Assembly (NCBI GenBank): GCA_021844275.1
Contig: JAKBTR010000082.1
Location: forward strand, 52,957 to 116,956
Reading direction: 5' to 3'
From: Nitrospirota bacterium
GTDB taxonomy: Bacteria > Nitrospirota_A > Leptospirillia > Leptospirillales > Leptospirillaceae
DNA length: 64,000 nucleotides
The notes under the pieces: generated by a model
What the model was told of the DNA's origin: nothing
The model's database searches: none
What the model saw: only the letters and a program-made list of their open reading frames with translations
Shown here: piece after piece, positions 1 to 64,000 of the stretch
Layout: every line of letters begins with the position of its first letter
How positions within the stretch are numbered: the first letter of the stretch is position 1
Position numbers and translations under genes: made by a program

Positions 1-303
1 GTAAGGGAAGATCTGGTCCACCTCCTGGGCGAAACATGCGCTTATTGTGACGGGAAGGGGTATACGAAATCTCTCAGAACCATTGCCTATGAGATACTCG
101 AAGAATTGAGAAGCGTTCCGCTGGGTGGACAGAATCCAAAGGAAAAGAAAGCGATCCTCTTCGTACATCCGGAGATACAGACTGTCCTCCAGGAGGAGGA
201 AAGAGATTTCCTTCAGGCAGTCGAACGGAAGATCCGGCGTCAGATCGTTATCAAGTCGGATCCCCTCTCGCACATAGAAGAGTTCTCCATCGTGGCTCCC
301 TAA
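1..303 (+). CDS. rng: Ribonuclease G/E family, C-terminal part (5' truncated by window)
   Basis: The reading frame is open from base 1 to the stop at 301-303, so only about the last 100 residues are present. The visible part has the CxxC zinc-link motif of the RNase E/G family (C13 and C16 of the fragment, in ETCAYCDGKG), followed by the usual small C-terminal domain ending in a segment like IKSDPLSHIEEFSI. In the family the zinc link joins subunits of the endoribonuclease that processes rRNA and turns over mRNA in the cytoplasm. The catalytic S1/DNase-like part lies outside the window. The ending right after the small domain, without a long acidic tail, fits RNase G rather than RNase E. Confidence 0.85.
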   Translation, partial: VREDLVHLLGETCAYCDGKGYTKSLRTIAYEILEELRSVPLGGQNPKEKKAILFVHPEIQTVLQEEERDFLQAVERKIRRQIVIKSDPLSHIEEFSIVAP

Positions 304-324
304 AAGGATCACGATGGAGAACTC
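280..324. terminator. 15-bp perfect inverted repeat at the convergent 3' ends of rng and a membrane gene
   Basis: GAGTTCTCCATCGTG (280-294) is the exact reverse complement of 310-324, with a 15-base loop that contains the rng stop codon (301-303). A third copy of the arm, AGTTCTC at 328-334, can compete for pairing with 317-323. No U-tract follows on either strand. The place between two convergent genes suits a bidirectional transcript-end hairpin; a classical intrinsic terminator is not shown. Confidence 0.5.
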
Positions 325-332
325 CACAGTTC

Positions 333-1175
333 TCAGGAGAGAATCTGGAGCCTTAAAAAGAGGAAATTCGAGAACGCTTGACCGAAAAGAATGAAGATCA
401 GTTCTACATAAAGAAGCCCTGTCGCCGCCTGTGTAGAATGCATCTTGACCGTCTTGAGTGCGAGGATCGTGATGACCGTTCCACCGACGATCCCTAAAAG
501 AATCCTTCCCCAGAGGTAAAGTCCGTCAAAATTCTCCAAAAGGAGGGCTTTCAGGTAGTCCGGGCTGGTCTTGATCATATAGCCCATTTCTGGAAGAGCC
601 AGCAATGCGACAAAGATCATGACTCCGGTCAGAACTCTGGTGAGAAAGAGGAGAGGTTCGATCGGCAGAGTCGGATTTGTCAGGTAGAAATGCCCAAGAT
701 TCATTGCGAGGAGTACCGCGCCAAGCAGAAACGCGGATCCCAGGATCGAGAGAACCGATAGGATGTTTGAAAGAGAGAGTCGCCAGTCCGGAGCCAGTGC
801 GAGAAATGTGCTTCCCAGTGAAAAAAGGTGAAGTGTGGCTGTCGCAATCAGGATTGGTCGGGAAAGAGGTTTTTGTTTTTCCCAATTGCCGAAATAGACG
901 ATGAGATTATAAAGGACCAGTGCGATTATTCCCACACCCAGAAACGTCATGGCGATTTGTCCGGGGCTGGATAACCCCAGGGACCTCAGATGCGAAAAGG
1001 TGGCCGGGCCCATGAAAAAAAAGGCCAGGCCGGAGAAAATCAGAAACAGGGTCCCGTGCAAGCGGTAAAACGTCCGGTTGACGCGGTTGAAACGGTAGAC
1101 AAAGCTCGTCAGATATAATCCCCCCGCGCAAGTTTGCAGGAGAAGAAGTCCAAATACATTGGGTTGGAATGTCAT
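333..1175 (-). CDS. Polytopic membrane protein of unknown function
   Basis: This 280-residue protein is very hydrophobic, with about seven or eight likely membrane segments spread over the whole length and no soluble domain. I do not recognise a family or catalytic motif. The start ATG overlaps the folB stop by four bases (ATGA type), so it is very probably translated together with folB and the CcmI-like gene upstream. A conserved-looking polar stretch, GHFYLTNPTLP around residue 160, lies between two membrane segments and may be functional. The context (folate enzyme plus a cytochrome-c-maturation-like domain) does not fix a role. Confidence 0.75.
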   Translation of the reverse strand: MTFQPNVFGLLLLQTCAGGLYLTSFVYRFNRVNRTFYRLHGTLFLIFSGLAFFFMGPATFSHLRSLGLSSPGQIAMTFLGVGIIALVLYNLIVYFGNWEKQKPLSRPILIATATLHLFSLGSTFLALAPDWRLSLSNILSVLSILGSAFLLGAVLLAMNLGHFYLTNPTLPIEPLLFLTRVLTGVMIFVALLALPEMGYMIKTSPDYLKALLLENFDGLYLWGRILLGIVGGTVITILALKTVKMHSTQAATGLLYVELIFILFGQAFSNFLFLRLQILS

Positions 1176-1567
1176 GGATAGTTCTCCGGAGTATAGGTGA
1201 TGGAAACCCCGATGGTTTCGGCAGACACGCCGATGACAGGAGGTGGAACTTTTTTCAGGAAAACCGAAATCGACCGGATTTCCGGATGTCGGCTGGCGAT
1301 TTTTTCTGCGATCATCCTGGAGAGTCTTTCCAGAAGAAATGGAGAATCTTTGATGCCGGCATGGAGAATGTCTTCGATGACGGCCGAATAATCAACCGTG
1401 TCCTGTATCCTGTCTGTACGGGAAGGATCATGATTTGGAAGGAAATGAAAGTCGATGTCGACTGAGCAAGACAGTATCTGTTCCTCCGTTCGTTCCTGGG
1501 GAAGGACTCCGACAACAGCTGCAAATCGAAGATCGCGAATCGAAATTCTGGCGCCTTCCGCTTTCAT
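1172..1567 (-). CDS. folB: Dihydroneopterin aldolase
   Basis: A 131-residue protein of the FolB family, close to the usual 115-130 residues. FolB cleaves 7,8-dihydroneopterin to 6-hydroxymethyl-7,8-dihydropterin and glycolaldehyde in folate synthesis. Recognisable family features are the N-terminal strand IRDLRFAAVVGVLPQER, the central DTVDYSAVIEDI segment and the ERLSRMIAEKIASRHPEIRSISVFLKK region with the C-terminal strand ending in a hydrophobic GVSITY. The gene overlaps its upstream neighbour by four bases and its downstream neighbour by four bases, so three minus-strand genes form one translational unit. Other folate genes are not in the window. Confidence 0.88.
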   Translation of the reverse strand: MKAEGARISIRDLRFAAVVGVLPQERTEEQILSCSVDIDFHFLPNHDPSRTDRIQDTVDYSAVIEDILHAGIKDSPFLLERLSRMIAEKIASRHPEIRSISVFLKKVPPPVIGVSAETIGVSITYTPENYP

Positions 1568-2019
1568 CTTCGGGGGGAGGGGGTATCAATCAACAAGTTG
1601 ACAGGAGGTCCTCCGACAGTTACTTCCCCATCGGTAGAACCAGTGTATGTGCCACTTGCAACGAGCGGAGATCCGGAGTCCAGTACAAGTCTGGCAACCA
1701 GACGAACGTTTCCCTTCAGGTCGATACCGGACAGCCTTACGTTTTCCTGAGTGATCCGGAAGGGAACCGGGAATGCCGGATGATAGAATTCCGCCAGGGC
1801 GACAGGCAAATATCCGGGAGAAGTCGATCCTTTCATATAAACGACGACCGTCAAGGTGCCATGCATCATCCAAAGAGGAACGTGAGGTCCCAGACGGACG
1901 ACTCCCGTAATCGTACTGGAAAGGTTTGTCGAGGAGGTTTTCCTGGAGCAACTGTTTCCTGTGACGGTTATAAAAAGAATCGTGCAGAGAAAAAAAAGGG
2001 AGCTGAAACGACGAAACAA
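1564..2019 (-). CDS. Exported protein with a CcmI/CycH-type C-terminal domain (start uncertain)
   Basis: The last 110 residues resemble the C-terminal periplasmic domain of cytochrome c maturation factors CcmI/CcmH: LTVVVYMKG, LPVALAEFYHPAFPVPFRIT, LVARLVLDSGSPLVASGTYTG and a final VNLLIDT. The frame stays open upstream to 2250, but that part has no family look. A TTG at 2019 gives a protein beginning FRRFSSLFFLCTILFITVTGNSC, a plausible membrane anchor or weak lipobox; this is the start chosen, about 151 residues. No strong ribosome site is visible, so the start is the weakest part of the call. It overlaps folB by four bases. The c-type cytochrome link is inference from the domain and from system II genes at 15-20 kb. 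Confidence 0.55.
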   Translation of the reverse strand: MFRRFSSLFFLCTILFITVTGNSCSRKTSSTNLSSTITGVVRLGPHVPLWMMHGTLTVVVYMKGSTSPGYLPVALAEFYHPAFPVPFRITQENVRLSGIDLKGNVRLVARLVLDSGSPLVASGTYTGSTDGEVTVGGPPVNLLIDTPSPRR

Positions 2020-2475
2020 AATCGAACCCCAGTCTGTGTTATCGCAAAATGCGAGAAAATAAGGATTCAGGTCTGAAAGATAAGAATAAGGAATAATGTG
2101 GGCCGATTGTAATACACATCCCTTGCGAACACAATGAAAAGCATGATGGCAATCCGACGACGGGTCAAAAGGGGCGAGGCACCTTGCATTCTGAAAGTTT
2201 ACAAGGTTATGATGGAAGACCTTAGCATGGCAAAGATATGCCGAGACCATGGCTTTGTTCAGGGGCGAAACGGGCTTCCTGTTGTTTTGGGTCGACAGCC
2301 ATCAAGGCAAGGTCCTGAAAAGGTAAGGATATGATTCACCGGGAAGGGGTACCGGATTCTTTCCGGAGGGAATCGAAACCCGGTTTCCGGGAAGGGACTA
2401 GTAAGTTCCCTGTAAAAATCCACTTAAGACGACAAACGTAAAATTCGATTGAACTGCAATGAGGAGGTTGCTTGC
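2020..2475. other. 456-base gap without a supported gene
   Basis: It separates the minus-strand folB group from the plus-strand ferredoxin and should hold divergent promoters. I could not find a -35/-10 pair good enough to report. Short inverted repeats occur around 2350-2395 (CCGGTTTCCGG-like). A 66-codon frame at 2134-2334 has no ribosome site and no recognisable protein, and is not called. Confidence 0.5.
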
Positions 2476-2730
2476 ATGTCTTTGAAAATTGCTGATAACT
2501 GTATTTCCTGCGGAGCCTGCCTTCCAGAATGTCCGAACGATGCGATCAGCGAAGGGGATCCGCTTTATATCATTGATCCGGAGCTTTGTACGGAATGTGT
2601 CGGGTTCCATGAAGATCCGCAGTGTGCAGCGGTTTGTCCTATCGACGAATGCTGTATCCTGGATCCGGAATATCAGGAAACCCAGGAGGAGTTGCTTGCA
2701 AAGAAAGCCCGAATTCATCCGGAGGGCTGA
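2476..2730 (+). CDS. 2[4Fe-4S] ferredoxin, YfhL-like
   Basis: An 84-residue bacterial-type ferredoxin. The first cluster motif is CISCGACLPECP and the second is CTECVGFHEDPQCAAVCP, with the insertion between the second and third cysteines typical of the YfhL/Alvin-type ferredoxins. The ATG at 2476 was chosen because GAGGAGG lies just upstream at 2461-2467 and the protein then starts MSLKIADNC as in the family; an earlier start at 2449 would bury the ribosome site. It is a low-potential cytoplasmic electron carrier. The next gene, 37 bases on, is a radical SAM protein, so the ferredoxin may supply its reducing electron. Confidence 0.9.
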   Translation: MSLKIADNCISCGACLPECPNDAISEGDPLYIIDPELCTECVGFHEDPQCAAVCPIDECCILDPEYQETQEELLAKKARIHPEG

Positions 2731-2767
2731 CGAGCGCAGGAGACAGAACAAGACGGGGGAATATCCT

Positions 2768-4648
2768 ATGAGAAAAAGGAAATTTGTTCTCGTTGAACCA
2801 AAGTCCACGCACCTTCATGTTTACAGTCGATATACGATACCCCGGCTTGGAGTGATCCTGCTGGGGACAATGTTGCGTGACAGGGGTTGGGATGTAAGGG
2901 TTTATATTGAAGATGTTTCCCCCGTCGATATGAATGAAGTTCTGTCCGCCGATATCGTTGGGATCTCTACCCTCACGTCTACGGCACCCCAGTCATACAA
3001 GTTAGGAGAAATGGTTCGGAGCAAGGGTATCCCTGTCATCATGGGGGGAACGCATGTAACCTTCTGCCCGGATGAAGCCCTTGACTATTCGGACTATGTC
3101 GTGCGGGGGGAAGGTGAAGAGACCCTCTTTGAGTTGCTCGAGGCCATGGATGGAAAGGGACCCTTTGACAAGATCCTCGGATTATCTTTCTGGAAATCCG
3201 GAAAAAAGGTCCACACTCCGGACCGACCGCTGAAAGAAGATCTCGATTCCAATCCGGTTCCGGATTACAGTCTGGTTGAGGGGTGGAGCAGTAACGCCAT
3301 CATTTCCATCGCAACGTCAAGAGGTTGTCCCTTTACATGCACATTCTGTTCTGTGCCCGGGATGTACGGGCATGGATTCCGGATGCATTCCATTGAACGC
3401 GTGATAGAGGAAATCCGGGTCAATAACCCCCAGTATGTTTTCTTCGCAGACGACCTCTTTACGGCAAACAGAAAACGAACCAAAGATCTTTTGCGCAGAA
3501 TGATTGAAGAAGGTCTGACGCCACAATGGGGGGCCCAGGTCCGCATCGAAACGGCGTTTGATCCCGAATTGCTGACACTTATGAAAGAAAGTAACTGTTT
3601 TAATGTTTTTGTCGGTTTCGAGTCGATAAATCCGAAGACTCTCGATCTTTTCAACAAGCGCCAGACGTATGAAAAGATTGTGGCAAGCATCAAGAAGTTC
3701 AAGGAAGCCGGAATTCGCATTCACGGAATGTTTGTTGTGGGTTCGGATGCGGACGACAAGGAAACGATATATGAAACCAGTCGTTTTGCAAGGGAGTATG
3801 GTCTGGAAACCATCCAGCTCATGATCCTGACCCCATTGCCGGGTTCGCCGGATTACGACCAGTTTTACGCAACGGGAAACAGGGAATTGCTCAGCAGGGA
3901 CTGGAGCCTCTATGACGGTCACCACGCCGTGTACCGACCGAAGAACATGACGGCGTATGAGCTGAACGTTGCGGCGATCGATGCCATGGAAGAGTTCTAT
4001 TCTTGGAAAACCATCTTCGGCTCTGTTATGAGAAAAGATCTTATTTCTGTGATCATCCAGACGTCGTCCAAGAATCTTCTGAAGGAATGGAAAAAAGAAA
4101 ACCGGGATTACATACAAAGTCTTCGGGATCAGGTTTTTGACAAGGCGAAAGAAGTGGCTGTTCACAGGGACATCAAGCTTTCCTACCGCATTGGTGTACC
4201 CCGGTTTATTCTTGATGCGGAAATCGGGAAGTCCTTGACAAGCTTTTTGACGGAGCTGGGAATTTCGGTCGTGCCTTTTGCTGCATCGGCCCATTCATTT
4301 CCTGCAGGATTTCCTTCCAGACTGGACTGGCTCAGGGGAAAAGTCGATTGTATTGTCATACCTGTCATGGACAGGGCGGGACAAGGACAGGAAGAGATTT
4401 ATGAAAAGGTTCAGCGTCTCTGGAAAACACTTTCCCGCCAGAAAGAGGATCTTCCTGCAATGGTCAAGTTGTTTCTGGACCGACAGGACGGTTCCCTTTA
4501 TTCATCAATGGCCCAGATTGCCGGCATCTTTACGAAGGATCTGGACAAGGTTAACAAAGCGTATCGTTCGATCATTCCCTCCCTTTCCGGGAGTGACATC
4601 CTTTCCCATGCTCCGGTAGAATCAAAGCCGGTTATCTTGAGGGTCTAG
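2768..4648 (+). CDS. Radical SAM protein with N-terminal B12-binding-type domain
   Basis: A 626-residue protein. The first 130 residues form a Rossmann-like cobalamin-binding-type domain (GVILLGTMLRDRGWDV, GISTLTSTAPQSYKLG, IMGGTHVTF, VRGEGEETL), although no DxHxxG signature is visible. The radical SAM core follows with CxxxCxxC at C187, C191 and C194 in SRGCPFTCTFC. Residues from about 450 on are a helical C-terminal region I do not recognise. ATG 2768 was chosen for the GGGGGAA ribosome site; the frame is open further up but overlaps the ferredoxin out of frame. Substrate unknown. Position between a ferredoxin and rplM-rpsI suggests a housekeeping role, but that is inference. Confidence 0.85.
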   Translation: MRKRKFVLVEPKSTHLHVYSRYTIPRLGVILLGTMLRDRGWDVRVYIEDVSPVDMNEVLSADIVGISTLTSTAPQSYKLGEMVRSKGIPVIMGGTHVTFCPDEALDYSDYVVRGEGEETLFELLEAMDGKGPFDKILGLSFWKSGKKVHTPDRPLKEDLDSNPVPDYSLVEGWSSNAIISIATSRGCPFTCTFCSVPGMYGHGFRMHSIERVIEEIRVNNPQYVFFADDLFTANRKRTKDLLRRMIEEGLTPQWGAQVRIETAFDPELLTLMKESNCFNVFVGFESINPKTLDLFNKRQTYEKIVASIKKFKEAGIRIHGMFVVGSDADDKETIYETSRFAREYGLETIQLMILTPLPGSPDYDQFYATGNRELLSRDWSLYDGHHAVYRPKNMTAYELNVAAIDAMEEFYSWKTIFGSVMRKDLISVIIQTSSKNLLKEWKKENRDYIQSLRDQVFDKAKEVAVHRDIKLSYRIGVPRFILDAEIGKSLTSFLTELGISVVPFAASAHSFPAGFPSRLDWLRGKVDCIVIPVMDRAGQGQEEIYEKVQRLWKTLSRQKEDLPAMVKLFLDRQDGSLYSSMAQIAGIFTKDLDKVNKAYRSIIPSLSGSDILSHAPVESKPVILRV

Positions 4649-4676
4649 GTCGAACAGGGAGGAATACGAAAAGAAG

Positions 4677-5132
4677 ATGGAAAAGTCAACGCGCATTGCT
4701 TCACCCAGCGAAGTCGGTGAGAAAAAATGGTTTTTGATCGATGCAGCGGGGAAGACAGTTGGAAAAGTGAGTGTGGAAGTGTCCAGGATTCTTCGGGGAA
4801 AAGGGAAGGTCTGCTTCACCTCCCATCAGGATCTGGGGGATTACGTGGTCGTGATCAATGCCGGAAAAGTTGTTCTGACCGGCAACAAGCTAACGGACAA
4901 AATGTATTACCGGCACAGTGGATATCCTGGCGGATTCAGGGAGGAACGAGCCAAGGATGTGATTGAGCGCAAGCCTGAAACGATATTGATGCATTCTGTC
5001 AAGGGGATGTTGCCGAAGAACAAGCTGGCAAAGCTCTATATGACCCGGTTGCGTGTTTTCCCCGGTTCAGAACATCAACATGTAGCCCAGTCCCCGATCG
5101 AGGTCAGACTTGGAGGACGTCATGGAGCGTGA
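4677..5132 (+). CDS. rplM: 50S ribosomal protein L13
   Basis: A 151-residue L13 of the large subunit. Family features: [14 protein letters not shown] near the start, the [18 protein letters not shown] segment, [10 protein letters not shown], the [25 protein letters not shown] block and a C-terminal tail. It has an N-terminal extension of about ten residues compared with the shortest L13s. AGGGAGGAA 15 bases upstream serves as ribosome site. The 3' end overlaps the rpsI start, the conserved rplM-rpsI arrangement. Confidence 0.97.
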
Positions 5133-5529
5133 AACATTGGAAGAAAATCGATCAAATGCGACCGGTAAAAGGAAAACAGCCATTGCAAGAGTGAGAGTTC
5201 AAGCCGGTTCTGGTCAGATCCGCATCAATGACCGATCACTTGAAGAGTATTTCCCCCGTACGATATGGTCCAATCAGGTGAAGGCGCCTCTTGAAATCAC
5301 CAATATGCTTTCCCGGATTGATGTGTTTGCGCGCGTGACGGGCGGTGGTTTGACGGGACAGGCAGAAGCCATCCGGCACGGGATTTCCCGGGCGTTGCTT
5401 GAAATCAATCCCGAACTTCGGGAATCTTTGAAGAAAGAGGGATTCCTGACAAGGGATCCCCGAATCAAAGAACGAAAAAAATACGGGCAAAAAGGTGCCC
5501 GGAAGAGATTCCAGTTCTCCAAGCGTTAA
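5122..5529 (+). CDS. rpsI: 30S ribosomal protein S9
   Basis: A 135-residue S9. The family hallmarks are [22 protein letters not shown], the [23 protein letters not shown] block and the basic C-terminus [17 protein letters not shown], whose last arginine reaches into the ribosomal P site. ATG 5122 is chosen because TGGAGG lies 5 bases upstream; a TTG at 5110 is in frame but badly placed. The start overlaps rplM by 11 bases, so the two are translationally coupled. A strong terminator follows 20 bases after the stop. Confidence 0.97.
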
Positions 5530-5550
5530 GTCGATGTAGGAATCATACGA

Positions 5551-5580
5551 AAGGGAGGTGGAAAACCTCCCTTTTTTTTT
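5551..5580 (+). terminator. Rho-independent terminator after rpsI
   Basis: GGGAGGT and ACCTCCC form a perfect stem with a short GGAAA-type loop, followed by a run of ten T. This ends the ribosomal protein transcript just before argC, and leaves argC only 27 bases for a promoter of its own, so argC may depend on partial read-through. Confidence 0.92.
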
Positions 5581-5607
5581 GCGGACGAATGAAAAGGAAT
5601 TCCTTCT

Positions 5608-6636
5608 GTGAGTTTACTGAAGATTGGAATTGCAGGGGCATCCGGATATGGTGGTGGGGAATTGTTGCGTCTTCTTCATTTCCATCCGGAAGTTGAAATC
5701 GTCCACCTGGCTGCAGATAGCCGTGCAGGGGAATCGGTCGAATCCGTTTTCCCGCATCTTTCTATTTCCGGTTTTATGGAAAAACACCCGACGGATGAAC
5801 CCTGGAAAGATGTTCAAATCCTTTTTACAGCTCTTCCGGCTGGTGAAAGTGCAAAGATTGCGAAACTCTATCGGGATCAGGATGTTCGGATCATCGATCT
5901 GGGAGCGGATTTCCGATTCCGTTCATCTCGTCGTTTCTCCGAGATATACAAAATCCCCCATCCTTATCCCGAGGGTTTGCCGGATGCAACATACGCATTG
6001 GTGGAGTGGAACCGGGAGGCGATAAGAAAAGCCAAAATACTGGCCTGCCCCGGGTGTTATCCGACCGGGACGTTGATGGGGCTGCTCCCGTTTGTACGGA
6101 AGGGTCTGTTGACAGAGAGTAAAGTCTTTGTGGATGGAAAATCCGGTGTGTCCGGGGCCGGTCGGGGTTTGTCGCTGGATACCCATTTTCCGGAAATCGC
6201 CGAAAACATGAAGTCCTACAAGCCGTTCTCCCATCGGCATGGGCCTGAGATGGAAGAAGCCGTGGAATGCCTTTTCGAGAGTCACTTGAATATTCTTTTC
6301 GTTCCACATCTGATCCCGATTAACAGAGGTCTTCTCTCTTCGATCTATTTGAGTTTTGACAGGGTAGTTCCCGAGGATGAATCCTGGGAGATCTTGCGGG
6401 AATGTTATACAAAGGAGAAGAGTGTTCATTTGACGAACGAACCTCCTTCAACAGCGATGGTCCGTGGAACGAACAGGACAGCGATCACCGTTCGTTCCAT
6501 CGGAAAATCGGCTGTCGTCGAGACCGCGATCGACAATTTACTTAAAGGGGCCGCAGGACAGGCGGTTCAGACCATGAATCTGATTCAGGGCTGGGAAGAG
6601 TCGAAAGGACTGCCCCTTGCCGGGGGATTCCCCTGA
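5608..6636 (+). CDS. argC: N-acetyl-gamma-glutamyl-phosphate reductase
   Basis: A 342-residue ArgC, the third enzyme of arginine synthesis: NADPH-dependent reduction of N-acetylglutamyl phosphate to the semialdehyde. Visible: the nucleotide-binding GIAGASGYGGGELLRLL at the N-terminus, the catalytic cysteine C150 in ACPGCYPTG, and the SGVSGAGRG and FSHRHGPEMEEA blocks with the catalytic histidine region. The GTG at 5608 has AAAAGGA upstream. It precedes argJ with 39 bases between. The other arginine genes of the window (argDFGH) are 31 kb away and argB is absent here. Confidence 0.96.
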   Translation: MSLLKIGIAGASGYGGGELLRLLHFHPEVEIVHLAADSRAGESVESVFPHLSISGFMEKHPTDEPWKDVQILFTALPAGESAKIAKLYRDQDVRIIDLGADFRFRSSRRFSEIYKIPHPYPEGLPDATYALVEWNREAIRKAKILACPGCYPTGTLMGLLPFVRKGLLTESKVFVDGKSGVSGAGRGLSLDTHFPEIAENMKSYKPFSHRHGPEMEEAVECLFESHLNILFVPHLIPINRGLLSSIYLSFDRVVPEDESWEILRECYTKEKSVHLTNEPPSTAMVRGTNRTAITVRSIGKSAVVETAIDNLLKGAAGQAVQTMNLIQGWEESKGLPLAGGFP

Positions 6637-6675
6637 GAGTGCAGTCTCAGAGAGTGAACGTATTGAGGAGATCAA

Positions 6676-7890
6676 TTGGCACGGAAAATACAGGGAGGGA
6701 TTACATTCCCTAAAGGGTTTCAGGCGAACGGATTGTATTCAGGAATCAAGTCGAACCGGAAATTAGATCTCGCATTGATTGTTTCCGATGTGGACGCGGA
6801 AGCGGCAGGTCTCTTTACGACAAACCGGATCAAAGCTGCTCCTGTCAGTCTTTCGCAGAGGAGAATCCGAGGCGGGCAAGCACGTGCCATTCTTGTCAAT
6901 AGCGGCAATGCGAACGCCTGTACCGGCGATGCAGGAATGCAAGATGCTCTTCGGATGACGGAAAAGGTCTCCCAGTTTCTGACGTGCACTGCCCGAAAGA
7001 TTCTTTGCGCATCCACAGGAGTCATTGGTCGCCCACTTCCAGTGAATAACATTCTCGAAGTGATTCCCGATCTTGTTGCGGGGGGATCTCCGTACAAAAA
7101 TATGGAATGCGCAAAGGCCATCATGACGACCGACACCTATCCGAAAGAGGCTCAAGCAGAGTTTCAATGTTCCGGATTCCCGGTTCGGATAGGCGGGATC
7201 GCCAAGGGGGTGGGAATGATTCATCCTCAGATGGCGACGATGCTGGTTTTCTTGACGAGTGACGCAAACATTTCCCGGGAAGCACTGAAAGCCGCTCTCC
7301 AGACGGTCGTCGACCGCAACTTCCACACATTGTCCGTGGACGGAGAGACCAGTACGAATGACAGCGTCATCATTCTGTCAAACGGGTGTGCCGGAAATCC
7401 AAAAATTCAGAAAGGCACTCCGGCGTATGCCGATTTTATCGAATCCCTGGATGGCGTTTGTCAAAAACTGAGAGAACTTCTCGTTCATGATGGAGAGGGG
7501 GCGACGAAATTTATTCATATTTCAGTCCAGGGAGCCAAGTCCCGAACCGATGCGAAAAAAGTGGCGGCGTCGATTGCAAAAAGCATTCTGGTGAAGACGG
7601 CTTTTTTTGGAGAAGACGTCAACTGGGGGCGAATCATGGTTGCTATCGGGAACGCAGGAGTCGTTGTCAGAGAAGAGAAAATTGATATTTCGGTCGGGGA
7701 TGTCTCGCTGGTTCATCATGGTATCGGAATGGGAGAGGCCCAGGAAGAAAAAGCTCTCGAAGTGATGAAAGGTAAAGAAATTCACCTTTCTGTCTCCCTT
7801 GGAATGGGTCCCATGACGGCGGAATACTGGACGACGGATCTGAGCTATGAATATGTCCGAATCAATGCCGGATACAAAGGAAGAACCTAG
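6676..7890 (+). CDS. argJ: Bifunctional glutamate N-acetyltransferase / N-acetylglutamate synthase
   Basis: A 404-residue ArgJ that recycles the acetyl group from N-acetylornithine to glutamate. The autocleavage site is visible as PQMATML, with cleavage expected between A187 and T188, the new N-terminal threonine being the nucleophile; the preceding KGVGMI is also conserved. HDGEGATKF and the C-terminal ending TAEYWTTDLSYEYVRINAGYKG are family features. The start is TTG with TGAGGAG upstream. Having ArgJ rather than ArgA/ArgE means a cyclic arginine pathway. Confidence 0.96.
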   Translation: MARKIQGGITFPKGFQANGLYSGIKSNRKLDLALIVSDVDAEAAGLFTTNRIKAAPVSLSQRRIRGGQARAILVNSGNANACTGDAGMQDALRMTEKVSQFLTCTARKILCASTGVIGRPLPVNNILEVIPDLVAGGSPYKNMECAKAIMTTDTYPKEAQAEFQCSGFPVRIGGIAKGVGMIHPQMATMLVFLTSDANISREALKAALQTVVDRNFHTLSVDGETSTNDSVIILSNGCAGNPKIQKGTPAYADFIESLDGVCQKLRELLVHDGEGATKFIHISVQGAKSRTDAKKVAASIAKSILVKTAFFGEDVNWGRIMVAIGNAGVVVREEKIDISVGDVSLVHHGIGMGEAQEEKALEVMKGKEIHLSVSLGMGPMTAEYWTTDLSYEYVRINAGYKGRT

Positions 7891-8106
7891 TCCATTGATT
7901 TCAGTTCCATAATATCTGATCATAAAGAGATTTCAGTTTCTGGAAGCGACTCAACTCCGTCTGTCCGGACAGGCCTTTCCGATTTGCCGGAAAGAAGATG
8001 GGGTCGCTCCTTCCTGACCTCTTCCAGAGCATTGAGGAGTCGCGGGAGGAAGAAGGAGCGTGCTGTTCCGGGCAAGGTTAAACCCCGTGTCAAGGAGAAT
8101 ATGGTT
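7891..8106 (+). promoter_or_regulatory. Long structured leader of rpsB with competing helices
   Basis: 216 bases separate argJ from the rpsB start. Three helices can be drawn: 7946-7952 (GCGACTC) with 8037-8043; 7945-7950 (AGCGAC) with 8003-8008; and 8005-8013 (CGCTCCTTC) with 8052-8060. The first two exclude each other, and the CTCCTT at 8008-8013 can also pair with the ribosome site AAGGAG at 8092-8097. The palindrome CTGTCCGGACAG at 7961-7972 can form a hairpin. Ribosomal protein operons are often autoregulated through such leaders; that this one responds to S2 is inference. Confidence 0.5.
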
Positions 8107-8883
8107 ATGATCGACGTTACATTGAAAGAAATGCTGGAGGCAGGTGTTCATTTCGGACACCAGACCAAAAGATGGAACCCGAAAATGAAGAGGTTCATTT
8201 ATGGGGAAAGAAACGGGATCTATATTCTGGATCTCCAGCAGACCGTAAGGCGTTTTCGGGTCGCTCGGGAATTTGCCAAGAGTGTTGTCCGTAACAGGGG
8301 CAGCATCCTTTTTGTTGGGACGAAGCGCCAGGCAGAGCCCATCATTCAGCAGGAAGCCCAACGATGTGGCATGTATTTCGTGACCGAACGATGGTTAGGC
8401 GGCATGTTGACCAATCTGCAGACCGTCCGGAAATCGGTGGAGAGGCTCAACAAGATTGAAGAAATGATGGAAAGCGGCCAGATCTCCCGACTTCCGAAAA
8501 AGGAAGCGGCCCAGCTTGAAAAGGAACACGGCAAACTGTCCAGCATCCTGGATGGAATCCGGGGATTGAGCCATCTTCCGGCTGCAATTTTTGTCATCGA
8601 CCCTAAGAAGGAACATATTGCCGTTCATGAGGCAAACCGGCTCGGCATACCCGTGATCGCGATGGTCGATACAAACTGCGACCCCGACACGATTCAGTTT
8701 CCGATCCCTTCAAATGATGACGCCATTCGCTCTATCCGTCTTATCACTGCAGGTATTGCTGATGCGGTGCTTGATGGAGCTCTGGAAGGCCAGGTGCAGA
8801 AAGGGCAGGAAGCAGCTCCCCCGGATGTTGCCAGAGAGACAGTGGCGGCAGGGGTGAAAGAAAACTCTGGGGAAGAATCTTAA
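8107..8883 (+). CDS. rpsB: 30S ribosomal protein S2
   Basis: A 258-residue S2: [24 protein letters not shown] at the start, [11 protein letters not shown], the [13 protein letters not shown] block and [38 protein letters not shown] at 8092-8097 fits ATG 8107 (nine bases) better than ATG 8101 (three bases); the alternative adds two residues. The frame is open much further upstream but that part is not S2. First gene of rpsB-tsf-pyrH-frr, a widely conserved order. The preceding leader probably controls it. Confidence 0.96.
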
Positions 8884-8946
8884 AGCCTGCGCTCGCTTCT
8901 CGGGGCATGAGCGACTGGAAAGAAATTGCAGGAAGGAGGATGTGGA

Positions 8947-9543
8947 TTGGACGTTAATGCCCAATTGGTAAAAGAGCTTCGGGAAAAGACCCAGGCTGGT
9001 TTTATGGAGTGCAGAAAAGCTTTGGTGGAAGCGGGTGGGGATATTGCTAAAGCGTTTGAGGTCCTGAAGCAGAAAGGATCTTTGCAAGCTCAGAAAAAAT
9101 CGGATCGCAAGACATCCGAAGGGATTGTTTCTTCCTATATTCATGCGGGGAACAAGATTGGCGTGCTTGTCGAGGTCAACTGTGAGACGGACTTTGTTGC
9201 TCGGACTGAAGACTTTCGGGACCTTGTCAAAAACCTTGCGATGCATATTGCCGCCTCCTCTCCCTTCTATGTTGACCGGAAGGACATTCCTCCAGATGTT
9301 CAGGACACTGCCCGTAAAAAATTTGAAGAAGAAGTCCAGGACAAGCCCGAAAAAATTCGGGACCAAATTGTTCAGGGTAAGCTCGACAAATATATGCAGG
9401 AAAAGTGTTTGCTGGATCAGCCCTATGTCAAGGATCCCGGTGTTCTGGTCAGGGATCTTGTGGCATCGGCCATAGCGAAATTGGGGGAAAATATTACGGT
9501 CAACCGGTTCAGCCGGTTCCAGATCGGTGAAGGGAACGATTGA
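8947..9543 (+). CDS. tsf: Translation elongation factor Ts
   Basis: A 198-residue short-form EF-Ts, the exchange factor that releases GDP from EF-Tu. The N-terminal UBA-like domain ([35 protein letters not shown] in sense, residues 5-39) and the conserved [15 protein letters not shown] core are clear, as is the C-terminal [12 protein letters not shown]. The start is TTG at 8947 with GGAAGGAGGA 6 bases upstream. The usual second half of the long E. coli form is missing, as is common in many phyla. The stop shares one base with the pyrH ATG. Confidence 0.96.
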
Positions 9544-10253
9544 TGGGGCCCTATAAAAGGGTTCTTCTGAAGCTTTCCGGCGAAGCACTTATGGGGGATC
9601 AATCCTTTGGGATTGATCCCCTTGTGCTTGACAGGATTTCCGGAGATATCCAGTCGGTGATCAACAGTGGAACCGAACTGGGGATTGTCATTGGGGGAGG
9701 AAATTTTTTTCGGGGATTGGCTGGTATTGAGCAAGGAATTGAAAGAGCGTCGGCCGATTATATGGGAATGCTTGCCACGGTGTTGAACAGTCTCGCACTT
9801 CAGTCGGCCCTTGAAAGAAAAGGAGTTCCGACGAGGGTTCTGTCAGCGATTGAAATGAGGGCGTTGGCTGAACCCTATATTCGGAGAAGAGCCATTCGCC
9901 ATCTTGAAAAAGGTCGGGTGATCATTTTTGCCGGTGGAACAGGAAATCCCTATTTTACAACGGATACCGCTGCAGCATTGAGGGCTAGTGAGATTGGTGC
10001 GGAAGTTGTCCTTAAGGCGACGAAAGTGGATGGTATTTATACGGAAGATCCCAAGAAAAGCCCTCATGCTCAAAAATTCCTCCGCCTCACCTATGCGGAA
10101 GTTCTGGAAAAAAACCTTCGGGTCATGGATCAGACGGCGATTGCGCTGTGTCGAGAAAATGATATGCCGATCGTTGTTTTCGATCTTATGGGAGAAGGAA
10201 ATATCATGAGCGTCATTCGAGGAGAGATCCTGGGGACGTTCGTTCACCACTGA
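9543..10253 (+). CDS. pyrH: UMP kinase
   Basis: A 236-residue amino-acid-kinase-fold UMP kinase, making UDP from UMP. Family features: [24 protein letters not shown], the [34 protein letters not shown] block and [13 protein letters not shown]. The ATG overlaps the tsf stop (TGATG). An in-frame TTG one codon earlier is possible but less likely. It forms part of the conserved tsf-pyrH-frr run. Confidence 0.96.
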
Positions 10254-10290
10254 CAGGCAGGCCGATTGATGACCGGAGGGGAAAAACAAT

Positions 10291-10845
10291 ATGGATGCGG
10301 ACCTGAAAGAGTTACAAAAAAAACTGGACAGTGCCGTCGACTTTTATAAAAAGGAGATTCAGACCCTGCGAACAGGCCGACCCTCCTTGTCCCTTCTTGA
10401 GAATGTAAAAGTTTCTTACTATGGTAACCCATCCTCCGTCGACAAAGTGGCTTCCCTGAACATCATGGATAATCGGATTATTGTCATTTCCCCATGGGAT
10501 ATGAAGATGATTCCGGAAATCGAGAAGGCTATCATGGCTGCGAATATCGGGCTGACACCGCAAAATGACGGGAAAGTCATCCGGATAGCGGTTCCTCCGA
10601 TGACAGAGGAACGTCGGAAACAGATGGTCAAACTCCTGAAAAAAATGGCGGAAGAGGCAAAGATCGCCATTCGAAATATTCGTCGGGACGGTAACGACGA
10701 CTTGAAGAAAAAAAAATCGGACGGATTGATTCAGGAAGACCGTTTGAAGAAACTTCAGGAGGAGTTGCAAAAGATGACCGATCTGACGGTCCAGAAGATC
10801 GACGATCTGACCCAGAAAAAAGAACAGGAGATCATGACCACCTGA
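10291..10845 (+). CDS. frr: Ribosome recycling factor
   Basis: A 184-residue RRF, the usual length, which with EF-G splits the ribosome after termination. The three-helix tail is visible in LRTGRPSLSLLENVKVSYYG at the start and in the long helix RREGNDD-like RRDGNDDLKKKKSDG towards the end; the domain II region has INIMD-like NIMDNRIIVISPWD. ACCGGAGGGGAA upstream of ATG 10291 is the ribosome site. Only 16 bases to alr, so probably one transcript. Confidence 0.97.
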   Translation: MDADLKELQKKLDSAVDFYKKEIQTLRTGRPSLSLLENVKVSYYGNPSSVDKVASLNIMDNRIIVISPWDMKMIPEIEKAIMAANIGLTPQNDGKVIRIAVPPMTEERRKQMVKLLKKMAEEAKIAIRNIRRDGNDDLKKKKSDGLIQEDRLKKLQEELQKMTDLTVQKIDDLTQKKEQEIMTT

Positions 10846-10861
10846 TGGCCGGTCAAGACCC

Positions 10862-12085
10862 ATGGATAGCGAGTCCTCCCTTGTCGAGATTCCGAGAAGT
10901 GCGGGAAGAGATCTTTCCCGGAGCCGTCTTATTGTCGATCTGGATGCCCTTTCGCACAACTTTGGACTGATTCGGACTCGTCTGCTTGGCAATGTTGAAA
11001 TTCTTCCGGTTGTCAAGGCAGATGCCTATGGGCATGGTATGGTTCCGGTTGCGAAATCGCTTATGGAACTGGGAGTTCCGGCATTGGGAGTCATGGGACT
11101 TGAAGAGGGTATCCGGTTACGGTATGCAGGCATCACGACGGATGTCCTCATCATGGGCGGGATTCTTCCTGCGGAGCTGGAAGAATGCCTGTCTTGTGAC
11201 CTTCTTCCTGTTATTCACAACCGGGAATTGCTGGAAGAGGCGGTTGCCCTTGCCAGGAAGAAGGTGGAAGTTCGCATCCATCTGAAACTGGATGTCGGAA
11301 TGGGCAGGTTAGGATTTCTGCCCGACGAGATTGCCTGGGTCTGCGATAGACTCGAATCGGAACCGTTGGTCCATATTGAAGGGATCATGACTCACTTTCC
11401 AGAAGGTGAGAACGCCCCTGAAACCTGTCGACAGATTGACCTTTTTGGAAGCATGCTCGATGAGCTTTGGGGGAGGGGGGTCATTCGACCCCGGCCCTTT
11501 GTCATCCATCTGGCGAACAGCGCTGCCTTTCTTTCCGGGACATACATCATCGACGAGAAAGACAGACCCTGGGAAAAACATGCCCGTTACTGGATTCGGC
11601 CGGGAATTCTTCTGTACGGTATACCGGTGGATCCCCTTATTCCCTTTTCAGGCCTGAAGCCGGTGATGGAAGTTCAGGCTCGTCTGATTTCCTTGAAAAC
11701 ACTTCCGGGAGGAAGCCGGATTTCCTATGGGGGGACCTTGTCCCTGACCCGAAAGTCCCGGGTAGGTGTACTGGGAATGGGATATGCGGATGGATTGCCC
11801 CGGGAACTTTCCAACTGGGGATGGGCTACACGTTCTGGTGAGAAATTCCCCTTTCTCGGAAGAGTGTGTATGGATATGGTGATGGTCGACGTGACGGATG
11901 CCAGCATTCCCCCGAAATTGGGAGACTGGATGACACTTATGGGTAACGGGAACGACGCAAGCATGTCCGCATGGGAAATCGCCGATCGCATACGGTCGAT
12001 TCCGTACGAAATTGTCTGCAGGATGGGAAATCGTTCGCCCCGGTTCTATTCGAGAAAGGCGAGTTTTTCCGGGAATTCCCGTTGA
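10862..12085 (+). CDS. alr: Alanine racemase
   Basis: A 407-residue PLP enzyme making D-alanine for peptidoglycan. The PLP lysine is in VVKADAYGHG near residue 55 and the catalytic tyrosine in RISYGGTLSL near 290; MGYADGLPRE, LGRVCMDMVMVDVT and the C-terminal IPYEIVCRMGNR are family blocks. There is an N-terminal extension of about 20 residues. It closes the rpsB-tsf-pyrH-frr group and its stop overlaps the start of mlaE, linking it to the lipid transport genes. Confidence 0.95.
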   Translation: MDSESSLVEIPRSAGRDLSRSRLIVDLDALSHNFGLIRTRLLGNVEILPVVKADAYGHGMVPVAKSLMELGVPALGVMGLEEGIRLRYAGITTDVLIMGGILPAELEECLSCDLLPVIHNRELLEEAVALARKKVEVRIHLKLDVGMGRLGFLPDEIAWVCDRLESEPLVHIEGIMTHFPEGENAPETCRQIDLFGSMLDELWGRGVIRPRPFVIHLANSAAFLSGTYIIDEKDRPWEKHARYWIRPGILLYGIPVDPLIPFSGLKPVMEVQARLISLKTLPGGSRISYGGTLSLTRKSRVGVLGMGYADGLPRELSNWGWATRSGEKFPFLGRVCMDMVMVDVTDASIPPKLGDWMTLMGNGNDASMSAWEIADRIRSIPYEIVCRMGNRSPRFYSRKASFSGNSR

Positions 12086-12852
12086 TGAAGCTCTTTGCCT
12101 GGATCGGAAGAAAGTGTATCACACTTTTTTCGTTGTCCGGATCATTGCTGATAACAATGGTCACCGCCTTTACGGGACTTGTGCGTCCGGCATTTCTCTG
12201 GTGGAATTTGCTCGTGCAACTCGTTCGGGTAGGGGCAGATTCCACACCGGTTGTTTTGGTCACCGCCCTGTTTACCGGGATGGTTCTGGCCCTGCAAGCC
12301 TGGATCGGATTTCAGAAATTTAATGCCGAAGGCATGGTGGGGGCGGTTGTTTCCCTCTCTCTGACGCGTGAGCTGGGGCCCGTCATTACCGGTCTGATGG
12401 TCAGTGGTCGATCCGGGTCCTCGATGGCTGCCGAACTGGGAACAATGCGTGTGACGGAACAGATTGACGCGCTCGAATCCCTGGCGGTAAGTCCTCTGGT
12501 CTACCTCATAACACCCCGTTTTTATGCCGGTCTGATCGCTTTGCCTCTTTTGACGGTGATGGCAGACTTTGTCGGTATCATTGGCGGATATTTCGTCGCC
12601 GTCGACTTGCTCGGACTTCCCTCTAACGTTTATGTGAAAGGTATCGCCCGATACGTGAATCTCCACGACTTTTATTCGGGGTTAGTCAAATCTTGTGTTT
12701 TTGGTGCCGTACTCTCGATTTTTTCCTGTTACATGGGATATCACGCGCGGGGAGGTGCGGCAGGTGTCGGGCAGAGCGTGACAAAAGCGGTTGTCAGCTC
12801 GTCTATGGCCATTCTTGTGCTTGATTATTTTCTCACAGCATGGCTGTTCTGA
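12085..12852 (+). CDS. mlaE: MlaE/YrbE-type ABC transporter permease for lipid transport
   Basis: A 255-residue MlaE permease with five to six membrane segments. The conserved ALFTGMVLALQAWIGFQKF region, LTRELGPVITGLMVSGRSGSSMAAELGTMRVTEQIDALE and the C-terminal GYHARGGAAGVGQSVTKAVVSSSMAILVLDYF are diagnostic. It forms the inner-membrane channel of an Mla-type phospholipid transporter with MlaF and an MCE protein. ATG 12085 shares the A of the alr stop; the longer frame upstream lies inside alr. It overlaps mlaF by 13 bases. Confidence 0.94.
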   Translation: MKLFAWIGRKCITLFSLSGSLLITMVTAFTGLVRPAFLWWNLLVQLVRVGADSTPVVLVTALFTGMVLALQAWIGFQKFNAEGMVGAVVSLSLTRELGPVITGLMVSGRSGSSMAAELGTMRVTEQIDALESLAVSPLVYLITPRFYAGLIALPLLTVMADFVGIIGGYFVAVDLLGLPSNVYVKGIARYVNLHDFYSGLVKSCVFGAVLSIFSCYMGYHARGGAAGVGQSVTKAVVSSSMAILVLDYFLTAWLF

Positions 12853-13634
12853 AAGGTTCCGTGTCTTCAGGTGAACAGGGTATTCCCCCTATCCGTGTGG
12901 AAAACCTGTGGAAATCATTCGGTTCACAAAATGTCCTGAAAGGACTCTCCTTCGCTGTATATCCGGGAGAGACGTTCGTGGTTATTGGAGGATCAGGCCA
13001 AGGGAAATCGGTTCTTCTTAAACATATTATGCGGCTCATGAAGGCGGATCGGGGGGAGATTTATGTGGAAGGAAATCCGATCATGGCTCTGGAACAAAAA
13101 GAGCTCTACGCCCTCCGGAGAAAAATGGGAATGGTTTTTCAGGAATCCGCTCTTTTTGACTCCATGACGGTCCTGGACAATGTCGCTTTCGCTCTGCGCA
13201 TGCATACGTCCCTCCCGGAGAAGGATATTGTCTCGCAAGCACTGGAAAAACTCTCGAAAGTTGGGCTTCGGGATGTCGAAAAGAAATTTCCATCCCAGAT
13301 TTCGGGCGGGATGAAAAAACGGGTCGCGATCGCCCGGGCGATCGCGCTTGCCCCGGAAATCCTGCTTTACGATGAGCCCACGACCGGTCTGGACCCGGTC
13401 CTCTCTTCGGCTATCGACGAATTGATTCTGAAAATGCAATCGGATCTTGCCGTCACGAGCATTGTGATTACCCATGATATGAAGAGCGCTCTAAAAATCG
13501 CCAACCGGGTCCTCTTTCTGTTTCAGGGAACGATCCGGTTTCTTGGAACCCCCCAGGATCTGACTATTTCCGATGACCCGGTCCTGTCCCAGTTTGTCAA
13601 AGGTGAAACACAGGGCCCCATCGGAACGCTCTGA
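12840..13634 (+). CDS. mlaF: MlaF-type ABC transporter ATP-binding protein
   Basis: A 264-residue ABC ATPase. Walker A is GGSGQGKSVLLK, the signature is ISGGMKKRVAIARAIA, Walker B is ILLYDEPTTGLDP and the H-loop is VITHDM. The GGMKKR form of the signature and the GMVFQESALFDSMTVLDNVAFALR Q-loop region are typical of MlaF. It should power lipid movement through MlaE and the MCE protein next door. No gene for MlaB (STAS) or MlaC (periplasmic carrier) is seen nearby. Confidence 0.94.
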   Translation: MAVLKGSVSSGEQGIPPIRVENLWKSFGSQNVLKGLSFAVYPGETFVVIGGSGQGKSVLLKHIMRLMKADRGEIYVEGNPIMALEQKELYALRRKMGMVFQESALFDSMTVLDNVAFALRMHTSLPEKDIVSQALEKLSKVGLRDVEKKFPSQISGGMKKRVAIARAIALAPEILLYDEPTTGLDPVLSSAIDELILKMQSDLAVTSIVITHDMKSALKIANRVLFLFQGTIRFLGTPQDLTISDDPVLSQFVKGETQGPIGTL

Positions 13635-13700
13635 CACAGCGCATCAATCGATTTTCATTTCCCGGTAACCGTCATGATCGATAATTTTTCTGGAGTCTTG

Positions 13701-15260
13701 ATGAACTGGACGACCGAGGCAAAGCTGGGATTTTTCATTGTGGTGGCTATTTTGGTCGCTATTGGGCTGACATTGCGATTTGGTCATTTCCATTTTACTC
13801 CCAGGGGCAGCTATCGGATTTATGCCGACTTCCGGTCGGTAGACGGGCTGGAAAAAGGGACTGCTGTTCGAATCGCCGGAGTCAGGGTTGGCGAGGTCAC
13901 GGACATAACTCTCCGGTCCTCGGGGATGGCCCATGTGGAAATGATGATCTTTAACGGACTCAAGCTTCCTGACGACATCCATCCGGTTATCTTTTCGAAC
14001 GGTTTTTTGGGAAAACTCTACATCGAACTTGTTCCCGGAAAATCCGCGAGGCCTATCATCAAGAAAGAACGGTTATTTCGTGATCGGAGGAATTCCCCTC
14101 CATCCATGCGGCGATGGGCAGCCTTTTCTTCCTGGATTTTGCCTTCTTATGCCTGGGGAGATCCGGTTCAGCCTCAGGTGGGGCCGACGCTGCCGAAAAC
14201 ATCGCAGAGTTCTTCCCAGCCGGGAGACCCGGGTTATGTTCAGCCGGGTACGACCCTGTCTTCGCCCGGGGAAACTGTCAGTGTCAATCGTCTTGTCCGA
14301 AAGCTGAACCGGATCGCAGACGATATCAAAGCCATATCGGGGGCATTGCGCAGGGCGATGGGGAACAAGAAAGGGACGGAGGATCTGAAGAAGACTCTGG
14401 ACAATCTCAAGGCTCTGACAGACAATTTGAGGGAGTTTACGAAAAACTTGAAGGACAAGTCTCCTGCGATCCTGAACAAGGTCGATTCGATTGCGACCAA
14501 GATAGACAAGGGCGTTGGAACTGTTGGCCAATTGGTCAATAACAGGGACCTTTATAACAAGGTCGATTCGGCCGCCGGACACCTGGATAGCATTCTGGCC
14601 AAAATTGACAGCGGTCAGGGGACTGTCGGACAGTTGGTGAACAATCCCGACTTGTACAACAATCTGAACGCCACGCTGAAAAAATTCTCGGACTTGAGCC
14701 ACAAATCTGATCAGATGGTTCTCGACGTATCGATGAAGGGGTATTACTTTCCTCGGGATGCGGCCGCAGACGGCTTTCTGACATTGCAGATATTCCCGCG
14801 CTCGGACAAGTTTTATGAAATTCAGGTTGTTTCGTCCCAGCTGGGAAATTATAATCAGACCGTGCCCTATACACAGGTCAACGGAAACTTTATCGCTGGA
14901 CCCTCCCAGGTGACCCAAAACAACTATGCGATCAAATTCAGTGTCGAATTCGGGCAACGATTCAACAACTTCGATGTCCGGGCCGGCATGATTGAAAACA
15001 GTTTTGGAGTGGGAACGGATGTTTTTCTGACAGACAACCTGACATTTACCTTTGTTCTCTACAACATCGGGTCATATGATCCGATCGCGCCCAATCCCTT
15101 CACCAGGATGTATCTCAACTATACGATCCTGAACCACATCTGGTTGACGGCCGGTTGGTATAACGCCTTTAACCAGAACCTCTCCTCACCGCTTGTCGGA
15201 GGAGGAATCGTTTTCTCCGACAATACGCTCAAGACTCTTATCGCCGGACATCTCCCATGA
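13701..15260 (+). CDS. Long MCE-family protein (MlaD-like) with coiled-coil repeats and barrel-like C-terminus
   Basis: About 519 residues against about 180 for E. coli MlaD. One membrane anchor (residues 8-30) is followed by the MCE domain (YADFRSVDGLEKGTAVRIAGVRVGEV, then the strand FLGKLYIELVPG). A proline/serine-rich linker at about 140-190 leads to a helical region with a repeated module, GTVGQLVNN at about 285 and 320, and then about 170 residues of alternating polar/hydrophobic strands (FDVRAGMIENSFGVGTDVFLTDNLTFTFVLYN) that look like an outer-membrane barrel. ATG 13701 has TGGAG 5 bases upstream; ATG 13674 is an in-frame alternative. It follows mlaE-mlaF and is their MCE partner. A protein reaching from inner to outer membrane would explain the lack of MlaC. 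Confidence 0.85.
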   Translation: MNWTTEAKLGFFIVVAILVAIGLTLRFGHFHFTPRGSYRIYADFRSVDGLEKGTAVRIAGVRVGEVTDITLRSSGMAHVEMMIFNGLKLPDDIHPVIFSNGFLGKLYIELVPGKSARPIIKKERLFRDRRNSPPSMRRWAAFSSWILPSYAWGDPVQPQVGPTLPKTSQSSSQPGDPGYVQPGTTLSSPGETVSVNRLVRKLNRIADDIKAISGALRRAMGNKKGTEDLKKTLDNLKALTDNLREFTKNLKDKSPAILNKVDSIATKIDKGVGTVGQLVNNRDLYNKVDSAAGHLDSILAKIDSGQGTVGQLVNNPDLYNNLNATLKKFSDLSHKSDQMVLDVSMKGYYFPRDAAADGFLTLQIFPRSDKFYEIQVVSSQLGNYNQTVPYTQVNGNFIAGPSQVTQNNYAIKFSVEFGQRFNNFDVRAGMIENSFGVGTDVFLTDNLTFTFVLYNIGSYDPIAPNPFTRMYLNYTILNHIWLTAGWYNAFNQNLSSPLVGGGIVFSDNTLKTLIAGHLP

Positions 15261-15324
15261 AATGAAAACATCCGTGTCGAATCTCTTTCAAGTGCGCTGG
15301 TTGGTCATCCGGACACTCTATTTC

Positions 15325-15353
15325 TTGACCCAGAAAGGGGGATGTTCTAGAGT
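15325..15353 (+). promoter_or_regulatory. Sigma-70-type promoter of the cytochrome c maturation genes
   Basis: TTGACC (15325-15330), a 17-base spacer and TAGAGT (15348-15353) lie in the 170-base gap before resB. The start point would fall near 15360, leaving a leader of about 70 bases. Confidence 0.5.
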
Positions 15354-15431
15354 AATAAGACAGCGCAATCCCGAATTCATGTTGGACTTAGACAAAAAGC
15401 CATTGTTATCGATGGATATGGAGGCTTATTG

Positions 15432-16970
15432 ATGCCGGATGGTTTGACTCCAGACGAGCAGCAGACCGTTGAACTTTCCGGAGCTGTCGGTTATTACGAA
15501 GGTAAGAAACCTCCAGCCGGGGCCAAGAATGAGCCAAAGCAGGGTTGGTCCTTGCGAGGGACCCGGGTTCTGGCAGTTCTGTCCTCCCTGAGACTTGCCA
15601 TCTCTCTCTTTTTGATTCTGGCGTTTCTGACCATCTTCGGAACGTTCATCGACCAGGGCCGCGAGTCCTCCTTCTATATCAGCCAATACGGAGACAATTG
15701 GGGAAAATGGATTGTCCGTCTGAAAGTTGATGATATTTATCACAGCTGGTATTACGTTTCCCTCCTTTCCCTTCTCTGTATCAATGCCCTTTCCTGTGTC
15801 TATAACAGATTTCCGATCACCTTCAAGTCCATGTTTCGTGAACGGGTCAATGTCAGTCGGGAGTTTCTGAAAAAGCAGCGGGAATACCGGGATGTGTCTT
15901 TGTCGGAAGCCTCCCTTCCGGCGGAGGGAGCCGAAGGCCATGTCAAATCTGTTCTGACTCGCAAGAGATACAAGGTCCAGACTCTGCAGGATGGACAGGA
16001 AACCATTGTCTTCGGCCAAAAAGGAGTTTTGGGACGTATCGGTTCCCATACGGCCCATTTGTCGGTGATTGTAATTTTGGGAGGAGGGCTGCTCGGAAGC
16101 CTTTTGGGCTTCCGTCTTTTCGGGACCTTCTATGTGCACTCGACAACGTTTGTACCGCAGGGAGATTTCAGTCTTCGGGTGAACAAGTTCTGGATCGATC
16201 ACTACCCGAATGGAATGATCAAATCGTATTTCAGTGACCTGGATGTCCTGAAACAGGGAAAGGTCGTGAAGCATAAAGTCATCAGCGTCAATCATCCCCT
16301 CGAATATGACGGTCTCCGATTTTATCAGGCGAGTTTCGGAAATGCTTTTGACCGGTTGACAAGCGCCAAGGTTCTGATCGTCAACCGGGTCAAGAAACAG
16401 TTCCTTGGACAGGTCATGCTCCCGTGGAATACTGTCGAGCCGGTTGCCAAAACGGATCTTTCGCTGAAAGTCCTCCGATATGTTTCGGATTTTGCGTTCG
16501 ATCCGAAAACAAATTCGGTTTACAGTAAATCCGAAAAGGAAGGAAACCCTGCGATTCAGGTGGCTGTCATTCAGAACGGGAAGGAAATCGGACGCCCCTG
16601 GTTTTTTTATAACTTTCCGCAGATTCAGGTGATGAAAAATCTTCCGTACTTCATCGTTTTTGCCGGATACAATGCCCCCCTCTATACGGGTCTGGAAGTG
16701 GCGAAGGATCCCGGAGTAAAAGTCGTGTGGGCAGGGTCCTTTCTGCTGGTGGGTGGATTGTTTCTGTCGTCTTATGTCTATCATCGAAAAATATGGGCAC
16801 GGATCCGGCATACAGGCGGCAATGTCCAGATCGTTATCGGAGGATTCGGACACAAGGACAAGTTGGGTTTTGAAAAAGAGTTTCAGGAAGTGGTCCAGGA
16901 GATTGTATCTTCCCGAAAGCAGGATTTCCTGGGCGCTAAGGGCTCGGCGACGGCAGTTGCAGCGGGCTAG
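15432..16970 (+). CDS. resB: Cytochrome c biogenesis protein ResB (Ccs1)
   Basis: A 512-residue ResB, the larger part of the system II cytochrome c synthase that carries haem across the membrane and attaches it to apocytochromes with ResC. Seen: the SLRLAISLFLILAFLTIFGTFIDQG first membrane segment, a second near YYVSLLSLLCINALSC, a third near HLSVIVILGGGLLGSLLG, a large outside domain with VNHPLEYDGLRFYQASF, and the last segment VVWAGSFLLVGGLFLSSY. ATG 15432 has GGAGG upstream. The first 40 residues are a soluble extension. It is followed by resC after 153 bases with no gene. Confidence 0.93.
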   Translation: MPDGLTPDEQQTVELSGAVGYYEGKKPPAGAKNEPKQGWSLRGTRVLAVLSSLRLAISLFLILAFLTIFGTFIDQGRESSFYISQYGDNWGKWIVRLKVDDIYHSWYYVSLLSLLCINALSCVYNRFPITFKSMFRERVNVSREFLKKQREYRDVSLSEASLPAEGAEGHVKSVLTRKRYKVQTLQDGQETIVFGQKGVLGRIGSHTAHLSVIVILGGGLLGSLLGFRLFGTFYVHSTTFVPQGDFSLRVNKFWIDHYPNGMIKSYFSDLDVLKQGKVVKHKVISVNHPLEYDGLRFYQASFGNAFDRLTSAKVLIVNRVKKQFLGQVMLPWNTVEPVAKTDLSLKVLRYVSDFAFDPKTNSVYSKSEKEGNPAIQVAVIQNGKEIGRPWFFYNFPQIQVMKNLPYFIVFAGYNAPLYTGLEVAKDPGVKVVWAGSFLLVGGLFLSSYVYHRKIWARIRHTGGNVQIVIGGFGHKDKLGFEKEFQEVVQEIVSSRKQDFLGAKGSATAVAAG

Positions 16971-17123
16971 TTGATTGCATGTGGCTTACTGATATCATAT
17001 TCGAGATTGATGACAGCTTAATGTTTGGAGAGAAGATTGTTTCCGGTACAAGCGGGATGCGGAACTGTCAAACACTTTCCCCGTATAGCGAAATCATTTC
17101 CGGCCTGAGTGAAAGGGGTAAAA

Positions 17124-17975
17124 ATGTCGCTCATCAATTCGATCGGCTCTTCATTTCTTCTCTATAATACTGTTGTAGCACTCTATCTTGTCGCTGGAAT
17201 CCTGTACTTTCTCTTCCTGATCTCCCACAAGAAGGAAATGGGACAAATGGCTTCGACCGTGACGTTTTCCGGCTGGGTAGTCAATACGGCCGCTCTTGTC
17301 GGAAGAGGGATCGCCGACCACCACGCACCCTGGTCGAATCTGTATGAAACTCTTTTCCTTTTTTCCTGGGCATCGATTCTTGGCTACATGATCATGGAGA
17401 TGAAATACAAGGTTCGCGTGGCGGGAGCATTTGTTCTGACACTCGTGTTGTTTGCCGTTGGTGCGGCAAAGCTTCTTCCATACCGTTACCAGATGGTGGA
17501 GCCTTTGAATCCGGCGCTCAATTCGTATTGGCTGAAAATTCACGTTTTCACAATGTTCATGTCTTATGCCGCTTTTGGAATATCCGCCTCCCTTGCACTG
17601 ATCTACCTTTTGAAAAAGCGGTCGGAATCACGGGGAACAACAGGGTGGATCCTGAAAGAGTTCCCCAATACGGAAGCCCTGGATGACATGACTTACAAGG
17701 CTGTCATGGTCGGGTTCCCACTCCTAACCCTGGGTGTCATTTTCGGTGCGATGTGGGCGTATGAGGCTTGGGGAGGATATTGGTCCTGGGATCCCAAGGA
17801 AACATGGTCTCTCATTACCTGGTTTGTCTATGCCGCCTATCTTCATGCGCGGATGACGAGAGGTCTGAGAGGCGCTCCCAGTGCCTGGTTCTCCATCGGC
17901 GGTTTCGTTTCAGTCGTTTTTCTTTATTGGGGCGTAAGTTTTATTATTCCTGGACTGCATGCTTACGCGGCATAG
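17124..17975 (+). CDS. ccsA: Cytochrome c biogenesis protein ResC/CcsA
   Basis: A 283-residue polytopic protein of the CcmC/CcsA/ResC family. The tryptophan-rich haem-binding WWD-type motif is WGGYWSWDPKETWSL, and the histidines in DHHAPWSNLYETL and LKIHVFTMFMSYAAF are family haem ligands. With ResB it forms the haem transport and ligation complex. ATG 17124 follows AAAGGGG; a GTG at 17109 is an in-frame alternative. A thioredoxin-like gene starts 9 bases after the stop. Confidence 0.94.
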   Translation: MSLINSIGSSFLLYNTVVALYLVAGILYFLFLISHKKEMGQMASTVTFSGWVVNTAALVGRGIADHHAPWSNLYETLFLFSWASILGYMIMEMKYKVRVAGAFVLTLVLFAVGAAKLLPYRYQMVEPLNPALNSYWLKIHVFTMFMSYAAFGISASLALIYLLKKRSESRGTTGWILKEFPNTEALDDMTYKAVMVGFPLLTLGVIFGAMWAYEAWGGYWSWDPKETWSLITWFVYAAYLHARMTRGLRGAPSAWFSIGGFVSVVFLYWGVSFIIPGLHAYAA

Positions 17976-17984
17976 GGGAGACTG

Positions 17985-18584
17985 ATGACCGGTATTCGCA
18001 AGTTTTGGCCTTATCTGGCCGGAGGGGCGGTTTTTCTGGGGATTCTTGCCTACCTCGTAGTGACGTACCGTTTTGCTCCGGTAAAAGTTGGAATGGTTGC
18101 ACCAGATTTTTCCTTGAAAACAGTGGACGGGACCCCCATCCATCTCTCCGATTACCGGGGAAAAGTCGTCATGCTCAATTTTTGGGCAACCTGGTGCAAA
18201 CCCTGCAAGCAGGAAATGCCTTCCATGGAAATCATGTATGAGGGGATGAGGCAGAAGGTCGGAGATAAATTTGCCCTGATTGCTGTCAATGAAAACAACA
18301 TGTTCTATTCGGGAAAAGTTGCGCCGTTTTTGAAGTCCCACAACATCCATTTTCTGATCCCGCTGGATCCGTTCAGCAAGCTCGATCACCTCTACAAGAT
18401 TACCGGTGTTCCGGAAACGTTTATTCTTGATCAGAACGGTGTTGTCGCACAGCATGTCATAGGTCCGAGAAACTGGATTGTCCGGCAAAACCTGGAGGAG
18501 GTTCTCGCCCTTCTCGCCAAGGGTCCGCAGACGCCAAAGGCCTATCAGGCAATCAAGGCCAAGGAAGCCAGCTCCGGATATTGA
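17985..18584 (+). CDS. Membrane-anchored thioredoxin-like protein, ResA/TlpA type
   Basis: A 199-residue protein with one N-terminal membrane anchor (residues 8-28) and a TlpA/ResA domain. The active site is WCKPC (C71, C74), in NFWATWCKPCKQEMPSME. A cis-proline lies in GVPETFIL. ResA-type proteins keep the CxxCH cysteines of apocytochrome c reduced outside the membrane, using electrons from CcdA. Its place directly behind ccsA supports that. The last 30 residues (lysine/alanine-rich) are outside the usual domain. Confidence 0.9.
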   Translation: MTGIRKFWPYLAGGAVFLGILAYLVVTYRFAPVKVGMVAPDFSLKTVDGTPIHLSDYRGKVVMLNFWATWCKPCKQEMPSMEIMYEGMRQKVGDKFALIAVNENNMFYSGKVAPFLKSHNIHFLIPLDPFSKLDHLYKITGVPETFILDQNGVVAQHVIGPRNWIVRQNLEEVLALLAKGPQTPKAYQAIKAKEASSGY

Positions 18585-18590
18585 GAGGTC

Positions 18591-19103
18591 ATGAAAAGGA
18601 TTCTTTTTGTTCTGACTTTCCTCGTAGGATTTCTCCTCCCGTTTTTCTCGAGCGTTCAGGCAGGACGGGCGATTGCAGCGAGTGCCACCGATTTTCGTCT
18701 GCACGATGTGACCGGACGTGTGATTGGATTGGAGGATTTCAGGGGAAAGTGGGTCCTGTTGAATTTTTGGGCGACCTGGTGCGGTCCTTGCCTGAAGGAA
18801 ATTCCTTCTCTGGAAAGACTCGGCAAACAGGTCCAGGCGCGTCTGGTGATTCTTGGTATTTCAGAAAGCCTGGATGGAAAAAAGAAATTGTTGAAATTTG
18901 TCCAGGATCATCAGATGACTTATCCGGTTCTCATAGACGGACTGGGGCGTGTGGCAGATGCTTACAGGGTGCACGGTTTGCCGGATTCGGTGCTGATCGA
19001 TCCTCAGGGAAAGGTGACCTGGACTGTCGAAGGTGCTGTCAACTGGACAGATCCGTCATTTCAGCAAAAATTTCTCTCCGGACCATTGAAAGGACATTCG
19101 TGA
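18591..19103 (+). CDS. Exported thioredoxin-like protein, second TlpA/ResA type
   Basis: A 170-residue protein with a cleavable-looking signal peptide (KRILFVLTFLVGFLLPFFSSVQA) and the active site WCGPC (C64, C67). The cis-proline is in GLPDSVLID. It lies 6 bases after the first ResA-like gene and before ccdA, so two thioredoxin-like proteins share one operon. Unlike its neighbour it lacks an obvious retained anchor and has the CGPC rather than CKPC sequence, which suggests a different redox potential or target. Which of the two serves cytochrome c is open. Confidence 0.88.
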   Translation: MKRILFVLTFLVGFLLPFFSSVQAGRAIAASATDFRLHDVTGRVIGLEDFRGKWVLLNFWATWCGPCLKEIPSLERLGKQVQARLVILGISESLDGKKKLLKFVQDHQMTYPVLIDGLGRVADAYRVHGLPDSVLIDPQGKVTWTVEGAVNWTDPSFQQKFLSGPLKGHS

Positions 19104-19129
19104 AAATTTTTTCCTCAAGAATTTTCACG
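19099..19129 (+). repeat. 10-bp inverted repeat between the thioredoxin-like gene and ccdA
   Basis: CGTGAAAATT (19099-19108) and AATTTTCACG (19120-19129) are exact reverse complements with an 11-base loop. It overlaps the stop codon of the upstream gene and lies 11 bases before the ccdA ATG. There is no U-tract; it may be an mRNA processing or stability hairpin. Confidence 0.5.
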
Positions 19130-19140
19130 CTCAAATAAAT

Positions 19141-19890
19141 ATGGATCATTCCTCTGTCACGTTACCCTTATCCTTTCTGGCAGGGCTTGTCTCTTTTGTT
19201 TCGCCTTGTGTTCTCCCGATTGTTCCATCCTATATCTCGTTTGTAACGGGGTTGTCCTTCGATGACCTGACGGGAAAGAACTCCGAAATGACCCGGCAGG
19301 AAGTAACGCGAACGACAGTATGGCATTCCCTGATTTTCGTAGCGGGGTTTTCGGCTCTGTTTATCGGATTTGGGGCCTCTGCGTCTTTTGTTGGACAGAT
19401 TTTGCTTACCTATCAGGAAGTGATCCGGAAGGTGGGGGGGATCCTGATTGTCTTCTTCGGTCTGTTCATCGCCGGTTGGATACGCATCCCATTTTTGAAC
19501 CAGGAATTCAAACTTCCAGTGGGGAAACGGAAATCGACCGTCATAGGGACGTTTCTCATCGGTGTCGGATTTGCTGCCGGATGGACTCCTTGCGTTGGCC
19601 CTATTCTTGGCAGCATCCTTTTTTTCGCCGGGACACAAGGAGAAGTCATCCGGGGAATCGAGCTGTTGACCGCCTATTCGATGGGTCTAGCAGTGCCTTT
19701 TCTCCTTTCCGCAATCCTGTTTAATTCGTTTCTTGGAAGCTTCCGACAGATTTCCCGATGGATTCCCCTTATTACAAAATCCTCCGGTGTTTTTTTGATT
19801 GTTATGGGTGTACTGATTTTTACGAATGCGTTTTCCATTCTTTCTGCTTTTTTGACCCAGCATCACATCGGATGGACTTCCACCTTGTAG
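19141..19890 (+). CDS. ccdA: Thiol-disulfide electron carrier CcdA
   Basis: A 249-residue membrane protein of the CcdA/DsbD-core family with six membrane segments. The two active cysteines are in FVSPCVLPIVPSY (C23) and GWTPCVGPILGSIL (C151). CcdA passes electrons from cytoplasmic thioredoxin to outside thioredoxin-like proteins, here the two TlpA-type proteins just upstream. The cytoplasmic loop between segments 1 and 2 is about 20 residues longer than in the smallest members. It completes a system II set: resB, ccsA, two redoxins, ccdA. Confidence 0.94.
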   Translation: MDHSSVTLPLSFLAGLVSFVSPCVLPIVPSYISFVTGLSFDDLTGKNSEMTRQEVTRTTVWHSLIFVAGFSALFIGFGASASFVGQILLTYQEVIRKVGGILIVFFGLFIAGWIRIPFLNQEFKLPVGKRKSTVIGTFLIGVGFAAGWTPCVGPILGSILFFAGTQGEVIRGIELLTAYSMGLAVPFLLSAILFNSFLGSFRQISRWIPLITKSSGVFLIVMGVLIFTNAFSILSAFLTQHHIGWTSTL

Positions 19891-19925
19891 TTCCATGATT
19901 ACGCTGGATTTCCGGAAAGGTCGGA

Positions 19926-21179
19926 ATGTCGTCTGTCCCGCGCGTCTGCAATCAAGAAACGGAAAGAGTCGATGCGATTATTGTCGGGTTGGGTCCCGCG
20001 GGAGCGACAGCCCTGCGACTCTTGGGTGAGGCCGGACTTCGCGTTGTGGGTCTGGACCGGGCCAATTTTCCCCGTACGAAGGCATGCGGGGGAGGCTTGT
20101 CATCGCGTGCCACATCATTCTTGCCGAAGGGGTGGGACAGGATTCCTCACACGGTATCAACAGGTGTTCATCTTGTTTATGATATCCAGCCTCCGGTCCT
20201 TTTCGATATGGGAATCCCGATCGCTTATCAGTTCGATCGAAGGGACCTGGATGCTTTTCTCGTAGAAAGCGCCAAGTCGACGGGAGGGGAAATCCTGCTG
20301 GGAACGAACGTCCGTTTACTGGAATGGAAAGAGGGAAAATTCCGTCTGACATGTGATCCACAACGATCCTACGAGTCCCGGTTTCTGATTGCCGCCGATG
20401 GCGTGACCAGCTCTGTGCTCCGGTTTCTTGTCAACACGGAATCGGATGGTCTCAAGGAGATTGCGCGAGAAAGAAAAAGGCCACTTTGGATGTATCCGGC
20501 CTCCGAAATGGAAATTCAAAGCCAGACTCCCCCCCGGACATCGGATGTCCTGATCGATCTTTCTGCCGTTCCTGGCGGATATGCCTGGTCATTTGCCAAG
20601 AGAGACGGAAAAAAAAATATAGGCGTTGTCGGGTTCTTGAAACCCCTTAAACGTCCTCTGGAAACATTGCGTTCTTTCCTTGATACATTTCCGGAAAAGG
20701 ACGGGAACCGGTATGAACCGGCTTTCGGTCCAGCAACATGGTTGATACCAAATTATTCGCGCTTCAAGGGACATGGGAAAATCCCCGGACTTTTTTTGAT
20801 CGGCGATGCCGGAGCCATGGTTGATCCCTTTCTTGGAGAAGGAATCTATTACGCCATGTTGAGTGCCTCTCGCGCTGTTTCGGAAATTCTTCAGCACACC
20901 CAGTCCCCGGAAGAGGCAAGTCAGTCTTATTCCCGATGGGTTTATCGTTCGATTTTCCGGGAATTTTCTTATGCGCAAAAGCTCGCCTCGGTCATATACC
21001 GTTTCCCCGGGGTTTATTTTCGGCTGGTGCAAAAATACCCCCAGGTTCTGTCCATTTATGCATCTGTCATGACGGGAAAAAGGGATTATCGGTCTTTTTC
21101 GCGGGTCATAGGGAAGAATCTTCTCAAGCTGCCATTTCGTGGAGTATTTAAGAAACTTCGTCCCGACAAGCTGATATGA
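19926..21179 (+). CDS. Geranylgeranyl reductase family flavoprotein
   Basis: A 417-residue FAD protein of the p-hydroxybenzoate-hydroxylase fold. The dinucleotide motif is VDAIIVGLGPAGATALRLL (residues 15-33), followed by DRANFPRTKACGGGLS, an insertion typical of geranylgeranyl-reductase-family proteins, and the GLFLIGDAGAMVDPFLGEGIYYAM FAD motif. Family members saturate isoprenoid chains or hydroxylate lipids and quinones. The gene sits 35 bases after ccdA, and quinone genes lie 10 kb away. Substrate unknown; an isoprenoid or menaquinone-type tail is the likeliest guess. Confidence 0.85.
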   Translation: MSSVPRVCNQETERVDAIIVGLGPAGATALRLLGEAGLRVVGLDRANFPRTKACGGGLSSRATSFLPKGWDRIPHTVSTGVHLVYDIQPPVLFDMGIPIAYQFDRRDLDAFLVESAKSTGGEILLGTNVRLLEWKEGKFRLTCDPQRSYESRFLIAADGVTSSVLRFLVNTESDGLKEIARERKRPLWMYPASEMEIQSQTPPRTSDVLIDLSAVPGGYAWSFAKRDGKKNIGVVGFLKPLKRPLETLRSFLDTFPEKDGNRYEPAFGPATWLIPNYSRFKGHGKIPGLFLIGDAGAMVDPFLGEGIYYAMLSASRAVSEILQHTQSPEEASQSYSRWVYRSIFREFSYAQKLASVIYRFPGVYFRLVQKYPQVLSIYASVMTGKRDYRSFSRVIGKNLLKLPFRGVFKKLRPDKLI

Positions 21180-21186
21180 TGAGAAA

Positions 21187-22389
21187 ATGATGACCCCCAA
21201 TACGAAACGAAAAGTTTCCGGATTCCAATTTGATGGCTCATGGGTGTTTCTTGCATTGTTTTTGTTTTGGGCAGGGGCATTCGAACTCGGCCCCACCCAG
21301 TACCCCGGTCAGGGAATATTTTTCGATGGACTGATCGGCATCGTCATTATCCTGCTCTATTTTTTCAGCGTCCTTCTTCATGAAGGAGGACACAAGCTGG
21401 CGTCCCGTCTCTTGGGGCGTTTTTATGACGGACATCAGCTGACAATCTGGGGGGGAGTTCCCAGAGAAGCGGAAAGTTTTCTCCCAACACAGTCGAGTGA
21501 CATGATCCTGCGAATGGGAGGTCCGCTTTCCAATCTCCTGGCGGCGTTGCTTTTTCATGTCGTTTATAGTCGACTCTCCGGACATCCGGAAGGGGTTATC
21601 GGAGGCTTTGCGCCATTTCTCTTTTTCGGGATGCAGGCCAATTTTTTCCTTGTTCTCGTGAATCTGATTCCGGTTGTTCCGATGGACATGGGTGCCCTGA
21701 TTCTGCAGGAACGTGTCCGGAAAAGCATGGACGGATCTCCTCCTTCCTGGCCTTTCCAGGCGGGCCTGATCTTGTCTTGGGTAATCATTTTGTCTGGACT
21801 GATTCTGGCCTCCCGGGGACTCCTCCTGTCCGGGTTTGGTCTTTTGTTCTGGGGAATCCATCTTGCCCGAGCCACACTGGTATGGAAAGGAAGGATGGGG
21901 TTGGTTCTATACCTCCGCCAACTCAATCTTCGGGAATATGTCGAGGTCAAATCCTGTTCACTTGTTTCGGACCGGTCTGTCGGTCAGGCTTTCCGGGAGG
22001 ACTTTTTTCCGTCCGGAGAGAAAACCTTGCCCGTATGTGATTCAGACGGGGTGTACTTGGGTTTCGTCGAATGGAGAGAATTAAAAAAGGTTCCCGTCTT
22101 TTTATGGGAGGACCGGACAGTTGGATCTCTTGAACTTTCTGTATTTCCCGGAAAAATAATCGTTCTGGGAGAGGAGGACTGGAGGCAGGTCTATGATGCG
22201 ATCGGAAAGGATATCCGGCCGTTGTATGCCATCGAAGATCATAAGTTCTTGGGACTGCTTCATCCGGAGAAGATTCTGGAACAATTCCGGATGAAGACGG
22301 AAATGGGGGTTCCGCCTGAAGGTCCGTCCGACTTCAAAAGGAGAGAAGGTCCGGAGGATCCACTGCCCATCCCACATGAATCCCCCTGA
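21187..22389 (+). CDS. M50 site-2-protease-family membrane metalloprotease with CBS-like C-terminus
   Basis: A 400-residue protein. The zinc motif is HEGGH (H65, E66, H69) inside a membrane segment, and the third ligand is probably D166 in NLIPVVPMDMG. Five or six membrane segments make up the first 230 residues; 245-375 resemble a pair of CBS-type repeats (LVSDRSVGQAF, VCDSDGVYLGFV). Site-2 proteases cut within the membrane, often to activate transcription factors; CBS parts sense nucleotides. Its last 56 bases run antisense over the end of priA. The target is unknown. Confidence 0.83.
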   Translation: MMTPNTKRKVSGFQFDGSWVFLALFLFWAGAFELGPTQYPGQGIFFDGLIGIVIILLYFFSVLLHEGGHKLASRLLGRFYDGHQLTIWGGVPREAESFLPTQSSDMILRMGGPLSNLLAALLFHVVYSRLSGHPEGVIGGFAPFLFFGMQANFFLVLVNLIPVVPMDMGALILQERVRKSMDGSPPSWPFQAGLILSWVIILSGLILASRGLLLSGFGLLFWGIHLARATLVWKGRMGLVLYLRQLNLREYVEVKSCSLVSDRSVGQAFREDFFPSGEKTLPVCDSDGVYLGFVEWRELKKVPVFLWEDRTVGSLELSVFPGKIIVLGEEDWRQVYDAIGKDIRPLYAIEDHKFLGLLHPEKILEQFRMKTEMGVPPEGPSDFKRREGPEDPLPIPHESP

Positions 22390-24322
22390 TCAAGGATAAA
22401 TGTTTTTGAAAGGTATCGATGGTCGAGTGAATTTTTTCGATCGCCGAGCTTTTGATGAGGTATTGGTAACGGTAATACATCTTTGCTTTGTAAACGGGGG
22501 CTGGAACGGGTCCCATCAGGAGGACACCCTCCATACTGCCTCCCGGTTTTTGGAACGGATCAAGCGAGGCTATGGTTTCGAGAAGTCTTTTTTCGTCGCG
22601 TGATGCAATTGTTAAAAGGGCAATCCGTCCGAAAGGTGGATATCCGAACGATTGTCTCTCTTTCAGAACATGCCGGATAAAACCATCCTGGTCATAATTC
22701 TTCAAATACTGATAGAGTGGTAACCCTTGGGACGCGGTGACAAGGTAAACGCGCCCTCCTTCCTTATGTCGACCGACTCTCCCGGCCAGTTGCAAAACCA
22801 GCTGAAAGACCCGTTCTTCACTGCGATAATCGGGCAGGGACATGGCCTGATCTGTCTCAAGAACAATCCCTAATGTGACATTCCGGAAGTCATGACCCTT
22901 TGCAATCATTTGTGTGCCAACCAGGATATTTCCGTCGGTTTCGGAAAAAGGTGTCGAGGATTTCTGACTGCCGGTCCGGCTGTCCTGATCCAGACGGATG
23001 ACACGGGCCTGCGGGAAAAGTAATGCGAGTGATTCTTCCGCCTTTTGGGTTGCCAGACCTTCTTCCGACAACAAGTTACCGCCACATTCGGTGCAATGGT
23101 CAGGGGGGACAAAGCGAGATGCGCAAAGATGACATACGAGTTGCCGGAAAGGTTTTTTGTGGAGAACAAGACGTACAGAACATTTCTTGCAGGTGGGGGA
23201 ACTTTTGCAGGACAGACAGCGAAGAATCGGAGCGTATCCCCGTCTGTTCAACAATATCAGCGTTTGTTCTTCCCTCTTCAATGTTTCGCTAATTTCCGCG
23301 AGAAGGGGAGGAGGCAATATTTTGTCCTGGCGGGCGGGAGGGGTCAGTGCGATCGTTGGAAGAGGTCGGCCGTGGATCCGTCGAGGAAGATTCAGGAGAT
23401 TGTAACGGCCGGAGTCCGCGTAATAAATGGATTCGGCCAAAGGGGTCGCTGAACCGAGGACAACAGGAATTTGCCGGAGTTGCGCATATTTCAGGGCAAG
23501 ATTTCGGACGTTGAAAGAAAGTCCTTCCCATGCCTGGTAAGCGGAGTCATGTTCTTCATCCACGATGATCAGCCCCAACTTTTCCAGAGGGGAAAAGAAG
23601 GCAGAACGTGGACCGATAACCAAGGGGACCTCCCCTTTCAGGATGGATATCCAGGAAGAAAGTCTCTTTAAGGGAGAAATCTGGCTGTGAAGGACTGACA
23701 GCTGGGGGACAAGACCGGAGAATGCTTCTTCAAGCTGGGGAACGAGGCCAATTTCCGGTGTCAGGAGAAGAGCCTGTTGGCCCCGGGAAAGAGTCCTCTG
23801 GACCATTTCCTGATAAAGGCGTGTTTTCCCGGAACCAGTAACCCCGCGAAGGACGGTAACGGAAAACAAATTCGCATGTCGGGTTTCCCACTCCAGGAAG
23901 ACCGATTTTTGATCATCGGTCATCGGGGGAAGATCTGTGTGCTCTCGTTTATCCGAAGAGGGGGGAGTGCGTCTCCGGCGTTTTTCGGAAAAGGGCAGGG
24001 CTTTGGAGAAGTGCTGGGGGAGAGTATTTCGGAGAAGAAGTCCGAGAGGTAAGCGATAAAACCAGGAAGAAAACTGGTAGATGGAATGAAGGCAGACAGG
24101 AAGAACAGGGTCCGTATCCAGAATCTCGAGGACCGGTTTAAGGGTAAAATTTTTCTTCGATGGGGAAGGAAGACCGTCCCAGACAAGACCAACAAGTTCT
24201 CTTTTTCCCAGGGGAATCCGGACGCGCGTTCCCGGGAGGGGATCGGGTTCTTTCTCCGGCCAGGCGTATGTCAGAAAAGGGTCCCGAAGAGCTGTCAATG
24301 GAACGATGGTGACGGACTTCAT
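22334..24322 (-). CDS. priA: Primosomal protein N' (replication restart helicase)
   Basis: A 662-residue PriA, somewhat short of E. coli (732). Order: N-terminal DNA-binding domain, Walker A GVTGSGKT (160-167), DEEHD box, SATPLAES, the zinc region with CLSCKSSPTCKKC and CHLC/CTEC pairs, then VGTQMIAKGHDF and QLAGRVGRHKEGG of the second helicase lobe. PriA reloads the replisome at stalled forks. The start overlaps the nrdR stop by four bases. The 3' end overlaps the convergent M50 gene by 56 bases. Confidence 0.95.
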   Translation of the reverse strand: MKSVTIVPLTALRDPFLTYAWPEKEPDPLPGTRVRIPLGKRELVGLVWDGLPSPSKKNFTLKPVLEILDTDPVLPVCLHSIYQFSSWFYRLPLGLLLRNTLPQHFSKALPFSEKRRRRTPPSSDKREHTDLPPMTDDQKSVFLEWETRHANLFSVTVLRGVTGSGKTRLYQEMVQRTLSRGQQALLLTPEIGLVPQLEEAFSGLVPQLSVLHSQISPLKRLSSWISILKGEVPLVIGPRSAFFSPLEKLGLIIVDEEHDSAYQAWEGLSFNVRNLALKYAQLRQIPVVLGSATPLAESIYYADSGRYNLLNLPRRIHGRPLPTIALTPPARQDKILPPPLLAEISETLKREEQTLILLNRRGYAPILRCLSCKSSPTCKKCSVRLVLHKKPFRQLVCHLCASRFVPPDHCTECGGNLLSEEGLATQKAEESLALLFPQARVIRLDQDSRTGSQKSSTPFSETDGNILVGTQMIAKGHDFRNVTLGIVLETDQAMSLPDYRSEERVFQLVLQLAGRVGRHKEGGRVYLVTASQGLPLYQYLKNYDQDGFIRHVLKERQSFGYPPFGRIALLTIASRDEKRLLETIASLDPFQKPGGSMEGVLLMGPVPAPVYKAKMYYRYQYLIKSSAIEKIHSTIDTFQKHLSLIRGIHVGWAVDPPDLLSF

Positions 24323-24786
24323 GGTTGAGGGGGATCGGACTCGATCAGTCGTTTCAACTCTTCGATGAATTGATGCGGGTCCTGAAAGTTTCGATAGACG
24401 GAAGCAAAACGAACATAAGCCACCCGGTCGAGTTTTTCGAGTGACTCCATGACTTTTTCTCCAATTTCACGACCATCGATCTCCGCATCTCCCCGCTCCA
24501 GAAAAGACCGTTCGATATTCAATGCGACCTCTTCGAGTTGACCTCGGGACACAGGCCTTTTCTGAGAAGCCAGAATCAATCCCCGAAGCAGCTTTTGTCG
24601 ATCAAACGGCTCGCGTCTCCCGTCTTTTTTCTTGACAGCTGGAAGCGTTTCCTGGACCCATTCGTAGGTGGTAAAACGACGTCCGCATTTTTCACAGTAC
24701 CGGCGTCTGCGAATTCCAAACCCGTCCCCGGTCAACCGGGAATCGGTCACTTTGGAGTCCGGTGTGCTGCAATAGGGACATTTCAA
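24319..24786 (-). CDS. nrdR: Transcriptional repressor NrdR
   Basis: A 155-residue NrdR, the usual length. The zinc finger MKCPYCSTPDSKVTDSR with CEKCGRRFTTYE and the ATP-cone that follows (VKKKDGRREPFDRQKLLRGL) are complete. NrdR represses ribonucleotide reductase genes in response to dATP/ATP. It is the third gene of the minus-strand run rpiB-glyA-nrdR-priA; glyA-nrdR neighbours are common. No nrd genes are in the window. Confidence 0.97.
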   Translation of the reverse strand: MKCPYCSTPDSKVTDSRLTGDGFGIRRRRYCEKCGRRFTTYEWVQETLPAVKKKDGRREPFDRQKLLRGLILASQKRPVSRGQLEEVALNIERSFLERGDAEIDGREIGEKVMESLEKLDRVAYVRFASVYRNFQDPHQFIEELKRLIESDPPQP

Positions 24787-24811
24787 GATGCCGTCCTTCC
24801 CGTGTCGGGAA

Positions 24812-26055
24812 TCAGACCAGATCCGTGTAGATAGGATGTTTTTTTAAGAGGGCTGTCACGGCTTCCTGTGTTTCTTTCATCACGGAATCCTTGCCTTGAC
24901 CCGACAGGACGCGGTGGATGATTTCTCCGACCTCTCGGATTTCATCAGATGTGAAGCCTCTGGTCGTGATCGCAGGGGTTCCCAGTCGAATACCGCTGGT
25001 GACGGTCGGAGGTTTGTCATCGAACGGAACGGCGTTTTTATTGCAGTAGATTCCCGCATCCGAAAGACGTTTTTCTGCGTCCTTCCCTGTCAGTCCTTTC
25101 GACCGAAGGTCGATCAGCATCAGGTGGTTGTCCGTACCGCCTGTGAGAATATCATAACCGTGTGCGGCGAGTGTTTCCGAAAGCGTGCGGGCGTTTTCCA
25201 GAACACGGGCGATGTAGTTCTTGAAGGAAGGCATCGAAGCTTCCCTCAGCATGACGGCTTTGCCTGCAACGACATGCATCAGAGGCCCCCCCTGCATCAT
25301 TGGGAAAACGCCCTTGTCCAGGGGTTTGGCCCACTGCTCCTTGCAGAAGGCCATTCCCCCCCGCGGTCCACGAAGGGTTTTGTGTGTGGAGGTGGTGACG
25401 AAGTCGGCGTAGGGAAATGGAGACGGATGCATGCCGGCTGCACAAGTCCGGCAAAGTGGGCCATGTCAACGAGCAGGTGGGCGCCGGTTTCATCGGCGAC
25501 TTTCCGGAAAAAAGAGAAATCGATGGTTCTGGGATAAGCACTGGCTCCGGCGATGATGAGCCGGGGTTTGTGCTGCCGAGCCAAGCTTTCGACCTGATCG
25601 TAGTCGATCAGACCGGTATCCTTTCGTACTCCATAAAAAACAGCCTTGTAGTAATGGCCGGAAAAAGACACAGGACTTCCGTGAGTCAGATGTCCACCGT
25701 GCGCGAGATTCATTCCGAGGATGGTATCGCCCGGGTTTATCGAAGCAAGGTAGACCGCCATGTTTGCCTGCGATCCGGAATGGGGCTGAACGTTTGCGTG
25801 TTCCGCGCCGAAGAGAGATTTGGCGCGTTCGATGGCGAGTGTTTCCACCTCGTCGACCGCTTCGCATCCGGCGTAATAACGTCGGCCCGGGTACCCCTCG
25901 GCATATTTGTTTGTCATAACGGAACCGACGGCTTCGAGAATGGATCGACTCACATAATTTTCCGAGGCGATCAGAATGAGTTTTTCCTGTTCTCTCCGAA
26001 TCTCGTCTGAGATTGCTCCATAGACTTCGGGGTCCGATTGTATGAGCCAGGACAT
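24812..26055 (-). CDS. glyA: Serine hydroxymethyltransferase, interrupted by a one-base frameshift
   Basis: The protein is split over two frames: N-terminal part from 26055 ending its homology at GLV near 25442, C-terminal part from there to 24812. Joined, it is 414 residues, the normal length. N-part: [57 protein letters not shown]-part: [25 protein letters not shown] with the PLP lysine. Plus-strand bases 25430-25446 read GCCGGCTGCACAAG where one extra C (GCTGCCACAAG) restores GLVAAGMHP. Both halves show no other decay. GlyA supplies glycine and one-carbon units and is normally essential, so a sequencing error is the first suspicion. Confidence 0.9.
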
Positions 26056-26081
26056 TGACTTTGATCCTTTCGGAAAGACTG

Positions 26082-26558
26082 TTAGGATTTCCCGGAGGTT
26101 CCGGGCGATTCGAGGGCGGATATTTTATCGATCCTGCGCTGGTGGCGTCCTCCTTCGAACGTGGCATCGAGAAAGATGCGGGTCCAGGCATGGGCCTGCT
26201 CCGCAGAGGCTTCCCGACCACCAAAACAGATGACATTGGCGTTGTTGTGGCGGCGGGCAAGACTGGCGGTTTCATCGTTGTAGACGACGGCCGCCCGGAT
26301 TCCCTTAATCTTGTTGGCGGCGATGGAGACTCCGATGCCGGTGCCACAAAGGACAATACCGAGATTCCCTTCGCCGGAGCAAATTGCGCGGGCGACTTTT
26401 TCAGCGAAATCCGGATAGTCGACCGAATCTTCGTTGAAGGTTCCGACATCCAGTAAAGACAGACCATCTTTTTCGAGGTGATGTTTGAGGGATTCCTTCA
26501 GAGAAAAACCGGCGTGATCAGAGCCGATGACGATACGGATTTGTGGGGACTCCTTCAT
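26082..26558 (-). CDS. rpiB: Ribose-5-phosphate isomerase B
   Basis: A 158-residue RpiB/LacAB-family isomerase. [51 protein letters not shown] (with the catalytic cysteine) and [16 protein letters not shown] are all present. It interconverts ribose-5-phosphate and ribulose-5-phosphate. ATG at 26558 begins at [14 protein letters not shown] and has GAGAG-type bases upstream; an earlier in-frame ATG at 26651 lies within the promoter. The last 15 residues go slightly beyond the shortest members. First gene of the minus-strand operon with glyA, nrdR and priA; rpiB-glyA is a common pair. Confidence 0.95.
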
Positions 26559-26622
26559 GACTCTCACCCTTGGGATGAAATTGTTCCAGAAAGCGGCAGA
26601 ACTCCTGTCAGCCGGACGAAAA

Positions 26623-26651
26623 ATGATCGCATGCTTTGATCGAAATGTCAA
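26623..26651 (-). promoter_or_regulatory. Promoter of the rpiB-glyA-nrdR-priA operon
   Basis: On the minus strand, a perfect TTGACA (26651-26646), a 17-base spacer and GATCAT (26628-26623) precede rpiB by about 65 bases. It overlaps the divergent plus-strand candidate promoter. Confidence 0.55.
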
Positions 26652-26664
26652 TTGTTGTTATTCT
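26636..26664 (+). promoter_or_regulatory. Candidate promoter of the lipoprotein/Tmk-like genes
   Basis: TTGATC (26636-26641), 17-base spacer, TATTCT (26659-26664). It overlaps the rpiB promoter back to back, so the two directions may compete for RNA polymerase. Confidence 0.45.
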
Positions 26665-26680
26665 TAAATGTAGGTTAAAA

Positions 26681-27178
26681 TTGGATAAAATAAAGAGATC
26701 AGTCGTCCTTTTCTTTGTCTGGAACTTCCCGTTGATCTTGATGGGTTGTTCCTCTTCCATCTGGAACAATCCACATGGTCTTTTGGGAGGGCTTTTTGGG
26801 GGATCCTCCGAAGCCCGGACAGGACAACAAAATTCAACTTCTTACACAAGGGCTTCCACTGCGTCTTCTTCGACGCCACCCGACCGTCCCGGAAACGGAT
26901 TTTCGAGTATTTCTCCGCCGAAATTCATTCACATCGTTCCGTTCGAAGAGGGAGATGGTTTCTATCTCCAATGGACGCGAGTCGCCGGTGCGACAGATTA
27001 TCTGCTTTTTCGCCACGGAGCTCTTGTGGCGGACGTCCCACAAAACGTCTACGAGATGCATGGTCTTCTTCCTTGCCGCTCCTACCGATTTTTTATCTGG
27101 AGTTCGAACGGTGCCGTCTTGTCGAAAAAACCTCTGAAAGTCCACGCGCGAACTCTCGGTTGTCTCCGGACGCGCTGA
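26681..27178 (+). CDS. Small lipoprotein with a fibronectin-III-like domain
   Basis: About 165 residues. A hydrophobic leader ends in the lipobox LMGCSSS, so the cysteine should be lipidated. A low-complexity serine/threonine/proline stretch leads to a domain of about 80 residues (FIHIVPFEEGDGFYLQWTRVAGATDYLLFRHG, VYEMHGLLPCRSYRFFIWSSNG) with the tryptophan/tyrosine pattern of fibronectin type III folds. TTG 26681 with AGG upstream gives a normal signal peptide; the frame is open to an ATG at 26636 that lies in the promoter. Function unknown. It precedes the thymidylate-kinase-like pair by about 100 bases. Confidence 0.65.
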   Translation: MDKIKRSVVLFFVWNFPLILMGCSSSIWNNPHGLLGGLFGGSSEARTGQQNSTSYTRASTASSSTPPDRPGNGFSSISPPKFIHIVPFEEGDGFYLQWTRVAGATDYLLFRHGALVADVPQNVYEMHGLLPCRSYRFFIWSSNGAVLSKKPLKVHARTLGCLRTR

Positions 27179-27283
27179 GGTTCTGGGCGCTGTTGATTGA
27201 CAACAATCGGAAAATCGACCATATCTAAGTCCTTGGAAAATTTTCATGCCACGGTTTGTCGTGTGTGCAGGGAGAGCAGAGGC

Positions 27284-27973
27284 GTGGAAAAAACTTCTCA
27301 ATATCCGGGGACCCTGATCGCGATCGAAGGAACGGATGGATCCGGAAAAAGCACTCAGGCCGAACTTCTCAAGCATTTCTTCGAGTCTCGCGGCCAAGGG
27401 GTCGTCCTGTCCCCTTGCAACACGGCGGAGTTGATCCGGGGAGCGATCTCGAAGCTCAAGGAACGCAACACCCTTGACCCGGTGACATTCTGCTTTCTTT
27501 ACGCGGCCGATTTCGTCGACAGGTTCGAACATGTGATCATCCCGGCACTGGCCTCCGGCAAGGTCGTTATTGCCGAGCAATATGTCTATACCGTTTTTGC
27601 ACGGGCGATGATCCGCGGAATCGATAGCGAATGGATCCGGAAAATGTTTGACTTTGCCCTGACTCCGGCGAGGACATTCTATCTGGATGTCCGTTTTGAA
27701 GATCTCCTGAACCGGATTCAGTGGAAATCTCGAGATGAAAGGTATTTCGACTATTATGAAGCCGGAATGGACCTGAATCTTGCAAACAGGAAAAAGGATT
27801 CTTTTGTCATCTATCAGAAAAGACTGATCGAAATTTACCGGGAAATGGCCTTGGAAAACGAGTTTGAAACCATTGACGCGATGAAGCCGATCCAGCTTCA
27901 GCAACAGGAGTTGCGGCATGCCATCTCGCAGATCCTCCGAAATCGGAGTCGCCGCAAAGGTAGACGGTCATGA
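27284..27973 (+). CDS. Thymidylate-kinase-like protein 1, with altered DRY motif
   Basis: About 229 residues of the Tmk fold. The P-loop EGTDGSGKST is intact (15-24). At the place of the DR(Y/H) motif it reads EQY (98-100), and the REPGGT segment that holds dTMP is replaced by SPCNTAELIRGAI. The lid region keeps WKSRDERYFDYYEAGMDL. It belongs with proteins having the LLHAADF/LYAADF and YYEAGMDL motifs, which differ from housekeeping dTMP kinases; the substrate is not known. GTG 27284 has GGGAGAG upstream. It overlaps the second copy by four bases. Confidence 0.8.
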   Translation: MEKTSQYPGTLIAIEGTDGSGKSTQAELLKHFFESRGQGVVLSPCNTAELIRGAISKLKERNTLDPVTFCFLYAADFVDRFEHVIIPALASGKVVIAEQYVYTVFARAMIRGIDSEWIRKMFDFALTPARTFYLDVRFEDLLNRIQWKSRDERYFDYYEAGMDLNLANRKKDSFVIYQKRLIEIYREMALENEFETIDAMKPIQLQQQELRHAISQILRNRSRRKGRRS

Positions 27974-28626
27974 CAAGCCATTCTTTTCCGGGGCGCCTGG
28001 TCGTTGTGGAAGGTATTGACGGTTCAGGAAAGTCCACACAGATCGAACTTCTGGAAAACTATCTCCGGATCAAGGGGTTCGGAGTCCTTCGCAACGCCTG
28101 GAACTCGAGTCAGGAGATTTCTCCGATCATCAAGAAGGCCAAGAAAAAACAGCTTCTGACCCCCTATGGATTCAGTCTGCTGCATGCCGCGGATTTCAGT
28201 TACCGCTATACGCACGAAATCCTCCCCGCCCTGAATGCCGGCAAAATAGTGTTGTCTGACAGATATATCTATACGGCCATCGCCCGTGACGCCGCCCGGG
28301 GAATTCCACGGGAATGGCTCGTGAACAATTTCCGATTTGCCATTCGTCCGGATCTTACGTTTTTTTTCCGGATGGATCCGGCCAAGGCCTATGACCGGAT
28401 CACCCAGGTCCGGGATATCAAATATTATGAAGCGGGACTGGACATGGAATTGTCGATGAGTCCACGGGAATCCTATATTCTTTTTCAGTCCCGGGTACTG
28501 GAAGGATATGAGGCGTTGGCAAAGGAGCATGGATTTTCTGTTCTTGACGGTGCGAAGCCTGTCGAAGAGACCCAGCGGTTCGTCCGGCGTCTAGTCAATC
28601 CCCTGATCCAGTCCCTTCTTCAGTAA
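27970..28626 (+). CDS. Thymidylate-kinase-like protein 2
   Basis: A 218-residue paralogue of the preceding gene. P-loop EGIDGSGKST (14-23), DRY motif intact (SDRYIYTAIARD, 97-99), and RDIKYYEAGLDMELS in the lid. Like copy 1 it has NAWNSSQEISPIIKKAKKK where true dTMP kinases have REPGGT. It could be a real nucleotide kinase with a different monophosphate. The pair may act as a heterodimer, since Tmk enzymes are dimers and copy 1 has lost the DRY arginine; that is inference. It ends tail-to-tail with the Ppx/GppA gene, overlapping by seven bases. Confidence 0.82.
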   Translation: MTSHSFPGRLVVVEGIDGSGKSTQIELLENYLRIKGFGVLRNAWNSSQEISPIIKKAKKKQLLTPYGFSLLHAADFSYRYTHEILPALNAGKIVLSDRYIYTAIARDAARGIPREWLVNNFRFAIRPDLTFFFRMDPAKAYDRITQVRDIKYYEAGLDMELSMSPRESYILFQSRVLEGYEALAKEHGFSVLDGAKPVEETQRFVRRLVNPLIQSLLQ

Positions 28627-30176
28627 AAGGAACCGCCTTCTGGAGACTTTCCGTACCTCATCCACTGGACAATCACATTCCTTCCTTTTCCCAGATCTTT
28701 TTCCATAGTCTGGATCAGCTTGGATTCGTGGTTTCTGGTATCGTCCACATCACCGGGGTCAGCAATCATCAGGTAGGGATCGGCAAAGGAGAGAACAGGC
28801 ATTCTCCCTCCGGCAAAGAGAAGAGCTTCCCGTGCCAGGGCCGTCAGGCGGGAATACAGGTTCACCCGGTTCAGCTGGTCTGCGGTCAACATGTCTGAAT
28901 AGGGTTTCATGTTTTTTCGGAAGTCCTGTTCCTGCGGGCTCCGGCTTCGGATGAGTGACAGTGTCACCATCACACGTTCGGGATGGCTGAAACCCTGCAG
29001 GTCCTCTTCCAGAAAAAGGGACCCGATATTCGATGTATCCGTGACAGGATGGAAATAGAGAGGGGTCATCGAAAGTGTGCTGATGGCGGAGATGATGACC
29101 CGTTCGCGGAGATCGGAAAAAATATCCGGAAAGAGTGTCCTGCCCAGGGCCAGTGTCAGTTTGCGCTGGTAGCGTGAATCCCTGTAGCTTCCGTATTTTC
29201 TCGACATTCGTCGCAACGTAAGCCGGGCGGGACTCTCCGAAGGAATATCCCGGCTCCCCCGGTAATATTCCATGAAGAGCCCGTACCGGAGACCTTGTTG
29301 GGAAACGGTCAGGGTGTCACTCCGGAACAGGTCCATAATCCGCGAAATCAGAAAGATTCCTGCCGGCAAAATATCAGCCCGGTCTTTCGGAACTCCCAGA
29401 ACGTCGCTTCTCTGGGAGAGGGACATTTCCCGGACGGAGGACATGATCCGTTCCATTTCTTGTTTTTCAAGGGTGTATTGATGAACGATCGGATAAAGTG
29501 GGTATTTCCGGATGCGCTGGGATATCCGTGCCAATTGGCGGACCGTTCCCCCAACACCGACCAGACGGGAGACCGAAGAGACGAGGGATGAAGGAGCTTC
29601 GGAAAGGGTCCGGTCGATGAATTTTTCCAGCTTTTTCCATTCGCGCGCATTGGGAGTGCCGTTTTTCCGGAAGAAGAGTTCGGTCAGACGGACGGCTCCC
29701 AGGGGAAGTGTGCAGACGGTTTCCATTTGACCTTTCCGGACACTGATGCATTCCGTACTGCCCCCTCCGACATCAAACACAACCCCGTCATCGAGGTCAA
29801 GACTGTTCTTGACGCCAAAGTAACTGTAAAATGCTTCTTCTTCACCGGACAAAACTTCGATTTTGTAAGGAAGGTCAGCTTCGAGTGCTTCCAGGACATC
29901 CGACTGGTTTTTGGCGTCCCGGACAGCGCTTGTGGCTACGCAACGAATATAGTCTGCCCTGTGGAAGGCGATCAGGGAGGAAAATTTCGAGAGAGCCAAT
30001 TTTGCGCGATCGAGGGATTCTCGGGTGATGGTTGTCTCGTTGTACATTCCGGATGAAATCCGTGCGGTTTCTTTCTGCTTTTCCACAAGCCAGTAGTCCG
30101 AACCCCTGCGCGCAAGGATTTCCAGACGCATCGAATTTGATCCGATATCGATGATCGCGATTTTTTCAAGACCCAT
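28620..30176 (-). CDS. Ppx/GppA-family phosphatase
   Basis: A 518-residue exopolyphosphatase/pppGpp-phosphatase family protein. The actin-like ATPase fold is clear: IAIIDIGSNSMRLEI at the start, RCVATSAVRDAKN, VLSGEEEAFYSYFG, VFDVGGGSTECI and LVGVGGTVRQLA. The C-terminal half resembles the helical domain III of Ppx. Members split inorganic polyphosphate or convert pppGpp to ppGpp. ATG 30176 has GGGAGG upstream; the frame is open much further but that part is the shadow of the divergent gene. It is convergent with the Tmk-like pair. Confidence 0.9.
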   Translation of the reverse strand: MGLEKIAIIDIGSNSMRLEILARRGSDYWLVEKQKETARISSGMYNETTITRESLDRAKLALSKFSSLIAFHRADYIRCVATSAVRDAKNQSDVLEALEADLPYKIEVLSGEEEAFYSYFGVKNSLDLDDGVVFDVGGGSTECISVRKGQMETVCTLPLGAVRLTELFFRKNGTPNAREWKKLEKFIDRTLSEAPSSLVSSVSRLVGVGGTVRQLARISQRIRKYPLYPIVHQYTLEKQEMERIMSSVREMSLSQRSDVLGVPKDRADILPAGIFLISRIMDLFRSDTLTVSQQGLRYGLFMEYYRGSRDIPSESPARLTLRRMSRKYGSYRDSRYQRKLTLALGRTLFPDIFSDLRERVIISAISTLSMTPLYFHPVTDTSNIGSLFLEEDLQGFSHPERVMVTLSLIRSRSPQEQDFRKNMKPYSDMLTADQLNRVNLYSRLTALAREALLFAGGRMPVLSFADPYLMIADPGDVDDTRNHESKLIQTMEKDLGKGRNVIVQWMRYGKSPEGGSFY

Positions 30177-30219
30177 ATCCAGCCTCCCTGGTCCATTGGC
30201 GTGTGCCGGACTTTTTGTG

Positions 30220-30247
30220 AGTATAGAGCATTTTGGGGTGCGAACAA
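30220..30247 (-). promoter_or_regulatory. Promoter of the Ppx/GppA gene
   Basis: On the minus strand TTGTTC (30247-30242), a 16-base spacer and TATACT (30225-30220), 44 bases before the ATG. Confidence 0.45.
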
Positions 30248-30281
30248 TACGGCCTCCACTTAAGATTGGGAGAGCAAACAG

Positions 30282-31562
30282 ATGAACATGGGAAGATCCT
30301 GCGGAAACGATGGGAGATGCTGGCTCATCCTTTTGGGGATTGTATTTCTTCTGCCGACGGTCAGTCCGGCTTCGGCGGATCCATTGTCGCCATCTCCAAC
30401 GGCAGTCGTGCCGAATGGGGCCGGGGCTACCTCCACCCCATCGGGGAATCCGTCCGGAGCCTCCGGTTCGGAGAAGGACAAAGGGAAAAAGAAGAATTTG
30501 CCGGTTCGACCTGCCCCATCCAATTCTGCGAAAAAACTTCCCGCAGCTTCGAAGCCGTCTTTGCAGACCCTGTCGCACAAGAAGAAAAAAAATCTCTCTC
30601 CGCCGGCCCTGACACGAAATGGACCCGATGCTCTGGCAGCGTACCGGCATACTTGGAATCCCATTACGGGTGGACCCGAATTCCTGCCTCTGGCGGATAC
30701 CCTGCCGGAGGGAGAGCTGAACGGCAGGATGTTTTTCTATTCCCGTTTTACGGAAGCTCAGTACACAGACTCCGGTGGCATCCAGAGTTTGCCGAATGGA
30801 TATTATGAAACCCAGCTTCTCCTCCTGGGGGCCATCTATTACGGTCTGACGAGCAACGATGAACTGGTGTTGCTCCCATCCATGATATCGACATTTTCCT
30901 CAAGCGACGGGCAGAATCTTTATGGAACAGGGTTCAATGACTTTACATTCGGGATCAAGCATCGTTGGGTTGTCCAGGATCCGAACAGTTGGCGTCCTTC
31001 CATCGCGACTCCCTTCCTGATCACTTTGCCCACTTCGACATGGCTGGGGACTCCGGTTCCCAAGGGAGGACTTCCCCCCTTATCCGTCGTCCCTTCGACG
31101 CATTTCGGTTCCCTCGCCCTCACAACGGGCCTCTTTATTCGGAAAAACGAAAAACCATTCCGCTATATTGCGGATTTCTTTTATACGTTCAACTTTCCAA
31201 CCAATGGAATCCCCCCTGGCGGAACAGTGCAGCAGCAGATCCAGTATGGGGATCTGGCCCAATATCGGCTCGGTGTGGAAGAAGTTTTCAACGACAGGAC
31301 CGGATTTGGCGGAATTCTGGAGTTTGTCGGACTGTCAGGCCTCCCATTCAGCATCGATGGGATCGGGCCTTCGCTCAAGCCGACAAACTTTAATTTGATG
31401 GGCCTTCAACCGACAATCGAATACAATTTGACCGAGAGGCTGATGTTCTCGGCGGGAGTTTTGCTGCCGGTATTCGGGAACAACGAATATATGGCCGTGA
31501 TCCCCAACTTCTCCATGTGGTATTACTGGGGAGCGGTCGATGGAAAGCTGATGCCACGATAA
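30282..31562 (+). CDS. Probable outer-membrane beta-barrel protein
   Basis: A 426-residue exported protein. A signal peptide (WLILLGIVFLLPTVSPASA) is followed by about 90 residues rich in serine, proline and lysine, then a domain of alternating strands with aromatic girdles (YYETQLLLLGAIYYGLT, DFTFGIKHRWV, GSLALTTGLFIR, FNLMGLQPTIEYNLTERLMFSAGVLLPVFG), ending MWYYWGAVDGK. This is the look of MetA/phenol-transport-like barrels of 12-16 strands. GGGAGAG is 7 bases upstream of ATG 30282. Function unknown; ubiE follows 86 bases later but has its own promoter. Confidence 0.7.
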   Translation: MNMGRSCGNDGRCWLILLGIVFLLPTVSPASADPLSPSPTAVVPNGAGATSTPSGNPSGASGSEKDKGKKKNLPVRPAPSNSAKKLPAASKPSLQTLSHKKKKNLSPPALTRNGPDALAAYRHTWNPITGGPEFLPLADTLPEGELNGRMFFYSRFTEAQYTDSGGIQSLPNGYYETQLLLLGAIYYGLTSNDELVLLPSMISTFSSSDGQNLYGTGFNDFTFGIKHRWVVQDPNSWRPSIATPFLITLPTSTWLGTPVPKGGLPPLSVVPSTHFGSLALTTGLFIRKNEKPFRYIADFFYTFNFPTNGIPPGGTVQQQIQYGDLAQYRLGVEEVFNDRTGFGGILEFVGLSGLPFSIDGIGPSLKPTNFNLMGLQPTIEYNLTERLMFSAGVLLPVFGNNEYMAVIPNFSMWYYWGAVDGKLMPR

Positions 31563-31609
31563 TCCGGGACCGGACCAGAGGTCGCCGGACGACTCCCGGA
31601 AGGGGCCCT

Positions 31610-31639
31610 TTGCGTATCCGGGGCCGGATTACATATAAT
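31610..31639 (+). promoter_or_regulatory. Promoter of the quinone gene cluster
   Basis: TTGCGT (31610-31615), 18-base spacer and a perfect TATAAT (31634-31639). The predicted start at about 31646 is only three bases before the ubiE ATG (31649), so the transcript would be nearly leaderless although a GGAG lies at 31641-31644. Confidence 0.5.
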
Positions 31640-31648
31640 CGGAGAACT

Positions 31649-32389
31649 ATGGAAACCTTTCCCTTGCCCAGTGTGACCGAAAAAGAGACTGTCGTGCAGA
31701 ACATGTTTACGTCTGCCGCCAGGGCTTACGACATCAACAATACCGTCCTGAGCTTCGGTCTCCATCATCTCTGGAAGAAACTCACGATTTCCCTGTTGGA
31801 GATTCGAGAGGGCCATACCGTCATCGACCTTTGCGGGGGGACGGCGGATCTTTCTCTCCTTGCGGCGGCGAAGTCCGGAACGACCGGGCATGTTCTGACG
31901 ATGGACCTGAATTTTGCAATGCTACGGATCGGCCTGGATAAGGTCCGATCCAAACAGGCTCCCCGACAGGGACAGAGTCCGGTCGTGGTTGTTCAGTCGA
32001 ACGCCGAATTCCTGTCCCTGAAGGATTCGTCCGTCGATCGGCTCGTGGTGGGTTTCGGTCTGAGAAACGTGTCCCACCTGGATTTGGCCTTGTCGGAGAT
32101 CTTTCGAGTCCTGAAACCGGGAGGACGGTTTGCCTGTCTTGAGTTCTCGACACCCGTGAACGGCGTCTGGCGTCAATTGTATCGGTTTTATTCTTTTGCC
32201 TTGCTCCCGTCGATCGGGAAAGTCATATCCGGCGACCGGACCGGCATCTACGAATATCTCCCGGCATCGATCGCTCGTTTTCCGGATCAGGAATCTTTCT
32301 GTTCCATGATCCGTGATGCGGGATTCCGGGACGTGACTTACCGGAATCTGTCCGGGGGTATCGTTGCAATTCATATGGGGGTCCGGTGA
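31649..32389 (+). CDS. ubiE: UbiE/MenG-type quinone methyltransferase
   Basis: About 246 residues. VQNMFTSAARAYDINNTVLSFGLHHLWK, VIDLCGGTADLSLL (SAM-binding), VVGFGLRNVSHLDLALSEIFRVLKPGGRFACLEFS and a late YEYLPASIARFPDQESF are the UbiE signatures. It C-methylates the benzoquinone or naphthoquinone ring of respiratory quinones. ATG 31649 has CGGAGAA directly upstream. Position in front of a chorismate-lyase-like gene and ubiA points to an aromatic 4-hydroxybenzoate-derived quinone rather than menaquinone. The next gene starts two bases after its stop. Confidence 0.93.
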   Translation: METFPLPSVTEKETVVQNMFTSAARAYDINNTVLSFGLHHLWKKLTISLLEIREGHTVIDLCGGTADLSLLAAAKSGTTGHVLTMDLNFAMLRIGLDKVRSKQAPRQGQSPVVVVQSNAEFLSLKDSSVDRLVVGFGLRNVSHLDLALSEIFRVLKPGGRFACLEFSTPVNGVWRQLYRFYSFALLPSIGKVISGDRTGIYEYLPASIARFPDQESFCSMIRDAGFRDVTYRNLSGGIVAIHMGVR

Positions 32390-32390
32390 A

Positions 32391-33983
32391 ATGGCTACGT
32401 TTTCCCCGTTGTCGACAGAACACATTTCTCCTGTCACGATTTCGACCGCTTCGCCTCCTTCCGTCTTGAAAAAAGTTCTTTTTGTCTGGCTCCCGGTCAG
32501 TCCCATCTTTCCGGTCGGTATCGGTTATCTTGTCAACTGGCTTCACCGTCATCATCCGGAAGTGACGATTTCTGTCCTGGACCTCACCCAGGTTCCGGAA
32601 AAAGATGTCAAACGGGAACTGGCGAGAAAGATCGGGGACTTTCAGCCGGACCTTCTCGCATTTTCCTGGAGGGATGTCCAGATCTTTGCCCCGCACGAGG
32701 GTGACAATTCCCTTCGGAGGGCTTTCGAATTCTACTATTCGCCCAATCCTCTTGTCCGTGCGAGAGCGGCGCTGGACGGTATCCGGATGGTCTGGAAATA
32801 CAAGAACGAATTCAATAAAAAGCTGCGCTTGATCAAGGAAGGGATCCGGCTGGCTCCTCAGTCCCGGGTTATGGTGGGCGGCGGTGCTTTTTCCGTGTTT
32901 GCCGACCAGATCATCAAACTTTTGCCTGAAGGTGTTATCGGGGTTGTCGGCGAAGGAGAGGATGCGATCATCAAGGTTGTCGAAGGGCGTCCTGTCGATG
33001 ATGACCGGGTCATATACCGCAAGAACGGCAAGACTTTTCGGGGGAAAAAAGAGGGAGGCGTTGCCATTCGCAGTGCTCCGTATGATCTCCCCTATCTCGA
33101 AAGCGTATTTGAAGGCCATGCTTTTTACCACCGGACGATGGTCGGGATTCAGACCAAGCGCGGATGTCCCTATGGCTGCTCCTTTTGCCTCTATACCTAT
33201 ATCGAGGGAAAGCGCGTCTACTATCGGGATCCGGAAGATATCGTCAATGAAATGCGCCAGTATTACGACCGGTGGGGCATACGGAATTTCTGGTTTGCCG
33301 ACGCGCAGTTCATTCCAGGAGTCAAGGCCATCCCGGAGGCAATGGATCTCTTGAAAGCCCTGCGGGACAGCGGAATGAAGATCAGTTGGAGCGGGTACAT
33401 CCGCACGAGCCTCATTTCGCCGGAGATGGCCCGGCTGATGGTGGAGTCCGGTATGGGGGACCTCGAGGTTTCGGTGACTTCCGGCTCTCAGGAAATTCTG
33501 GACTCGTTACGCATGGGGTTCCGTCTCGACCAGCTGGTCGAAGGCTGCCGGAATCTCCGGGACGCGGGCTACAAGGGGAACATCATTCTCAACTACTCTC
33601 TGAATGCACCGGGGGAGACGGAAGAAACGCTCAGGGAATCCATCCGGTCCTATGAGGCGATCTGTTCGATCTTCGGGGAAGATCGGGTTTATCCGATGGT
33701 GTTTTTCCTGGCAGTCCAGCCACATACAGGATTTGAAAAAAGACTGATGAGGGAAGGGTACCTCGAGGAAGACTACAATCCGATCACCCTGAATCCGGTG
33801 ACCATCCGAAAGCTGCTCTATAATCCGGGCCATCTGGGAAAGATGATTGCCAGGGCATGTCTTTTGGCTTGGGACGAAGAGCCGATGAAAATCGGGAGGG
33901 CAGTCATGCGGGAACTTGCTTCGGTCTTGGGTCGCCCCTCCACGCCGCGTTCTTCCTCGCTCGAAGTCCCGAGTCCTTCATAG
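32391..33983 (+). CDS. B12-binding-type radical SAM protein in the quinone cluster
   Basis: A 530-residue protein with an N-terminal cobalamin-binding-type domain (VLFVWLPVSPIFPVGIGYLVNWL, VMVGGGAFSVFADQIIKLLP, GVVGEGEDAI) and a radical SAM core, cysteines C259, C263 and C266 in KRGCPYGCSFC. No DxHxxG is visible. It starts right behind the ubiE stop and its stop is immediately followed by the GTG of the chorismate-lyase-like gene, so it is embedded in the quinone operon. Proteins of this layout often methylate unactivated carbons; a step in quinone or isoprenoid tail modification is a reasonable guess but not shown by the sequence. Confidence 0.85.
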   Translation: MATFSPLSTEHISPVTISTASPPSVLKKVLFVWLPVSPIFPVGIGYLVNWLHRHHPEVTISVLDLTQVPEKDVKRELARKIGDFQPDLLAFSWRDVQIFAPHEGDNSLRRAFEFYYSPNPLVRARAALDGIRMVWKYKNEFNKKLRLIKEGIRLAPQSRVMVGGGAFSVFADQIIKLLPEGVIGVVGEGEDAIIKVVEGRPVDDDRVIYRKNGKTFRGKKEGGVAIRSAPYDLPYLESVFEGHAFYHRTMVGIQTKRGCPYGCSFCLYTYIEGKRVYYRDPEDIVNEMRQYYDRWGIRNFWFADAQFIPGVKAIPEAMDLLKALRDSGMKISWSGYIRTSLISPEMARLMVESGMGDLEVSVTSGSQEILDSLRMGFRLDQLVEGCRNLRDAGYKGNIILNYSLNAPGETEETLRESIRSYEAICSIFGEDRVYPMVFFLAVQPHTGFEKRLMREGYLEEDYNPITLNPVTIRKLLYNPGHLGKMIARACLLAWDEEPMKIGRAVMRELASVLGRPSTPRSSSLEVPSPS

Positions 33984-34496
33984 GTGAACAGGGAAACGGT
34001 TGTTTACCAGGAAGGGGTCTCCGGTTGGGAATCTCTGAAAGGTGTTCCACCGGGTATCCGGCTTCTTCTGGGCATTGATGGTTCCCTGACGCGTGCGCTG
34101 GAATTTCTTGGCTGTGGGCCAGTTTCTGTCGAGATCCTTTCGCCCCCTTCTTCTGAAACGCGCCTTGTTTATTTGTGTCTGTCAGGGCTGGGTCCAGTCG
34201 TCCAGGCGTTGACCCAAATTCCCTCTCCGGTTTCCCCGGAAGATCGCGAAATTTTGATGGATACCCGTCCGATCGGTCCTGCTCTGTCGAAAAACAGGGG
34301 GCCCTTGCGAAGGGAAGGGCTGACGATCCTCCGGTCTCCGGGGACGGGGCAGGGCGTTCCGGATTTTCGATGGGAGAGGACCCTTCTCTGGAACAGGATT
34401 TATGACCTTGTCGTCAGCCCAGGTCCCCGACTGACGATCCGGGAATGGTTTCTTCCTCCGCTGGAGGACGTTCTGGAAGGAGTCCGACTTCCGTGA
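33984..34496 (+). CDS. ubiC: Chorismate lyase-like protein (UbiC family)
   Basis: A 170-residue protein. RLLLGIDGSLTRALEFLGCGPVSVEIL and RTLLWNRIYDLVVSPGPRLTIREWFLPPLE match the pattern of UbiC, which cleaves chorismate to 4-hydroxybenzoate and pyruvate. The similarity is weak outside these blocks. The GTG starts immediately after the stop of the radical SAM gene and the ubiA start overlaps its stop, so it supplies 4-hydroxybenzoate for UbiA in one operon. Confidence 0.78.
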   Translation: MNRETVVYQEGVSGWESLKGVPPGIRLLLGIDGSLTRALEFLGCGPVSVEILSPPSSETRLVYLCLSGLGPVVQALTQIPSPVSPEDREILMDTRPIGPALSKNRGPLRREGLTILRSPGTGQGVPDFRWERTLLWNRIYDLVVSPGPRLTIREWFLPPLEDVLEGVRLP

Positions 34497-35356
34497 GAAC
34501 TTTCCTGGCCGTTCTTGACCTGATCCGGTTTCGCCGTCCTGTCGGAACTTTTCTGCTCTTCATGCCCGCCCTGTGGGGACTTCTGGCAGCATGGAAGGGA
34601 AGACCCCCTTTTTTCATGATCCTGTTGTTTGCGGTCGGAGCGTTTGTGATGCGATCGGCCGGCTGTGCCATCAACGATATTTTGGACAGGAACGTCGACG
34701 GAAAGGTGTCCCGGACGCGGGATCGACCACTCCCTTCCGGACGACTTGGGCTCATGAGTGCATGGGCCGTGTTTGTCGTATTTTCTCTGGTAGCCGCTTC
34801 GCTCCTTTTGTTCCTTCATCCGCTGACCCGTTGGGTTGCTCTGGCCGGATTCGGGGCAACAATGGTGTATCCCCTGATGAAAAGGTTCATGCCTCTCCCG
34901 CAAATTTTTATGGGCGTCCCATTCGGGATGACTGCACCTTTGATGGCATGGGCCGAAGGCCGGGGAACGTTGGCCTGGCCCGCTTTCATGATTGCGCTCG
35001 GAGGACTCTTTTGGTCAACGGCCTACGATCTGGTTTACGCGATTGCGGACAGGGAGGATGACGTCCAGGCCGGAATCCGTTCCGGAGCTGTGACCTTCGG
35101 GGATCGTTTATGGCTAGCAATCCTGCTCTTTGGACTGGCAGCCTCCTGGTTTCTTTGGGCGGCCGGCTTCGATCTTGGAATGAACCGCTACTATCCTTGG
35201 TCTGTCGGAATATTCCTGGCGTTTATGGTATGGCAGTCCCTGATGGTTCGCAATGGAATTTCTCCCCGGGGAGCTTTGTCCTGTTTCAAGTCGCATGTCT
35301 GGATAGGATTGATTGTGGCAGTCGGTATCTGGTTTGAATCTCCTCTGATGGTCTGA
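34493..35356 (+). CDS. ubiA: 4-hydroxybenzoate polyprenyltransferase
   Basis: A 287-residue UbiA with eight to nine membrane segments. Both Mg-prenyl-diphosphate motifs are present: NDILDRNVDGKVSRTRDRPLPSG (first) and YAIADREDDVQAG (second). MRSAGCAIND and FMGVPFGMTAPLMAWA are typical. It attaches the polyprenyl tail to 4-hydroxybenzoate. GTG 34493 overlaps the ubiC stop; an earlier in-frame ATG at 34445 is inside ubiC. Last gene of ubiE-rSAM-ubiC-ubiA. Confidence 0.94.
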   Translation: MRTFLAVLDLIRFRRPVGTFLLFMPALWGLLAAWKGRPPFFMILLFAVGAFVMRSAGCAINDILDRNVDGKVSRTRDRPLPSGRLGLMSAWAVFVVFSLVAASLLLFLHPLTRWVALAGFGATMVYPLMKRFMPLPQIFMGVPFGMTAPLMAWAEGRGTLAWPAFMIALGGLFWSTAYDLVYAIADREDDVQAGIRSGAVTFGDRLWLAILLFGLAASWFLWAAGFDLGMNRYYPWSVGIFLAFMVWQSLMVRNGISPRGALSCFKSHVWIGLIVAVGIWFESPLMV

Positions 35357-35415
35357 CGGATTCCGGATTTCCAAAGGCCTGCCACTGTGGTAGAATCGGG
35401 AAACATGAGCGGAGA

Positions 35416-35433
35416 CTCGTCTTTAAAGACGAG
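35416..35433 (+). terminator. Possible terminator of the quinone cluster
   Basis: CTCGTCTTTAAAGACGAG is a perfect 18-base palindrome 60 bases after ubiA, followed by the pyrimidine-rich GTTTCTCTCTT. A stem of 7-9 pairs with an imperfect U-tract; the terminator call is tentative. Confidence 0.45.
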
Positions 35434-35510
35434 GTTTCTCTCTTGAGATCGGGGAAGTGAAAGGTTATAGTCAGGGCTGGAAATTCTTTTCAGGAACTTT
35501 TGGCAACCGT

Positions 35511-35545
35511 TTGATCCCGTCCGGGTGACATGATGGTATTATAAA
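35511..35545 (+). promoter_or_regulatory. Candidate promoter of two small membrane protein genes
   Basis: TTGATC (35511-35516) lies 17 bases before TGGTAT (35534-35539), which runs into TATTATAAAT. A small hairpin TCCAGT/ACTGGA follows at about 35550-35568, before the first small gene at 35620. Confidence 0.3.
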
Positions 35546-35619
35546 TTCTCTGTTCCAGTGTCCGGACTGGAGGGAGTAACGGTTGATGGGATGGGAACAG
35601 GAAATGACAGGAGGCTGAG

Positions 35620-35736
35620 ATGATCTTGACAGTCGGTAACTGGGGATTCTTTCAATGGGCTCTTTTGTTGGGCGTTGGTACGTTGATTGTTTCCGGTTGG
35701 TTTATGGTGATCAACGCCATTTACCACAACAAGTAA
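35620..35736 (+). CDS. 38-residue single-span membrane protein
   Basis: ATG 35620 has a textbook ACAGGAGGC ribosome site 7 bases upstream. The product is MILTVGNWGFFQWA, a membrane segment of about 20 residues (LLLGVGTLIVSGWFMVINAI) and a YHNK end. It resembles the small accessory subunits of terminal oxidases (CydX, CcoQ types) only in size and layout; no family is recognised. A second small membrane protein follows 33 bases on, with an equally good ribosome site. Confidence 0.7.
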   Translation: MILTVGNWGFFQWALLLGVGTLIVSGWFMVINAIYHNK

Positions 35737-35769
35737 GACGGAGATTCAGGGAGAAGGGCAAGGAGGAAT

Positions 35770-35961
35770 ATGTCTTTCACCGGGGAGATCCGGAAGATGT
35801 GGGCCGACTCCAAGGCGGTTTTTTTTATATTGTCAGGAGCGGTTTTTCTCTTTGTTCTTCTCTTGTTCTCCATGTTGTGGGGTGTGTTTGGCCAAGACAC
35901 TTTCAAGGCTCATACGGTTCTTCCCTCTGTCCATCAACAAGACAAGGATCAGAGCCCCTAG
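35770..35961 (+). CDS. 63-residue single-span membrane protein
   Basis: CAAGGAGGAAT precedes ATG 35770. The product has a charged N-terminus (MSFTGEIRKMWADSK), one membrane segment (AVFFILSGAVFLFVLLLFSMLWGVFG) and a polar tail ending QQDKDQSP outside. No family is recognised. Together with the 38-residue gene it forms a two-gene unit bounded by a candidate promoter and a terminator that overlaps the stop codon. A role as small subunits of a membrane complex is inference. Confidence 0.7.
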   Translation: MSFTGEIRKMWADSKAVFFILSGAVFLFVLLLFSMLWGVFGQDTFKAHTVLPSVHQQDKDQSP

Positions 35962-35973
35962 GGCTTGGTTTTT
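35952..35973 (+). terminator. Terminator overlapping the stop of the 63-residue gene
   Basis: AGCCC (35953-35957), loop CTA, GGGCT (35961-35965), then TGGTTTTT. The stop codon lies within the loop and stem. The stem is short but the U-tract is present. Confidence 0.5.
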
Positions 35974-36091
35974 CGGCGCTCTGTTCCTCAGTGAACAAGC
36001 GTTCCCGCCTTCGGAATGAAATTTCCGATAGTCCTTTCCTGCGTCTAAGGTGATCAAGAACAAAGTCAGTGCTGTCTCTGGAAGGAAGCAA

Positions 36092-37471
36092 ATGGAAAAG
36101 GAAGATTTGACTCCCCTTGAGAAGAAGACATTAATGAGTCTTAGTCTCATATTTTCGATCCGGATGTTTGGTCTCTTCATCGTTTTGCCTGTGATCAGTC
36201 TTTATGCGCGGAAAATGCCGGGGGCCGATCCATTCTGGCTTGGGCTTGCTCTGGGTGGATATGGATTGACCCAGGCTCTTTTTCAGGTTCCGTTCGGCAT
36301 GTTGTCTGACAAGCTCGGAAGAAAGCCCGTCATCGCGATGGGGCTTGTCATTTTTGCGCTGGGGTCGGTCGTTGCCGCAGAAGCCCAATCGGTGGAGACT
36401 CTTTTTCTGGGAAGACTTCTTCAGGGAGCGGGAGCGATCGCTTCGGTCATCATCGCATTGATGGCGGATCTGACCCGGGAAGAAGTCCGTACCCGGGCCA
36501 TGGCGGGAATCGGAATGTCGATCGGTCTCGCGTTTGCCATCGGCATGGTTGTAGGCCCGATTGTCGGAGCCCATTGGGACGTTTCGGTTCTGTTCTGGGT
36601 GACAGCTTTTCTTGCGGTTCTGTCAATCGTGATTCTTTTTGTCGTTGTCCCCAATCCGCATGGTGCAGTCCAGAAGAACGAGATGGAACTTTCGGTGGAT
36701 CAGCTGGGGTATGTTCTTCGGGTCCCGTCTCTCCTGCGGATGGATCTGTCTGTGTTTTTCACGCATGCGTCCCTCACAGCCGTTTTTGTCAGTTTTCCGA
36801 TCCTCCTGTCCTCGTACATGCCGGAAAAAACCATGTGGCATGTTTACCTTCCCGTTATTTTTTCCGGCCTTGTCCTGATGGTTCCGGGGATGATCTATGC
36901 GGAAAAAAAGAAGAAGCTGAAACAGACGTTCCTTTTTTCCATTCTTCTGATTGTTGTGAGTTTTCTTGTCTTTCTGTTGGGATACACGAACAAGACGGGT
37001 CTCATTGCCGGACTGACGATCTACTTCATCGGGTTCAATCTCCTCGAACCGCTTATGCCTTCGATCATGACCCGCTTTGCTCGGACGAAAACCCGGGGAA
37101 CTTCGTCCGGCGTTTTCAACATGAGCCAGTTCCTGGGGGCTTTTGTCGGAGGGAGTGCCGGCGGCTATCTTGTGTCGATTTCGGACAAGGTCCTGTTCGG
37201 GGGGCTTCTGATCCTGTCTGTCGTCTGGTTTCTTGTGTGTCTGGGATTGACCGATCCCAACCATCTCCAGATCTTCGAGCGCGAACTGGGTCATGACGTG
37301 AACGATCCTTCTCCGATCTGCCGTCAGGTCGGAGCAATGACCGGGGTCATCGACTGCCGGTATCTGGAACATACAAAAACCCTCTGGGTCAAGTACCTGA
37401 AAACGGACCTCTCTTCCGAAGACCTGAACCGGAAACTGGAAAGCCTGATCGCCAACAGTCCGGCCCAATAG
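36092..37471 (+). CDS. MFS transporter, YajR-like, with C-terminal ferredoxin-like domain
   Basis: A 459-residue protein with twelve membrane segments. The MFS loop motif A is GMLSDKLGRKPVI; FGLFIVLPVISLYA and RLLQGAGAIASVIIALMADL are typical of the YajR group. After the last segment come about 70 soluble residues (ICRQVGAMTGVIDCRYLEHTKTLWVKYLKTDLSSEDLNRKL) that fit the small YAM (ferredoxin-fold) domain of YajR. ATG 36092 has GGAAGGA upstream. Substrate unknown. A K+ channel gene follows 12 bases later. Confidence 0.85.
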   Translation: MEKEDLTPLEKKTLMSLSLIFSIRMFGLFIVLPVISLYARKMPGADPFWLGLALGGYGLTQALFQVPFGMLSDKLGRKPVIAMGLVIFALGSVVAAEAQSVETLFLGRLLQGAGAIASVIIALMADLTREEVRTRAMAGIGMSIGLAFAIGMVVGPIVGAHWDVSVLFWVTAFLAVLSIVILFVVVPNPHGAVQKNEMELSVDQLGYVLRVPSLLRMDLSVFFTHASLTAVFVSFPILLSSYMPEKTMWHVYLPVIFSGLVLMVPGMIYAEKKKKLKQTFLFSILLIVVSFLVFLLGYTNKTGLIAGLTIYFIGFNLLEPLMPSIMTRFARTKTRGTSSGVFNMSQFLGAFVGGSAGGYLVSISDKVLFGGLLILSVVWFLVCLGLTDPNHLQIFERELGHDVNDPSPICRQVGAMTGVIDCRYLEHTKTLWVKYLKTDLSSEDLNRKLESLIANSPAQ

Positions 37472-37483
37472 GTTCGGTTCCCG

Positions 37484-38527
37484 ATGCCTTCCTCCCAACG
37501 ACTTCTCGTCGCCATGCTGGTCCTATTGGGTCTGCTGGGGGTTGGGACTTTCGGGTATATGGAAATCGAGCACTGGAACTTCATAGACTCCCTGTTCATG
37601 ACGGTTATCACGCTGTCAACGGTGGGGTATCAAACTGTTCATCCTCTTGATCAATCCGGTAAATATTTTACGATTTTGCTGATTGTCGGGGGAGTGGGGA
37701 CGGTCGGCTATGCAATCGCCACCTTGAGCGAGCTGATCCTCGAGGGGCATGTTTACAAGCTCTTGGGAATTCGGAAAATGGATCGTAAAATCGGTTCTCT
37801 CAAAGATCATGTTATCGTTTGCGGGTACGGAAAGATTGGGGCCCTGGTGATCGCCGGTCTGGTCGATCGGTCGATTCCTTTCGTCCTGATCGAAGAAAAC
37901 CCCCAAATTGCCCGGGAAGCCATGGAAAAAGGGTATTTGACGGTGGAAGGAAACGCCTCCGAAGAAGATGTTCTGAAAAAAGCCGGTATTGGTCGAGCCC
38001 GTTCCCTGTTGGTCACACCGTCTTCCCGGGCCGCAGACTCCGTTTACATAACAATGAGTTCACGTCTGGACAACCCGGGACTATCCATTATTGCTCTCGC
38101 AAGCGACCCCAAGACAGAGTCCAAGCTTCTCAAGGCGGGAGCAACCCGTGTTGTTTCCCCCTTCGTCCTGGGAAGCCACAGAATGCTTCTGGCCCTGACA
38201 CAACCGACGATCCTGGACGTTCTCGACCGGGTTGTTTCTCCCGAAGGCGGAGGATTCGTTTTTGACGAAATTACGATCCCGGAGGGGTCGCGATTTGATG
38301 GCAAAACAGTATCGGACTTTTCACAGGTCCTCGGAATCAAATTCCACATTATCGCCATTCAGTCCAGAGGATCGTCCCGCCTCGTGCTCCCGACGGCCGA
38401 AACCCGGATCTGTTCTCAGGACCAGATGGTCGTGATCGGAACCCGGGAAGATATTTCCAGTGTGAAAGAGAACCTGGGTTTGTCATCCGATCTCTACGAG
38501 AGAGGACAGTCTTTTGAAACCGCCTGA
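37484..38527 (+). CDS. K+ channel / TrkA-N (RCK) domain protein
   Basis: A 347-residue protein: two membrane segments around a pore loop with the filter-like TLSTVGYQ (residues 43-50), then an RCK domain with the Rossmann motif VIVCGYGKIGALVIAGL (110-126) and a TrkA-C-type end (EITIPEGSRFDGKTVSDF). It matches the MthK/Kch layout: potassium channel gated through a cytoplasmic ring. The filter has glutamine where many channels have TVGYG, a variant seen in bacterial members of the group. The end overlaps argD by 14 bases, which links ion homeostasis to the arginine operon only by position. Confidence 0.88.
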   Translation: MPSSQRLLVAMLVLLGLLGVGTFGYMEIEHWNFIDSLFMTVITLSTVGYQTVHPLDQSGKYFTILLIVGGVGTVGYAIATLSELILEGHVYKLLGIRKMDRKIGSLKDHVIVCGYGKIGALVIAGLVDRSIPFVLIEENPQIAREAMEKGYLTVEGNASEEDVLKKAGIGRARSLLVTPSSRAADSVYITMSSRLDNPGLSIIALASDPKTESKLLKAGATRVVSPFVLGSHRMLLALTQPTILDVLDRVVSPEGGGFVFDEITIPEGSRFDGKTVSDFSQVLGIKFHIIAIQSRGSSRLVLPTAETRICSQDQMVVIGTREDISSVKENLGLSSDLYERGQSFETA

Positions 38528-39770
38528 ATTTCTGAAGAAATCACCGACGACTTCCAAATCGGCGATAAGGGAAGGGTGGAGCGAAAGGGGGGCGAGGGTG
38601 TTGCTGGAAAACTATAGCCGGGAACCTTTGGTTTTCGAAAAGGGACGCGGGAGCTATCTTTTCGACCCGTCGGGGGTAGCTTATCTCGATTTTCTGGGAG
38701 GCATCGCAATCCACGTGCTCGGGCATTGCCATCCCGGGATTACCCATGCCATCCAGAAACAGGCCCAGAGAATGGTGCATCTTTCCAATCTTTATTATAA
38801 TCCGGCCGTTGTGGATCTGGCAGAGCTTCTGGTGGAAAGGACGTTTGCCGACAGGGTTTATTTTTCAAATTCGGGAACCGAAGCCATCGAGGCAGCGATC
38901 AAGCTCTCCAGACGTTATGGGGCCTCCACCGGTCGATACACGATGATTTCGATGGAAGGCAGTTTTCATGGAAGAACCATGGGGGCGATGACTCTGACGG
39001 GTCAGGCCAAGATTCGGGAAGGATTTGGGCCTTTGCCTTCGGGGTTTCTCTATGCGCCGTTCAATGATTTTGAAAAAGTCCGGGCCACGCGGACACCGGA
39101 AACGGTTGCCGTCATCGTCGAACCAATCCAGGGCGAAATCGGGGTCATCCCGGCGGAAAGAGACTTTTTGCAAAAACTCCGTCGATGGACGCAGGAAGAA
39201 GACATTCTCCTGATCCTCGACGAGATCCAGACAGGAATGGGGCGAACGGGCTCCCTTTTTGCCTACGAGCAATACGAGCTTGTTCCGGATATCCTTGTAT
39301 CCTCGAAGGCACTGGGCGGGGGGCTTCCGCTGGGAGCCCTTCTGACCAACGAGAAATTGTCAAAGTTTTTGCCGTCGGGGACGCACGGTTCGACTTTCGG
39401 CGGGAACCCTGTCGCCTGTGCGGCCGGAGCTGCACTGCTGCGCGCTCTTTTTGCGGAGGATTTCCTTCCGGAAAGGGCTCGGACGATGAGCGCCTATTTG
39501 TGGGACGGGTTGATGGCCCTGAAGGGGAGGTATCCCTCCCTGATCCGGGAGGTTCGGGGGAAGGGGTTCATGGTCGGACTTGTCGTCTCGGGGAGTGCGA
39601 AGAAAATCAAGGACCTATTCCGCGAAGACAGGGTCCTGGTGAACGCTACCGGTCCTGCTGACGATGTGATCCGGCTTCTTCCTCCACTTTCGATCACCTA
39701 TGATGAAACGGATGATTTCCTGTCGGTGGCGGACAAGATTTTTTCCGGCCTTTCGGGAGAGAAGTCTTGA
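38514..39770 (+). CDS. argD: Acetylornithine aminotransferase
   Basis: A 418-residue class III PLP aminotransferase. YLDFLGGIAIHVLGHCHPGI, SNSGTEAIEAAIKLSRR, LILDEIQTGMGRTG and the PLP lysine K265 in VSSKALGGGLPLGA are present. It converts N-acetylglutamate semialdehyde to N-acetylornithine. The start is TTG at 38514, inside the end of the channel gene, with AGAGAGGA upstream. It begins the run argD-argF-argG-argH, all closely spaced. Confidence 0.94.
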   Translation: MKPPEFLKKSPTTSKSAIREGWSERGARVLLENYSREPLVFEKGRGSYLFDPSGVAYLDFLGGIAIHVLGHCHPGITHAIQKQAQRMVHLSNLYYNPAVVDLAELLVERTFADRVYFSNSGTEAIEAAIKLSRRYGASTGRYTMISMEGSFHGRTMGAMTLTGQAKIREGFGPLPSGFLYAPFNDFEKVRATRTPETVAVIVEPIQGEIGVIPAERDFLQKLRRWTQEEDILLILDEIQTGMGRTGSLFAYEQYELVPDILVSSKALGGGLPLGALLTNEKLSKFLPSGTHGSTFGGNPVACAAGAALLRALFAEDFLPERARTMSAYLWDGLMALKGRYPSLIREVRGKGFMVGLVVSGSAKKIKDLFREDRVLVNATGPADDVIRLLPPLSITYDETDDFLSVADKIFSGLSGEKS

Positions 39771-40699
39771 CGGAAAAAAAAGCATTTCGTCACTTTTTGA
39801 AGGTCAGTGATCTCGATTCTTCAGGAATTCGGGACATTCTGGACCTGACGGAACGGATCCGGAACAATCCGGAAGATTACGAGAATTGCTTTTCTCGAAA
39901 AACCGTTGGTCTCCTGTTCGAAAAGTCGTCTACCCGGACGCGGCTGTCTTTTGAGGCAGGCGTTCATCAGATGGGAGGGGACACTGTTTTTCTGGGAGGA
40001 GACTCACAGCTGGCCCGGGGTGAAACCATTGAAGACACGGCACGGGTCATGTCCGGCTATCTGGATATGGTCATCATACGGACGTTCGGTCACGATCGGA
40101 TTGACCGATTTGCCGGCCATTCCACGGTCCCGGTCATCAACGGTCTTACGGACGGACATCATCCTTGTCAGGCGCTTTCGGATTTCTCTTTCATCGGAAA
40201 GGAATTCGGGTCCATTCAGGGAATACGGATGGCGTATGTCGGAGACGGAAACAACATGGCCCATTCCCTGATGGAAGCAGGGGCCCTCCTGGGAGTGGAT
40301 CTCGTTGTCTCGACGCCTCCGGGATATGCGCCGGATGCTGAAATTCTCCGATGGTCGTCGGAAATGGCAAAGAAGACCGGAGGATCCGTCACATGGATGG
40401 AGAACCCGATGGAGGCCGCCAAAGAAGCCCGTGTTCTGTACACCGATGTCTGGACAAGCATGGGACAGGAAGCCGAGTCGACTATCCGGGAACAGGCCTT
40501 TTCCGGTTTCCAGATCAATAGGGAAATGTTGTCTGTGGCGGCCCCCGATGTCATTGTGCTCCATTGTCTTCCGGCCTATCGCGGGAAGGAAGTGACGGAA
40601 GAGGTTCTCGATGGGCCCCGTTCGAAGGTTTTTGCGCAGGCGGAAAATCGACTGCATTTACAGAAGGCTCTTATGCTTTTTTGCACGGGGAAAGGATAA
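39767..40699 (+). CDS. argF: Ornithine carbamoyltransferase
   Basis: A 310-residue OTCase making citrulline. The carbamoyl-phosphate motif STRTR is at 55-59 (KSSTRTRLSFEAG), with INGLTDGHHPCQALSD and the late VLHCLPAYRGKEVTEEV. The start is TTG, overlapping the argD stop by four bases (TTGA). Length and motifs are normal. Confidence 0.96.
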   Translation: MTEKKAFRHFLKVSDLDSSGIRDILDLTERIRNNPEDYENCFSRKTVGLLFEKSSTRTRLSFEAGVHQMGGDTVFLGGDSQLARGETIEDTARVMSGYLDMVIIRTFGHDRIDRFAGHSTVPVINGLTDGHHPCQALSDFSFIGKEFGSIQGIRMAYVGDGNNMAHSLMEAGALLGVDLVVSTPPGYAPDAEILRWSSEMAKKTGGSVTWMENPMEAAKEARVLYTDVWTSMGQEAESTIREQAFSGFQINREMLSVAAPDVIVLHCLPAYRGKEVTEEVLDGPRSKVFAQAENRLHLQKALMLFCTGKG

Positions 40700-40701
40700 T
40701 C

Positions 40702-41928
40702 ATGTCCCAGGAAAAAGGAGTGGTCCCCGGAAAGGTCGTCCTGGCCTATTCGGGTGGACTGGACACCTCGGTCATCATGACGTGGCTCAAGGAAAAATAT
40801 GGTTGTCAGGTCGTGGCCTATTGCGCAGATCTGGGACAGGGAGAAGATCTCGAAGAGATTTCCCGGAAAGCTTTCCGGACGGGGGCTTCGAAAGTCTATG
40901 TCCGCGATCTCCGGGAAGAATTCGTGAAGGATTTTCTGTTTCCGATGATTCAGAGCGGAGCCGTTTATGAGGACGGTTATCTTCTGGGAACATCCATTGC
41001 CCGTCCGTTGATCGCCAAAGCTCAGATGGAGATCGCACGTCTGGAAGGAGCAGATGCCGTGGCCCATGGAGCCACCGGAAAAGGGAACGACCAGGTTCGT
41101 TTCGAAATGGCCTATGCGTATTTTGACCCTCGAATTCAGGTCATCGCCCCATGGCGTGAATGGGACATGTCGTCCAGGAGTGAATTGATCAACTATGCCA
41201 AAAAGCATGCGATTCCGATCCATGCGACTCTTGAAAAACCCTATTCGATCGACCGCAACCTTTTTCATACCAGTTATGAGGGAGGAGTTCTGGAAGACCC
41301 ATGGGTTGCACCACCGCGCGAAATCTTTACCCTGACGAAAGATCCTGTCGACTCTCCGGACATCCCGGCAGAAGTGACGGTATCGTTCGAGAAAGGTGTT
41401 CCCATTGCCATCAACGGGGATCTTCTGGACCCGGTGCCACTGATGGAAAGAGCGAATCAGATTGGAGGAGAGTACGGCATTGGACGGATCGATCTTGTCG
41501 AAAGCCGGTTTGTCGGAATGAAATCCCGGGGAGTCTATGAGACTCCGGGTGGAACGTTGTTGTACGCTGCTCATCGGGCACTGGAAACACTGACTTTGGA
41601 CAGGGAGCTTTTGAAGCTGAAGCAAACGCTGGTCCCGCAGTTCGCGTCTCTTGTCTATAACGGTTTCTGGTATTCCCCGGAACGGGAAACCCTGTGGACG
41701 ATGATCCGGAAGACGCAGGAGCGCGTGACGGGCGATGTGCGCCTTCAGCTCTACAAAGGTGCGCTGCGTGTGATGGGAAGGCGTTCTCCTTATTCTCTTT
41801 ATCGGAAAGACCTGGCAACGTTCGAGGCAGGCGGTTTCTACAACCAGGCCGATGCGACCGGATTTATCCGGATACAGTCCTTGCGCCTCAAACTGTATTC
41901 GGATCAGGTTGGAGGCGGAGAATTCTGA
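40702..41928 (+). CDS. argG: Argininosuccinate synthase
   Basis: A 408-residue ArgG that joins citrulline and aspartate using ATP. The P-loop-like AYSGGLDTS is at 15-23; YCADLGQGEDLEE, GATGKGNDQVRFE, RPLIAKAQ and APWREWDMSSRSE are conserved. ATG 40702 follows AAAGGA and starts two bases after the argF stop; the frame is open further upstream inside argF. The stop overlaps the argH ATG. Confidence 0.97.
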   Translation: MSQEKGVVPGKVVLAYSGGLDTSVIMTWLKEKYGCQVVAYCADLGQGEDLEEISRKAFRTGASKVYVRDLREEFVKDFLFPMIQSGAVYEDGYLLGTSIARPLIAKAQMEIARLEGADAVAHGATGKGNDQVRFEMAYAYFDPRIQVIAPWREWDMSSRSELINYAKKHAIPIHATLEKPYSIDRNLFHTSYEGGVLEDPWVAPPREIFTLTKDPVDSPDIPAEVTVSFEKGVPIAINGDLLDPVPLMERANQIGGEYGIGRIDLVESRFVGMKSRGVYETPGGTLLYAAHRALETLTLDRELLKLKQTLVPQFASLVYNGFWYSPERETLWTMIRKTQERVTGDVRLQLYKGALRVMGRRSPYSLYRKDLATFEAGGFYNQADATGFIRIQSLRLKLYSDQVGGGEF

Positions 41929-43331
41929 TGCCGGAAAAGAGCGGTGGAAATCCGGAGAAACTGTGGGGCGGACGGTTTTCCGAATCGACAGACCGGGAAG
42001 TCGAAATGTTTACGCAGTCCATTTCGTTTGACCGGGCCCTCTGGCAGCAGGACATAAAGGGATCGAGGGCTCATGCGGCGATGCTCCTGAAAGTCCATCT
42101 TCTGACGGAAGAGGAGGAGCACCTTATTCAGGAAGGTCTCTCCCGCATCGAAAAGGAGATAAAAGACGAAATTTTTCCTTTTCGGGACGAATATGAAGAT
42201 ATTCATATGAATATCGAAAAGCGCCTGTTCGAACTCGTCGGCACGCCCGCCCAGAAGATTCATACGGCACGAAGCCGGAACGATCAGGTGGCTTTGGACC
42301 TTCGACTTTATGTGATCGATCGTTCGCGCGAAATGGCAGGGTTACTCGCCGAATTTGTCCGCGTCCTGATCGGTCAGTCGAGACGGATGAGGGAGATTCT
42401 CCTCCCTGGATATACGCATCTTCAGCAGGCACAACCCATTTCAGCAGGGTACTATTTCATGGCGCACGCCGAACGTCTTCTTCGTGACCGTCGTCGGTTT
42501 CTGGAGGTCGATCGTGGACTGACCCTTTCTCCGTTGGGCTCAGGAGCCCTGGCAGGCACAACATTACCTATCGACAGGGAAAGCGTCGCCCGTCAGCTGG
42601 GCTTTTCAGGCGTTACAGGCAATGGTCTTGACGCCGTGTCCGATCGTGATTTTGTCGCCGATTTTCTGCATGCGGCCGTCATGTTGTCATTACACCTTTC
42701 GGGGTGGGCAGAAGAATGGATTCTCTGGTCCACCCGGGAATTCGGTTTCGTCCGCATCCCGGACCGCTATATGACAGGATCGAGCATGATGCCCCAGAAA
42801 AGGAATCCCGATGTTCTGGAACTGATCCGGGGGAAGACCGGTCGGGTCATCGGGCACTATATGGGTCTTGCAACCATTCTGAAAGGACTGCCTCTCTCCT
42901 ACAACCGGGATCTGCAGGAGGACAAGGAGCATCTTTTCGATGCAGCGGAAACAATCCGTCAGTCGGTGACGCTCTTCATGCGGATCGCGGGTGAGTCGGT
43001 TCTGGACGAAGATCGGCTCCGGCAAGCACTTTCCGGGGACGAGCTTCTGGCGACGGATATGGCGGAAGATCTGGTTCGGGGAGGCATTCCGTTTCGAGAA
43101 GCCCATGCGATTGTCGGTCGCATCGTCGCCCGATGTGAACGGGATCGCCGGAAACTGGCGAGTCTGACAGACGAAGAACTGCATGAATTCTCGCCGGCGT
43201 TCCCCAAAGGGTATGCGAGCGCCCTGACCCCGGAAAACTCCGTCCGAAGACGCGATCTCCCCGGAGGTCCAGCACCGGAGCGCGTCGAAGAACGGATCCG
43301 GGAAATCGAACGGGAGCTGGATGGCCGATGA
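41928..43331 (+). CDS. argH: Argininosuccinate lyase
   Basis: A 467-residue ArgH of the fumarase/aspartase family, releasing arginine and fumarate. LWGGRFSESTDREVEMFTQSI at the start, HMNIEKRLFELVGTPAQKIHTARSRNDQVALDLRLY, PGYTHLQQAQPIS and the signature GSSMMPQKRNPDVLELIRG are complete. ATG 41928 shares the A of the argG stop. The final GATGGCCGATGA also contains the ATG of the next, very small gene. Confidence 0.97.
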   Translation: MPEKSGGNPEKLWGGRFSESTDREVEMFTQSISFDRALWQQDIKGSRAHAAMLLKVHLLTEEEEHLIQEGLSRIEKEIKDEIFPFRDEYEDIHMNIEKRLFELVGTPAQKIHTARSRNDQVALDLRLYVIDRSREMAGLLAEFVRVLIGQSRRMREILLPGYTHLQQAQPISAGYYFMAHAERLLRDRRRFLEVDRGLTLSPLGSGALAGTTLPIDRESVARQLGFSGVTGNGLDAVSDRDFVADFLHAAVMLSLHLSGWAEEWILWSTREFGFVRIPDRYMTGSSMMPQKRNPDVLELIRGKTGRVIGHYMGLATILKGLPLSYNRDLQEDKEHLFDAAETIRQSVTLFMRIAGESVLDEDRLRQALSGDELLATDMAEDLVRGGIPFREAHAIVGRIVARCERDRRKLASLTDEELHEFSPAFPKGYASALTPENSVRRRDLPGGPAPERVEERIREIERELDGR

Positions 43332-43471
43332 TTCGCACTCCGGTGATCCGTCGCTGGGTGGCTTCGGGAATCCTTTTCAGCTGGCTTCTTTCCCTTGCGG
43401 CCTGTGGAGTTCAGGGAACGCCGATCCCGCCGGAGGAAGTGAAAAAGCAGAGGCAATCGTCTTCGCACTGA
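43328..43471 (+). CDS. lptM: LptM-like small lipoprotein between argH and lysA
   Basis: A 47-residue protein overlapping the argH stop by four bases. A positively charged start (MIRTPVIRRW) and a hydrophobic segment end in the lipobox LAAC (C26); the mature part begins CGVQGTPIPPEEVKK. The CGxxGxPxxP pattern right after the lipidated cysteine, the size and the place directly before lysA match LptM/LppL (YifL) lipoproteins, known to assist LptD maturation in LPS export. The usual LKGPLYFP is diverged. The identification rests on motif plus context. Confidence 0.72.
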   Translation: MIRTPVIRRWVASGILFSWLLSLAACGVQGTPIPPEEVKKQRQSSSH

Positions 43472-43527
43472 TGGAGAGATGACGAAGAAAATTCAACTCA
43501 TGGAAGGCCGATTGAAAGGAACGGAAT

Positions 43528-44772
43528 TTGAACGGATTTGAATACAGGGGTCACGAGCTTTTTGTGGAAGATGTGCCGGTCAGCAAAATCGTCGCTTCGG
43601 TGGATTCTCCTGTCTATATATACAGCGAAAAAGCGCTGAGGGAGACGTATACCTCCTATCAGGAGGCTTTTAAGGGACACCGGACCATTATCGCATATGC
43701 GATGAAAGCCAACGGAAACCTCCAGGTTCTTTCCCTCCTGGAAAAGATGGGTGCGGGGGCTGACGTCGTTTCCGGCGGAGAGCTCTTTCGGGCCCGGAAG
43801 GCCGGGATCCCTTCTGAACGTATCGTCTTTGCCGGTGTGGGGAAAACGGAAACGGAGATGCGGGAAGCCCTCGACGCGGGGATCCTGATGTTCAATGTCG
43901 AATCGGCGATGGAACTCGACCGGCTTTCCCGTGTGGCGGTTTCGTCGGGAAAAATCGCTCCGGTCGCTCTTCGCGTCAATCCGGACGTTGATCCGAAAAC
44001 CCATCCCTACATCTCGACCGGTATGAAAAAAAGCAAATTCGGGATACCGGTGGATCAGGCCCTGGCGGAATATCAGCGGGCTGCTCGCCTGCCCGGCATC
44101 CGGATCGTCGGAATCCACCAGCATATCGGATCACAGCTGACCGAAATTTCTCCTTTCCGTGATGCGTTTGACCGGATGGTTGCTTTTGCCCGTCTGCTGA
44201 AAGACAACGGTATTTCTGTGTCCTGGCTGGATGTTGGCGGAGGACTGGGGATTCGTTACGGAAACGAAAAACCGCCGACCCCCCGGGAAGTTGCCCACGA
44301 AATCCTGTCCCGACTGGAAGGGCTGGACGTGGGGATCATTCTTGAGCCGGGGCGCTCCATCGTCGGAAATGCAGGGATTCTCGTTACAGAGGTCCAGTAT
44401 CTCAAGGAAACGTCCGTCAAGATGTTCTACATCGCGGACGCGGGTATGAACGACCTGATCCGGCCCTCTCTTTACGGGGCGTTTCATGACCTGTGGCCAG
44501 TGGTGAAGCGGTCAGGAATCGGGAAAAAAGGGGATCTTGTGGGTCCGGTGTGCGAGACGGGAGACTTTCTTGTTCAGGATCGGGAACTGCCCGAAGTTGT
44601 TCCGGGAGATCTTCTGGCGGTCATGTCGGCAGGAGCCTACGGGTTTGCCATGGCCTCCAATTACAACGCGCGTCCCCGTCCGCCGGAGGTTCTGGTTTCG
44701 GGAGACCGTTTTTCGGTGATCCGTGCCCGCGAAACGTACGATGATCTGATCCGGGGAGAGGGGATTGTCTGA
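43528..44772 (+). CDS. lysA: Diaminopimelate decarboxylase
   Basis: A 414-residue fold-III PLP enzyme making lysine from meso-diaminopimelate. The PLP lysine is in IAYAMKANGNLQVL, HQHIGSQLTE binds, LDVGGGLGIRYG holds the phosphate and GPVCETGDFL carries the active cysteine of the dimer partner. TTG 43528 has AAAGGA upstream. It starts a lysine group: lysA, unknown gene, dapA, dapB. LysA also links to LptM-like by conserved neighbourhood. Confidence 0.95.
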   Translation: MNGFEYRGHELFVEDVPVSKIVASVDSPVYIYSEKALRETYTSYQEAFKGHRTIIAYAMKANGNLQVLSLLEKMGAGADVVSGGELFRARKAGIPSERIVFAGVGKTETEMREALDAGILMFNVESAMELDRLSRVAVSSGKIAPVALRVNPDVDPKTHPYISTGMKKSKFGIPVDQALAEYQRAARLPGIRIVGIHQHIGSQLTEISPFRDAFDRMVAFARLLKDNGISVSWLDVGGGLGIRYGNEKPPTPREVAHEILSRLEGLDVGIILEPGRSIVGNAGILVTEVQYLKETSVKMFYIADAGMNDLIRPSLYGAFHDLWPVVKRSGIGKKGDLVGPVCETGDFLVQDRELPEVVPGDLLAVMSAGAYGFAMASNYNARPRPPEVLVSGDRFSVIRARETYDDLIRGEGIV

Positions 44773-45262
44773 GGACTCCCGTCCGGCGGATCACGACGAC
44801 GATGACGTTCCGCTCGCACCGCACCGGAAAGAAGGACGAGGATGCTTTCTGGTCCTGATCATCCTGTCGGCTGTCCCGGTGGTGTTTTTTCTCCTCACCT
44901 TTACGGGGGGGGATACCCTGACTTACATTTACATGAGAAACTGGGTGACCGACCACGCCCTGATGAACCGGATGCCCGTCACCTGGTCCTCCGAAAGAAA
45001 AGTCGAGGCGCGGAAGATCCTGGATCAGTTTTATGATGCGGGGCGCGCCCGGAAGGTGCCTTCTCCGGAAGTTATCGCACTCAGTTCCGAGTTTCGGGAA
45101 ATGATGTCCTATCCGGGAGATGTGCATCAGGAGAGCCTGGTGGCCCTCTTGCGTCATGCATGGGCCGATCTGGAAAAATTCCATGCGGTTCCCCAAGGGA
45201 GTCCCCCGGCCGTTCTCGAGCTGGGACCAGACAGCACGGGCCGTCCGGAAAGTGTCCCATAA
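44765..45262 (+). CDS. Single-span membrane protein of unknown function between lysA and dapA
   Basis: A 165-residue protein, TTG start overlapping lysA by eight bases. An acidic start (PADHDDDDVP) leads to one membrane segment (CFLVLIILSAVPVVFFLLTF) and an outside helical domain of about 110 residues without recognisable motif. Its place inside the lysine operon and the translational overlap suggest it is a real, co-expressed gene. I do not recognise a family. Confidence 0.65.
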   Translation: MSEDSRPADHDDDDVPLAPHRKEGRGCFLVLIILSAVPVVFFLLTFTGGDTLTYIYMRNWVTDHALMNRMPVTWSSERKVEARKILDQFYDAGRARKVPSPEVIALSSEFREMMSYPGDVHQESLVALLRHAWADLEKFHAVPQGSPPAVLELGPDSTGRPESVP

Positions 45263-45271
45263 AATCTGAAA

Positions 45272-45290
45272 GGGCCGATCCGTTCGGCCC
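45272..45290 (+). repeat. Hairpin just upstream of dapA
   Basis: GGGCCGA, loop TCCGT, TCGGCCC, ending 14 bases before the dapA GTG. There is no U-tract. It could slow or protect translation initiation of dapA. Confidence 0.45.
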
Positions 45291-45304
45291 ATGGAGCGAA
45301 TGCC

Positions 45305-46192
45305 GTGTTCAAAGGATCGATGGTGGCCCTGGTCACCCCGTTTTCAGGTGGGAGGGTCGATGAAAAAAAGCTCCGGGAACTGGTTGACTTTCATGTCAGG
45401 GAGGGAACCCAGGCTCTGGTTCCTGTCGGAACGACGGGTGAGTCCGCAACGCTTGACCACCGGGAGCACGAGCGCGTCCTGGAAGTTGTTATTGAACAGG
45501 CCGCCCGGCGTATCCAGGTTTTGGCCGGGACAGGGTCGAACAGTACCGACGAAGCCATTCGTCTGACACGCGCGGCAAGCGCGATGGGGGCCGATGGAGC
45601 TCTGGTCATCACGCCCTACTACAATCGACCGACACAGGAAGGTCTCGTGCGTCATTATGAAGCGATGGCGAGAAGTGTCGATATTCCACTGGTCATCTAT
45701 AACGTTCCGGTCCGGACGGGCGTCAATATTCTGCCGGAAACCATCGAGCGTCTGGCTTCCGTCGAGTTGTTCGTCGGCGTCAAGGAAGCATCCGGTTCCC
45801 TTTCCCAGATCATCGAACTTTTCGATCGTGTCGGAGACCGTATGGCAATCTACTCCGGAGATGATCTCCTGACGCACCCCATCATGTCCATTGGTGGAAA
45901 GGGAGCGATTTCCGTTTCGGCGAATATCGTGCCAAGCCTTATGGCCGAGATGGTTAACGAAGCGCTCGCAGGAAATTGGGAAAAGGCCTTTCGCAAACAT
46001 TTGGAGCTCGTTCCCCTGCACCGGGTGCTTGGTCTCGAAACCAATCCGATACCTATCAAGGCTGCCATGGGTCTGGCCGGTATGATCGATCCCGACATGC
46101 GTCTTCCTCTCGTTCCCATGTCCGAGGGGCCGCGGCGCAGACTGGAAGAGGTCTTGAAAAACATGGGGCTTCTTGGAAAGGGACTTTCGTGA
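45305..46192 (+). CDS. dapA: 4-hydroxy-tetrahydrodipicolinate synthase
   Basis: A 295-residue DapA (TIM barrel) condensing pyruvate and aspartate semialdehyde. GTTGESATLDHREH, PYYNRPTQEGLV (catalytic tyrosine), YNVPVRTGVNI and the Schiff-base lysine in FVGVKEASGSL are conserved. GTG 45305 with GGAG upstream. A hairpin precedes it. The stop overlaps the dapB start. Confidence 0.96.
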   Translation: MFKGSMVALVTPFSGGRVDEKKLRELVDFHVREGTQALVPVGTTGESATLDHREHERVLEVVIEQAARRIQVLAGTGSNSTDEAIRLTRAASAMGADGALVITPYYNRPTQEGLVRHYEAMARSVDIPLVIYNVPVRTGVNILPETIERLASVELFVGVKEASGSLSQIIELFDRVGDRMAIYSGDDLLTHPIMSIGGKGAISVSANIVPSLMAEMVNEALAGNWEKAFRKHLELVPLHRVLGLETNPIPIKAAMGLAGMIDPDMRLPLVPMSEGPRRRLEEVLKNMGLLGKGLS

Positions 46193-46995
46193 GTTCTCCG
46201 GTTCGCGTGGCGCTGATCGGAGCCGCAGGACGCATGGGGACGGCCATACAGGAAGTCCTGCTGAAGAATTCCGGCGCGACTCTTTCCGCCGCGGTTGTCG
46301 AAAGAAGCGATCCGATGAAGGGAAAACCGGTCGCCTTCGGGGAGGGAATGTATATCGATTCTCTGGAAGAGGCAGCCGGAAAGTCGGATGTCGGCATCGA
46401 TTTTTCCGAAGTTTCCTCTGCACTTGCGACTATACAGTCATTCTCCCGATCCGGTCTCCCCCTGGTGATCGGAACGACCGGGTTTTCTCCTGCGGAGAAG
46501 GAAGAAATTCGTAAAGCCGGAGCGCATATTCCTTTGATTCTTTCTCCCAACATGAGCATGGGAATTCACCTTCTTTCTTATCTGGTGAAAATTGCGGCGA
46601 AGAAGCTTCCCCATTTCGATGCGGAAATCGTTGAAACACATCATCGGATGAAAAAGGACGCACCAAGTGGAACGGCGCTTTTTCTGGGAGAGTCCCTGGC
46701 CGCTGCCCGTAGTAAAATGCTGGAAGAGGTCGGGATATTTCACCGTGAAGGGATGACGGGGGTTCGCCCGAAAGATTCTGTCGGTGTCATGTCCTTACGG
46801 GGTGGCGATGTGATTGGCGATCATACGGTGTTTTTCCTTGGAGACGGTGAGAGGATCGAATTGACCCACCGGGCGACCTCCCGGGAAACTTTTGCGCGCG
46901 GGGCGGTGGAAGCGGCGGTTTTTTTGGCAGGAAAGAGGGCACCCGGCCTGTATACGATGGACGATGTTCTGGGACTGGAGCACGACAGGAGATGA
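46189..46995 (+). CDS. dapB: 4-hydroxy-tetrahydrodipicolinate reductase
   Basis: A 268-residue DapB. The dinucleotide motif is ALIGAAGRMGTAI and the catalytic/substrate block is ETHHRMKKDAPSGTAL; GTTGFSPAE and SPNMSMGIHLL are also typical. GTG 46189 overlaps the dapA stop by four bases. It overlaps the next gene by four bases too. Confidence 0.96.
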   Translation: MSSPVRVALIGAAGRMGTAIQEVLLKNSGATLSAAVVERSDPMKGKPVAFGEGMYIDSLEEAAGKSDVGIDFSEVSSALATIQSFSRSGLPLVIGTTGFSPAEKEEIRKAGAHIPLILSPNMSMGIHLLSYLVKIAAKKLPHFDAEIVETHHRMKKDAPSGTALFLGESLAAARSKMLEEVGIFHREGMTGVRPKDSVGVMSLRGGDVIGDHTVFFLGDGERIELTHRATSRETFARGAVEAAVFLAGKRAPGLYTMDDVLGLEHDRR

Positions 46996-47792
46996 TCGCA
47001 CTTCCTGAAATGCCTCCGGATTTCCGGCTCGTCCGCGTGGAAAAGGACGGATGTCTCTTCTGGGGGGTCCTGTCCGGAGACAGTCGTCATGTCTATCCGC
47101 TTTCAGGTCCGGGGCATGGCGCGCATCGGGTGGAAGATGTCCGCTTTCATCCTCCGGTGACACCGGGAAAGATTATTGCCGTTGGTCTCAACTACAGGGC
47201 CCATGGGAAAGAAATGGGCAAATCCCTTCCTGAGGAGCCCCTCCTGTTCATGAAGGCCCCTTCGGCCCTGTTGGCTCCGAACGGTCATATCCATCTTCCC
47301 CGGATGTCCAGGAGAGTGGATTACGAGGGAGAAATCGCGATTGTCATCGGCCGGAGGGTTTCCCGGATTTCTCCGGAAGAGGTTCCTCTCTGCTTGTACG
47401 GGATAACGTGCGCCAACGACGTAACGGCGCGGGACTTGCAGAAAAAAGATGTACAATACACCCGTGCCAAAAGCTTCGACACGTTTTGTCCTCTGGGCCC
47501 GGTCATTCTGACCGGAGCGCTTCCGGACGACCGGAAACTTGTCACGGAAGTGAACGGTGTTGTCCGTCAGGACGCACGAGCTTCGGATATGATTTTCGAC
47601 CCGCTGACCCTCGTTTCCTTTATCAGCCAGATCATGACGCTCGAACCCGGTGATGTTATCCTGACCGGAACCCCCGCCGGTGTCGGCCCTTTGTCTCCGG
47701 GAGACAGGGTCTCTGTTACGCTGGAGGGAGTCGGTTCTCTCGTGAATACGGTGACGGCCGATCCGGACTTTTCCCCTGACCTTCCCGTCTAA
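46992..47792 (+). CDS. Fumarylacetoacetate hydrolase family protein
   Basis: A 266-residue FAH-fold protein. The metal-binding RVDYEGEIAIVIGRR (ExE and D) and the family blocks AVGLNYRAHGKEM, LFMKAPSALLAPNG, NDVTARDLQKKDVQYTRAKSFDTFCPLGP and VILTGTPAGVG are complete. Members hydrolyse or isomerise 1,3-diketones such as acylpyruvates, or act on oxaloacetate enol forms. A four-base overlap with dapB puts it in the lysine operon, possibly for metabolite repair of oxaloacetate or pyruvate derivatives; that is inference. Confidence 0.88.
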   Translation: MIALPEMPPDFRLVRVEKDGCLFWGVLSGDSRHVYPLSGPGHGAHRVEDVRFHPPVTPGKIIAVGLNYRAHGKEMGKSLPEEPLLFMKAPSALLAPNGHIHLPRMSRRVDYEGEIAIVIGRRVSRISPEEVPLCLYGITCANDVTARDLQKKDVQYTRAKSFDTFCPLGPVILTGALPDDRKLVTEVNGVVRQDARASDMIFDPLTLVSFISQIMTLEPGDVILTGTPAGVGPLSPGDRVSVTLEGVGSLVNTVTADPDFSPDLPV

Positions 47793-47864
47793 TCGGTCCT
47801 CGTCTCCGTTCCCTACCCACCAGCCCGTCGAACGACTGTCGATCACTTGACAGACGTGGATTTT

Positions 47865-47890
47865 CCGCTCGTCATTAAAATGACGAGCGG
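47865..47890. promoter_or_regulatory. 26-base dyad between the lysine and flagellar operons
   Basis: CCGCTCGTCATT (47865-47876) and AATGACGAGCGG (47879-47890) are exact reverse complements with a two-base centre. There is no U-tract in either direction. It may be a transcript end for the dap operon. Its distance of about 137 bases upstream of the sigma-54 promoter also suits an enhancer site for a flagellar activator. Confidence 0.5.
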
Positions 47891-48026
47891 GAAACAGAAA
47901 GGCTCTTCCCGCACGGAAAATATTTCCCTCCGGTCCGGAAAAAAGTGCCAATCAGGATGTTCTCCGTTTCGCCCTCCGTTTTATTAACTAACTATTAAAT
48001 TTATGTATTATAAGATTTTTTGAAAA

Positions 48027-48042
48027 TGGCATGACGCTTGCT
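48027..48042 (+). promoter_or_regulatory. Sigma-54 promoter of the flgF operon
   Basis: TGGCATGACGCTTGCT matches the -24/-12 consensus TGGCAYG-N4-TTGCW with exact spacing. The start would lie near 48054, 20 bases before flgF. AT-rich DNA upstream (47990-48025) suits bending by IHF. Confidence 0.85.
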
Positions 48043-48074
48043 TTTCGCCCATGGAAGTTTAACGGGAGGAAGAG

Positions 48075-48878
48075 ATGCGTCAGGCGGAATTCTCACTGGT
48101 ATCGGGGGCGCAGGCCCAGGAACAGCTCATGGACGTGCTCACAAACAATCTGGCCAACGTGAACACCCCCGGCTTCAAGCGGGATCGCGTCACGTTCCGG
48201 ACTTACCTCCCTCATCGCGAATGGCTGCACAAGACACCTTCCGATCAGCCCGGGGTCCGGATGACACCCTGGGGAGAATTTCCGACACCCTGGGGGATGG
48301 CGGGCAAGGATGTTCCCCACGCCGGTGTGGACGCCATTCATGTGGGGTATGCCCAGGGCAGTTTCCGTACGACAGGAAATCCCCTTGATGTGGCTGTCAA
48401 CGGGCCGGGATTCTTTCGGATCCAGACGCCCAGAGGTGAACTTTTGAGTCGGAACGGGCGATTTACGCTGGATCGGGGCGGACGTCTCGTCACGCACGAA
48501 GGATACGGAGTTCTTGGCGAAGACGGAAAAAATATCCGGCTTCCCGAATCCGTTCCTGGCACCATCCGCGTGAAGGCGGACGGAACCCTGTTGAAAGGGA
48601 CCCGTGTCATGGGACGACTGGCTGTTGTCATGCCCGAAAACGGAACGGATCACCTCTCCAAAATCGGAGACGGTCTTTTTCTGCCGGATGGCAAGACGCG
48701 CCCCGTCGACAAGCCGGACATCCTTGCGGGTGGATTTGAGAGCTCAAACGTCAATGGAACGTTCGAGATGGTCCGGATGATCGAAGCTATGCGTTCGTTC
48801 GAAACCCATCTCAAGGCCCTTCAGACACTCAACGAGCTGACCCGGCGAACCGTGAATGATATTTCGGTCATTGCCTGA
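48075..48878 (+). CDS. flgF: Flagellar basal-body rod protein FlgF
   Basis: A 267-residue rod protein of the FlgF/FlgG type. The N-terminal rod motif is LTNNLANVNTPGFKRDR, the middle has YAQGSFRTTGNPLDVAVNGPGFFRI, and the C-terminus FESSNVNGTFEMVRMIEAMRSFETHLKAL packs in the rod helix bundle. Shorter similarity to FlgG than the next gene and its place before flgG make it FlgF, the proximal rod. GGGAGGAAGAG precedes ATG 48075. First gene of the sigma-54-driven operon. Confidence 0.92.
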   Translation: MRQAEFSLVSGAQAQEQLMDVLTNNLANVNTPGFKRDRVTFRTYLPHREWLHKTPSDQPGVRMTPWGEFPTPWGMAGKDVPHAGVDAIHVGYAQGSFRTTGNPLDVAVNGPGFFRIQTPRGELLSRNGRFTLDRGGRLVTHEGYGVLGEDGKNIRLPESVPGTIRVKADGTLLKGTRVMGRLAVVMPENGTDHLSKIGDGLFLPDGKTRPVDKPDILAGGFESSNVNGTFEMVRMIEAMRSFETHLKALQTLNELTRRTVNDISVIA

Positions 48879-48901
48879 TTTTTTGCAGGAAAGGACGGAC
48901 G

Positions 48902-49687
48902 ATGTTCAGATCTCTCTGGAATGCGGCATCGGGTATGGAAGCCCAGCAAACCAGCCTTGACGTCATCACCAACAATCTGGCGAATGTCAATACGACAGGA
49001 TTCAAGCGTCAAAGGGCGAACTTTCAGGACCTGATGTACCAGACTCTGGTTCCACCGGGAGAGGCCCAGTCCCTTCTGGGCAACCAGAGTCCGTCCGGAA
49101 TGCAGGTCGGTCTGGGGGTGCGGTCCGGGAGCGTACAGAAAATCTTTCTGCAAGGATCGTTCAGACAGACGAACAATCCGCTGGATCTCGCCATCCAGGG
49201 AAACGGGTTCTTCCAGGTTTCTCTGCCGGACGGACGGGTTGCCTATACGCGGGACGGGACCTTCAGCATCGATGGACAAGGGCGACTTGTCACTCAGGAT
49301 GGATTGCCGACCAATCCTCCGATCAACGTTCCTCCCAATGCGAAGTCCGTCCACGTTTCTCCTGCCGGAGAAGTTTCGGTCATGTTGCCGGGACAGGTCC
49401 GTCCTGTCCGGGTCGGGCAGCTGGTCGTTTCCCAGTTCGTCAATCCGGCGGGTCTGGAAAGTCGGGGAGACAACCTTTATATGGAAACGGCCGCGTCCGG
49501 GCAACCTCAGCTTTCCAACCCGGGGACGAACGGGGCCGGGCGTCTCCAGTCAGGGTTTCTGGAAGCGTCCAACGTCAATGTCGCCGAAGAGCTTGTCAAC
49601 ATGGTAATCGGTCAAAGAGCTTACCAGATGGATGCCACGGGCATTCGCACCGTCAACCGCATGCTCGGCTACACAGCGACGCTGTAG
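48902..49687 (+). CDS. flgG: Flagellar distal rod protein FlgG
   Basis: A 261-residue FlgG: RSLWNAASGMEAQQTSLDVITNNLANVNTTGFK at the start (motif NNLANVNTTGFK), the FQDLMYQ region, FRQTNNPLDLAIQGNGFFQV, and the C-terminal EASNVNVAEELVNMVIGQRAYQMDATGIRT. It forms the distal rod through the P and L rings. GGAAAGGACGG upstream. FlgA, FlgH and FlgI follow, as in many genomes. Confidence 0.95.
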   Translation: MFRSLWNAASGMEAQQTSLDVITNNLANVNTTGFKRQRANFQDLMYQTLVPPGEAQSLLGNQSPSGMQVGLGVRSGSVQKIFLQGSFRQTNNPLDLAIQGNGFFQVSLPDGRVAYTRDGTFSIDGQGRLVTQDGLPTNPPINVPPNAKSVHVSPAGEVSVMLPGQVRPVRVGQLVVSQFVNPAGLESRGDNLYMETAASGQPQLSNPGTNGAGRLQSGFLEASNVNVAEELVNMVIGQRAYQMDATGIRTVNRMLGYTATL

Positions 49688-49698
49688 GAGGACGTTTC

Positions 49699-50337
49699 AT
49701 GCTCTCCGCCAGCATTCTGGTCCGGTTCGCCGGGGTGATCGGGATTTTCTTCTTTTTCTCCGGGAGCGCTTTCTCCGGAACGCCGAGGGGAGAAAAGGAA
49801 TCCATTCTGATTCCGAAAGGCGACGCCTCTGTCCGGGTCGACAAGAGAGCGCTGGACCGTCTGGTTTCCGGACTGCTGGACGTTCCTCCGGGATCCCTGT
49901 CTTATGTTCATCTTCCGGAGGGGTTCCCGGTGTCAGATGCCAGAGGAGTGAAGGGAGAGGTGGAGATGGAAGGAAGAGACAGGTTCGACTCCCATCTGGC
50001 CCTCCTGGTGAAAAAAGGGGACGTTGTGGAGGAAATGTTTTATTTTTCCGTCCGGATGACCTCCCGTGCGAAACGAATTTCCGGGAGTGGTCCCGGGAAT
50101 GTCGGAGGCGGACATTCCCGGGAGGGAGGGGGCGTCCGGTCGGGTGATACGGTTCGGATCCAGGCCGTGGGGCGTGGTTTTATGATTTTCCTGTCGGGCA
50201 TCGCCCAGGAAAACGGTCATACGGGAGATCAGATCGCTGTTTTCAACCCGATGTCCGGTGCACGGGTCCAGGCGACGGTAACCGGTCCGGATCGCGTCCG
50301 GATTCGCTTGAAAGGGACTGTCCATGCGGCAGAATAG
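49699..50337 (+). CDS. flgA: Flagellar P-ring assembly chaperone FlgA
   Basis: A 212-residue exported protein. Signal-like start, then the C-terminal SAF domain typical of FlgA: GDTVRIQAVGRGFMIFLSGIAQENGHTGDQIAVFNPMSGARVQATVTGPDRVRI. FlgA helps FlgI polymerise in the periplasm. TAGGAGG is 9 bases upstream. The middle, with a glycine-rich stretch at about 130-145, is diverged. It overlaps flgH by 14 bases. Confidence 0.88.
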   Translation: MLSASILVRFAGVIGIFFFFSGSAFSGTPRGEKESILIPKGDASVRVDKRALDRLVSGLLDVPPGSLSYVHLPEGFPVSDARGVKGEVEMEGRDRFDSHLALLVKKGDVVEEMFYFSVRMTSRAKRISGSGPGNVGGGHSREGGGVRSGDTVRIQAVGRGFMIFLSGIAQENGHTGDQIAVFNPMSGARVQATVTGPDRVRIRLKGTVHAAE

Positions 50338-50950
50338 TCCTCTGGGCCTTCTTCTGGTCTTCGTTTTTTTATCCGGATGCGCTCCTGCTATAAAAATCCA
50401 CTATCCCGTCGTCACCGACCGGGCCCCCAGACGGCTTCCACCCCATCCGGTCCAGCAGTATTTCGACGGCTCTCTTTATCGCCCGGACGGGATAGCTGAC
50501 CTTGCATCCGACCAGAACGCCCGGTTTAGGGGGGAAACAGTCTGGATTCGTATTCCGGTCAAAAATGGTCTTCCGGGATTTCCCCAGGATCGGGAAAGTT
50601 TGATGGGAGCGGTCGTGGTCCGCGAAGCGCCGCCCGACGAACTGGTCGTCTTTGCTCACCGGACGGTCCGCAGAAAGAACGAAGTCCGGCGCTGGATCCT
50701 CGAAGGGAGGATCCGGCGAGAGGACATCGGGTACGACAACACGATTCCCGTCCGGAAGCTTTCGATGGCGCGTTACCGCTACGACCACCGGCAGATGGGA
50801 CAGAAAAGACGTTTTCAGAAGAACCGGAGTCCCCTTCCTGCAAGTGTGCCCGCGGTTGTATCTAACGGGCGTTCGAACGGCAAGTCCGGCGGGAATCCTC
50901 CGAAGACAAAATCGGGTCCTCCGCCGATTCAGGGAGGAGGAGGTTCATGA
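50324..50950 (+). CDS. flgH: Flagellar L-ring lipoprotein FlgH (divergent)
   Basis: A 208-residue lipoprotein with lipobox LSGC. FlgH features: DGSLYRPDGIADLASDQNARFRGETVWIRIP near 50-80, and RWILEGRIRREDIGYDNTIPVRKLSMARYRYD towards the end, matching the VxGxVRPEDI-NT region of FlgH. The tail after 165 (proline/glycine-rich, PPPIQGGGGS) is unusual. It forms the outer-membrane L ring. Similarity is weak, but the place between flgA and flgI is decisive. Confidence 0.82.
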   Translation: MRQNSPLGLLLVFVFLSGCAPAIKIHYPVVTDRAPRRLPPHPVQQYFDGSLYRPDGIADLASDQNARFRGETVWIRIPVKNGLPGFPQDRESLMGAVVVREAPPDELVVFAHRTVRRKNEVRRWILEGRIRREDIGYDNTIPVRKLSMARYRYDHRQMGQKRRFQKNRSPLPASVPAVVSNGRSNGKSGGNPPKTKSGPPPIQGGGGS

Positions 50951-52011
50951 AGCCGTATCCTTGGATCTTGATCCTGGTTGTCCTTTCGGAATTCTTCCTG
51001 ACGGTACCGGATTCTTCCCGGGCAGAACGGATCGAAGATATCGCGCATGTGGAAGGAGTGACGGACAATCCGCTCGTCGGATATGGTCTGGTGGTCGGTC
51101 TTCCGGGGACAGGAGACACCCGAATGACACCCTTTGCCCGGCGAACGCTGGAATCGGCGCTTTCCCGTCTGGGGGTCAATGTCCGGGACCTGGATCAAAA
51201 AATTCGCGGACGCAACGTGGCCGCTGTGGTGATCACGGGCCGCCTGATCCCTTTCATGAGGGTCGGCAGCCGGATGAGCGTTCGTGTCGCGTCCGTGGGC
51301 GATGCCACGTCGTTGTCGGGAGGAACTCTTCTTCTGGGAGCCCTCAAGGGCCCGGACGGGAACGTCTATGCGACCGCCCAGGGACCGGTCGACACGACAC
51401 GAGCCGAGCGCATCGGTTTTCCCAAAGACAAGAAGGAGCCGTTGGGAGGAAGACGAACCATTGGACGTGTGGAAGACGGGGGGCTGGTCGTCCGGAGTGT
51501 TCCGATCGTCTTTAACGGCAGAAAACATCTCTGGATCAACCTGAACCACTCTTCGTTTACCACCGCTTCCCGCGTCGTCCGGGCGATCAATGCGCATTTC
51601 CAGTCCCGCGTGGCGCAGGCATCGGATGCAGGAACCATCACAGTCACGATTCCATCGACAGACCAGGACGACGTGGTCGGATTCATGGCGCATGTTTTGA
51701 ATTTGAGAGTCACCCCGGACTCGGAGCCACTGGTGGTCATCAACCAGCAGAGCGGCACAATCGTGATCAGCCGGGACGTTACGGTGCTACCGTGTGCGGT
51801 TTCACAAAAAGACCTGACCGTACAAGTCGGAACCCCGTCGCTGGGAAAGTCTCCGGGCGAACCGTTCCGGATCGTCGAGCGTGCGGTCTCCCTCCGTCAG
51901 CTTGTCCGGGCCTTGAATCTTTTGGGAACCCGGACGCCGGATCTGATTGCGATACTGGAAGCGTTGAAGGAATCCGGGGCGTTGAAGGCCCGGATCCGGG
52001 TGGCGGGATGA
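50947..52011 (+). CDS. flgI: Flagellar P-ring protein FlgI
   Basis: A 354-residue FlgI with signal peptide. RIEDIAHVEGVTDNPLVGYGLVVGLPGTGD, NVAAVVITGRLIPF, GDATSLSGGTLLLGALKGPDGNVYATAQGP and the late LVRALNLLGTRTPDLIAILEALKESGAL are the family blocks. It forms the periplasmic P ring around the FlgG rod. Overlaps flgH by four bases and flgJ by four. Confidence 0.96.
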   Translation: MKPYPWILILVVLSEFFLTVPDSSRAERIEDIAHVEGVTDNPLVGYGLVVGLPGTGDTRMTPFARRTLESALSRLGVNVRDLDQKIRGRNVAAVVITGRLIPFMRVGSRMSVRVASVGDATSLSGGTLLLGALKGPDGNVYATAQGPVDTTRAERIGFPKDKKEPLGGRRTIGRVEDGGLVVRSVPIVFNGRKHLWINLNHSSFTTASRVVRAINAHFQSRVAQASDAGTITVTIPSTDQDDVVGFMAHVLNLRVTPDSEPLVVINQQSGTIVISRDVTVLPCAVSQKDLTVQVGTPSLGKSPGEPFRIVERAVSLRQLVRALNLLGTRTPDLIAILEALKESGALKARIRVAG

Positions 52012-52376
52012 TCATTCCTCGGGGGGTGGGGAAGGAGGAGGTTGATTCCTCCAAAGGGTCCTCCGTTCGATCGGGGCATCCGACAGGAAAGTTTGAAAAA
52101 GCCTCCCGTATGTTCGAGGAAATGATGATCGGGATTCTTGTCCGGGAAATGTGGAAAACCGTTCCGAAGGGGGGGATGATGCCGTCGTCAACCGGAATGG
52201 ACGTGGCTCAGGAGATGTATCAGAAAGAGTTGGCGAAAGAGATGTCCCGGGCCGGAGGCATGGGACTCTCCCGGGAGATCACAGAACAGTTCCGGCAAGA
52301 TTTTCGCGGGGATGCTATCCGTCCGGACGAACACCCCCGGGTCTCCGGCCCTGGAGGCCTGGACATCGAAGCCTGA
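52008..52376 (+). CDS. flgJ: FlgJ-type rod-binding protein (N-terminal domain only)
   Basis: A 122-residue protein with the FlgJ rod-binding domain: FEEMMIGILVREMWKTVPKG, GMDVAQEMYQKELAKEMSRAGGMGLSREITEQF. The C-terminal muramidase domain of the enterobacterial FlgJ is missing, as in many bacteria, so the rod must get through peptidoglycan with another enzyme. ATG 52008 overlaps the flgI stop. The flagellin gene follows 30 bases later. Confidence 0.87.
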   Translation: MIIPRGVGKEEVDSSKGSSVRSGHPTGKFEKASRMFEEMMIGILVREMWKTVPKGGMMPSSTGMDVAQEMYQKELAKEMSRAGGMGLSREITEQFRQDFRGDAIRPDEHPRVSGPGGLDIEA

Positions 52377-52406
52377 TACAGAAGGCACAACCATGGAGGA
52401 AGAAAA

Positions 52407-53267
52407 ATGAGCGGATTGGTAATCAATACGAATACGGCCAGTCTGGGCGCTCAATACAATCTGAACGCCACCCAGGACCGATTGAACCGTTCCATCAACA
52501 GACTGTCCAGCGGATACAGGGTCAATACCCCGGCAGACGATCCGGCGGGATATGCGATCGGACAGGTGATGAATTCGTACGTCAAGTCGGTTCAGCAGGC
52601 AATCCGGAATGCGCACGACGGTGCCGGGCTCATCCAGACGACCAACGGGGCTCTTCTGACGGACAACGACATTCTGGTCAAGATGCGCCAGCTGGCCATT
52701 CAGGCTGCGAACTCGACGTATGCTCCCGAAGATCTTTCCGTGTTGCAGAACGAATACCAGCACCTCATGAGCGAAATCAACCGAATTGCCCTGGTGACGA
52801 ACTTCAACGGGCGAAAGGTGCTGGACGGAAGCATGATGAACGGCATGGTTTTCCAGATCGATTCCGGAACGGATGATACCAACCGGCTGGTGGTCAGCAT
52901 TCCATCCATCAGTACAGACGTACTGGGTATCTACCAGAACTCGGTTCTTGTCATGAGTCTCGGAGCGACTTCCATCATGAACGAGACCATGGCGATTTCT
53001 GCGATTTCTGCCATCGACGGGGCCATGGCTGAACTCAACAACATCCAGGGAACCCTGGGCGCGTTCCAGGAGAGAATGACCTGGACGATCCGGAATCTGA
53101 ATACGGCCCTGGTCAACGTCCAGGCATCCAAGAGCCAGATCAAGGACGTGAACTTCGCGAGCGAAACGGCGAACTTCGTCAAAAACAGGATTCTGCAGCA
53201 GTCGAGTACGGCGGTATTGTCTCAGGCCAACCAGATTCCGCAGGCCGCCATCAAGCTTATTCCGTAG
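52407..53267 (+). CDS. fliC: Flagellin 1
   Basis: A 286-residue flagellin. The conserved D0/D1 N-terminus (NTNTASLGAQYNLNATQDRLNRSINRLSSGYRVN in residues 6-39, with LSSGYRVNTPADDPAGYAI) and C-terminus (DVNFASETANFVKNRILQQSSTAVLSQANQIPQAAIKLI) are joined by only about 110 residues, so there is no D2/D3. The end sequence AIKLIP is unusual for the LL-type end. GGAGGAAG precedes ATG 52407. No promoter of its own is seen; it probably comes from the sigma-54 operon, unlike flagellin 2. Confidence 0.94.
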   Translation: MSGLVINTNTASLGAQYNLNATQDRLNRSINRLSSGYRVNTPADDPAGYAIGQVMNSYVKSVQQAIRNAHDGAGLIQTTNGALLTDNDILVKMRQLAIQAANSTYAPEDLSVLQNEYQHLMSEINRIALVTNFNGRKVLDGSMMNGMVFQIDSGTDDTNRLVVSIPSISTDVLGIYQNSVLVMSLGATSIMNETMAISAISAIDGAMAELNNIQGTLGAFQERMTWTIRNLNTALVNVQASKSQIKDVNFASETANFVKNRILQQSSTAVLSQANQIPQAAIKLIP

Positions 53268-53320
53268 GGTCGGACGGCAATCCTTGACTCTTTTTCATTG
53301 ATCCGGCTCTTTTCCTGTTC

Positions 53321-53347
53321 TAAAGTTTTCGGAAGATCCACCGATAA
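53321..53347 (+). promoter_or_regulatory. Sigma-28 (FliA) promoter of the flgM operon
   Basis: TAAAGTTT (53321-53328), 11 bases, ACCGATAA (53340-53347): near-perfect match to the FliA consensus TAAAGTTT-N11-GCCGATAA. The start would be near 53354, about 30 bases before flgM. Confidence 0.9.
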
Positions 53348-53355
53348 AGTGGATC
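53335..53355. repeat. Inverted repeat enclosing the flgM -10 element
   Basis: GATCCAC (53335-53341) and GTGGATC (53349-53355) are exact reverse complements; the seven-base centre CGATAAA is the core of the sigma-28 -10 element. The arrangement looks like an operator for a DNA-binding dimer. Confidence 0.5.
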
Positions 53356-53385
53356 AGACAAGTTCGGGAACAGAAGGAGAGGATC

Positions 53386-53745
53386 ATGGGGGATCAGGGC
53401 ACCGGAATCGGGCCGACAGGCTCAAGCCAGCCAGGCAACATCCGTCCGGAAGAGGTCGGTCGCAAGGATCGTGCGCGAAAGCCGGAGTCTGCCGGGAAGA
53501 TCCCGGAGACGACGACGCCGGCAGGGACGGAGAAGACGGATCTGATGGTGATTTCCGGTCCGGCGAAGCAGATCGCCCATCTGCGGGACCTGATCCGTGA
53601 AGTGCCGGACGTCCGGTCCGCAAAAGTGATGGAAATCAAAAACCGGGTCGATCGGGGTGAATATCATGTTCCAGCCAGAGACATCCTTCGAAAAATGGTC
53701 GAAACGGCCGTCGCCGAAGCCCGAAACAGAAAAGGAGAGCCTTGA
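53386..53745 (+). CDS. flgM: Anti-sigma-28 factor FlgM
   Basis: A 119-residue FlgM. The C-terminal sigma-binding helices are seen in DLMVISGPAKQIAHLRDLIREVPDVRSAKVMEIKNRVDRGEYHVPARDILRKMVETAV; the first 55 residues are low-complexity and likely unfolded, as is normal for an exported FlgM. It holds FliA inactive until the hook is finished. GAAGGAGAGG precedes ATG 53386. It lies under its own sigma-28 promoter, giving feedback. Confidence 0.9.
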   Translation: MGDQGTGIGPTGSSQPGNIRPEEVGRKDRARKPESAGKIPETTTPAGTEKTDLMVISGPAKQIAHLRDLIREVPDVRSAKVMEIKNRVDRGEYHVPARDILRKMVETAVAEARNRKGEP

Positions 53746-53784
53746 CCTTCGGACAGCTCTTTCGCGTTTTCGGGAGATCCCGAT

Positions 53785-54276
53785 ATGAGCCGCTTCCTGT
53801 CCGGCGAGCCTGAAAGGGAATCCTGCCCTCCTCCTGATGCCATTCGCGTCTCCGATCTGCCGCTGTTGCTCGAGCATGTGCGTCTCCTGATCGAAATATT
53901 GCTGGAAGAGCAAGAGCTTCTCCTTTCCGGACGTCCGGAAGAGCTTGAAGAAGTCCTGTCCCGGAAAGTCCTGCAGTCTGACCGGTTTTCCGAATTGCTC
54001 GAACGATCCGGCCTGGCGGCATGTCTTTCTCGCTCGGAGAAGCCCTTCCTGTCCGAGCCGGAAGGGTTTTCCTGTCTCTCTGAATTGCGAGCAAATCTTG
54101 TCCATCTTTCGGAAATTGCCAGCGTCAACCTTGTCATTGCCCGGGAATCCGCCCAGACGGTGGCCGGGTTTCTGAAGGCGCTCCGGCAATGCGAAGGGGA
54201 CTTCGAGACTTACGGCTCCCGCGGCGTTCCGGAGATGACCCTGGGGTCTCCGTCGCTCGTTTCCACCCGGAGGTAG
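53785..54276 (+). CDS. flgN: FlgN-type chaperone for hook-filament junction proteins
   Basis: A 163-residue helical protein placed between flgM and flgK. LPLLLEHVRLLIEILLEEQELLLSGRPEELEEVLSRKVLQSDRFSELLERSGL has the spacing of the FlgN family (LLxxEExxLxxxDxxxLxxLxxEK). It should carry FlgK and FlgL to the export gate. Similarity is moderate; context is strong. The final 25 residues extend past the helical part. Confidence 0.8.
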   Translation: MSRFLSGEPERESCPPPDAIRVSDLPLLLEHVRLLIEILLEEQELLLSGRPEELEEVLSRKVLQSDRFSELLERSGLAACLSRSEKPFLSEPEGFSCLSELRANLVHLSEIASVNLVIARESAQTVAGFLKALRQCEGDFETYGSRGVPEMTLGSPSLVSTRR

Positions 54277-54278
54277 AC

Positions 54279-55967
54279 ATGTCTGGCGTGCTGGGAATTC
54301 TGAATATCGGAAAATCAGGCATCGAAGCCAATGAAGCAGGGCTTTCCACTGCCGGGCAGAATATTTCGAACGTCAATACGCCCGGATACACCGTGGAGAA
54401 TGTCCAGTTCGACCAGTCCCAGCCCAATCACGGATCTCCCGGAATGGTCGGAAACGGGGTTCGTGCGACGGGCATCCGACGAGTCGTCAATTCCTTTCTC
54501 GATTCCCAGATGATCCGCCAGAAAACCCGTATGGGGTACTGGGAATCTTCCCGGTTGTCCCTTTCCGAACTCGATACCTATTTCACCCATGCCCAGAACC
54601 AGGGATTGTCGAAAGACATCAGCCGGTTCTTGTCGACCTGGGAGGTCGTGGCAAATCATCCGCTCGACCGGTCGGCTCGGGCGACCCTGATCACATACGG
54701 AAAAAACCTGACAGAAGACTTTCACCAGATGGCGAGTCTTTACAGTCAGACCCGCAATCGGCTGGGAGAGCTGCTCACCTCTTCCGTCGGAACGATCAAT
54801 GGCGATCTTTCGAAAATCGCCCGTCTGAACAGGGAAATTCTTCGGGCCGAAGCGGGAGGGGAATCGCCCAATACGCTGATCGATCAGCGTCAGCAGCTGA
54901 TGGTTCAGATTTCGACTTTGACGAACGCGCATTTCTTTTCGGACAAAAACGGGGCCATCACGCTTCATCTGGGAGGGCAGGCCGCCGTGACCGATATTGA
55001 CAGCGGACGGCTTGAAGCGGTTTTTGATCCGTCCCGCGACGGTTACCGCATTTTGATCCATCCTCCTGGCCACTCGGGCCCTCCGATCGATATTACCGAT
55101 CGTATCCACGGCGGGAAGATCGGAGGGTATCTCGATGTCCGGGACAAGAAGGTACCGCTTCTGGAGGACCATCTGAATTCTCTGGCTCACGGCATCGTCA
55201 ATCATGTCAACGCCCTGCATGTTCAGGGTTTCGGACTGAACGGGCGGACAAACCAGAATTTTTTTCTTCCCACTATCAAGGTTCAGCCTGAGGGAAATAT
55301 CCCTTCCGGATTGTCTTTGACAGCAAACGCAGTAGACCCCGATGCGGCAAAGGGTTCACTCAGTGTCTCGGTTTCGCAGGACACGGTCGTTGTCACGGAC
55401 GCTTCTACGGGAAAAACCCTTCGGAAAGAGACCTTGTCCGGCGGGACGGGGACAATCCATGTGTCCGGTTATGTGATTCGGGTGAGCGGAGCCGGCAAAA
55501 ACGACGTGGCCCGTTTTCAGGTGACTGGAGGCAATGACACCCGGGGAGCCGCCCTGTCAATGGAGGTGGGCGCTCTCGACCCCGAAGATCTGGCTGCCGG
55601 ACAAGCGCCGGTCCGGGAAGGCCGAAATCAGGGAGACAACAAGAACGCGCATCTCCTTTTTGGCCTTTTACAGGACCGTCTCAATTTTGCCGGAGGCGAG
55701 CAGCCGGTCAGCCTGCACGATTTTTTTGCCACCAGTGTCTCCACGGTGGGAGCCTGGGCCAGGAATGCCCGGGATCACTATGTCGCACAGACGATGATCC
55801 AGAAGGGTCTGGAGAATCAGCGGATGGCCGTCTCGGGTGTCTCCATCGCGGGAGAGTCCGCTCGCATCATCCAGTACGAAAAGGCTTACCAGGCTTCGGC
55901 CAATCTCATCCATATGACCAACCGTCTTCTGGACACGCTGGTACGGTTGCCGAACGAATCGTCCTGA
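54279..55967 (+). CDS. flgK: Flagellar hook-associated protein 1 FlgK
   Basis: A 562-residue FlgK, with the rod/hook-type start LNIGKSGIEANEAGLSTAGQNISNVNTPGYTVENVQ, DGNGVRATGIRRVVNSFLDSQMI-like VGNGVRATGIRRVVNSFLDSQ, and the end SGVSIAGESARIIQYEKAYQASANLIHMTNRLLDTLVRL. It joins hook and filament. ATG 54279 has GGAGG upstream; the longer frame upstream overlaps flgN. Confidence 0.95.
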   Translation: MSGVLGILNIGKSGIEANEAGLSTAGQNISNVNTPGYTVENVQFDQSQPNHGSPGMVGNGVRATGIRRVVNSFLDSQMIRQKTRMGYWESSRLSLSELDTYFTHAQNQGLSKDISRFLSTWEVVANHPLDRSARATLITYGKNLTEDFHQMASLYSQTRNRLGELLTSSVGTINGDLSKIARLNREILRAEAGGESPNTLIDQRQQLMVQISTLTNAHFFSDKNGAITLHLGGQAAVTDIDSGRLEAVFDPSRDGYRILIHPPGHSGPPIDITDRIHGGKIGGYLDVRDKKVPLLEDHLNSLAHGIVNHVNALHVQGFGLNGRTNQNFFLPTIKVQPEGNIPSGLSLTANAVDPDAAKGSLSVSVSQDTVVVTDASTGKTLRKETLSGGTGTIHVSGYVIRVSGAGKNDVARFQVTGGNDTRGAALSMEVGALDPEDLAAGQAPVREGRNQGDNKNAHLLFGLLQDRLNFAGGEQPVSLHDFFATSVSTVGAWARNARDHYVAQTMIQKGLENQRMAVSGVSIAGESARIIQYEKAYQASANLIHMTNRLLDTLVRLPNESS

Positions 55968-55995
55968 TGAATCGGATCCTCCGGAGGGATAACCC

Positions 55996-56934
55996 ATGAT
56001 CCGCGTGACAGGTCTCATGACCAACCGGGAGGTGATCGCCTCGCATGACAATGCTGTCGACAACCTCTACGACGTCGATCGGCAGATTTCTTCCGGAAAA
56101 CAGTTTGAAACTCCGGGCGATGCCCCCGGAAGGATGGGAGAATCTTTAAGGATCAACCGCAACCTGTCGGTTACCCGCAGGATCATTGAAAACGCCCGGG
56201 AAGGGGCGAATCGGCTGAAGCTGATGGAAAGCATCCTGGATCAGGTGGGAACGCTCCTGATCCGCGCGAAAGGGATGGCGATCCGCATGGCCAACGACAC
56301 GATGACGTCGGAGGACCGTCGGGTCGGTGCCCAGGAAATGAAACGGACACTTGAACAGATGGTCTCTCTGGCCAATACGAAGGCCGGAGAGCAGTACCTG
56401 TTTTCCGGGACGAACGTGACCCGTCCTCCGTTCCATTTCACGGATCCCCGACTGAATCCCGGCTCTGTCGTCTATGAAGGCAATCATCGGGAAGAGACGG
56501 TCCAGCAGGGATTTTCCCCGAGACAGCGCGAAGCGGGTCTGATGCCGGTGACAGAAGCCGGAGACCGGATCTTGGGAGACAGCGCGTCGGATCCTTTCGG
56601 AGACAAGCCCTTTCCGGTCATGCGTCGATTCCTGGTGGGCCTTCTGGCGAACAACCAGCCTGAAATCTCACGTTCCATCGACGAACTGGACAGGGCGATC
56701 CATTTTGTGACGGAGCGGGCGGCTGTTCTTGGTACCCGTGAGCGCGCCATCCGAACGACAGTCAACCGTCTCGAAAAATACACCATCAGCCAGAAAACCC
56801 TGAAAAGCCAGAACGAAGATGTCGATATTCCGAAAGCTGTATCCAAGCTGGCGCTGAACCAGAACTTTCTCGCCCTGTCGACGAAGGCTTCCCGGGACAT
56901 CCTCCGGAACACGCAGAACGTTCTTTTTTCCTGA
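55996..56934 (+). CDS. flgL: Flagellar hook-associated protein 3 FlgL
   Basis: A 312-residue flagellin-like FlgL. VTGLMTNREVIASHDNAVDNLYDVDRQISSGKQFETPGDAPGRMGESLRINRNL at the start (SSGK-PGDAP as in FlgL), AGEQYLFSGTNV in the middle and KAVSKLALNQNFLALSTKASRDI at the end. It is the second junction protein. GGAGGGATAACC precedes ATG 55996. csrA begins 25 bases after its stop. Confidence 0.94.
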   Translation: MIRVTGLMTNREVIASHDNAVDNLYDVDRQISSGKQFETPGDAPGRMGESLRINRNLSVTRRIIENAREGANRLKLMESILDQVGTLLIRAKGMAIRMANDTMTSEDRRVGAQEMKRTLEQMVSLANTKAGEQYLFSGTNVTRPPFHFTDPRLNPGSVVYEGNHREETVQQGFSPRQREAGLMPVTEAGDRILGDSASDPFGDKPFPVMRRFLVGLLANNQPEISRSIDELDRAIHFVTERAAVLGTRERAIRTTVNRLEKYTISQKTLKSQNEDVDIPKAVSKLALNQNFLALSTKASRDILRNTQNVLFS

Positions 56935-56959
56935 CACGCAGTGGACAAGGAGGTCTGAC

Positions 56960-57241
56960 ATTTTAATCCTGACGAGAAAAACCGGAGAAGGCATCAAGGT
57001 GGGCGACAATATCCGGATCGTCGTGCTCGAGGTCAAGGGGTCCCAGGTGCGGCTAGGGATCGAAGCCCCTGCCGACCTGTCCATCCACCGGGATGAGGTC
57101 TGGGAGAAAATCATGGAAGAGAACAGAAAAGCGACAACGGTGACGCCGGATCAGATGGAAATCCTTGTCCGGAAATTTTCTTCTTCGGGGACACTTCCCC
57201 GACAGAAGGACGAATCCGGAAACGGGGGGACGAAAAAGTGA
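56960..57241 (+). CDS. csrA: Carbon storage regulator CsrA with an apparent AUU start codon
   Basis: CsrA of 93 residues. Reading from ATT 56960 gives the invariant N-terminus LILTRKTGEGIKVGDNIRIVVLEVKGSQVRLGIEAP, i.e. residue 1 is the AUU codon. AAGGAGGT at 56947-56954 is a perfect Shine-Dalgarno five bases upstream. The next candidate, GTG 56999, would delete strand 1 and its RNA-binding residues. No ATG, GTG or TTG occurs in frame near the ribosome site. The tail (KIMEENRKATTVTPDQMEIL onwards) is longer than in the 61-residue E. coli protein. It binds GGA sites and represses translation of flagellin with FliW as antagonist. It overlaps fliW by four bases. Confidence 0.93.
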   Translation: MLILTRKTGEGIKVGDNIRIVVLEVKGSQVRLGIEAPADLSIHRDEVWEKIMEENRKATTVTPDQMEILVRKFSSSGTLPRQKDESGNGGTKK

Positions 57242-57669
57242 ACGACTTTCAGACGACCCGATTTGGGCGGATCCCCGTCGATCCCGAAAAGATCCTCCAT
57301 TTTCCCGAGGGTCTTCCGGGCTTTCCCCAGGCCTGCCGCTTCTATCTTTTGGAAACCGGAGACCCGAACATTTTTTACTGGCTGCAGTCTCTGGACGACC
57401 CGTCTCTCGCCTTTGTGGTCATGGATCCCGACAATCTGGTCACCGGATACCGGGAGAGGGTGAAGGCTTCTCTCAACGATCCGTTTTTCCAGGGGCGGGA
57501 CATTCTCTCTCTCGTGATCGTGACGATGCTTTCGGCCGACTCGATGACGGCCAACCTTCAAGGGCCGCTTGTTGTCCGGATGCCGGACAGGTCCGGGCGT
57601 CAGATGGTTCTTTTCGAAGAAGAAGACTGGTTGCGGTTCCCTCTGCTGGAAGAGCAGGAAAACCGTTAA
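57238..57669 (+). CDS. fliW: Flagellar assembly factor FliW
   Basis: A 143-residue FliW: FGRIPVDPEKILHFPEGLPGFPQACRFYLL at the start, FYWLQSLDDPSLAFVVMDP in the middle and TANLQGPLVVRM near the end. FliW binds CsrA and flagellin in turn, freeing flagellin mRNA when flagellin is exported. GTG 57238 overlaps csrA by four bases. The second flagellin gene follows after a 170-base leader. Confidence 0.95.
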   Translation: MNDFQTTRFGRIPVDPEKILHFPEGLPGFPQACRFYLLETGDPNIFYWLQSLDDPSLAFVVMDPDNLVTGYRERVKASLNDPFFQGRDILSLVIVTMLSADSMTANLQGPLVVRMPDRSGRQMVLFEEEDWLRFPLLEEQENR

Positions 57670-57694
57670 AGTTTTTAGACACGGGTTCCGATAA
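57667..57694 (+). promoter_or_regulatory. Sigma-28 promoter of fliC2
   Basis: TAAAGTTT (57667-57674) and TCCGATAA (57687-57694), one base longer spacing than the consensus (12 instead of 11). The start near 57701 gives a flagellin leader of about 140 bases. The -35 begins inside the fliW stop region. Confidence 0.75.
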
Positions 57695-57746
57695 GGAACC
57701 TGACGGAGGGCCTGACCCCGAGAGTCACCCCCCCGTGAAGCCAACC

Positions 57747-57777
57747 GGGCGCCAGGAAAGGAGGGTTCGGAGCGCTC
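57747..57777 (+). promoter_or_regulatory. Probable CsrA-binding hairpin in the fliC2 leader
   Basis: GGGCGC (57747-57752) can pair with GCGCTC (57772-57777, one G-U), with a loop carrying three GGA triplets (57755, 57760, 57769). A further GGAGGGA lies in the ribosome site at about 57829-57835. GGA in hairpin loops is the CsrA target, and csrA-fliW lie directly upstream. Confidence 0.55.
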
Positions 57778-57839
57778 CCCGAAACAGATTGCATTATCGG
57801 TCCACGGATTGGACCGGTACCAACACCAAGGAGGGAATC

Positions 57840-58667
57840 ATGAGTGGTTTGATCATCAATGACAATATTGCGTCGATGAACGCCCAGTACAACCTGAACC
57901 GGACGCAGGAAGCCCTGAACAAGCATATCGGTCGGCTTTCTTCCGGGTACAGGGTCAATTCGCCGGCAGACGATCCGGCCGGATATGCCATTTCCCAGCG
58001 GATGGGAGCTCAAATGATGAGCTACAACGCCGCCATCCGGAACGCCAACGACGGTGCCCATCTTCTTCAGACGGCCAACGGAGCTCTGCAGACCGACAAC
58101 ACAATTCTCCTCAAGATGCGCCAGCTGGCCATCCAGGCGGCCAACAGCACCTACTCCGAAAAGGATCTGAAGGTGTTGAACCAGGAGTACCAGCATCTCA
58201 ATTCCGAAGTCACCCGTATCGCAAAGGTCACCGACTTCAACGGAATGAGGCTCATGGACGGTTCCCACGGTGCCTTCAAGTTCCATGTCGGTATCTACAC
58301 CACCATCAACGATCGGTTGACGGTCAACATCGGAAAAATGGATTCCGGTACGCTGGGAATCCGTTCAACGAACATTTTGAACCGGCAAAACGCCAAAAAT
58401 GCGGTCGACAATCTTGATAAGGCTCTGGACCGGATCAACGCCGTCCAGGGTGGTATCGGCGCGATCCAGAACCGGATGGAATGGACGATCCGGAATCTGA
58501 CGAACGCGACAACGAACGTTCAGGCGTCCCGGGCGGGAATCAAGGATGTCAACTTTGCATCCGAGACAGCAGCCTTTACCAAAAGACAGATTCTGTCGCA
58601 ATCCGGAGCAGCGGTCTTGGCCCAGGCGAATCTTGTTCCTCAGGCTGCTATAAAACTGCTCCCTTAA
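57840..58667 (+). CDS. fliC2: Flagellin 2
   Basis: A 275-residue flagellin with NDNIASMNAQYNLNRTQEALNKHIGRLSSGYRVNSPADDPAGYAIS in the first 50 residues and DVNFASETAAFTKRQILSQSGAAVLAQANLVPQAAIKLLP at the end. Only about 95 residues separate the conserved parts, so it is a D0/D1 flagellin like flagellin 1, to which it is clearly paralogous. AAGGAGGGA precedes ATG 57840. The longer frame upstream is fliW shadow. It has its own sigma-28 promoter and a GGA-rich leader, unlike flagellin 1. Probably the main filament protein. Confidence 0.95.
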   Translation: MSGLIINDNIASMNAQYNLNRTQEALNKHIGRLSSGYRVNSPADDPAGYAISQRMGAQMMSYNAAIRNANDGAHLLQTANGALQTDNTILLKMRQLAIQAANSTYSEKDLKVLNQEYQHLNSEVTRIAKVTDFNGMRLMDGSHGAFKFHVGIYTTINDRLTVNIGKMDSGTLGIRSTNILNRQNAKNAVDNLDKALDRINAVQGGIGAIQNRMEWTIRNLTNATTNVQASRAGIKDVNFASETAAFTKRQILSQSGAAVLAQANLVPQAAIKLLP

Positions 58668-58688
58668 GTAAGGTGCCCAAACCCAAAT

Positions 58689-58724
58689 GAGGCCAGCCGG
58701 AAGCAGAAGAAATGGGCTGGCCTC
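58689..58724 (+). terminator. Strong hairpin between fliC2 and fliD
   Basis: GAGGCCAGCC (58689-58698) and GGCTGGCCTC (58715-58724), 10 perfect pairs, 22 bases after the fliC2 stop. There is no U-tract. It may protect flagellin mRNA from 3' decay or partly end transcription, lowering fliD relative to fliC2. Confidence 0.5.
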
Positions 58725-58765
58725 CAGGGCCTGTAACGGAGATGTCTCTCCGGGAGGAACGGGGT

Positions 58766-60205
58766 GTGAGCGGAATTTCCGGAAATCTCGGCTCCTTGCC
58801 TTCGGGGCAGGGAGGAGGCCGGGTCAAGATATCGAATATGGCGGCTCTTAGCCAGAATCTCGATACCGATGCCCTGGTCGAGGCTTCTGTCAAATCGGCG
58901 AGTCTTCCACTTGTCCAGATGGAAGAATCTCAGGCGCGGCTCGAGAACAGACAGGCGATCTGGTCTCAGGTCGAAAAGAAGCTCGAAAGTTTCCGGGACG
59001 CCAGTTCCAGCCTCCATCTCGAAGGGAATTTCAATGTTTTCAAGCCGGTCCTTCCGGCGCACTCCGGTTTTACGGTGACGGCGACAGACAACGCGGCCAT
59101 CGGCCACCACGATATCGTCGTCGAGTCACTCGCCCGACCGGGGGTTGCCGTCTCCTCCGGTATCCGGGACGCCGACCGCACGTCCGTCCTGAATATCCCT
59201 CCCGACGGCGCTTTTTCGCACGGCATCATCACGTTCCTGATCGGGGACCGTCTGGTCGGAGGGGAATACAAGACGGTTCGCATCGACCAGAAGACGGGAT
59301 TTACCCTCGGTGATCTGGCCGAAGCGATCAACAACGCACATATCGGAATTCATGCGATGGTCATGCGAACCGGACAGCCCGGTGCCCCCTACTCCCTGTC
59401 CCTGTCCTCCAGCCGAAACGGTCTCAATTTTTCTGTCGAGGGGACGGAGGGAATCGGCTTGTCCTTCCATACCGTTCAGAAAGCGTCCCTGGCACATCTG
59501 ACTGTCGATGGCGTTCCGGTTGTTTCCTCCTCGAACGATGTCAAGGACGCCGTTCCGGGCACGGTTCTTCATCTCAGGCGACCGACCGGGCAGGTTCCCG
59601 TCGGCCTGTCGATCGTGCATGACCGGAAAAAAATCACGGCCAACCTTTCCCGGTTTGTCAAAACCTACAACGATCTGATCGATTCCATTGAAAAATTCTC
59701 CGGGTTCAACAAGATGACCGGAAGAGCCGGACCGCTTTTGGGATCGTTCACCGCGACGGAAATCCGAAACCGGCTGGCAACCGCCCTGACCGTTTCCGGA
59801 GGGGATGGCGGCCGTTACCGGACCCTTGCCGATATCGGGCTCACATTTCAGAGAAACGGCCGATTGTCCTATGACAGCCAGAAGTTTGACAGAGCGCTCT
59901 CTTCCGATTATCGGGGTGTGTCGAATCTCCTTGCCGGGTCCTCCGTCCATCCCGGTCTGATCACCCATCTGCATGATATTACGGTCGAATTGACCAATCC
60001 GGCCAACGGCCCGATTTTTGGAGAGCAACAGGCGATCAGCTCCCAGTCCAGAGCCCTGGACAAGGAGGTTGAACGAAAACAGGACGAAATTGCCGATCTT
60101 CGGGAACGGCTCGAGGAAAAATATGCAAATCTCCAGGGGGTCCTGGGGGGACTGAATGTCCGTCAGAATTATGTTCGTCAGCAAATAGCCCAGGGAAATA
60201 TCTGA
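58766..60205 (+). CDS. fliD: Flagellar filament cap protein FliD
   Basis: About 479 residues. The FliD N-terminal helices are in NLDTDALVEASVKSASLPLVQMEESQARLENRQAIWSQVEKKLESFRDASSSL (first 90 residues); DRLVGGEYKTVRIDQKTGFTLGDLAEAINNAHIGI is the flagellin-hook-like IN motif, and the C-terminal coiled coil is SQSRALDKEVERKQDEIADLRERLEEKYANLQ. It caps the growing filament. GTG 58766 with GGGAGG eight bases upstream fits best; ATG 58742 is in frame but has no room for a ribosome site. Confidence 0.91.
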   Translation: MSGISGNLGSLPSGQGGGRVKISNMAALSQNLDTDALVEASVKSASLPLVQMEESQARLENRQAIWSQVEKKLESFRDASSSLHLEGNFNVFKPVLPAHSGFTVTATDNAAIGHHDIVVESLARPGVAVSSGIRDADRTSVLNIPPDGAFSHGIITFLIGDRLVGGEYKTVRIDQKTGFTLGDLAEAINNAHIGIHAMVMRTGQPGAPYSLSLSSSRNGLNFSVEGTEGIGLSFHTVQKASLAHLTVDGVPVVSSSNDVKDAVPGTVLHLRRPTGQVPVGLSIVHDRKKITANLSRFVKTYNDLIDSIEKFSGFNKMTGRAGPLLGSFTATEIRNRLATALTVSGGDGGRYRTLADIGLTFQRNGRLSYDSQKFDRALSSDYRGVSNLLAGSSVHPGLITHLHDITVELTNPANGPIFGEQQAISSQSRALDKEVERKQDEIADLRERLEEKYANLQGVLGGLNVRQNYVRQQIAQGNI

Positions 60206-60226
60206 TTTCGACCGGGAGAGGGGTTT

Positions 60227-60685
60227 ATGTCTCAGGGAATGCCGATCCATGCCTACCAGAGTGCCGTCGAGCACACCATCACTCCGGCCGAGCTTCTGAT
60301 CAGGCTTTATGAGGGCGCGATCCGGTCCGTCCAGATTCTTGGGGAAGGGATCCGGGAAAAACATATTCCCAAAAGAAGTGACGCTGTCATGCGGGCGACA
60401 GCCATCCTGGGGGAACTGGCCGTTGCTCTGGAGGGACAGGACCACCTGGACTGGGCTCCACGTCTTCTGGCCCTGTATATGTTTCTGATCGAAGAAATTA
60501 CTGTGGCGAACCTCAAGGACGAGCCTGAACGCCTTGTTCCGGTCCAAAAGATTCTTGCCGACCTTCTCGAGACCTGGAAACAAGCCTCGATTCAGGCTTC
60601 GAAGCCTGTTTCCCCTCCGCCTTTGTCTCCCGAACCCGCTGCTCCCGTGCGACCTGTTGGTCAGCGACTGTCCATGAAGGGATGA
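60227..60685 (+). CDS. fliS: Flagellin export chaperone FliS
   Basis: A 152-residue FliS: AYQSAVEHTITPAELLIRLYEGAIRSVQILGEGI and the later WAPRLLALYMFLIEEITVANLKDEPERLVPVQKILADLLETWKQA match the four-helix family that binds the flagellin C-terminus. The proline-rich tail after 120 is an addition. GGGAGAGGGG precedes ATG 60227. It follows fliD by 21 bases, the common fliD-fliS order. Confidence 0.92.
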   Translation: MSQGMPIHAYQSAVEHTITPAELLIRLYEGAIRSVQILGEGIREKHIPKRSDAVMRATAILGELAVALEGQDHLDWAPRLLALYMFLIEEITVANLKDEPERLVPVQKILADLLETWKQASIQASKPVSPPPLSPEPAAPVRPVGQRLSMKG

Positions 60686-60689
60686 CGGA

Positions 60690-61034
60690 GTGGAAGACGA
60701 AAATCGTCAAGAAGATGACATCCTGCTGGAACGGGCTCTGGAGTTTCTTGATCCCGAACAGGCCGGACGCACGTCATTTGAGAGAATTCTGGCGTTCGAC
60801 TTTCGTCCCCTGGAACAACTTCTGTCCCGGGAAAACGTCCCGGTGTCCGGAAATGTCGCGATCAATCTGATACGTTACCATCGGATGGAAAGACTCAAGA
60901 GGCTTCTTCTTCCCTTTCTGGAAAAAGACGGCCCTCTTTGCCGGGAAATCGACCGGGCTTCCCGGATCGCATCCCATCCTTATCGGAACACACAATCCAT
61001 CCCCTCCTCTCCCAATCTATCCTCGTCGGTTTAG
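60690..61034 (+). CDS. Small protein at the fliT position
   Basis: A 114-residue protein, GTG start four bases after the fliS stop. Acidic start (EDENRQEDDILLERALEFLD), then a mostly helical sequence (LIRYHRMERLKRLLLPFLEKDG), and a serine/proline tail. No family is recognised; size and place recall FliT, a FliD chaperone, but the sequence gives no support. Being the last gene of the fliC2-fliD-fliS run, it is likely flagellar. Confidence 0.55.
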   Translation: MEDENRQEDDILLERALEFLDPEQAGRTSFERILAFDFRPLEQLLSRENVPVSGNVAINLIRYHRMERLKRLLLPFLEKDGPLCREIDRASRIASHPYRNTQSIPSSPNLSSSV

Positions 61035-61149
61035 GGTTCCCCCACCTACCGGAAGAACTTGCCGCAACAGACGGAAGTTTTTTCCGGGTTTCCGTGATTG
61101 TCTGGTCGAGTTCTTCTGTAAAACATGAATAAAGAAGGAAAAATTTTAA

Positions 61150-61165
61150 TGGCATAATCATTGCT
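61150..61165 (+). promoter_or_regulatory. Second sigma-54-type promoter, upstream of the glycosyltransferases
   Basis: TGGCATAATCATTGCT has the exact -24/-12 spacing, with GG and GC intact; one base (A for G at the end of the -24 block) departs from consensus. It is 45 bases before the glycosyltransferase ATG and in an AT-rich stretch, as for the flgF promoter. Confidence 0.78.
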
Positions 61166-61209
61166 TATGGAAAAAGGAATGCAGGAGTGTCATCCACGGA
61201 GGAGACCTC

Positions 61210-62190
61210 ATGAACCTTTTGATGAGCTATACGGCCATTCCCCATACAACCGGGGTTTTTCTGGAAAAGGCCCTGCGGCGCCTTGCGTCGGTGGTCACCT
61301 ACGGTCCAACGGCGGGAGAGGATATTTTTCGGGCCTGGAATCTCCTCTCTCTGCTTCCTTACCGGAAATCCCACGATATTTTTCTGGGGGATGGAAGCGA
61401 CCGGGAGTTGCGCGACGGTCTGCCGGAATTCTGGCGTCCCGACGCCTTTTTGTTCGTTGAGTCCGGCATTCTCTACCGATGCGAATTTTTAAAGTCGCTC
61501 GATTGTCCGAAAGCCTGTTATCTGATTGACACCCATCTTCATCCGGAGTCCCACCTGGTTATGGCCCGGGAATTCGACCTCGTTTTTCTGGCCCAGAAAA
61601 CCTTTGTCCCCCGGTTCCAGGAAGAGCTGGACAGACCGGTGATCTGGCTTCCGCTGGCCTGTGACCCCGAACTCCACTGTCCTTACCCTGTCGCGGAAGA
61701 GGTCGATGTGACGTTTGCCGGAAGTATCCAAAGCCCCCTGCAGGAACGGACCCGACGCCTGAAAAGACTTTCGACCCGCTTTTCCGTCCGGACAGAACGG
61801 GTTTTTCTGGACTCCATGCCCCGGTTCCTTTCGACAGGACGCCTCCTTTTTAACGCTTCCGTCAAGAACGACCTCAACATGCGGGTCTTTGAAAGCCTCG
61901 CGATTGGAAAATGCCTGCTCACCGACGACGTTCCGGGATTGCGCGATCTTTTTGTCCCGGGGGAAGATCTGGCGATCTATGACGACCGGTCCCTGGTCGA
62001 CGTTGCCCGGACCCTCCTGGATCATCCCGAGATCAGAACAAGGATGGCCGCCTCCGGGCGCAAGAAGGTCCTTGAGAGCCATACATATCTTCATCGGGCC
62101 CGGACAATCCTGTCCACCCTGGAATCTTCATTGAAAAGAGGTTCATTTGTTCCCGAAGGAGCCGACCATGACGAACATACTCACGTTTAA
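61210..62190 (+). CDS. Glycosyltransferase, CgeB-like
   Basis: A 326-residue protein with the two-domain look of GT-B transferases of the CgeB/DUF3880 type. DVTFAGSIQSPLQERTRRLKRLS starts the second domain and NMRVFESLAIGKCLLTDDVPGLRDLFVPGEDLAIYDD holds the nucleotide-sugar binding E (in FESLA) region. LIDTHLHPESHLVMAREFDLVFLAQKTF is the end of the first domain. GGAGGAGACC precedes ATG 61210. It lies downstream of a sigma-54 promoter directly behind the flagellar genes and overlaps the next glycosyltransferase by 23 bases, so flagellin glycosylation is the likely job (inference). Confidence 0.83.
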   Translation: MNLLMSYTAIPHTTGVFLEKALRRLASVVTYGPTAGEDIFRAWNLLSLLPYRKSHDIFLGDGSDRELRDGLPEFWRPDAFLFVESGILYRCEFLKSLDCPKACYLIDTHLHPESHLVMAREFDLVFLAQKTFVPRFQEELDRPVIWLPLACDPELHCPYPVAEEVDVTFAGSIQSPLQERTRRLKRLSTRFSVRTERVFLDSMPRFLSTGRLLFNASVKNDLNMRVFESLAIGKCLLTDDVPGLRDLFVPGEDLAIYDDRSLVDVARTLLDHPEIRTRMAASGRKKVLESHTYLHRARTILSTLESSLKRGSFVPEGADHDEHTHV

Positions 62191-64000
62191 CTGGCATGAG
62201 GGGTATATCGCCCTGTTGGGAAAAATTCCGGGCGTTTCCCTCACGATTGTGGAGCGAAGCAAGGGAGGATACGATCGCTGGATGCATGAGTTCCGACCTT
62301 GTCCAAGAGGAAGCAGGCTTGTTTCCCTGAAGGAGGCGCTGGAGGATCTTCGAAGGGAACGATTCGATCTTGTCATCGCCCACGATCCGACCGATCTCCT
62401 TTCGACGATGGATTCGCCGGTGCCACAAATTCTGGTCCTCCATAACCGTCTGGATACCATGATCGCCCTGGGCGGGAACGCGGTGGACAGACAGGGGTAT
62501 ATCGAGTGGTTCCAGAACCTCCTCCGCATGGTGTCCGACCTGGAGATCGTTTCGATCTCCGAACCCAAACAGAAGAACTGGGGGGTGTCCGGCCCTGTCA
62601 TTCTTCCCGGGGTGGACCTCTCCGAATGGGGGCCCTGGACGGGGGGCCGGGCTTCTGTCCTGCAAGTCGGGAACTTTCTGAAAGAACGGGACCTGATGCT
62701 CGGATACCGGGTCATGGAAGAATCTCTGCAAGGTCTTCCGCGGACCGTGGTCGGTCTCAATCCTTCGATCCCGGACTCCCGGATGTCGAGGAACCAAAGC
62801 GATCTGGCCTCTCTCTTCCGGGAGCATCGGGTCTATTTTCATGCCACGGTCTTCCCCCACGAAGACGGTTACAACCTCTCCCTTCTCGAAGCGATGGCAT
62901 CGGGAATGCCTGTTGTGGCTCTGGAGCATCCCGATTCTCCAATCACCCACGGCCGGTCCGGCTTTCTGGGAGAAAATCCGTCGTCTCTTTCGGAATCCCT
63001 CCGTCTTCTTTTAAAAGACCGGGAGAAAGCGGGCGAACTTGGACAAAATGCGCGCCTCGAAGTGTCCAGACGATTCCCCCTCGACCGTTTCATCGAGACC
63101 TGGTCCACCCTGATCCGCAAAAAAGCCTCTTCCTGGAGACTTTCCAGAAGCTATCGGGAAGAACGCGGAGAACTGATCGAACGCATCCCGTCGGGAGCCA
63201 GAACGATTCTTGATGTCGGTTGCGGCATCGGAAAGATGGGTCGGGGAATTCGCCGGGAACTGGGGTGTGTGGAACTGACCGGTATCGAAAACGATCCGGA
63301 AAAAGCAAGGGAGGCTGCGTTCCATTACGATCGGGTCGTCACGGAAGATGCGACCCGGTGGGTTCCGGATATGCCCAAAGAATCCATCGATGTCCTCGTT
63401 TTTGCCGATATCATCGAGCATGTCCGGGAGCCGGGCGCCCTGATCGGGCGTTATCTCCCCTGGCTTTCACCATCGGGGGTCGTGCTCCTGTCGATCCCGA
63501 ATATCCGCCACCACAAGGTTCTCAAGGATCTGGCGGAAGGGCATTTCCGGTATGAAGAAGAAGGAATTCTCGACCGGTCCCATCTTCGATTTTTCACCCG
63601 GGAATCCATGCTGGAGCTTTTGGGAGAATCGGGCCTGTGGGTGGAATCCATTTCGGCCAATGTCGACAGCCGTTACCGATGGGTCCAGGAAGGAACGTCC
63701 CTGTCGAACGGGAGTCGCACCGATATCGATCTGGGGCCGATCGTGATCCGGGATCAGGGAGTGGAAGAACTCAAAGATCTATTTACTGTCCAGTACATCT
63801 TTCTTGCCCGACGAAAGATTCAGGCTATTTTCGACCGGGTGGACCGGCTTTCTGCCGAAGGGGCCGGGGTGGAACTGCTCGAAGTCCTGCAGGAAGCCCG
63901 ACAGGATCCTTCCCTTTCGCAAGAGGAGAAAGCGGAAATTGATATCCGGATCGGAGAAATCGCCTGTCGGGGACAGCAATGGGAAACAGCCAGGGAAGCT
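62168..64000 (+). CDS. Glycosyltransferase-methyltransferase fusion (3' truncated by window)
   Basis: The frame starts at ATG 62168, inside the end of the previous gene, and stays open for 611 codons to the window end. Residues 1-310 form a GT-B glycosyltransferase with ILPGVDLSEWG, QVGNFLKERD and the GT4-type end FPHEDGYNLSLLEAMASGMPVVALEH. Residues about 340-510 are a class I methyltransferase: TILDVGCGIGKMGRGI, TGIENDPEKAREA, DVLVFADIIEHVREPGALI and LLSIPNIRHHKVL. The last visible part (LLEVLQEARQDPSLSQEEKAEIDIRIGEIACRGQQWETARE) looks like helical repeats of TPR type. It may add and methylate sugars on flagellin or another surface polymer. GAAGGAG lies 8 bases upstream. Confidence 0.85.
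   Translation, partial: MTNILTFNWHEGYIALLGKIPGVSLTIVERSKGGYDRWMHEFRPCPRGSRLVSLKEALEDLRRERFDLVIAHDPTDLLSTMDSPVPQILVLHNRLDTMIALGGNAVDRQGYIEWFQNLLRMVSDLEIVSISEPKQKNWGVSGPVILPGVDLSEWGPWTGGRASVLQVGNFLKERDLMLGYRVMEESLQGLPRTVVGLNPSIPDSRMSRNQSDLASLFREHRVYFHATVFPHEDGYNLSLLEAMASGMPVVALEHPDSPITHGRSGFLGENPSSLSESLRLLLKDREKAGELGQNARLEVSRRFPLDRFIETWSTLIRKKASSWRLSRSYREERGELIERIPSGARTILDVGCGIGKMGRGIRRELGCVELTGIENDPEKAREAAFHYDRVVTEDATRWVPDMPKESIDVLVFADIIEHVREPGALIGRYLPWLSPSGVVLLSIPNIRHHKVLKDLAEGHFRYEEEGILDRSHLRFFTRESMLELLGESGLWVESISANVDSRYRWVQEGTSLSNGSRTDIDLGPIVIRDQGVEELKDLFTVQYIFLARRKIQAIFDRVDRLSAEGAGVELLEVLQEARQDPSLSQEEKAEIDIRIGEIACRGQQWETAREA

Follow-up and report, generated by a model that had tools for sequence, protein, structure and literature searches.

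The window analysed here, a stretch of 64,000 nucleotides from a Nitrospirota bacterium of the Leptospirillum family, carries csrA beside fliW among flagellar genes. The csrA gene, 93 codons plus TGA (56960..57241, plus strand, as are all window features given below; Pfam PF02599, E 2.2e-22), began with the isoleucine codon ATT at 56960..56962, an AUU start assigned from direct reading, family comparison, a tree and coding constraint. Ahead of it lay the Shine-Dalgarno sequence AAGGAGGT (56947..56954), with an 8-nt match, separated from the start codon by the five nucleotides CTGAC (56955-56959). Further upstream, a gene with Pfam flagellin N and C domains (55996..56934), putatively flgL by its position, ended in a TGA 25 nt 5′ of the csrA ATT. 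On the other side, fliW (57238..57669; Pfam PF02623, E 4.3e-27) started with a GTG overlapping the end of csrA by 4 nt (GTGA). It was followed by a flagellin gene (57840..58667), whose translation was recognised by eye in the open reading frame 57165-58667 and which would be the expected target of CsrA and FliW by comparison with hag of Bacillus subtilis. After the ATT, the csrA codons read TTA ATC CTG ACG AGA AAA ACC GGA GAA GGC ATC AAG GTG, the last being Val14 (56999..57001), from which some public predictions start a truncated protein of 80 residues. The original prediction held that csrA begins at ATT 56960, five bases after this ribosome site, and that no ATG, GTG or TTG stands in frame ahead of GTG 56999; rereading confirmed the former, while the open reading frame list and a trace of the frame back through 35 codons to a stop agreed on the latter. 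The CsrA domain PF02599 covered residues 2-52 of the ATT-started protein (79.2 bits versus a cut-off of 27), and the best PDB CsrA chains aligned with it from residue 2.

Conservation in related genomes extended this reading to the family. csrA was sought in 61 genomes around the nearest relative, 21 of which belonged to the same family; 19 of these carried the gene, and no match was found in the family genomes G006 and G020. The start codon was ATT in 16 of the 19, ATA in one (G009) and ATG in two (G011 and G018), and ATT was also found on a second csrA-bearing contig of G001. This contig of the nearest relative (L032, contig 6 of G001, 3344 bases) encoded a CsrA 94% identical to that of the window and represents either a duplicate or a co-assembled relative. 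Including the window and the second G001 copy, codon 1 was ATT in 18 of 21 family rows, ATA in 1, ATC in 0 and ATG in 2, the rows being related and not independent counts. Counting from this codon, Arg6, Arg44 and Asn55 fell at the expected numbers in 21 out of 21 rows. Arg6 and Arg44 belong to the RNA-binding surface of CsrA. Asn55 lies in its FliW contact, according to PMC13407953.

The comparison of csrA 5′ ends among relatives suggested with the original prediction thus found ATT kept in 16 of 19 genomes, and the outcome named there as refuting, relatives with ATG, did occur in the two sister species G011 and G018; we read it as a later reversion. In a tree of CsrA plus FliW, these two were paired (support 100/98) inside a six-row clade (98/98) with four ATT rows, and because they are nested in an ATT genus a reversion to ATG is the fewest-changes reading. 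The family clade itself received 100/99, whereas the outgroup branches were long and their join weak, so that a single AUU origin is likewise a fewest-changes reading and not proof; it would comprise one gain at the family base, one reversion to ATG and one ATT-to-ATA change. The ATG of two species stood exactly at the ATT position, as would be expected of a start codon, and its presence in 2 of 19 genomes indicates that the weak start is not indispensable. Metagenome assemblies make up 15 of the 19 csrA-bearing family genomes, and all family genomes except the single-contig G004 (2,559,538 bases) are drafts; the ATT could in principle reflect a sequencing or assembly error, or else an RNA-level change to AUG could restore the start. 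Its occurrence in 16 separately assembled genomes, G004 among them, as well as in the window, makes a sequence error at this codon very unlikely, and we give this whole class of explanation almost no weight.

Pairwise codon differences, counted among ten chosen family rows, placed a sharp boundary at the ATT. Specifically, codons 2-4 showed 59 synonymous and 0 nonsynonymous differences, codons 2-13 showed 235 and 74, and codons 14-26 showed 220 and 165, while the eight codons before the ATT (-8 to -1) showed 14 synonymous and 295 nonsynonymous differences. Codons 2-7 each encoded one residue in 21 out of 21 rows, even though, for instance, the Arg at position 6 was written in five ways. In this comparison of sequences, the coding constraint on csrA begins at the ATT. 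These data bear on the proposal that translation starts upstream at another codon and that the ATT is an internal isoleucine. An in-frame ATG does lie five codons upstream in G003 (L011), and two fused database proteins, P0020 and P0028, have predicted starts upstream of the ATT position. The G003 codon, found in this one species, falls within the ribosome site, no upstream start is conserved in frame, and such starts would fall on or before the ribosome site. In-frame stops interrupt the upstream frame of several relatives, at codon -2, -6, -7 or -9 (only two codons before the ATT in L004 and L006), and amino-acid constraint is absent 5′ of the ATT. Codon usage also disagreed with an internal residue. 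Within codons 2-60 of the same 21 rows, isoleucine was written as ATC 131 times, ATT 15 times and ATA 3 times, and ATC would therefore be expected (131 of 149), yet it occurred at codon 1 in 0 of 21 rows. An upstream start is accordingly highly improbable.

Public annotation favours the opposite displacement, with translation starting downstream, at codon 3, codon 4 or GTG 56999 (codon 14), and yielding a CsrA that lacks its first strand. Of the unfused proteins in the database, the 12 nearest (P0002-P0013) all started after codon 1, at codon 3 (P0006), codon 4 (P0002, labelled Leptospirillum ferriphilum), codon 14 (80 aa, P0003 and others) or later. Codon 4 is CTG, a fairly common near-cognate start, but it sits 14 nt past the ribosome site. 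Codon 14 was Ile (ATC, ATT or ATA) in 18 out of 21 family rows, and the residues that a downstream start would leave untranslated changed synonymously only: codon 2 was Leu in 21 out of 21 (TTA, CTC, CTT or CTG) and codon 3 Ile in 21 out of 21 (ATC or ATT). Moreover, both ATG species have their ATG precisely at the ATT position. A start at GTG 56999, which by the original prediction would cost the first strand, is contradicted by the strict conservation of codons 2-7 under synonymous change, and a downstream start appears scarcely more probable than an upstream one. Among the fused database proteins, P0023 starts with MLILTRK and may come either from an ATG strain or from an ATT annotated as the start. 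The 12 unfused entries show that gene finders clip this CsrA, losing the first RNA-binding strand in part or whole. The three features looked for in a conserved AUU start, namely a constraint boundary, a ribosome site ahead and conservation between species, were all found at csrA. Altogether, the constraint boundary, the codon usage at position 1 and the ATG substitutes fix the start at 56960 against the database starts, and on these comparisons translation of csrA almost certainly begins at the AUU.

The ribosome site of the window is exceptional, since only 9 of 868 gene-like open reading frames had a Shine-Dalgarno match of at least 8 nt. By genus, the csrA match was 7-8 nt in four genera and 4-5 nt in genus g3, indicating that compensation of the AUU by a strong site is not general. 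CsrA proteins favour the ANGGAN hexaloop, and the minimum-energy fold of the window leader contained a candidate autoregulatory hairpin, UGGAC-AAGGAG-GUCUG (56942..56957), that presents the ribosome site in such a loop. Its energy (-4.2 kcal/mol, z +1.28) was no more stable than that of shuffled sequences. The AAGGAG hexaloop appeared in the best fold of 2 out of 10 leaders (the window and L002), in neither case exceeding shuffled sequences in stability; the remaining eight leaders folded differently. We therefore treat the hairpin as a candidate autoregulatory element at most, and csrA autorepression through the leader hexaloop as a guess.

Outside the family, an isoleucine start proved rare. 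In the same phylum, 79 distinct csrA genes from other families started with ATG (65), TTG (8) or GTG (6), and none of the 79 with an Ile codon, the start codon being taken mechanically at the place of residue 1. These genes came from 89 loci after 10 duplicates were dropped; 72 were read directly and the 7 missed by the motif filter, read by coordinates, were all ATG. Their genomes belong to a larger draw of 198, of which 117 had a match; setting aside the 19 from the family leaves 98, and the 79 genes represent part of these. One other family of the phylum (f16) had TTG in 8 of 10 csrA genes, with one GTG and one ATG (L213-L222), which shows that weak csrA starts recur. A further scan, across 84,980 species genomes, looked for the CsrA N-terminus directly preceded by an Ile codon. 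Seventeen stretches matched, 15 of them from the Leptospirillum family (14 ATT and 1 ATA); these were genomes already in the family set, and hence confirm it and add no species. Of the two other matches, L071 was a planctomycete frame with a stop after 10 residues. The second, L073 (6343-6386, minus strand), was a gammaproteobacterial metagenome csrA with an apparent ATA start and an in-frame stop two codons upstream. Apart from its Ile codon, the search pattern accommodates no more than 34 of the 72 directly read genes, the ATT genomes G001 and G004 were not among the matches, and records near the window may be missing; the rarity of Ile starts holds within these limits. A plasmid search gave no match.

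How an AUU might be read was considered from the initiation machinery. In the single-contig genome G004, 51 out of 51 tRNAs found had ordinary anticodons, three CAT and three GAT included, and the GAT genes were three tRNA-Ile genes, each beside a tRNA-Ala(TGC). A special AUU initiator tRNA was thereby ruled out in this genome, and, given this ordinary tRNA set, the standard initiator with its CAU anticodon is expected to decode the AUU through a mismatch at the third base. PMC5472188 states that IF3 represses noncanonical starts and discriminates against the AUU of infC; in E. coli and relatives, infC likewise carries AUU behind a good ribosome site. In vitro, raising IF3 to 1.5 uM lowered the yield of properly initiated product on an AUU codon with a CAU anticodon to 31.1% (PMC10158994). 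For infC of the Leptospirillum family, the motif resolved the 5′ end in 16 of 21 loci (L041-L055 and L061), and all 16 read ATT at the start. A CTG stood directly before this ATT in 15 of the 16, G001 having ATT without CTG, and the exact infC start is therefore ambiguous in these 15 loci. The infC product is IF3 itself and the gene is autoregulatory, whereas CsrA is not an initiation factor, so that any link of csrA to IF3 would be one-way.

The AUU of csrA did not appear to reflect a wider relaxation of start-codon choice. When 1,079,316 bases of family DNA were scanned with a required Shine-Dalgarno match of at least 5, 9 ATT candidates were returned against 537 open reading frames with canonical starts. 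Seven of the nine were csrA, the window and L099 being the same locus in near-identical strains, and the other two (L081 and L090) looked like noise. Lowering the match to at least 4 gave 14 ATT rows, of which csrA accounted for 6, and codons unable to start scored higher (CTC, 51), so this setting yields mostly noise. A stricter scan, over 864,000 bases, returned 5 ATT rows with csrA in 4 of the five, a total equalled or passed by codons unable to start, TCC (7) and GAC (6) among them. Several known ATT copies of csrA were missed at both match settings, from which the sensitivity of the scan must be low. A family-wide loosening was rejected on the finding that this insensitive scan returned no other credible ATT-start gene in 1.08 Mb.

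The antagonist gene is closely tied to csrA throughout the family. In 20 out of 21 rows, fliW overlapped or was fused with csrA and had ATG or GTG at the boundary, the 21st row being cut by a contig end, and it had its own purine-rich, ribosome-site-like stretch as judged by eye. In genus g3, 12 of the 13 genomes with csrA carried csrA and fliW as one continuous open reading frame of about 230 codons (L011, L013, L018-L023, L025, L026, L028 and L029); the locus of G016 is cut by a contig end, and the fused frame of G017 leaves its contig after 218 codons. The fused frames retained a purine-rich stretch and an ATG or GTG where fliW would begin, and in L026 both Pfam domains scored. Similar CsrA-FliW fusions were found in the database, and five (P0039, P0042, P0044, P0046 and P0056) had an identity of just 35-39%, for which reason this family is probably not the only one with the fusion. 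A literature search, outside which most subscription journals fell, gave no paper on a natural CsrA-FliW fusion, and none on an AUU start of csrA, among the matches listed.

This arrangement resembles sigR-rsrA of Streptomyces. There, a GTC start repressed by IF3 keeps SigR below its antagonist RsrA, as reported in PMC5472188. The likeness lies in a regulator with a noncanonical start behind a strong AGGAGGT-type site, a 4-nt stop/start overlap with the antagonist gene, an antagonist with its own ribosome site, conservation in one lineage and misannotation in databases, sigR and infC being commonly misannotated in Streptomyces (PMC5472188). Overlapping or fused genes, together with an antagonist having its own ribosome site and a canonical start, were likewise found at csrA-fliW. 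In contrast, the codon, the gene family and the phylum are different, and csrA-fliW is fused in one genus. The second comparison is with the CsrA-FliW-flagellin module of Bacillus subtilis, with which the locus shares the csrA-fliW neighbourhood among flagellar genes, Asn55 in 21 of 21 rows and an adjacent flagellin gene. The difference lies in the start codon, as csrA of B. subtilis starts with ATG. PMC6529632 describes the Hag-FliW-CsrA switch of that species as operating near 1:1:1, counted for CsrA dimer, FliW and Hag, and likens it to a toxin-antitoxin system with CsrA as the toxin; this stoichiometry does not demand a large FliW excess.

We propose that ordinary fMet-tRNA(CAU) initiates csrA at AUU in most of the family, helped by a ribosome site at the usual distance that is exceptionally strong in the window's genus and three others. 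As a poor start under IF3 discrimination, the AUU would allow CsrA to be made only at a low rate. Although fliW overlaps csrA, its own ribosome-site-like stretch and its GTG or ATG start could let FliW be made in excess, and the weak csrA start would thereby set the CsrA:FliW ratio of the flagellin-homeostasis switch. The CsrA dose, via IF3, could then follow the state of the initiation machinery. Sequence comparison is the basis for the AUU start, its conservation, the fliW arrangement and, for one complete genome, the lack of a dedicated AUU tRNA. Beyond that, we lean towards a CsrA output that is low relative to FliW and regard dependence of its initiation on IF3 as evenly balanced; a CsrA level that follows initiation-factor state is plausible from the analogy with infC and sigR. 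Taken as a whole, the account of an AUU-started, IF3-limited csrA kept scarce relative to FliW seems to us probable. The AUU might instead be real and merely tolerated, an ancestral ATG-to-ATT change kept without regulatory meaning. The codon has since become ATG once and ATA once, TTG or GTG starts occur in 14 of the 79 csrA genes elsewhere in the phylum, and the ribosome site is not strong in g3. Against this, five genera have kept the ATT when a single base change would restore ATG, even though codons 2-13 showed about as many synonymous differences as identities (235 versus 231 of 540 pairwise comparisons). In four genera the great strength of the ribosome site looks like co-adaptation, and the 1.08 Mb covered by the insensitive scan held no other credible ATT-start gene, so that tolerance without function is unlikely.

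Well-documented noncanonical starts in bacteria are few, comprising infC, pcnB and sigR (GTC), and a conserved AUU in csrA would extend control by start-codon choice to the gene of a global regulator. If the reading of a dosed csrA is true, start-codon quality sets the ratio of regulator to antagonist in two unrelated systems, sigR-rsrA and csrA-fliW. In g3, an AUU/AUG pair in one open reading frame would yield fused and free FliW in unequal amounts. For the Leptospirillum family, which we take to be an environmentally important acidophile lineage, we tentatively envisage a family-wide dosing device, possible though rather less than probable, in which IF3-limited CsrA is held below FliW and flagellin and other targets track initiation capacity, and in which one genus would make a rare AUU-started fusion together with abundant free FliW from the internal start.
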